Origin: a virus
Length of the DNA: 21,316 nucleotides
IMG/VR virus record: IMGVR_UViG_3300033816_000012
Span: 1 to 21,316 of that record
Strand: one strand, 5' to 3'
Position 1 is the first letter of the stretch; every line of letters starts with the position of its first letter. The notes under the pieces are model-generated. The model worked only from the letters and a program-made list of their open reading frames with translations. It ran no database searches and was not told the DNA's origin. The translations under genes were made by a program, and so were the position numbers. Positions 1 to 21,316 of this stretch are shown one piece after another.

Positions 1-54
1 TCTGCCACCTACCTCGTGCTTAATTATCATTTCAATTGCCTTCTTGGAAATCAT
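1..54 (-). CDS. 5' fragment of a probable endolysin (lysozyme-like), cut by the window edge
   Basis: Only the first 18 codons are present, reading MISKKAIEMIIKHEVGGR before the edge. The pattern (Ser-Lys-Lys, an amphipathic helix, then a Glu) resembles the N-terminus of phage lysozymes, where this helix carries the catalytic Glu. The Glu at residue 14 would be that residue, but this is inferred from the pattern alone. The start overlaps the stop of the 28-residue gene by ATGA, and the gene is last in a chain of small membrane-protein genes, where an endolysin is expected. It would cleave cell-wall peptidoglycan once the holin opens the inner membrane. The fold and family cannot be settled from this fragment. 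Confidence 0.55.
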   Translation of the reverse strand, partial: MISKKAIEMIIKHEVGGR

Positions 55-137
55 ATTACTTGATTTATAAAGTAAATTAATCCAATTACCCACAATACAA
101 AACCAATTGCAAATGCTCTTTTTTCGTTGTTTTCCAT
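51..137 (-). CDS. 28-residue single-helix membrane microprotein in the lysis cassette
   Basis: A short charged N-terminus (MENNEKR) is followed by about 20 hydrophobic residues (AFAIGFVLWVIGLIYFI), then NQVI and the stop. This gives one transmembrane helix and almost nothing else. Its ATG overlaps the stop of the 64-residue gene as TAATG, and its TGA overlaps the endolysin ATG as ATGA, so translation is probably coupled on both sides. Those overlaps are the main reason to believe such a short frame. It could be a small holin, an antiholin or a regulator of the neighbouring two-helix proteins. No family is recognised and the function is open. Confidence 0.6.
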   Translation of the reverse strand: MENNEKRAFAIGFVLWVIGLIYFINQVI

Positions 138-331
138 TATTTACTGAATTTATCAATAGTTGTTAAACCTGCAAATGCCATACTCATATAAAATACTAAA
201 TCGCCTAAATGGTCATTTTTAGTAATTACAAAAGTTGTATATAAGCAAATAGCACCTATAAAAGCTAAAATCCTTTTATGGCTCATTGCACCAACTTCAT
301 CACTAAACATTGAAATAATAAACTTCTTCAT
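137..331 (-). CDS. 64-residue two-helix membrane protein, holin candidate
   Basis: The protein starts with MKKFIISMFSDEVGAMSHKR, followed by two hydrophobic stretches, roughly residues 21-37 and 45-57, separated by a polar turn (KNDHLGD). It ends in the charged DKFSK. Small two-helix proteins with a basic, Ser-rich lead segment and a short charged tail directly before an endolysin are common in Bacteroidota phages and are often called holin-like. Its start is one base after the stop of the 177-residue gene, and its stop overlaps the next ATG as TAATG. A role as inner-membrane pore former is inferred from topology and position. The 57-residue protein at 866-1039 is the other candidate, and one of the pair could be an antiholin. 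Confidence 0.7.
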   Translation of the reverse strand: MKKFIISMFSDEVGAMSHKRILAFIGAICLYTTFVITKNDHLGDLVFYMSMAFAGLTTIDKFSK

Positions 332-332
332 A

Positions 333-866
333 TTAAAACTTTTTATAGTATCCGAAAGAATATCCGTTCATTGTTGCCGTTGCCGTATATAAGGTGTTTT
401 TAGCCGTTTTAAGGGCAATTGAACCGCCAATCCCAATTTGTCCGTTAGAGTGCTTTAAATCGCCTATAAACCCTAAATAAAGCTGGTTCTTTAACTTTGG
501 CTCTATTAGTTTGGTAATTGTTATCGTAGGTAGGTTAAAATTGGCACTAAAACCCCTTCCTTGTATCTTGTTTTGACTGATTGTGTCTTGAATGTATGCG
601 TATCCAATAGAATCTATGCGCATAGTATCGGAATAAACCTTTACTTGGTTATAATCCTTAACGATTGTAATTGTGTCCGTTTCAACTATGTAAATTGTGT
701 CTAAAACTACAAAAGGGATTGAATTTCCCTTTATAAACTTAGTAAAAGTTTTCTCTTGGTAAACTGTATCAGTTATGATTACAGGTTCACTTTTGGTGTA
801 TCGTGCCTCACTTCCGATAAAAAAGATTAGAACCGCCGTTAATAGAACGATTACTATATCTTTCAT
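333..866 (-). CDS. 177-residue membrane-anchored envelope protein, spanin candidate
   Basis: An N-terminal hydrophobic anchor (about residues 3-18, no clear lipobox Cys) precedes a polar beta-type region rich in repeated Asp-Thr and Val/Ile-Thr pairs (DTVY, DTIYIVETDTITIV, DTMRIDS). The C-terminal third (LYLGFIGDLK, IGIGGSIAL, GYSFGYYKKF) alternates small and aromatic residues and ends in Phe, as outer-membrane beta strands do. It is a likely periplasm-spanning protein lying between two holin-like genes, where Gram-negative phages place their spanins. No known family is recognised. It has no embedded second-frame lipoprotein that I can see, so if it is a spanin it would act alone or with an unseen partner. 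Its start overlaps the preceding stop as TAATG. Confidence 0.7.
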   Translation of the reverse strand: MKDIVIVLLTAVLIFFIGSEARYTKSEPVIITDTVYQEKTFTKFIKGNSIPFVVLDTIYIVETDTITIVKDYNQVKVYSDTMRIDSIGYAYIQDTISQNKIQGRGFSANFNLPTITITKLIEPKLKNQLYLGFIGDLKHSNGQIGIGGSIALKTAKNTLYTATATMNGYSFGYYKKF

Positions 867-1039
867 TACTTAAATCTTTTAGCTGCCTTAATGTAATAAC
901 GAATTGCAAATAAACCAGAAACAATAGCAATCAAACTCGCTATAAGACTAACTACTGGTTGCACATTTACAACACTAATAAATGCGGTTGTACCGCTAAG
1001 AATAGTTAATAAGTCCGATTGATTGCTATTATGTACCAT
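866..1039 (-). CDS. 57-residue two-helix membrane protein, holin candidate
   Basis: Translated from the ATG at 1039, the protein begins MVHNSNQSDLLTILSG and has a first hydrophobic segment near residues 11-30 and a stronger one near 31-50 (SLIASLIAIVSGLFAI). It ends in a basic tail, RYYIKAAKRFK. Short length, two helices and a cationic C-terminus are the usual holin profile. Both ends use TAATG overlaps, with the 47-residue gene before it and the 177-residue gene after it. The role is inferred from topology and from its place in the lysis cassette; no sequence family is recognised. Confidence 0.7.
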   Translation of the reverse strand: MVHNSNQSDLLTILSGTTAFISVVNVQPVVSLIASLIAIVSGLFAIRYYIKAAKRFK

Positions 1040-1182
1040 TACGCTTCAGTTGTTTCTTGTGGTGGATTTTGTTCTGCGTTTAACTTACCCAAAAATTGCA
1101 ATAATGGTAAACCATAAGCAGTTGGGATAGTGTTGATAAACGCTTCTAATTCCTTGATTTGTTCTTGATTAATTGTTATCAT
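1039..1182 (-). CDS. 47-residue soluble protein heading the lysis cassette
   Basis: The frame reads MITINQEQIKELEAFINTIP, then a short hydrophobic part (AYGLPLLQFLGKL) and a polar acidic tail (QNPPQETTEA). It looks like one or two amphipathic helices and not a membrane span. It is the first gene after a 38-base gap that contains a Bacteroidota-type -7 element, and its stop overlaps the next ATG as TAATG. The leader just before the ATG is A-rich (AAAATAAAAACT), typical of this window. I cannot assign a function. Its position allows either a tail-end structural peptide or a lysis-timing factor. Confidence 0.65.
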   Translation of the reverse strand: MITINQEQIKELEAFINTIPTAYGLPLLQFLGKLNAEQNPPQETTEA

Positions 1183-1199
1183 AGTTTTTATTTTATATA

Positions 1200-1207
1200 C
1201 AAATATA
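1200..1207 (-). promoter_or_regulatory. -7 promoter-like element before the lysis cassette
   Basis: On the minus strand this is TATATTTG, matching the Bacteroidota -7 consensus TAnnTTTG, 17 bases before the ATG at 1182 in a 38-base intergenic gap. No TTG lies 17-23 bases upstream, so only half of the consensus is met. If active it would let the lysis genes be transcribed separately from the tail genes. Confidence 0.4.
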
Positions 1208-1220
1208 GTTAAATATTCAA

Positions 1221-1544
1221 TTAAATTACTTCTTCAATATCTTCTTCAATAATTGGTTCTGGAGTAGGCTCTGGCTGTGGAATTACTGGAGGTACATAAT
1301 CACCTGTAATTGTAACATCAATTTGAGTTGCAACCCAATTGTAAGCATACTCATTTGTTGCCCAACCAACGTAATCTTCGCCTGTCATTGTTAAATTACC
1401 TTGTTGTAATTGACTTTGAGTGTCGCTTAAAAGTGCATAGTAAAAAGTAGCTGAATTGCTTAAATTGTCATTAATACAATAAGCGTTAAGGATTGTTGCC
1501 GTTCCTAAGTTTAGTGGGAATACCACTGGTTGAATTGTTTTCAT
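1221..1544 (-). CDS. 107-residue phage protein of unknown function with acidic Pro-rich tail
   Basis: Residues 1-80 look like a small mixed alpha/beta domain (MKTIQPVVFPLNLGTATILN, later DYVGWATNEYAYNWVATQI). The C-terminal 25 residues are a disordered Pro/Glu stretch (PPVIPQPEPTPEPI, then EEDIEEVI). The gene follows the 201-residue fibre-associated gene with a 12-base A/T-rich spacer and an A-rich leader (AAAATAAAAATG). Its place between tail-fibre and lysis genes suggests a virion accessory or a small chaperone for the fibre, but no family is recognised and this is only inference from position. Confidence 0.75.
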   Translation of the reverse strand: MKTIQPVVFPLNLGTATILNAYCINDNLSNSATFYYALLSDTQSQLQQGNLTMTGEDYVGWATNEYAYNWVATQIDVTITGDYVPPVIPQPEPTPEPIIEEDIEEVI

Positions 1545-1556
1545 TTTTATTTTATT

Positions 1557-2162
1557 TTAAATTGTTGTAAAAGGTCCTGTATTACTTGAGCCATAAGCTA
1601 TTCTTAATGTACTGCCACTACCAAATCCATCAAATTTATCCAAAGTTACATTTACATTACTATATGCAGTTAAAGTTAAAACACCAGAATATAAAGGTGT
1701 ATTAGCTGCACTTGTAATTGTTTGACCAAATGAAGTGATAACTTTACCATTTAATACTATTGAATTTCCAGATATATATAATGCATCATTATTAAGAACT
1801 CCAACACCAACTCCTCCACTATTAAATGATAATATGTAGTAAATTGTAGCATTAGTTAAATTATATAAAACACCTGTTGTTGTACTTGATGGTCCTGTAA
1901 CAGGATATAAACCACTTGTTGTAACAAATTGTACATTATTGGCAGCCTCTAAATCGTTTTTAACAACTAATTCATTAGAAGCCTTATCAGCATAACTTGC
2001 TTTACTTGTGTTTATAAAAACATAGGCATCTGCTTCGTCTTTTGTAATACATTCGTCTGTTGCAGGAATACCACTTTTACCTACAAATATCCCAACAGAA
2101 ACTGCATTAAGTAAATTGTTACGTGTTACTGCTTGATTAGATGCTATACTTGCCCAACTCAT
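1557..2162 (-). CDS. 201-residue tail-tip or fibre-associated protein
   Basis: The first ~75 residues (MSWASIASNQAVTRNNLLNA, ECITKDEADAYVFIN, ASNELVVKNDL) form a compact module that I associate with Flavobacteriia phage tail proteins from memory, without a firm family name. The rest is Ser/Thr/Gly-rich beta sequence (GVGVGVLNNDALYISGN, VNVTLDKFDGFGSGST), like fibre shafts or receptor-binding tips. Its ATG overlaps the fibre gene's TGA as ATGA, so the two are probably translated together and may act in the same structure. A role in host recognition is plausible but not shown. Confidence 0.75.
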   Translation of the reverse strand: MSWASIASNQAVTRNNLLNAVSVGIFVGKSGIPATDECITKDEADAYVFINTSKASYADKASNELVVKNDLEAANNVQFVTTSGLYPVTGPSSTTTGVLYNLTNATIYYILSFNSGGVGVGVLNNDALYISGNSIVLNGKVITSFGQTITSAANTPLYSGVLTLTAYSNVNVTLDKFDGFGSGSTLRIAYGSSNTGPFTTI

Positions 2163-5100
2163 TTAATTAATGATTTAATAAGTTCTTCTAATTGTGCAAC
2201 CTTATCTTCTAAATAAGCAATCTTTGCAGTATGTACTTGACTATAAGATAATGTTAAGAATCCATCACTACCTTCCCCAACTGCACTTGGTAATATTTCT
2301 TGTAAGTCTTGTGCGTAGTAACCTAATTCTTGTTTACTATTTTTAACATACATCCTTGCGACAACATTTTCTATGCCTTTTGGTTGTTCGTAATCTTTAA
2401 CAAGAATCTTTAATCTACTATCCGATGTATCAAAGAATCCACCTGATGCGGTAACTGAACCTGCAAATAAAGCATCTGTACCTGTTAATTGACCTGTAAA
2501 TCTTCCTGTTCCGTTAACATCAAATGTATAACCTGCATCTGTGATTCTATTTATTCCTACGTTACCATTTGCAAATATTCTAATTCGTTCGGTAGCGTTT
2601 GTACCAAAAACTAATGGGTTATTTGAAATATTTTGTAATGTTACTATTTTAGAACTTGTTTTTAATTGCCCTGTATATTCAGAAGTATCTACGAAATCTA
2701 TTCTTGGCACACTTGCATTTGATGCAAATTCAATAGCCATACCTGCACCATTAGCAGTATTACCTATCGCAACTGCACCCCCACTATCATAAAGTAAAGA
2801 GTTACCAATAGAACTTGCACTACTCCATTTAGGAATATATCCTGTTGTACCGCTGCCTGTTACACCACTTCCTCCGCCACCTCCGATAGTAGTTCCATTG
2901 ATTTGGAATACTCCGTTAATGTTTACGTTTCCGTTAACTTGTAAAGCTCCACCACCACTTACACCTGTTGTAGTTCCTATTAATACGTTACCAGTAGAAC
3001 CTTTTATTATTAAACCCGCATCAACACCTCCATCTCTAAATATTGTAAAATCTTTTTTTGTAGTATTACCACTTGAATATAAAATAGCACTTGTACCATT
3101 ATGTGATAATATTGCTTGATTTGCAGCAGTACCATCAAATTGCATAGTTATATTTCCCCTTGCATCTACACTACTTGAGAATGTAGCTGCTCCTGTAGAA
3201 GCTAAAGTTAATCCACCTAGACTACCTTTATTTCTTAACATTAAACTTCTACCACTTGGATAATCTATAAAACCATTTGATGTTGATGGACTTAAAAATA
3301 AATCTAAAGTTTCAGCATTCGCACTATTTTTAATTGTAAAATCAAGAGTTCTCGTTGTACCATTAACATCTAACTTGTATCCTGCATCGGTAGTAGTGCC
3401 TATTAAGACATTACCACCCGAAGTTATACGAAGTCTCTCTCCTGAAGATGGAGCATAAAAAAAAGAAAAATCATCAGTTCCGTCAAGGTTTCTAACAAAC
3501 CATTTGTTTACTGAATTTTGTTGTATTGCAATATTAGTATTTAAACCACTTGCAGCATTTATAGTTAATGGAATACCGCTTGACATTGTAGTCGTTCCTA
3601 TACCTAATGAACCACTCGCATTTAACGTCATTGCTTGGGTAAATGATATAGCGTTACCTGCCGTTCCTGAAGGTGCGTTGTACCAATAATGAACTCCTGA
3701 ATCTTGTTGGTATCTTGTAGCAGCAGCAGTAGTTTTATAAATAAAGTTTGTATTATCAAAATATGCATTAGCACCAAGAATCATAATTGGTACTGTGCTT
3801 GAAGATAATGCCGTAAGATAAACACCATTAGACAATTCTAACGCTTTCCAAGAACTACCCCACGCACTCGGTGTAACTCCTAATCCTAAATTGCCTGAAG
3901 CGGATAAGGTCATTTTTGTACTTTGAGCTGCACCTGTTGCTCCATTGTCAAATGCTAATGCACCTCCATCTAAAGTTCTTATAACACCTATACCATTAGA
4001 ACCACTATTTCTTGCTAAAAATACATAAGGCTCTACATTTGATAACGTATAAGCGTTTAATGAAGTTCTTGAAGTAATATCACCACTTGCCGTAACTGAT
4101 GAACTAAATGTAGCAGCACCTGTGGATGCTATTGTAAGTCTATCTGTACTATTAGTTTGTAATTTAATTATACCTACTGTTCCTTTTGAATTTAAAGTTA
4201 AAACAGTTCCGTTTGTATTTGTATTTTCTGCAATAAGATTTGCATTATCTGTTCCATAATAATTTAGTGCAAATACATTACCACTAAACGTAGCACTTGT
4301 AGCTGCAATAGAAGATGAGAATGTAGCAGCACCTGCAAATTTATGCGTTCCTATTGTATAATAATTAAATTCACTTAATGTATTATCCCAATAAATAGAA
4401 CCTTTTGTAACATTTGCATTATTCCAATATAATTGAGTGTATTGTCCACTTGTTGCATTTAATATAACCATTGCATCTCCACTTGATGCTTTACTAAATC
4501 TACCTGTTCCACTTACATCAAGTTTGTATCCTGCATTAGTTGCTGCATTTCCAATAAGTATATTGCCATCTGAGAATATTCTCATTCTTTCAATAGCAGA
4601 AGTGTAAAACTGCATATCTAATGCTGAAGCTGTATATAAATATGGACCAGCATTATTAACCCCAAATAAACCAGCAGTAGTTAAATTTTGAACAATAACA
4701 AAAGCAGCCTCTGAACCACTATCATTGTTTAATACTCTTATTCCATTTGAACCAGTTTTAACAACATCCAATGTATATAATGGAGTTGCAGTACCGATAC
4801 CCAATCTATTGTTTGTATCATCCCAAAAGAAATTAGCGTTATCCTGTGCAATAGTTGAGCCATTGCTAAATAACACCGAGCCACTTGTTAAAGATGGTAG
4901 GTTATATTTATTGTTAAACGTAGTCCAATCGGTACTTGAAAGTAAACCATTTTGTGAACCACTTGCAGTAGCAATAGCTAATGTAATCGTACCACTTGTA
5001 GTGATAGGACTTGAACCAATAGTTACTCCACTTGTTGAAGAAGATAAACCAACTGAAGTTACAGTTCCTACATATTGGTCTGTATATTGTGGGATATTAA

Positions 5101-6634
5101 AAACCCCTGTTGTTGAGTTATAAGTTGCAGCACCGCTTGTACCTGTTGTGGTCAAGCTAATTGCTGCTCTTGCTAACGCATCCGTATATTGTGTTATTGT
5201 AGAACTAATAGCACCTGTTGTGTTATTATAATTAATACCTGCTCCTGCACTTAAACTTGTTAAAGTAATAAAGTTAGAACCATTAGTAATTTGATTGTTA
5301 TTAGTTGGAATCGTAATAACACCTGTTGTAGAATTATACGCACCGCTTCCTGCCGTAAATGACAATGCAGCACGAGCCAAAGCATCCGTATATTGAGTAA
5401 TCGTAGAAGCTATCGTAAACGAAGGATATGTGCCACTAATTGATATCCCAGCACCTTGTGTTAAACTAACAGTTTGGTCTGGAGCAGAGTTAGTAATTAC
5501 CCCTGTTGTATTGTTGTATGTTATTCCTGTACCTGCACTTAAAGATGTTAATGTTATATAAGCACTTGAATCTACCGAGCCATCTGCTTTTAAGAACTGA
5601 CTTGATGTACCTCCACTCTTTACTAAAGTAGTTGCGTTTAAAGTACCTATTATAGTTGCAGCGTTACCACTACCACTTGTTTTGTTTATATATAAACCTT
5701 CGCCATTACCACCTTTTGTTATGTTTAAAGCTATTCCACTACCACTTGAATGATTAATAGCAAAAGTATTACTACCTCCACTTGATGCAAAAGAACCTGT
5801 TGCACCTGTAATAACATCAGCCGTTAAATCAAATGTTCCCAAGTTTACGTTTGCGGTTGCACCTGTATATGGTACATAACCACTTAAATCCGTTGAATAA
5901 TTAGGAATATTTAAAGTGCTACCTATAAGAGTTGAAACACCAGAAGTACCTGTTGTTGTTAGTGTTATTGCGTTTTGCTTATTGTTAAAAGTTGTCCAAT
6001 CAGCATTATCTAAATATCCATCTACCGAAGCCGAAGCAGCAGGGATTGATAAATCTGGAGTTGTACCTCCGCTTGATAGTAATGGTGCAGTAGCCGTAAC
6101 AGATGTTACATAACCTGCTAAAGAAGGGAAGGTAGTTAATCCACCTGCTCCGTTAACGTATTGACCACTTGTTCCTGCAAATCCTATATTGATTGTTCCA
6201 GCCGTTGTAATCGGTGAACCTGTGATTGTTAAAGCATCTCCACTTTCGGTAACGGCTACCGAAGTTACTGTTCCATTTTGACCATTTGACTTTTGCCACG
6301 TACCAGAGCCGTAGAGTACCCAATCCCCAACCGCAAAGGTTACAGGACCAGCACCAAAGTTCACAGTTCCAGCTACATTACAAATGTACATATCCCCAGC
6401 ATCACCTGTTCCGTTTACTAAAGTTGGAGTATTTGTTGCAGCGTTCCAAGTACCTAAATAAGTTACTACACTTGAAGGTAATTGGCTAACTGGAACTTTA
6501 CCACCACTATCCAAAGTAGCCACCCCATTAGCAGCACCCAATGGAACTGAACTAACAATTCCACTTGTACCTGTTAATACTCCATCTAAATCCCTAACTT
6601 TTGCACCGCTTGATATTACTATTTGATTGCTCAT
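2159..6634 (-). CDS. Modular tail fibre (1491 aa) with C-terminal S74 self-cleaving chaperone
   Basis: The N-terminal ~120 residues (LDSGGKVPVSQLPSSVV, YLGTWNAATNTPTLVNGTGD, AVGDWVLYGSGTWQKS) are a domain common at the head end of phage fibres. A very long Ser/Thr/Gly/Asn-rich beta region follows, built from repeated modules: SADWTTFNNK-like units near residues 215 and 570, QYTDALARAA near 418 and 485, ATFSSS near 773, 842 and 1152, and a DAGYKLDVNGT-like unit near 700, 1086 and 1367. The last 88 residues start with SDSRLK (from residue 1404), the Ser/Lys dyad motif of the Peptidase_S74 intramolecular chaperone, and end in a coiled coil (YLEDKVAQLEELIKSLIK). By family knowledge this domain trimerises the fibre and then cuts itself off. 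The fibre should bind the host surface. It is the largest gene here. Confidence 0.93.
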   Translation of the reverse strand: MSNQIVISSGAKVRDLDGVLTGTSGIVSSVPLGAANGVATLDSGGKVPVSQLPSSVVTYLGTWNAATNTPTLVNGTGDAGDMYICNVAGTVNFGAGPVTFAVGDWVLYGSGTWQKSNGQNGTVTSVAVTESGDALTITGSPITTAGTINIGFAGTSGQYVNGAGGLTTFPSLAGYVTSVTATAPLLSSGGTTPDLSIPAASASVDGYLDNADWTTFNNKQNAITLTTTGTSGVSTLIGSTLNIPNYSTDLSGYVPYTGATANVNLGTFDLTADVITGATGSFASSGGSNTFAINHSSGSGIALNITKGGNGEGLYINKTSGSGNAATIIGTLNATTLVKSGGTSSQFLKADGSVDSSAYITLTSLSAGTGITYNNTTGVITNSAPDQTVSLTQGAGISISGTYPSFTIASTITQYTDALARAALSFTAGSGAYNSTTGVITIPTNNNQITNGSNFITLTSLSAGAGINYNNTTGAISSTITQYTDALARAAISLTTTGTSGAATYNSTTGVFNIPQYTDQYVGTVTSVGLSSSTSGVTIGSSPITTSGTITLAIATASGSQNGLLSSTDWTTFNNKYNLPSLTSGSVLFSNGSTIAQDNANFFWDDTNNRLGIGTATPLYTLDVVKTGSNGIRVLNNDSGSEAAFVIVQNLTTAGLFGVNNAGPYLYTASALDMQFYTSAIERMRIFSDGNILIGNAATNAGYKLDVSGTGRFSKASSGDAMVILNATSGQYTQLYWNNANVTKGSIYWDNTLSEFNYYTIGTHKFAGAATFSSSIAATSATFSGNVFALNYYGTDNANLIAENTNTNGTVLTLNSKGTVGIIKLQTNSTDRLTIASTGAATFSSSVTASGDITSRTSLNAYTLSNVEPYVFLARNSGSNGIGVIRTLDGGALAFDNGATGAAQSTKMTLSASGNLGLGVTPSAWGSSWKALELSNGVYLTALSSSTVPIMILGANAYFDNTNFIYKTTAAATRYQQDSGVHYWYNAPSGTAGNAISFTQAMTLNASGSLGIGTTTMSSGIPLTINAASGLNTNIAIQQNSVNKWFVRNLDGTDDFSFFYAPSSGERLRITSGGNVLIGTTTDAGYKLDVNGTTRTLDFTIKNSANAETLDLFLSPSTSNGFIDYPSGRSLMLRNKGSLGGLTLASTGAATFSSSVDARGNITMQFDGTAANQAILSHNGTSAILYSSGNTTKKDFTIFRDGGVDAGLIIKGSTGNVLIGTTTGVSGGGALQVNGNVNINGVFQINGTTIGGGGGSGVTGSGTTGYIPKWSSASSIGNSLLYDSGGAVAIGNTANGAGMAIEFASNASVPRIDFVDTSEYTGQLKTSSKIVTLQNISNNPLVFGTNATERIRIFANGNVGINRITDAGYTFDVNGTGRFTGQLTGTDALFAGSVTASGGFFDTSDSRLKILVKDYEQPKGIENVVARMYVKNSKQELGYYAQDLQEILPSAVGEGSDGFLTLSYSQVHTAKIAYLEDKVAQLEELIKSLIK
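2162..2425 (-). other. S74 intramolecular chaperone domain of the fibre
   Basis: This segment codes for the last 88 residues of the fibre, beginning at the conserved SDSRLK. In characterised members (endosialidase-type fibres) the Ser and the Lys five residues later form the self-cleavage dyad, and both are present. GYYAQDLQEILP and the terminal heptad-like helix match the family. Cleavage at the conserved Ser would leave a mature fibre of about 1403-1404 residues. Confidence 0.85.
2500..6030 (-). repeat. Internal module repeats of the fibre gene
   Basis: Several coding modules recur in diverged form. A Tyr-Lys-Leu-Asp-Val unit lies near 2515-2545, 3360-3390 and 4505-4540. An Ala-Thr-Phe-Ser-Ser-Ser unit lies near 3175, 4105 and 4315. 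A Trp-Thr-Thr-Phe-Asn-Asn-Lys unit lies near 4915-4935 and 5980-6000. An Asp-Ala-Leu-Ala-Arg-Ala-Ala unit lies near 5160-5200 and 5370-5400. The copies differ at many third positions, so the duplications are old or under selection, and recombination could shorten or lengthen the shaft. Confidence 0.75.
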
Positions 6635-6644
6635 CTTTATTATT

Positions 6645-7340
6645 TTATTGTAGTAAAGCCCTTACAAATTCACCACTTACCAATGCTCTGCTAAATGTTA
6701 AAATACCAGTTGCAGAAACAAATTTAACTTCTTCATCAATTGGAGTACCTGTTGCAATAATACCTTGCACATCAATACCACCTCTTGAAACGTAAAGACA
6801 ATTGTAACCAATTGTGTCAGTCCAAGTAATTGAAGTTTCTCCACCAGCTGCCGTGTAACCTTTTGTCTTAACTGGGTTTGCACCTACTATGATAACTCCT
6901 TCTGGGTCTACGCTTGTTCCTGTTATATTGTATGCTCCTGTACCTTGTAGGCTTACATTATAAGTAGCCACATCCCTAACAGGAGCATTTATTGCTAAAC
7001 TTGATATATTACAAGTTCCAGCTATAACTACTAATCCATCAACTCCATTATCTACTACGAACTTAATTTCTATTGGCTCTCTTGCTAACTGTTTATCTAA
7101 CATAAACAAATATGAAAATCCACTTAAAATAATTAACCCATCACAGGTTACACTCCAAGTAGCGACATCGTTCTTATATTCTCTAAACCAAGCTGAAGAA
7201 TAAGATGTTACCTCTTTTTGATCTACGTTTACATTAAACGAACAACTTGTACTACAAGCAAAAGCGACATCAACCTCTGGGTCAACATCTGTTCTATGCC
7301 AATAAAGCATTACATTTTTTCCGTTTACTGCGTTTGCCAT
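6645..7340 (-). CDS. Second tail-tube-like protein (231 aa) in the tail-tip region
   Basis: The sequence follows the layout of TP901-1-type major tail proteins: an N-terminal CSFNVNVDQKEVTSYSSAW segment, the tube motif WSVTCDGLIIL near residues 58-68, a variable middle, then GTCNISSLAINAPVRDVATY and SLQGTGAYNITG. The same landmarks occur in the 149-residue tube protein at 11865-12314 (ECEGFAID, FISNFGVNAADKDDVKFTA). About 75 extra C-terminal residues (from about DPEGVIIVGANP) form a beta module that could project from the tube. It lies after the tip protein and before the fibre, so it may form a distal tube ring or adaptor holding the fibre. The tube-fold assignment is by eye. An alternative is an Ig-like decorated baseplate protein. 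Confidence 0.65.
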   Translation of the reverse strand: MANAVNGKNVMLYWHRTDVDPEVDVAFACSTSCSFNVNVDQKEVTSYSSAWFREYKNDVATWSVTCDGLIILSGFSYLFMLDKQLAREPIEIKFVVDNGVDGLVVIAGTCNISSLAINAPVRDVATYNVSLQGTGAYNITGTSVDPEGVIIVGANPVKTKGYTAAGGETSITWTDTIGYNCLYVSRGGIDVQGIIATGTPIDEEVKFVSATGILTFSRALVSGEFVRALLQ

Positions 7341-7344
7341 AATA

Positions 7345-7352
7345 CAAATTTA
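7345..7352 (-). promoter_or_regulatory. -7 promoter-like element before the second tube-like gene
   Basis: On the minus strand this is TAAATTTG, matching TAnnTTTG, only four bases before the ATG at 7340, in a 22-base gap. No TTG is found 17-23 bases upstream. A transcript starting here would have almost no leader, so the call is weak and rests on recurrence at other gaps in this window. Confidence 0.3.
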
Positions 7353-7362
7353 GTCTTTTATT

Positions 7363-9339
7363 TTACTGTATATTATATTTTATTGTTTCAACGGAATCAT
7401 TATCCACGTTTGTTATTTCTATAAGCTGAAAAGAATCTACTTCATCAATTTGTGGGATAACGCTACCTCTATTTAACATAAAAGTTTTATCATCATAAGA
7501 AAGTGCATTAGTTGACAAATCTTGTACCGAATAAACTTTGTCTAAATAGTTTAATCCTTTATCAGTTTTAAACTTTCCTAAATCTGCTTCTAAAGTACCA
7601 AAGTTCTTATTTAATAGGTTAGAATATTGTCTAGCTATAAGCATTGGTAATAACTCAAAAACATTAGTTGTATCTGGATAACGATACCAATTTTGATAAG
7701 ATATGCCATCAGCATCTACTAAATTTCCTACGTTATTATTAACTGCAAAGCTATTTAAGAAACTTCCATAAGGTTGATCTATTTCTTTAATTGTAGTATT
7801 TTCTGTTCCTACTTGTCTAGTTACATCTACTGAACGAATTGTTGTAAAGTTTTGAGTTATAGAAACACTTCTAATACTTATTGATTCATATTGTGGGAAT
7901 GGAGTTCCACCATCTACTAAAAACCTTAATTTAACGTGTCCTTTAACTGATGCACCACTTGGAGTATTTTGTGTATTTATTAAAACCTTTAATGAATAAT
8001 CAGTATAATTTCCTTCATCTACTTTATTAATATCTACAAAAGTATATGCAGTTTGCCAAGCATTTGAACTATTATAATAATAAGTAATAGATGTGGCTGG
8101 ATTTGTAATTGTTATAATAAGTTTTGCTTTATTACCAGAAACACCAATTCTATATGCAAATTTTATGTCAAAACTTGGTCCATTCATATATGGTAAATAC
8201 ATATAAGGATTTGAAGGAGGAACAACTTGTTGCATTTCTACATAAGAAGAAGTGCCTACCCCAATAGGTTTTTGAATGCTTAATGTATTAGAAGATAGTT
8301 CATCATCTATTGTTAAATTTACATAAATTTGACTAGGAGTGCCACTTGTAAATAAATCCCATCCATAAGGGAAAGGATAAAATGATGGAGGAGTATCTCT
8401 ATTATAATATCCTTTAAAATTGCCATTGTGAACATAGTTATCTGCATATCTAAAATCTCCTTTTACAATTATTTTAGGATAACCTTTTCTAACTATTTTA
8501 TTTTGAGCATTATTTACAAAATGAACATTACCTTCTTGGTATGGCTCAATAGTTATATTTTTATCAATTGTACCACTACCTGCATTACTTACAGTTGGAT
8601 AAATAACATAATTAGTAAAATATCTTGTAGATAAAGCCATTTGATTAATAGCTAATATTTGCCATTTACCATCGCTTTGAAATAATCTGCATCCAAAAGA
8701 TTTAACAATATTATCTAAAACCTCGTAATAATTTAATCCTACAAAATCCCTTCTATATTGGTAAGTTTGTGAAAATGGTTCATCTCCAGAAGCATCTCCT
8801 CTATCAAACATACCTTCTGCATAATAAGAACAAGAAGTAAGTAATTCAATAGGGTCTGGATAATTAATAATGTTTAATGTCTCTGCAATTACATCAATAA
8901 GCCTATTAGTTTCATTTATACTTAAACCTTCTTCATAAATGAAATCCGTATATTCTAAAAATGATAACCCATCAATAGCTACTAAATCAACTTGAAGATT
9001 ACCTGTTGTAAAAGGAATTTGAACATAATCATTAAATAAAAATCCACACCATAAAAGACTGTCTCCATTATATAACTTAACAAAATATTTACGAATATCA
9101 AAACTCAATATACTAGGAAAATCTTCGCCATCTTCTTCTGTTGTTAAAAAAGATATATTTAATTGTGATGAAATAATACCAGCTAAAGGTTCATCATTAC
9201 TAGCATTAGACTCTAAACTAATATTAATAGCATCATAACTTTTTACTGAAAGAGTATAATCCTTTTCGTAAATTCTAGCTATTAAGCTACTTCCATCTCT
9301 TAAGACTTGTGTTATTGTGTATCTTTGTCCGTATGGCAT
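7363..9339 (-). CDS. Tail-tip / baseplate hub-like protein (658 aa)
   Basis: The gene directly follows the tape measure (the TAA and ATG share one base), where siphoviruses code for distal tail and hub proteins. The N-terminal ~150 residues read as beta sequence of the distal-tail/hub type (SSQLNISFLTTEEDGEDFP, KYFVKLYNGDSLLWCGFLF, DLVAIDGLSFLEY). The next part (NYYEVLDNIVKSFGCRLFQSD, then GKWQILAIN) matches the insertion domain seen in gp27-like hubs: a helix followed by a read-out strand pair. The middle (~330-490) resembles a carbohydrate-binding-like beta sandwich. No peptidoglycan hydrolase motif is visible. The hub role is inferred from order and fold pattern, not from a named family. 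Confidence 0.75.
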   Translation of the reverse strand: MPYGQRYTITQVLRDGSSLIARIYEKDYTLSVKSYDAINISLESNASNDEPLAGIISSQLNISFLTTEEDGEDFPSILSFDIRKYFVKLYNGDSLLWCGFLFNDYVQIPFTTGNLQVDLVAIDGLSFLEYTDFIYEEGLSINETNRLIDVIAETLNIINYPDPIELLTSCSYYAEGMFDRGDASGDEPFSQTYQYRRDFVGLNYYEVLDNIVKSFGCRLFQSDGKWQILAINQMALSTRYFTNYVIYPTVSNAGSGTIDKNITIEPYQEGNVHFVNNAQNKIVRKGYPKIIVKGDFRYADNYVHNGNFKGYYNRDTPPSFYPFPYGWDLFTSGTPSQIYVNLTIDDELSSNTLSIQKPIGVGTSSYVEMQQVVPPSNPYMYLPYMNGPSFDIKFAYRIGVSGNKAKLIITITNPATSITYYYNSSNAWQTAYTFVDINKVDEGNYTDYSLKVLINTQNTPSGASVKGHVKLRFLVDGGTPFPQYESISIRSVSITQNFTTIRSVDVTRQVGTENTTIKEIDQPYGSFLNSFAVNNNVGNLVDADGISYQNWYRYPDTTNVFELLPMLIARQYSNLLNKNFGTLEADLGKFKTDKGLNYLDKVYSVQDLSTNALSYDDKTFMLNRGSVIPQIDEVDSFQLIEITNVDNDSVETIKYNIQ

Positions 9340-11174
9340 TAGATTAAACTTATATTTTGACCTTTAAGGAATGAAGATTTTTGTGTTCTATTTATAGCTA
9401 CTAAAAGGTCTTGACCTCTTAAAACTGCCACATTAGTTCCACCTGTATTATAACCGCTTCCACTCATTGCTCCTGCATTAAAAGAAGTCTGCATAAAAGT
9501 ATTTAATTTACTTAATGGTAAAACTGCCTCTGGTCCAGCTTCTCCAATCATAGCAATAGAAGCACCATTTGTTATACCACCTTCAGCTAACCTTTTACCA
9601 CCAAATGCACCTTGCAATGCACCACTAGCAGCAAAAACTGCTTTAAGTTCTGGGAATGCAGTAAGTATTGCTTGAAATATTACTGCTTGAAGTATAGCTG
9701 CTGCTATTGATTTAGCTATATTTAAGAACATATCTGCAATAGCTTCTAAAGGATTTCTTCCTTCTTCAAAAGCAGCAAATACATCCATAATTCCAGATGT
9801 TAAATTACTAGCTAACATATTAGCAAAATTCTCGTAAGCCTGTGATAATTCTTTTATTTTCTTCTCCTCTGCATCATAAGATATAATTCTAGACTTAGCA
9901 TCCTTCATTAAAAAAGCACCTAATCCAGTTTCGTTAGATTTATCTGTTAATTCTTTAGCTTGTTTAGCAAAGTAACTACCCCTTTTAGATTGATCTTCCC
10001 TTATTTCAGATGGAGATTGATATAATTGGAATGTTTCATATTTAAGCACAAATTGAGCTTCTTTAACTCTTTCTTTTAGCTTTTTTACATATTCATCAAG
10101 TTTTTTAAGTTCATATTTTGCGTAAGTTACTGCTTCAGAATCTTTAGTTTCTTTTTTATCTGGAGTTTCAAATTCACTAACTGCTTTTACAAAATCTTTA
10201 TTTTTTGCTTGTGCTTCTGCAATAAGTTTATCAAGATTTGCTAATTCAGTATCATACCTAATTCCAACACGCATTTTTTCAGCACTAACTCTTGCTGCTT
10301 TAGGAAAACCAAATATACCTTCTAACTTTTCTGCTTCTTTTAGTTCAGCATTACGTTGAGCCTGTAATTGTTTACGCTTTACTTGTAATTGCTTTAATTG
10401 ATCTTCGTTATTTGCTTCTTTACCAATTGCTAATTCTTGTAATGATGCTAAGTTTACTAAACTTGTGTAGTATGCTCTATCTTGACCTAATTTTGCATTT
10501 TGTATATCAGCATTTTTTGTATATAGGTCTTGTAATGATTTTAATGCAGTTGCAGCAGCTTTTTGGTCTTTACCAACAATAACGTCAACTAAATTAATAC
10601 CTTTTGACCTATTAGCTTGTGCCTCACCAGCAACCTTATAAACATCAGCATTAAGTTTATTTAATTCTTCTCTAAACTTTTTTAATTCATCAGTTGGACC
10701 TTTAAAGAAATTAGAAATCTCTTTACTATATGTAACCGCTAAAGAAGATACAACACCCAAAGCAAGACCAATACCAGCAGGACCAGTTAATCCAGAAATC
10801 ATTGCTTTTAAAGCACCTCCAGAGTTAACACTTTCTTTTTGTAATCTTTGAAACGATTCTAATAATGGATTTAAGTTATTCGCAATACCAATAAATCCGT
10901 ATGGAGCATCTTGCGCAACCCTTGATAAATTTGATAAAGCATTTGTAGCATCAGCAGTAGGTTTTGCAACACTACTCATTTGCGTTTTAATACCAGATAT
11001 TGTTCCTTGTAATCCTTTAATTTGAGTGTTTAAATAATTAATCTCACCAACATTAGTAGCTTTTTTTAAAGCACCTTCAAATTGTTTTAATAGATTTTCT
11101 GCTTTTTGCAACGCACCTTCAAAGTCCGTAGTATTAGCACCAATATTAATATTTAAATCTATAATTTCTGCCAT
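9339..11174 (-). CDS. Tail tape measure protein (611 aa)
   Basis: It begins with a helical segment (MAEIIDLNINIGANTTDFEG, ALQKAENLLKQFEGALKKAT) and carries a segment I associate with Bacteroidota phage tape measures, RVAQDAPYGFIGIANNLNPL (about residues 85-104). A long charged coiled-coil region follows (about 160-460). The two hydrophobic stretches (about 133-148 and 484-507) are typical of tape measures, and the C-terminus has the common GEAGPEAVLPL motif at 544-554. It sets tail length and is thought to help DNA cross the envelope. At about 1.5 A per residue it would specify a tail near 90 nm (inference). It lies just after the frameshifted chaperone pair, the standard order. Confidence 0.93.
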   Translation of the reverse strand: MAEIIDLNINIGANTTDFEGALQKAENLLKQFEGALKKATNVGEINYLNTQIKGLQGTISGIKTQMSSVAKPTADATNALSNLSRVAQDAPYGFIGIANNLNPLLESFQRLQKESVNSGGALKAMISGLTGPAGIGLALGVVSSLAVTYSKEISNFFKGPTDELKKFREELNKLNADVYKVAGEAQANRSKGINLVDVIVGKDQKAAATALKSLQDLYTKNADIQNAKLGQDRAYYTSLVNLASLQELAIGKEANNEDQLKQLQVKRKQLQAQRNAELKEAEKLEGIFGFPKAARVSAEKMRVGIRYDTELANLDKLIAEAQAKNKDFVKAVSEFETPDKKETKDSEAVTYAKYELKKLDEYVKKLKERVKEAQFVLKYETFQLYQSPSEIREDQSKRGSYFAKQAKELTDKSNETGLGAFLMKDAKSRIISYDAEEKKIKELSQAYENFANMLASNLTSGIMDVFAAFEEGRNPLEAIADMFLNIAKSIAAAILQAVIFQAILTAFPELKAVFAASGALQGAFGGKRLAEGGITNGASIAMIGEAGPEAVLPLSKLNTFMQTSFNAGAMSGSGYNTGGTNVAVLRGQDLLVAINRTQKSSFLKGQNISLI

Positions 11175-11179
11175 CTTTA

Positions 11180-11500
11180 TTAGTTTACTCCGTACAATTT
11201 AAGTGTCCTTGCCAATTGTTCTTGTGTTATCATCACTCTATCTTCATCAATATCAGCTTGATCTAACTCTGGTATGCTCCAAAAAGCCTTCATTGATTTT
11301 GGTGTTTTCTCGGTAGTAGAACTTAAATATACAATATAGGCAAGGTTTCTTGTCCTTGCCCATTCGTTTAACTCGTTTCTTTCCTTACCTAAAACGATAA
11401 TGGAAAAGTCCTTCCAAGTCATATCCCAAAATTCATTTGGTCTTATTCCGCACTCCGCAGCTTTAACTAAGATATCATCCCAGCTTAGCTTTGTTAGGCT
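11180..11500 (-). CDS. Tail assembly chaperone, downstream (T-like) part reached by frameshift
   Basis: The open frame runs from the A10 run at 11500 to the TAA at 11180, coding 106 residues that begin SLTKLSWDDILVKAAECGIR. An ATG at 11422 exists inside it (EFWDMTW), but the upstream part is already protein-like: a W-D-D-I-L, AAE-G-I-P-N-E-FW pattern, as in phage tail chaperone extensions. I therefore take this as the second half of a fusion with the 124-residue protein at 11475-11849, in the same way as lambda G-GT. The fusion would be 222 residues for a +1 shift or 223 for a -2 shift. The T part recruits tail tube subunits onto the tape measure. Independent initiation at 11422 remains possible. 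Confidence 0.75.
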   Translation of the reverse strand, partial: SLTKLSWDDILVKAAECGIRPNEFWDMTWKDFSIIVLGKERNELNEWARTRNLAYIVYLSSTTEKTPKSMKAFWSIPELDQADIDEDRVMITQEQLARTLKLYGVN

Positions 11501-11849
11501 TTTTTTTTTCTTCTTCCTTCTTTACACCTGTAATGGTGTGGACTGTATTTTCAACGATATATTTTAAATAGTCAATTATTTGACCTTCTTCGCTAAAAAT
11601 AGAACCCACTTCATCAATCCATTCACAAGCATCATCAATGGTATATATTACTTCATCTTTCTTGCTTACACAAGCAGATTTGTAACCAATGTAAACAAGC
11701 TGGACTATAATGTCTAAACTTGTTTGAGCCGTTGCAAGAACTTTGAAGTACTCATCAATACCGATATTGTTTTGTTTAGTAAACTCACGCATTGACCAAG
11801 TACCCCATTTTAGGTGGATTGTGTTGTTGTTAGTTTTTAATTGGAACAT
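11475..11849 (-). CDS. Tail assembly chaperone, upstream (G-like) protein
   Basis: The 124-residue protein starts MFQLKTNNNTIHLKWGTWSM and is mainly helical (REFTKQNNIGIDEYFKVLAT, DEVIYTIDDACEWIDEVGSI). It ends in a charged Lys/Glu tail (KKEEEKKKPNKAKLG) encoded by the slippery A run. It lies between the tail tube and tape measure genes, the fixed position of the G chaperone in siphoviruses. The unshifted product binds the tape measure during tail assembly, and the shifted product carries the T extension. The A10 run falls eight codons before its stop. The assignment rests on position, size and the frameshift. Confidence 0.8.
   Translation of the reverse strand: MFQLKTNNNTIHLKWGTWSMREFTKQNNIGIDEYFKVLATAQTSLDIIVQLVYIGYKSACVSKKDEVIYTIDDACEWIDEVGSIFSEEGQIIDYLKYIVENTVHTITGVKKEEEKKKPNKAKLG
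11500..11509 (-). other. A10 slippery run: programmed +1/-2 frameshift site in the tail chaperone
   Basis: The message reads GAAGAAAAAAAAAAGCCT, with ten consecutive A. In the zero frame this gives Glu-Lys-Lys-Lys-Pro and the protein stops 11 codons after that Pro codon region, at 11475. In the +1 (equal to -2) frame it joins the 106-residue downstream open frame. The -1 frame hits TAA two codons after the run, so the classical lambda-type -1 shift is excluded. Ribosomal slippage or RNA-polymerase slippage on the homopolymer would both serve. Confidence 0.75.
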
Positions 11850-11864
11850 AGTTTTTTTTATTTA

Positions 11865-12314
11865 TTATACAGTTTCAGTTTGTGTGATAGGAGGTACACT
11901 TACTACGAAAGTTGCAGTAAATTTAACATCATCTTTATCAGCAGCATTTACACCAAAGTTGCTAATAAATACTAAAGAACCAGCACCACCATAAGTGATA
12001 TCACCTGCTGCTGGAGTTGCTTTACCCATCTTAATTGCAAACAAAGTTTGAGCAGCGTGAGCCGTGTACAATTGCTGGTAACTATCTTTAGAAGGAGTAC
12101 CTGTTTCATCAATCGCAAAACCTTCACATTCAAAAGATTGGTTAAAAGATTGATTTGGAGTGTATTGATCTCCACATTTAGAAGTTGCATCAATTGTTCC
12201 TAAAGTTGATGTCAAAGCATTAGAAGTCAAACAAGCAACTGGCTTGAATGTTCCATCATTGTTAATGTCAGCTAAGAGGATATAATCTCTACCGCTTACT
12301 TTTGTTTCTGCCAT
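11865..12314 (-). CDS. Major tail tube protein (149 aa)
   Basis: A compact beta-rich protein starting MAETKVSGRDYILLADINND. It shows tail-tube landmarks: SFECEGFAID near residues 59-68, a helix (SYQQLYTAHAAQTLFAIK) and the C-terminal GAGSLVFISNFGVNAADKDD with FTATFVVS. It matches the short TP901-1-type tube proteins. It lies directly before the chaperone and tape measure genes and after the tail completion gene, with no sheath gene anywhere, so the tail is non-contractile. It polymerises around the tape measure to form the tube. A second protein with the same landmarks lies at 6645-7340. Confidence 0.8.
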   Translation of the reverse strand: MAETKVSGRDYILLADINNDGTFKPVACLTSNALTSTLGTIDATSKCGDQYTPNQSFNQSFECEGFAIDETGTPSKDSYQQLYTAHAAQTLFAIKMGKATPAAGDITYGGAGSLVFISNFGVNAADKDDVKFTATFVVSVPPITQTETV

Positions 12315-12325
12315 TTTATTTAATT

Positions 12326-12733
12326 TTAATTTTGAGTTATGGTTATATTATATGTTATTAATACTCTAAAAACGTTATCTAAAGGATTTAAGCCATCCAA
12401 ATTCCTAATGCTTTCTACACTTAAACTTGAAGCAGTAAACCCATTTGATAAGGTTATAACTGAATCCGAGTTTATATCTTCTAATATCAAATCGCTTATA
12501 TCTTCAGCACGTTTATAACCAAAGTTAGCATTTTTTGTAATAATATCAACTGTGATGCTAATACTATTTGTGTAACCTGTTTTACCTTGTTCTTGGCTTG
12601 ATGTCCTTCCTGTCATTACAATATACTCATTACCTGCACCTTCTGGAGCAAAACCATCATAAACAACCAATCCACTTGCGCTTGTCAAGTTAGTATAAAA
12701 CCACTTTTTTATTTCTATATTAGGATTTAACAT
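12326..12733 (-). CDS. Tail completion / tail terminator protein (DUF3168-like)
   Basis: The 135-residue protein runs from a helix (MLNPNIEIKKWFYTNLTSAS) into beta strands (NEYIVMTGRTSSQEQGKT, NSISITVDIITK), then a helix (KRAEDISDLILEDINSDS) and a terminal strand pair (NVFRVLITYNITI). This is the usual fold order of the gp17/DUF3168 tail terminator family, which caps the tail tube at its head-proximal end. Its start overlaps the gp10-like gene by 14 bases, and it is followed by the tail tube gene after an 11-base A/T spacer. Confidence 0.8.
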   Translation of the reverse strand: MLNPNIEIKKWFYTNLTSASGLVVYDGFAPEGAGNEYIVMTGRTSSQEQGKTGYTNSISITVDIITKNANFGYKRAEDISDLILEDINSDSVITLSNGFTASSLSVESIRNLDGLNPLDNVFRVLITYNITITQN

Positions 12734-13268
12734 TCTTCATTACGTTTAATATGTTCTTAATCAATTTAGGCTTTTCTGCTTCAAAAGCAGGTATTAAAAA
12801 TGGTTGTGGTCTTAATCCATTTTTTAGGATTTTAAGAGCCATAAAGAAAGCGTGTCTTTTTGCACCTTCACCAGATTTTATATATCCTTTAGCTATACCC
12901 CAACGCATCAATGCTTCAACCATATCATCTAATTTGCCACCTTTTCTACCTTTAAACGAACCAGCTAACTCCTCATATCCAGCAGGAATACTTACTTTAC
13001 CACCTGTTCCAAATTCTACATAAGGAGCATAAGAAGCCTTTGCACCAACAGTAAAAACAATTCCTTTTTCAACCATTTGCTCTTTTATGTAAATGCTATT
13101 CCTTAAAGTTCCAAAGTTTACAGGTGCTAATCGCTTAGCTCCACTTTGTATATTTAATGCAGATGAACTTATTTCATCTTTTACTCCTTGTTGCACTTTA
13201 GCATCTAAAGTATTAAGTTTCTTAATAACTTCTGATAAATTACCTATGTCAAAAGTAAAACCAGCCAT
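12720..13268 (-). CDS. HK97 gp10-like neck/tail protein
   Basis: 182 residues. The central GAKRLAPVNFGTLRNSI followed by YAPYVEFGTGG is the hallmark of HK97 gp10-family proteins, and the C-terminus contains the expected PQPFLIPAFEAEKPKLIKNI. Members sit at the head-tail joint or act as minor tail components. Insertion of a Lys/Arg-rich piece (GSFKGRKGGKLDDM) and a helical stretch (KRHAFFMALKILKNG) lies in the middle. It overlaps its upstream neighbour by one base and its downstream one by 14 bases, so the connector genes form a tight translational group. Confidence 0.88.
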   Translation of the reverse strand: MAGFTFDIGNLSEVIKKLNTLDAKVQQGVKDEISSSALNIQSGAKRLAPVNFGTLRNSIYIKEQMVEKGIVFTVGAKASYAPYVEFGTGGKVSIPAGYEELAGSFKGRKGGKLDDMVEALMRWGIAKGYIKSGEGAKRHAFFMALKILKNGLRPQPFLIPAFEAEKPKLIKNILNVMKNVKS

Positions 13269-13609
13269 TACTTGTAAATTATTAACTCCAAGAACCTATT
13301 TTGATTCTCTACGTTCTTAATGGAATGTATTGTAAATCTATCGCCTTCAACCTCTACCTCATCCGAATCTGTTATAGTAGCACCAAAACGAATATAAAGG
13401 CGGTTTCTTTGGTCAAATTGCAATTCCGACTGGTCTATTTCACGAACTTGATTATCTGGTCTTAAATCACCCCAAACTGTGCTTTGTAGGGCAAATGTGG
13501 TAGTGTACCCACCTTGACCATCACTTGTTCTTGTGGCAGCATAGATTTTGACCTCACGGGTCATCGTGTTGGCATCAACGTAATTTGCTTTCGCTTTTCC
13601 TAACTTCAT
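13268..13609 (-). CDS. Head-tail adaptor / closure protein
   Basis: The 113-residue protein carries the family signature MTREVKIYAATRTSDGQGGY, then WGDLRP and the beta-barrel strands FDQRNRLYIRFGATI and DRFTIHSIKNVENQ, closing with LELIIYK. These match the SPP1 gp16-like head-tail joining proteins, which form a ring below the connector and gate DNA exit. Upstream it is separated by one base from the connector gene, and it shares one base with the gp10-like gene downstream. Confidence 0.88.
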   Translation of the reverse strand: MKLGKAKANYVDANTMTREVKIYAATRTSDGQGGYTTTFALQSTVWGDLRPDNQVREIDQSELQFDQRNRLYIRFGATITDSDEVEVEGDRFTIHSIKNVENQNRFLELIIYK

Positions 13610-13610
13610 A

Positions 13611-14153
13611 TTATAAAATTGGGCTTATTCTTGTCCATCTTTGACAGGCTTTCCAAGACTTTTCACAAATACCAGAATCACCATCCAAGCCTCTATTCTC
13701 ATAGTCATAAGAGATTTGATCTAATATAGCTAACTTAAGGTCTTTAGGGATAGTTGTGTAACCAGCCTCATAAGTAGCCTTTAAATTGGCATATCTTGGT
13801 GAAACTAATTTAGGGAACTCATTACCTATTAATTGTAGGTTAGGTGTTGTAACCTCCATTGCATTTTGCTCCATATCAAACAACTCAAACGTATCAATGT
13901 CAATTGGTCCGAATGGAATCTCAAAATTGCCACTTACATTGTTGAAATAAGTAGTTATGTCTTTTGGTATTAAGCTCAATCCTGTTGCAACTTCAATAGC
14001 TTCCCTTGCTTGTGTAATCATTAACGTAATCAAAGTATCTTCAGCGGTTGTAGTAACACGGCAATACAATTTTGCTTCTGCTAAAGTAACTGGCTCTGTT
14101 ATTGGTGCGATAGGAACGGCACTAAAGTCATTAATATAATTATTGTAAGACAT
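13611..14153 (-). CDS. Head-tail connector protein (gp6 / phiE125 gp8-like)
   Basis: 180 residues. The segment EPVTLAEAKLYCRVTTTAED, followed by LITLMITQAREAIEVATGL, is the typical start of this family, and the C-terminal half has the expected YTTIPKDLKLAILDQISYDY. The protein forms a 12- or 13-fold ring under the portal. It is the first gene after the terminator that follows the capsid gene, so it needs its own promoter or read-through. A TAnnTTTG element is present 12 bases before the ATG. Confidence 0.88.
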   Translation of the reverse strand: MSYNNYINDFSAVPIAPITEPVTLAEAKLYCRVTTTAEDTLITLMITQAREAIEVATGLSLIPKDITTYFNNVSGNFEIPFGPIDIDTFELFDMEQNAMEVTTPNLQLIGNEFPKLVSPRYANLKATYEAGYTTIPKDLKLAILDQISYDYENRGLDGDSGICEKSWKACQRWTRISPIL

Positions 14154-14165
14154 ACCCTTTTTTTA

Positions 14166-14173
14166 CAAAATTA
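14166..14173 (-). promoter_or_regulatory. -7 promoter-like element before the connector gene
   Basis: On the minus strand this is TAATTTTG, matching TAnnTTTG, 12 bases before the ATG at 14153 and just downstream of the capsid terminator. The nearest upstream TTG is at 12-base spacing, shorter than the 17-23 consensus, so the -33 half is missing or degenerate. The position between a terminator and the next gene makes the call more credible than the motif alone. Confidence 0.45.
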
Positions 14174-14186
14174 CTTAATTTATTCC

Positions 14187-14217
14187 AATAAAAAACCCCC
14201 ACCGAATTGGCAGGGGT
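14187..14217 (-). terminator. Rho-independent terminator after the major capsid gene
   Basis: Read on the minus strand, a 9-bp stem (ACCCCTGCC with GGTGGGGGT, two G-T pairs) and a 5-base loop (AATTC) are followed by TTTTTTATT. It begins 23 bases after the capsid stop codon. It is by far the most GC-rich patch in this neighbourhood. It probably limits transcription from the packaging/capsid block into the connector and tail block. Confidence 0.9.
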
Positions 14218-14239
14218 CATTATTTACTAATCCTTAAGA

Positions 14240-15334
14240 TTAACCTACGTTACCCATATCAGCAAAGATTGCAGATGTAGTCAACATTAAGTTGATGTCT
14301 TCGTAACACTCAATACGAGCAGTTACTAAGTTCTTTTGGAAGTTTTCGCCATTCTCATAAGAGAACTCAATAGCTAAACCTTCAACTTCAACTCTCTCTA
14401 AGTAGCTATTGTCAAAGATTAAAACTTTGTCATCAGTTACCCAAGATGCAGAAATTACAGGAACTCCCCAGATTGTGATACCGCCATTAGGGTTTACAAC
14501 AACACTACCAGCACCAGCATAGTAACCAGCAGCGATAGTTGCTTTCAATAAGCGACCCATTTGCGTTTGAGATACTAAAGCATAAGAAGGAACAAAGTTC
14601 GCAGTCTTTTGGTTAGCGATGTAATCCACTAATTGTAACAAATCGTTAGTTTCAGCAGTTGTAGTTGAACCTGTTGCAGCACCAGATACAGCAGTAAAGA
14701 ACGCAGAGTTCTCAGCCTTGAAGAAATCTCTTTGTAACATTCTTGGTAAAGTCTGTGTCATAAATGGTAAAGACTTTAACATTTGCTTAGAGAATGTAGA
14801 GAAACCAGCTAAGTAATCGTTTACTACTTTAACTTCTGTCAAAGAGTAGTTGTTCTCACCTTTATCAGAACCTTCAGTTTGAGCAGCGATGTTGTTAGTC
14901 AAACCAGCGTTCTCACGATAGTAAACATACAATCCAGTTTCGCTTCTAACAGTAGGGATTAAATCTCTAAAGTTGATGCTTTGAGCTGGTTGGATAGCTG
15001 GGTTCGGAGCATAAGATGCTTGAGAATCACCAGTTAAGTTACCACTTAAAGTCATTGTCTTAACATCAGATAAGTCTAAACGGAATTTTCCGCTATTCTT
15101 TAAAGACTTTTCCATTGCATCAAAGTTACCATCTAATTTCTCTAAAATAACTTCATCCATAAACTTAACTTCTTTCTTAGCTGCTTTCTTTTGTGTAGCT
15201 AATTGAGAGTCAATTTGTTTTTGTAACTCGTCTTTTACAACAGTTACTTGTGCAGATACCTCTTTAATTTGAGCTTCTGCATTAGCTTGAAAACCTTTAA
15301 GGTTCTCAGCCATTTCGTTGATTAAATTTTCCAT
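14240..15334 (-). CDS. Major capsid protein (HK97 fold)
   Basis: 364 residues. The first ~100 (MENLINEMAENLKGFQANAE, VVKDELQKQIDSQLATQKK) are a charged coiled coil like the HK97 delta domain, expected to act as a scaffold and to be removed by the neighbouring protease. The shell domain follows, with INFRDLIPTVRSETGLYVYY, the E-loop region and then KQMLKSLPFMTQTLPRMLQR. The end contains IWGVPVISASWVTDDKVLIF and ENFQKNLVTARIECYEDINL, typical of HK97-type capsids. The ATG lies two bases after the protease stop, with an A-rich leader, so the two are co-translated. A strong terminator follows. Confidence 0.95.
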   Translation of the reverse strand: MENLINEMAENLKGFQANAEAQIKEVSAQVTVVKDELQKQIDSQLATQKKAAKKEVKFMDEVILEKLDGNFDAMEKSLKNSGKFRLDLSDVKTMTLSGNLTGDSQASYAPNPAIQPAQSINFRDLIPTVRSETGLYVYYRENAGLTNNIAAQTEGSDKGENNYSLTEVKVVNDYLAGFSTFSKQMLKSLPFMTQTLPRMLQRDFFKAENSAFFTAVSGAATGSTTTAETNDLLQLVDYIANQKTANFVPSYALVSQTQMGRLLKATIAAGYYAGAGSVVVNPNGGITIWGVPVISASWVTDDKVLIFDNSYLERVEVEGLAIEFSYENGENFQKNLVTARIECYEDINLMLTTSAIFADMGNVG

Positions 15335-15336
15335 TT

Positions 15337-16080
15337 TTACTTTTTAAATAGATTGTTAAATTGCTTAATTGCCTTTAATACTTCCTCGTTATTCTTTTCT
15401 TCTACCACTGGTATCGGCTCAACTGCTTCTGCGGGTTGAGTGATTGTTTCAGTAATTTCCAAAGCCAATAATTCAGCTTGTATTTGTTTTATTTGAATCT
15501 CCATTAAAGCAAAGGTGTCATCTGTGAATGTACCACCTCTAAATGCCTTAATTAAGTTTTCTAATCTTATTGATAAGTTTTCTTTAGTTTCTTTGAACTC
15601 ACCCTTGAAACCCAATGTTGGTGTTTCTGGATTAGCACCCCAAAGAACCGCAGAACCTTCATATAGTTTTAATTCAGTAATTGTACGAACACCAGTCTTT
15701 TGGTTTACATCCGACTTTAACGTACTAAAACCGATTGAGTGTTGATTGATTAAACCAGCTTCATATAACTTGATAGCATCTTCGCCACATTCAGTTTCTA
15801 TTAAGTCAGTAACCGCAACAAGCATATCGCCTTCTATGTATAACTCTTTAGGCTTACCCAAAGTGTGTGCCATATCAGCTTTGTGGTCTACTAAAGACCA
15901 AATCATATTTTTGCCCTTTGGTCCACGTTCTTTGATAGTCTTGGTAAACGCTTCAGCAACGATAATATCGTTATCTAAATCAACGTTTCCAATTCTTGAC
16001 CAACACGCTTTTACTGTTCTTGATTCTGGCTCTATATCCAAAATCATATCATTGTAGCTTTTGTTTTCAATCTTACTCAT
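15337..16080 (-). CDS. Prohead maturation protease (Peptidase S78 / HK97 gp4-like)
   Basis: 247 residues. The catalytic landmarks are visible: His66 in LVDHKADMAHTLGK, Ser115 in GLINQHSIGFST, and Glu141 in LKLYEGSAVLWGANPET, the family's L-x-E-x-S-x-V-x-x-x-A-N-P motif. It is expected to cleave the capsid delta domain during maturation. The C-terminal ~70 residues (from about 175) are charged and Pro/Glu-rich and could be a scaffold-like extension. The gene precedes the capsid gene by two bases. The best-spaced promoter candidate of the head block lies before its ATG. Confidence 0.92.
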   Translation of the reverse strand: MSKIENKSYNDMILDIEPESRTVKACWSRIGNVDLDNDIIVAEAFTKTIKERGPKGKNMIWSLVDHKADMAHTLGKPKELYIEGDMLVAVTDLIETECGEDAIKLYEAGLINQHSIGFSTLKSDVNQKTGVRTITELKLYEGSAVLWGANPETPTLGFKGEFKETKENLSIRLENLIKAFRGGTFTDDTFALMEIQIKQIQAELLALEITETITQPAEAVEPIPVVEEKNNEEVLKAIKQFNNLFKK

Positions 16081-16084
16081 ATAA

Positions 16085-16118
16085 CAAAGTTATTAATTTT
16101 TTTTAATCTGCTAACAAA
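16085..16118 (-). promoter_or_regulatory. Bacteroidota-type promoter before the protease-capsid genes
   Basis: On the minus strand TTTG and TAACTTTG are separated by 22 bases, fitting the Bacteroidota primary-sigma consensus TTG-N17-23-TAnnTTTG. The -7 element ends four bases before the ATG at 16080, so the transcript would be leaderless or nearly so. The -33 half lies inside the last codons of the MuF gene. It would boost expression of protease and capsid, the most needed products. Confidence 0.55.
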
Positions 16119-16984
16119 TCTCTTATTAAATTAGAAATTTGCATCAAAGCCACGTTATTTATCAAATTCCAAACTAATCCCATATCACCTCTTGGCGGAT
16201 TGTCTTGTAACCTTTTTGGCTTTCCATCTTCGCCTCTAACGGCTTCATAGCCTAACGTACAACGGCAGTTGATAACATCACCAGCACTTCCGCTTGGGTC
16301 GCAAGGATGTAACATTTGCTCAAAACCGCCATTCTTAGTTTTAACATTAAATTTTTCATCGTAAGGTACTTTTATTCCATCCATATGATAATGGTCAAAC
16401 TGATCTCGTGGCACTCGCCTTGTTCGGTTATCCCTCGCTGCTATCCATTCCTTCATAGTTACAAGTCCAGTTGCAGCCGTGCCTACCATAGAGCCAATGT
16501 TTGCTGCCCTTCCTGTTTCCGTTCTTGCTATCATCTCGGCTCGGTAGTCCGTTATACCAGCCGTTCTCAATAGCTTGATTGTTTCTTGCATTGTCAAACC
16601 TTCCTCAACAGACTTTATCAAGTATTGTTGAATTTGGTTCTTTGTTGTTTGTGTTATTTCGGCAGCTATATTATCTAATCCTTTTAATTCAAGATAAGTC
16701 AACATCACATAGGTAAACAAGTCCGTTTGCTTACTTTTAAATTCCTCTGGTCCGTAATAACCTTTAACCGATTTAGAAACGTTCTTCTCGGCAATTTGTG
16801 CCATCTTAACGCCCATTGCAATATGAACGTTTTGGATGGTCTTTTTTATCTTCTTATCGCTTATAGCGTTTAAATCTTGGGTATCGCAATATGTATCCAC
16901 TTGCCTTTGTAGTTCTTTCTTGAACTTAGGTGAGTAGGTTTTTATTGCGTTTAAATATAGTTTTCTATAATCTTGCCAAATCAT
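16103..16984 (-). CDS. MuF-like minor head (head morphogenesis) protein
   Basis: 293 residues. The N-terminal half is helical. The C-terminal MuF domain shows IARTETGRAANIG (from about residue 152), KEWIAARDNRTRR, HYHMDGIKVPYDEKF and the closing INCRC (about 238-242), all family hallmarks. Such proteins sit inside the head near the portal and may be ejected with the DNA. No toxin domain is attached: the protein ends about 50 residues after the Cys motif. Its start overlaps the 124-residue gene's stop by ATGA, and it lies two genes after the portal as usual. Confidence 0.92.
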   Translation of the reverse strand: MIWQDYRKLYLNAIKTYSPKFKKELQRQVDTYCDTQDLNAISDKKIKKTIQNVHIAMGVKMAQIAEKNVSKSVKGYYGPEEFKSKQTDLFTYVMLTYLELKGLDNIAAEITQTTKNQIQQYLIKSVEEGLTMQETIKLLRTAGITDYRAEMIARTETGRAANIGSMVGTAATGLVTMKEWIAARDNRTRRVPRDQFDHYHMDGIKVPYDEKFNVKTKNGGFEQMLHPCDPSGSAGDVINCRCTLGYEAVRGEDGKPKRLQDNPPRGDMGLVWNLINNVALMQISNLIRDLLAD

Positions 16985-17355
16985 TTGTTAGGATTGTATG
17001 CCCAATTCTTTAAGGAAATATCCCTCTTAGATGGACACTCTTTGTTTACAGGTTTACCTTGCTCCATATTTTTCATTCTACTAACAAAGCTAATGGTTCT
17101 GTTTGCAGACTTAACTTCATTTGCACCCCAATCAGCTTTTTTCTTACTCAATAGATTTAAGTTCCTATTTACTGGACTTCTATCTAATGATGCTAAACGT
17201 GAGCATTTAGTTTCACTCCAAGCCTTTAACTCGGAATAAGACATATTTACTGTTTCGTGATACTTTGCGTAAACTTCATCAATAACTTCTTGAAGGTCGG
17301 CTTTTAGGTCAACCTTTAAATCAAATAACTTGTCTATGATCTCTTGACTATTCAT
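16981..17355 (-). CDS. Small conserved-looking protein between portal and MuF genes
   Basis: 124 residues. The first 40 are an acidic amphipathic helix pair (EIIDKLFDLKVDLKADLQEV). A Ser/Arg/Asn-rich basic region follows (CSRLASLDRSPVNRNLNLLS), and the C-terminus ends in KECPSKRDISLKNWAYNPNK. I have an impression of having seen this ending in other phage proteins of this position but cannot name the family. It overlaps the portal gene by eight bases and the MuF gene by four, so it is almost certainly expressed with them. A portal- or head-associated role is inferred from position only. Confidence 0.75.
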   Translation of the reverse strand: MNSQEIIDKLFDLKVDLKADLQEVIDEVYAKYHETVNMSYSELKAWSETKCSRLASLDRSPVNRNLNLLSKKKADWGANEVKSANRTISFVSRMKNMEQGKPVNKECPSKRDISLKNWAYNPNK

Positions 17356-18727
17356 TTGGTAGTGTTAATGGTTGGAACTCATCTGGACTTTGTAAACTTG
17401 ATGGAATGTATAATTTTTCCATTTCTGCTTCGTCAATGTATGGTGGAATCTCTAATCCCATAATATCCATCTTTTGCTTAGGTGCAATCCACCAAGCCTT
17501 ATCTAACCATTCAACTTGTTCCGATTTGTTTGCTTCTAATTCGCTATAAACAGTTGGGTCAAAGTCAACGTAAATATCTGTTCCACGATATCCCCAATCA
17601 CTATGTAGTTTTCTATTCAAGTTATCTCTAATACCTACTAACAAAGGAATAGCACAACGAACTGTTAATGCTTTCTCTCCTTCTCTTTGGTTGTTGTAAG
17701 TCTTATTGTCAGCATCGTTTAACAATTGAGATGGTACTCCATAAATATTACAAAGTGCTTTCATATCCCATTTCTCACTTTCAATGATATCTAATTCAAC
17801 AGGACTTAAACCGATTTGTTTCCAATCAACTTTATAACCACTAACCGCAATTGAATTAAAGTTAGCAGACCCACCTTTCTCACTCACCGCCTTTTTAAGT
17901 GCTTGTGCTTGTTGTGTTCCACTAATAGGGTCAAAGCGTTCATCATTCATAAATAGAACTCCAGCTGGACCACCATTCTGGAAAGATGCAACCGCCGCAG
18001 TCTTGGCTTCGTTTGAACGAGTCAAGTTTCTCGCAGCAGCCATTAAAGGTGATTGACCATATAGTTGATTGCCAGTTGTATTCCATTGTAAGTTTATGTA
18101 TTTATCTTGTAATACTTCTTGTTTAGTAAAGTTCCATAAAGGACCATAGTTTAATTGGTAACCACTAATCGTTGGAGGAAAGTTTTGAATGTCCGCTAAC
18201 ACGTACATATATTGAGAAGGAAGCACGTACAATTCATACGGCTTACCATCGTTATTACCACCTTCAATCATCTTTGCGTAAACAAAAGAGTTACCTGTAA
18301 CTAATTTAAAAGTACACCAAGATTCTACAAAATCGCCAAATGTATCTTCCTCATTAGGATATTTTAATAACTCGTTTAATCGTGCATCTTTTGTATATAG
18401 TTCAAATGCTTTCTTGTGTAGCTTTTCTACATCCTTCCAGTTCTCAATCTTATCTGGTTGGCTCATTAACGCTTTGTATTTCTTTGCAGAAGTTTCATCA
18501 ACCACTCTATAAACGTGGAATGGAGCAAGTTTTGCCTTGTCCGCAATTAATTTAACGATTGAATAAACTATGTCATTTGCTGAATAACCATCATTTACGA
18601 AACTAATGTTATCGCCACCCTGCCAAGTTATTATCCCTTGTTGTATTGCAACTTGTCCGTTAAAAGGAATTTGTGGTAGTACAGTAGATAGTTTTTGTCT
18701 TTTACCAAAAAAGTCAAGTAATCCCAT
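17348..18727 (-). CDS. Portal protein (HK97 type)
   Basis: 459 residues beginning MGLLDFFGKRQK, a usual portal start. Family features follow in order: DIVYSIVKLIADKAKLAPFH, LLKYPNEEDTFGDFVESWCT with TGNSFVYAK, LYVLPSQYMYVL, the YGQSPLMAAARNLTRSNEA helix and NGGPAGVLFM, then ESEKWDMKALCNIYGVPSQL and EGEKALTVRCAIPLLVGIRD. The dodecameric portal is the DNA channel of the capsid vertex and docks the terminase. The length is normal for the family. A TAnnTTTG element lies 16 bases before the ATG. Confidence 0.95.
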   Translation of the reverse strand: MGLLDFFGKRQKLSTVLPQIPFNGQVAIQQGIITWQGGDNISFVNDGYSANDIVYSIVKLIADKAKLAPFHVYRVVDETSAKKYKALMSQPDKIENWKDVEKLHKKAFELYTKDARLNELLKYPNEEDTFGDFVESWCTFKLVTGNSFVYAKMIEGGNNDGKPYELYVLPSQYMYVLADIQNFPPTISGYQLNYGPLWNFTKQEVLQDKYINLQWNTTGNQLYGQSPLMAAARNLTRSNEAKTAAVASFQNGGPAGVLFMNDERFDPISGTQQAQALKKAVSEKGGSANFNSIAVSGYKVDWKQIGLSPVELDIIESEKWDMKALCNIYGVPSQLLNDADNKTYNNQREGEKALTVRCAIPLLVGIRDNLNRKLHSDWGYRGTDIYVDFDPTVYSELEANKSEQVEWLDKAWWIAPKQKMDIMGLEIPPYIDEAEMEKLYIPSSLQSPDEFQPLTLPNE

Positions 18728-18743
18728 TATATATGAATTTTAA

Positions 18744-18751
18744 CAAAGTTA
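18744..18751 (-). promoter_or_regulatory. -7 promoter-like element before the portal gene
   Basis: On the minus strand this is TAACTTTG, identical to the element before the protease gene, located in the 35-base gap between the terminase stop and the portal ATG. No TTG is found at 17-23 bases upstream (nearest at 28), so only the -7 half is supported. Confidence 0.4.
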
Positions 18752-18762
18752 GACAATTTATC

Positions 18763-19929
18763 CTAAAATACCGACACCTCAAATTTTAGCTTGGTTAAAT
18801 GCGTAAACACGGCATATCTACAAGCATCCATCAAGTCATCATTTGCCTTTACAGGTTCTTCTATTACGTTATCGTTTTTATCCTTTTTCCATTTGTAAGA
18901 CATAAACTCCCTTCTTAGGTTTTTGCTATTGTAGTGCAAGTTTATTGGATAAGACTTCATCTTTACTATTCCTGCCCATACATCCTTTTGTGCTGGTTTG
19001 ATGTTAAACCCTTGTCGATATAATTCCTCAATAGATTTAGGCTCGGCAGCATCCGCATAGATTGTGGCACGTTCTGGTAGCTTTTCTTTTATCAATCTTG
19101 ATAGGTCGCTTAAAGTTAATCCGCTTTGGTAAACTATTTCCTCAAAGTAGTTTTGTCCTTCATAGTGCGTAACCTTTATAAGTGCAGCTGGGTGAACGTA
19201 ACCAAAGTCTAATCCATAGAATACATCCCCATCTGGTGCTTCGTCATATTGCTTCCATTGAGTATAAATAATTTCCTTTGCCGACCCTCGTTCACCTAAT
19301 CCGTAAACTTTCCACATAAAGTCATCTGGTAAGTCCTTGTATTGCTCAATGTTTTTTATTTGGCTTTCACTAAGGTTTGAGATATTGTTTAGGTAGGTAG
19401 AATGGATGCGCTTGTTATTTGGATTGTCGGCTACTTCATATACCCAAGAAATAAAGTCTGCTGGATTCCAGTCTAAGAACGCTTGTCCAGTTGTACGAAT
19501 TAAAAGCTGGTCAAACAAAGCCTTGCTAATAAGGTTTGCCTCGTTTACGAATAGTATATCCCTTGCTGGTCCTTTTGCTTTATCTGGGTCTTCAAGACCA
19601 AATAACTCAATATAAGAGCCGTTTTTAAACGTATAAATAAAATCCGTGTATCTAAAATCCTTTTCATCCCAAATATTCCATTGTTCAAGTATGTTTTTAA
19701 AATCCCTATAAACACCACGCTTGATATGTGGTAGAGAATGAGATACGCACGAAATCCTTGTATTAGGCTTGGTTAAAGCAATGTGGATTAATAACTGAAC
19801 AACTGAATAGCTTTTACTTGACCTTGACCCACCTTCATTGCATATTATCGGATAACCTTCCTCGTATGCCTTTTTATTGGCATAGAATACAGGTGTAGCC
19901 TTAATCTTTAATTGGTTGACAATCTGCAT
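18763..19929 (-). CDS. terL: Terminase large subunit (PBSX/Terminase_3-like)
   Basis: 388 residues. The N-terminal ATPase has a Walker A variant GGSRSSKS (residues 33-40) and Walker B ILFVNEA (125-131). The C-terminal RNase H-like nuclease has its acidic residues at Asp241 (GLDFGYVHPAA), Asp293 (ATIYADAAEPKSI) and the Asp364/365/368 cluster (NDDLMDACRY). It translocates DNA into the prohead and cuts concatemers. The length is at the short end of the family, but both domains are complete. The ATG at 19929 overlaps the small subunit gene by 29 bases. Confidence 0.95.
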   Translation of the reverse strand: MQIVNQLKIKATPVFYANKKAYEEGYPIICNEGGSRSSKSYSVVQLLIHIALTKPNTRISCVSHSLPHIKRGVYRDFKNILEQWNIWDEKDFRYTDFIYTFKNGSYIELFGLEDPDKAKGPARDILFVNEANLISKALFDQLLIRTTGQAFLDWNPADFISWVYEVADNPNNKRIHSTYLNNISNLSESQIKNIEQYKDLPDDFMWKVYGLGERGSAKEIIYTQWKQYDEAPDGDVFYGLDFGYVHPAALIKVTHYEGQNYFEEIVYQSGLTLSDLSRLIKEKLPERATIYADAAEPKSIEELYRQGFNIKPAQKDVWAGIVKMKSYPINLHYNSKNLRREFMSYKWKKDKNDNVIEEPVKANDDLMDACRYAVFTHLTKLKFEVSVF

Positions 19930-20248
19930 CTGGTTCTATTGTGATTTGCACATTACCCTTTATGTCAGCGGTTATGTCGGTTGTTTGTTTAGGTCTGCCC
20001 TCTAATCTATCCAAAAGGATTTCATAAGCCTTTAAATCGCCCTTTCTTGCTTTTGCTATGATTTGCATATCCAACTGCTCCGCTATGCTAAACTCCTCAT
20101 CTTCGCCTGTTACTGGGTTGCGTACTTTAGTAACCAACTCCAATAAACGTAAAAGTCTTGTCTTGCTATTAGGAACTCCTTTAGGTCTGCCGTTTGGGTT
20201 TGCTACTTGCCCTTTCTTAAAAGGGGTTAAATTCTGTTCATTTGCCAT
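19901..20248 (-). CDS. terS: Terminase small subunit-like DNA-binding protein
   Basis: 115 residues. The N-terminus FKKGQVANPNGRPKGVPNSK is the DUF5681-type motif (K-G-x-x-N-P-x-G-R-P-x-G), found in many small packaging proteins next to terL. A helical part (EEFSIAEQLDMQIIAKARKG, LKAYEILLDRLEGRPKQ) and a polar tail follow. It overlaps the large subunit gene by 29 bases, supporting the pairing. The expected role is recognition of the packaging site and loading of the large subunit. It has no obvious helix-turn-helix beyond the helical core, so the assignment combines motif and context. Confidence 0.85.
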   Translation of the reverse strand: MANEQNLTPFKKGQVANPNGRPKGVPNSKTRLLRLLELVTKVRNPVTGEDEEFSIAEQLDMQIIAKARKGDLKAYEILLDRLEGRPKQTTDITADIKGNVQITIEPDADCQPIKD

Positions 20249-20250
20249 AA

Positions 20251-20271
20251 TTTCACTATTGTTTCACTATT
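20251..20271. repeat. Two perfect 10-bp direct repeats filling the MTase-terS gap
   Basis: On the plus strand TTTCACTATT occurs at 20251-20260 and again at 20262-20271, a period of 11 bases, that is about one helical turn. The repeats occupy almost exactly the 23-base gap between the methyltransferase stop and the terS ATG. They could be an operator or a packaging-protein binding site, or only an A-rich translation leader. Confidence 0.6.
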
Positions 20272-21316
20272 TTACAAAGCTACTCCGTTCTTTTTGATAA
20301 CCAATGAAGGATCAAGTTTTTTCATTCTGTCTACAATTACTTGGCAGTATTTAGGGTCAAGTTCCATACCATAGCATTTACGTTTAAGTTGATGTGAAGC
20401 AACCATTGTTGAACCAGAACCTAAGAAGAAATCAAATACTAAACTATTTTCATTTGAACTAATCTTCATTTCATTTGCAATTAATTCTATTGGTTTCATT
20501 GTTGGATGCAATCCGCTTTCCCTGCCAAATTCCAAACATCTTGAATAGTTAACATCCTTTAATCCGTTATTCCATATTGCAGACTTTCTAAATAAAAGCA
20601 AATATTCTATGTCTGGTCTATGTGAATCTCCTATTGGAATGGCATTTGGCTTTTTCCATATTAGCACATTAAATGAATAACCACTATCCCTTGCCCATAC
20701 TAAATAATCTGGCAATAGTTCCTTATTGCAAAATATGTAAGCGTTCAATTTGTTTTTATCAAATATTAAAGGCAATACTTGTAAAAATTCAGTTGGTTCA
20801 AAGTTTGCTATAAATTCTATATCTTTCCCTTGCTTTTTCAATCCTTGCCCAATATTTCCCTTACATCCTCCTTCAGTTTCTATTTTATAAGGAGGGTCTG
20901 TAAATACCATATCAGCCTTTTGTCCATTCATTAGCTTTGCCACTTGGTCGCTATCTGTACTATCCCCACAAAGTAATCTGTGTTCTCCTATCTCAAATAA
21001 ATCGCCCAATACTATATCCGTTTCGCTTCCGCCATCTGGAACGGCAAAGTCATCTTCTTCTGCTTCTAATACGTTTGCATCAAAGTTTGGTATATCTAAA
21101 CCCCATTCTGTTAATAATTGTTCATCCCAATTGTTAGCTAAATCATCCCAATCCCATTCGCCATAACCTACGTTGTCCTTTACAATAAACTCTTTCTTTT
21201 GTTCTTCGGTTAGTTCTTTAGCTTGTTTTACAGGTACATCTTTAAGTCCAGCTTCAATACAAGCCTTTAGCCTCATATTGCCACCTAAAACGATATTGTT
21301 CTCATCAATGACAATA
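20272..21316 (-). CDS. ParB-domain / DNA methyltransferase fusion, 5' end beyond the window
   Basis: The frame is open to the window edge, so the real start is outside. The ATG at 21276 is an internal Met in a ParB motif (IVLGGNMRLKACIEAG), and 13 residues upstream of it (IVIDENNIVLGGN) belong to the same domain. After an acidic linker comes a beta-class amino-methyltransferase: TDPPY (motif IV, about residues 139-143 of the visible part), LHPTMKPIELI, and FDFFLGSGSTMVA (motif I) near the end, followed by YGMELDPKYC. The IV-before-I order fits N6-adenine or N4-cytosine enzymes. No restriction gene is visible nearby, so it is probably an orphan methylase protecting phage DNA or tied to packaging. 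Visible length is 347 residues. Confidence 0.93.
   Translation of the reverse strand, partial: IVIDENNIVLGGNMRLKACIEAGLKDVPVKQAKELTEEQKKEFIVKDNVGYGEWDWDDLANNWDEQLLTEWGLDIPNFDANVLEAEEDDFAVPDGGSETDIVLGDLFEIGEHRLLCGDSTDSDQVAKLMNGQKADMVFTDPPYKIETEGGCKGNIGQGLKKQGKDIEFIANFEPTEFLQVLPLIFDKNKLNAYIFCNKELLPDYLVWARDSGYSFNVLIWKKPNAIPIGDSHRPDIEYLLLFRKSAIWNNGLKDVNYSRCLEFGRESGLHPTMKPIELIANEMKISSNENSLVFDFFLGSGSTMVASHQLKRKCYGMELDPKYCQVIVDRMKKLDPSLVIKKNGVAL
20275..20304 (-). promoter_or_regulatory. Bacteroidota-type promoter before terS
   Basis: On the minus strand TTG and TAGCTTTG are separated by exactly 19 bases, within the TTG-N17-23-TAnnTTTG consensus. It lies in the last codons of the methyltransferase gene, with the -7 element overlapping the stop region. 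Transcription would begin inside the 10-bp repeats at 20251-20271, 20-25 bases before the terS ATG. It would start the packaging and head block. Confidence 0.55.

Follow-up and report, generated by a model that had tools for sequence, protein, structure and literature searches.

The window analyzed here, the whole stretch of DNA under study, is a 21,316-base virus sequence and a fragment of a genome. Its structural genes lie on the minus strand: terminase, portal, capsid, connectors, tail terminator, a main tail-tube protein (B), chaperone frames, tape measure, central hub, a second tail-tube-family protein (A), and a tail fibre (Table 1). The first three are genes that we take to be the terminase, portal and capsid. 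The fibre ORF has no Pfam match at 0.01, and its label is therefore a putative one. A ten-A run at 11500-11509 joins the two chaperone frames (11180-11849, minus strand) and resembles G/GT-type programmed frameshifting; the frames in the window would need a +1 or -2 shift. The hub gave a confident AlphaFold2 (AF2) model (pLDDT 79.1, pTM 0.83), of which about 300 residues align structurally with hubs of the gp27, Mu gp44, and VgrG type (Z 14-17).

Table 1. Tail genes and sub-gene features of the window, with coordinates, strand, and the basis for each assignment.
Feature	Coordinates	Strand	Basis
A, second tail-tube-family protein, 231 aa, proposed distal adaptor ring	6645..7340	-	PF06199, phrog_1407, and 8qhs sequence match
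Tube domain, A residues 1-146	6903..7340	-	PHROG match over 1-147; fold hints from low-confidence model
Beta module, proposed fibre-docking, A residues 147-231	6648..6902	-	TSP4 XD3 likeness; tracks fibre class
B, main tail-tube protein, 149 aa	11865..12314	-	phrog_1407 (4.3e-15); usual tube slot
Central hub, 658 aa, gp27/Mu gp44/VgrG type	7363..9339	-	AF2 model and structural matches
Inserted jelly roll, hub residues 299-499, CBM-like	7843..8445	-	Z 12-13 to tailspike/CBM jelly rolls
Tape measure protein, 611 aa	9339..11174	-	phrog_1535 (9.2e-07) and phrog_34082 (1.9e-4), tail length tape measure
Putative tail fibre, 1491 aa, directly after A	2159..6634	-	Place in the gene order; repetitive, fibre-like sequence
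Fibre residues 1-20, conserved N-terminal motif, class N (MSNQ...)	6575..6634	-	Sequence; conservation among relatives
Putative tail assembly chaperone, first part (G-like)	11475..11849	-	Between tube and tape measure
Putative tail assembly chaperone, second part (T-like), probably via frameshift	11180..11422	-	Frame open back to A-run 11500-11509
Tail terminator	12326..12733	-	phrog_176 (2e-09)

On sequence evidence, the first ~146 residues of A belong to the tail-tube family. A passes the Pfam model PF06199, "Phage tail tube protein" (26.9-27.4 bits against a cut-off of 23.8), matches phrog_1407, "major tail protein" (6.9e-18, residues 1-147), and finds the solved monocin tail tube chain 8qhs_A at 5.2e-5, or at 1.7e-9 using the A1 profile; it scores under the cut-off of NCBIfam TIGR02126. 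B likewise matches phrog_1407, with 13.7 bits against PF06199, under the cut-off, and has no match of note among PDB sequences. The first-pass annotation, made from the DNA letters, had proposed two tube-family proteins on either side of the tape measure and hub, and this now has support in that both proteins match phrog_1407; A did not turn out to belong to an unrelated family, being a member of PF06199 and phrog_1407. Among the top viral-library matches of A are entries of 225, 132, and 294 aa annotated as "Phage major tail protein TP901-1" (47, 41, and 55% identity) and an unnamed 651-aa protein (28% identity), lengths that suggest varied C-terminal ends among its close relatives.

The landmarks from which that proposal started are indeed present in the same order in the 231-aa and 149-aa proteins: CDGLII at residue 66 and then ISSLAINAPVRD at 112 in A, and CEGFAI at residue 63 and then ISNFGVNAADKD at 117 in B. 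Both patterns together occurred in 0 of 200,000 shuffles of A, a test that is unfair because the patterns had been derived from A and B themselves. BLASTP of A against B gave nothing useful (best E 3.5). Profile-profile comparison of the A family with the B family gave a probability of 93-96% over 125-134 columns, with scores of 50-62 and both landmarks aligned; column-shuffled controls reached a maximum of 21.5 (n=100). Without the rows of phage 11b and locus L158 in either family, the score was 16.5 and not significant, so the A-B link is a remote one that is carried by bridging family members. The AF2 model of A is of low confidence (mean pLDDT 47.6). Its order of strands and helices (b-b-b-b-a-b-b-b) is compatible with a tube and tail tubes top its Foldseek PDB list, with tube chains at Z 4.8-6.5, below the matches of the C-terminal module; since the model is weak, its structural matches carry little weight alone.

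To see how widely the two-tube layout occurs, relatives were drawn from viral contigs, with five of the scans taking the best 80 loci each. Tube ORFs were called by scoring every ORF in these loci against a profile built from 14 tube proteins, and loci identical over 300 bases around the last tube gene were merged. The window lineage comprises at least 162 distinct sites, with both tube genes in at least 83 (window included) and one in 79. None of these 79 sites has more than 6.5 kb on both sides of the tube ORF, and they include fragments of contigs whose other part is counted elsewhere (e.g., L122, L168); thus, they are no evidence of single-copy phages. Other lineages contribute at least 67 sites, of which 43 carry two tube genes, two carry three, and 22 carry one. 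More than 6.5 kb is present on both sides in four of these 22 (phi12:1, phi39:1, GBK2, and MT835917), and the only tube gene in their fetched parts occupies the main slot, like B. As a candidate second tube in phi12:1, gp59 was rejected, having no tube-family match. Searches of genome contigs with the A1 and A2 profiles yielded no relatives, nor did a viral-contig search with the gut-phage tube as query.

The arrangement itself is regular. At least 83 window-lineage sites share the order tube, chaperones, tape measure, hub, second tube, and exactly two ORFs of more than 400 aa lie between the first and last tube gene at 127 of 128 multi-tube sites among the matches listed; the exception, L270, is a record starting after the tape measure. 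In the window-lineage records examined, the second copy follows the hub and precedes the fibre (or an inserted ORF and then the fibre), the position that the first-pass annotation had correctly given for A. Two cultured phages share the layout, 11b (gp36, gp44) and phi10:1 (gp084, gp089); the notes on gp084 and gp089 in the phi10:1 record rest on sequence similarity only. Our literature search, which reached few subscription papers, found no paper on this layout in Bacteroidota phages; the phrase "two major tail proteins" occurs in genome announcements for phages of Gordonia cluster DJ and of Microbacterium cluster EL. Separately, the 43.8-kb contig IMGVR_UViG_3300042502_000051 (L016, L070, L108) contains two different tube-to-A blocks and is perhaps two joined genomes.

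Gene order also bears on which of the two proteins builds the tube. The main tube slot (terminator, tube, chaperones, tape measure) is occupied by B and not by A, which comes after the hub; therefore, we regard A as a tube-family protein and not as the major tail protein. The reverse assignment, with A as the real main tube protein and B as something else such as a proximal ring, could appeal to several observations: A is above and B below the PF06199 cut-off, the B counterpart in phage 11b (gp36) has no Pfam match, and the best phage-collection match of A is the single main tube protein of MT835917. Also, for phage 11b RefSeq gives the name "major tail protein" to gp44, its second copy, and "hypothetical" to the main-slot gp36 (L155:23337-23849 and 16903-17343). 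However, B lies between terminator and chaperones, where the sole tube gene sits in the fetched parts of the four one-tube phages named above, and phi10:1 gp084, another B counterpart, passes PF06199 at 54.9 bits. From the gene order, we hold the reverse assignment to be highly improbable. The main copy of phi10:1 bears the correct name in its record, and phage 11b illustrates how naming by family only can place "major tail protein" on the wrong gene.

We compared conservation across 41 loci with all core genes, a set that was not dereplicated, as median percent identity to the window. Slowest to change are the terminator at 93.3 (39 loci), B at 88.6, and the A tube part at 86.7. The A module stands at 72.9, the two hub parts at 55.5 and 36.1, the chaperones at 42.6 and 50.8, and the tape measure at 34.4; hub and tape measure are thus much more variable than the tube proteins. 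The slow change of the A tube part, near the pace of the ring proteins, fits a ring that would contact B and is not proof alone. In an 82-row tree, the 11b-type second copies (36 rows) cluster together, along with two unassigned rows (99/94), separate from the main copies, and window A falls beside the single main tubes of the gut phage and two Geobacillus/Paenibacillus phages (88/90, unstarred, long branches). A tree holding window A together with the other second copies was 20.9 lnL worse (p-AU 0.034), a marginal rejection, across long branches, of a common origin for window A and the 11b-type second copies. We lean toward two separate recruitments of a second tube copy, as the tree would have it.

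After residue ~147, A continues into a separate portion, which the first-pass annotation had described as an added C-terminal part. In the window lineage, this 85-aa beta module is present on 210 of 213 A-type ORFs (overlapping loci counted), and the other three are truncated by contig ends. Searched by itself, the module has no phage match, no PHROG, and no Pfam match, and it was never found apart from the tube domain (phmmer, E 1e-5, 254 collected sequences). Within the AF2 model of A, it is better predicted than the remainder, with pLDDT block means of 50-81 from residue 161. Residues 156-231 match CBA120 TSP4 265-332 (Z 8.0, rmsd 1.8, 65 aa, 15% identity), at the edge of the trusted range of the tool; TSP4 187-249 is matched at Z 6.7 and 13% identity from the same modest model, and further proteins of phage necks, tails, and baseplates follow in the structural ranking. 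TSP4 265-332 is XD3, and PMC8825819 describes XD2/XD3 domains as attachment points for trimeric spikes, fibres, or other tail proteins: those of TSP4 bind TSP2 and TSP1, and those of T4 gp10 bind gp11 and gp12. The A module resembles these domains in predicted fold and in its proposed docking role; unlike the module, they sit in baseplate or tailspike proteins and not in a tube protein.

The type of the module follows that of the fibre. At its N-terminus, the product of the gene after A belongs to one of two main classes, N (MSNQ) or Q (MSQ). From 206 A ORFs, 188 were complete with a next ORF, and 115 remained after identical A proteins were merged; 109 of these are of class N (26) or Q (83). 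The nearest neighbor by module (residues 156-231) agreed in fibre class for 109 of 109 records, and by tube domain for 93 of 109, scores that are inflated by the near-copies remaining in the set. For the other genes, the same-class share was 72/88 (hub), 39/56 (B), 40/52 (terminator), 29/38 (tape measure), and 49/63 and 56/70 (chaperones), near the 74-81% obtained by always guessing the larger class. Identity within and between fibre classes was 91.1 and 65.9% for the module, and 89.6 and 82.7% for the tube domain. All 17 class-separating columns of A lie in residues 165-226, and the within-between gap in 15-residue windows was 2.6-13.4 points up to residue 150 and 20.9-31.6 beyond. It climbs over some 30 residues within about 121-165 (4.8, 13.4, 20.9, 21.4, and 26.7 points in successive windows). 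Whole-protein gaps were 3.1 for the terminator, 2.3 for B, 7.2 and 4.2 for the chaperones, 4.7 for the tape measure, and 2.8 for the hub. On the fibre side, residues 1-20 are 83% conserved within class N and 93% within class Q; the fibre body falls to 31% from residue 181 in class N, and in class Q holds at 67-77% over residues 61-260 and then 37%. Altogether, these sequence comparisons show that the last ~85 residues of A are a module in their own right, and that the type of this module agrees with the N-terminal class of the fibre that follows.

Such a match could also arise from genetic linkage only, adjacent DNA being exchanged jointly, which is compatible with A as a ring. The module (~255 nt) lies immediately before the fibre start and the class signal climbs gradually and not at a single point, so linkage could explain the match partly or wholly; this rise, spread across some 30 residues and not a single step, also leaves us slightly less confident in the ring-docking reading. 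However, the rise coincides with the domain boundary, after which the gap stays on its plateau, and there are no mismatches among the 109 records despite 10 fibre-class changes on a quick tree of the tube part (one on that of the module). Six set-aside records carry an inserted ORF before the fibre, and module and fibre class agree in all five with a readable fibre, where the intervening ORF is of 156-193 aa. A plateau that begins at the domain boundary, together with zero mismatches, leads us to favor a physical fit between module and fibre, and linkage as the sole cause seems to us rather unlikely. The inserted ORFs (L014:10697-11167, L107:15829-16356, L223:3749-4288, L227:7411-7992, and L250:677-1240) are HNH/homing-endonuclease-like by look.

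Outside the window lineage, most second copies extend just 13-37 residues beyond the tube domain; thus, docking by a C-terminal module would not be general. Others carry longer extensions. L273:9998-11728 encodes 576 aa with a tube domain and DUF285 repeats (3.7e-60; PKD at 2e-4 is below the cut-off), and no fibre-sized same-strand ORF lies in the 4.8 kb downstream, beyond which the contig continues. Because of this gap, we suggest that the ring protein of this one record may itself act as an adhesin or receptor-binding ring. In L270:2294-3343 (349 aa), L287:8933-9979, and L290:8933-9979 (348 aa), the tube domain is followed by two thrombospondin type 1 (TSP1) domains (Pfam, ~1e-26), and these copies precede a plain 168-aa second tube copy. 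The second copy of L317 has 500 aa and only a hint of CBM_6 (0.074). The tube parts of L273, L287, and L290 are under the PF06199 cut-off and that of L270 has no PF06199 match; all four match phrog_1407 at 1e-22 or better.

Extensions of this kind raise the possibility that A is a decoration, inserted in the tube shaft now and then, with a C-terminal module that acts as a host-surface adhesin and docks no fibre. According to PMC6669499, some phage tails bear tube proteins along their length that end in Ig-like or CBM extensions, and extended major tail proteins include the SPP1 frameshift product and TpeX of the 936 group. Like these, A is a tube domain plus a C-terminal extension; the DUF285 and TSP1 modules on second copies of some relatives would suit a decoration, as would an A tube part almost as conserved as B. 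However, the SPP1 and 936 extended forms arise by frameshifting on the main tube gene and are distributed along the tail, whereas A is a separate gene after the hub and not a frameshifted extension of B. Its module also tracks the fibre N-terminus, which a free adhesin would not need, and in fold the module comes closest to a docking domain, TSP4 XD3. We consider the decoration unlikely.

In other siphophages, the ring with a peripheral docking part between tube and hub is Dit (PF05709, Sipho_tail), and the proposed A ring would be like it in both place and tube-like form. PF05709 has no match anywhere in the window at E <= 1, and none in A or the hub (Pfam). By this profile, the one test made, A is not a Dit; since the window is fragmentary and a single Dit model was used, a Dit could be elsewhere or too diverged. 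By analogy, A likely works like a Dit. Its gene differs in place, following the hub, whereas in GBK2 Dit comes directly after the tape measure.

The nearest precedent is found in ceduoviruses. There, PMC12474359 predicts a Dit-less tip with a VgrG-like trimer (L14) and an Hcp-like ring, L15/L16 in c2 and ORF35/ORF36 in bIL67, and A fits that plan by comparison. Like them, the window has a gp27/VgrG-like hub gene adjoining the ring-protein gene and no PF05709 match, with the ceduovirus adjacency judged from the numbers L14-L16. In the predictions that the source presents, tube-like ring proteins with extra binding modules lie between the major tail protein (MTP) ring and the VgrG-like hub. The ceduovirus ring is modelled as a hetero-hexamer of two ring proteins; unlike it, the window has one second-copy gene, and it is perhaps L270, L287, and L290 that share two different ring proteins. 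The ceduovirus tube fold is known from predicted structures of a ring with CBM modules, whereas A is a sequence-level member of the tube family, and A differs from those rings in that its module is XD3-like and is matched to a fibre encoded separately.

Contractile systems, too, offer a parallel for an additional tube-fold protein alongside the main one. Afp5 is the ring nearest the baseplate. As described in PMC12961389, Afp1, Afp5, and Afp7 form the central tube of a contractile injection system. A resembles Afp5-type paralogues in standing beside a main tube protein; unlike A, Afp5 belongs to a contractile system, with no fibre-matched docking module implied.

The reading we favor, with modest confidence, sees in A a tail-tube protein that was co-opted to form a distal adaptor ring, which docks the fibre and replaces Dit. 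The tube domains of A would form one ring, probably of six copies, between the last B ring and the gp27/VgrG-like hub, and this ring would take over the role of Dit in other siphophages. Its C-terminal modules would face outward and grip the fibres by their N-termini; in some relatives, modules of the adhesion type (DUF285, TSP1) may take their place on the second copy, and an extra ring protein may have been added in L270, L287, and L290. The first-pass annotation had suggested a specialised distal ring or a tube-derived fibre adaptor. This is partly supported: family, position, and module-fibre matching are shown by sequence, and ring formation and docking are the steps that we infer; the idea gains indirect support from the conserved order, the absence of a PF05709 match, the gp27/VgrG-like hub, the varied extensions, the spike-docking-like module, and the matching of module to fibre.

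Extended to Bacteroidota siphophages at large, a more tentative picture emerges, which we offer as a possibility short of our preferred reading of A: the tube family may have been recruited, perhaps repeatedly, as a Dit-replacing plug-in ring, whose tube part would keep its fit to the tube, with the module swapped together with the fibre start or for others such as DUF285 or TSP1. If so, a tube fold would have been converted into a docking platform, and fibre types could be traded without changing hub or tube. This would give a testable account of Dit-less fibre attachment and swapping in widespread phages, whose named relatives infect Flavobacterium and Cellulophaga.
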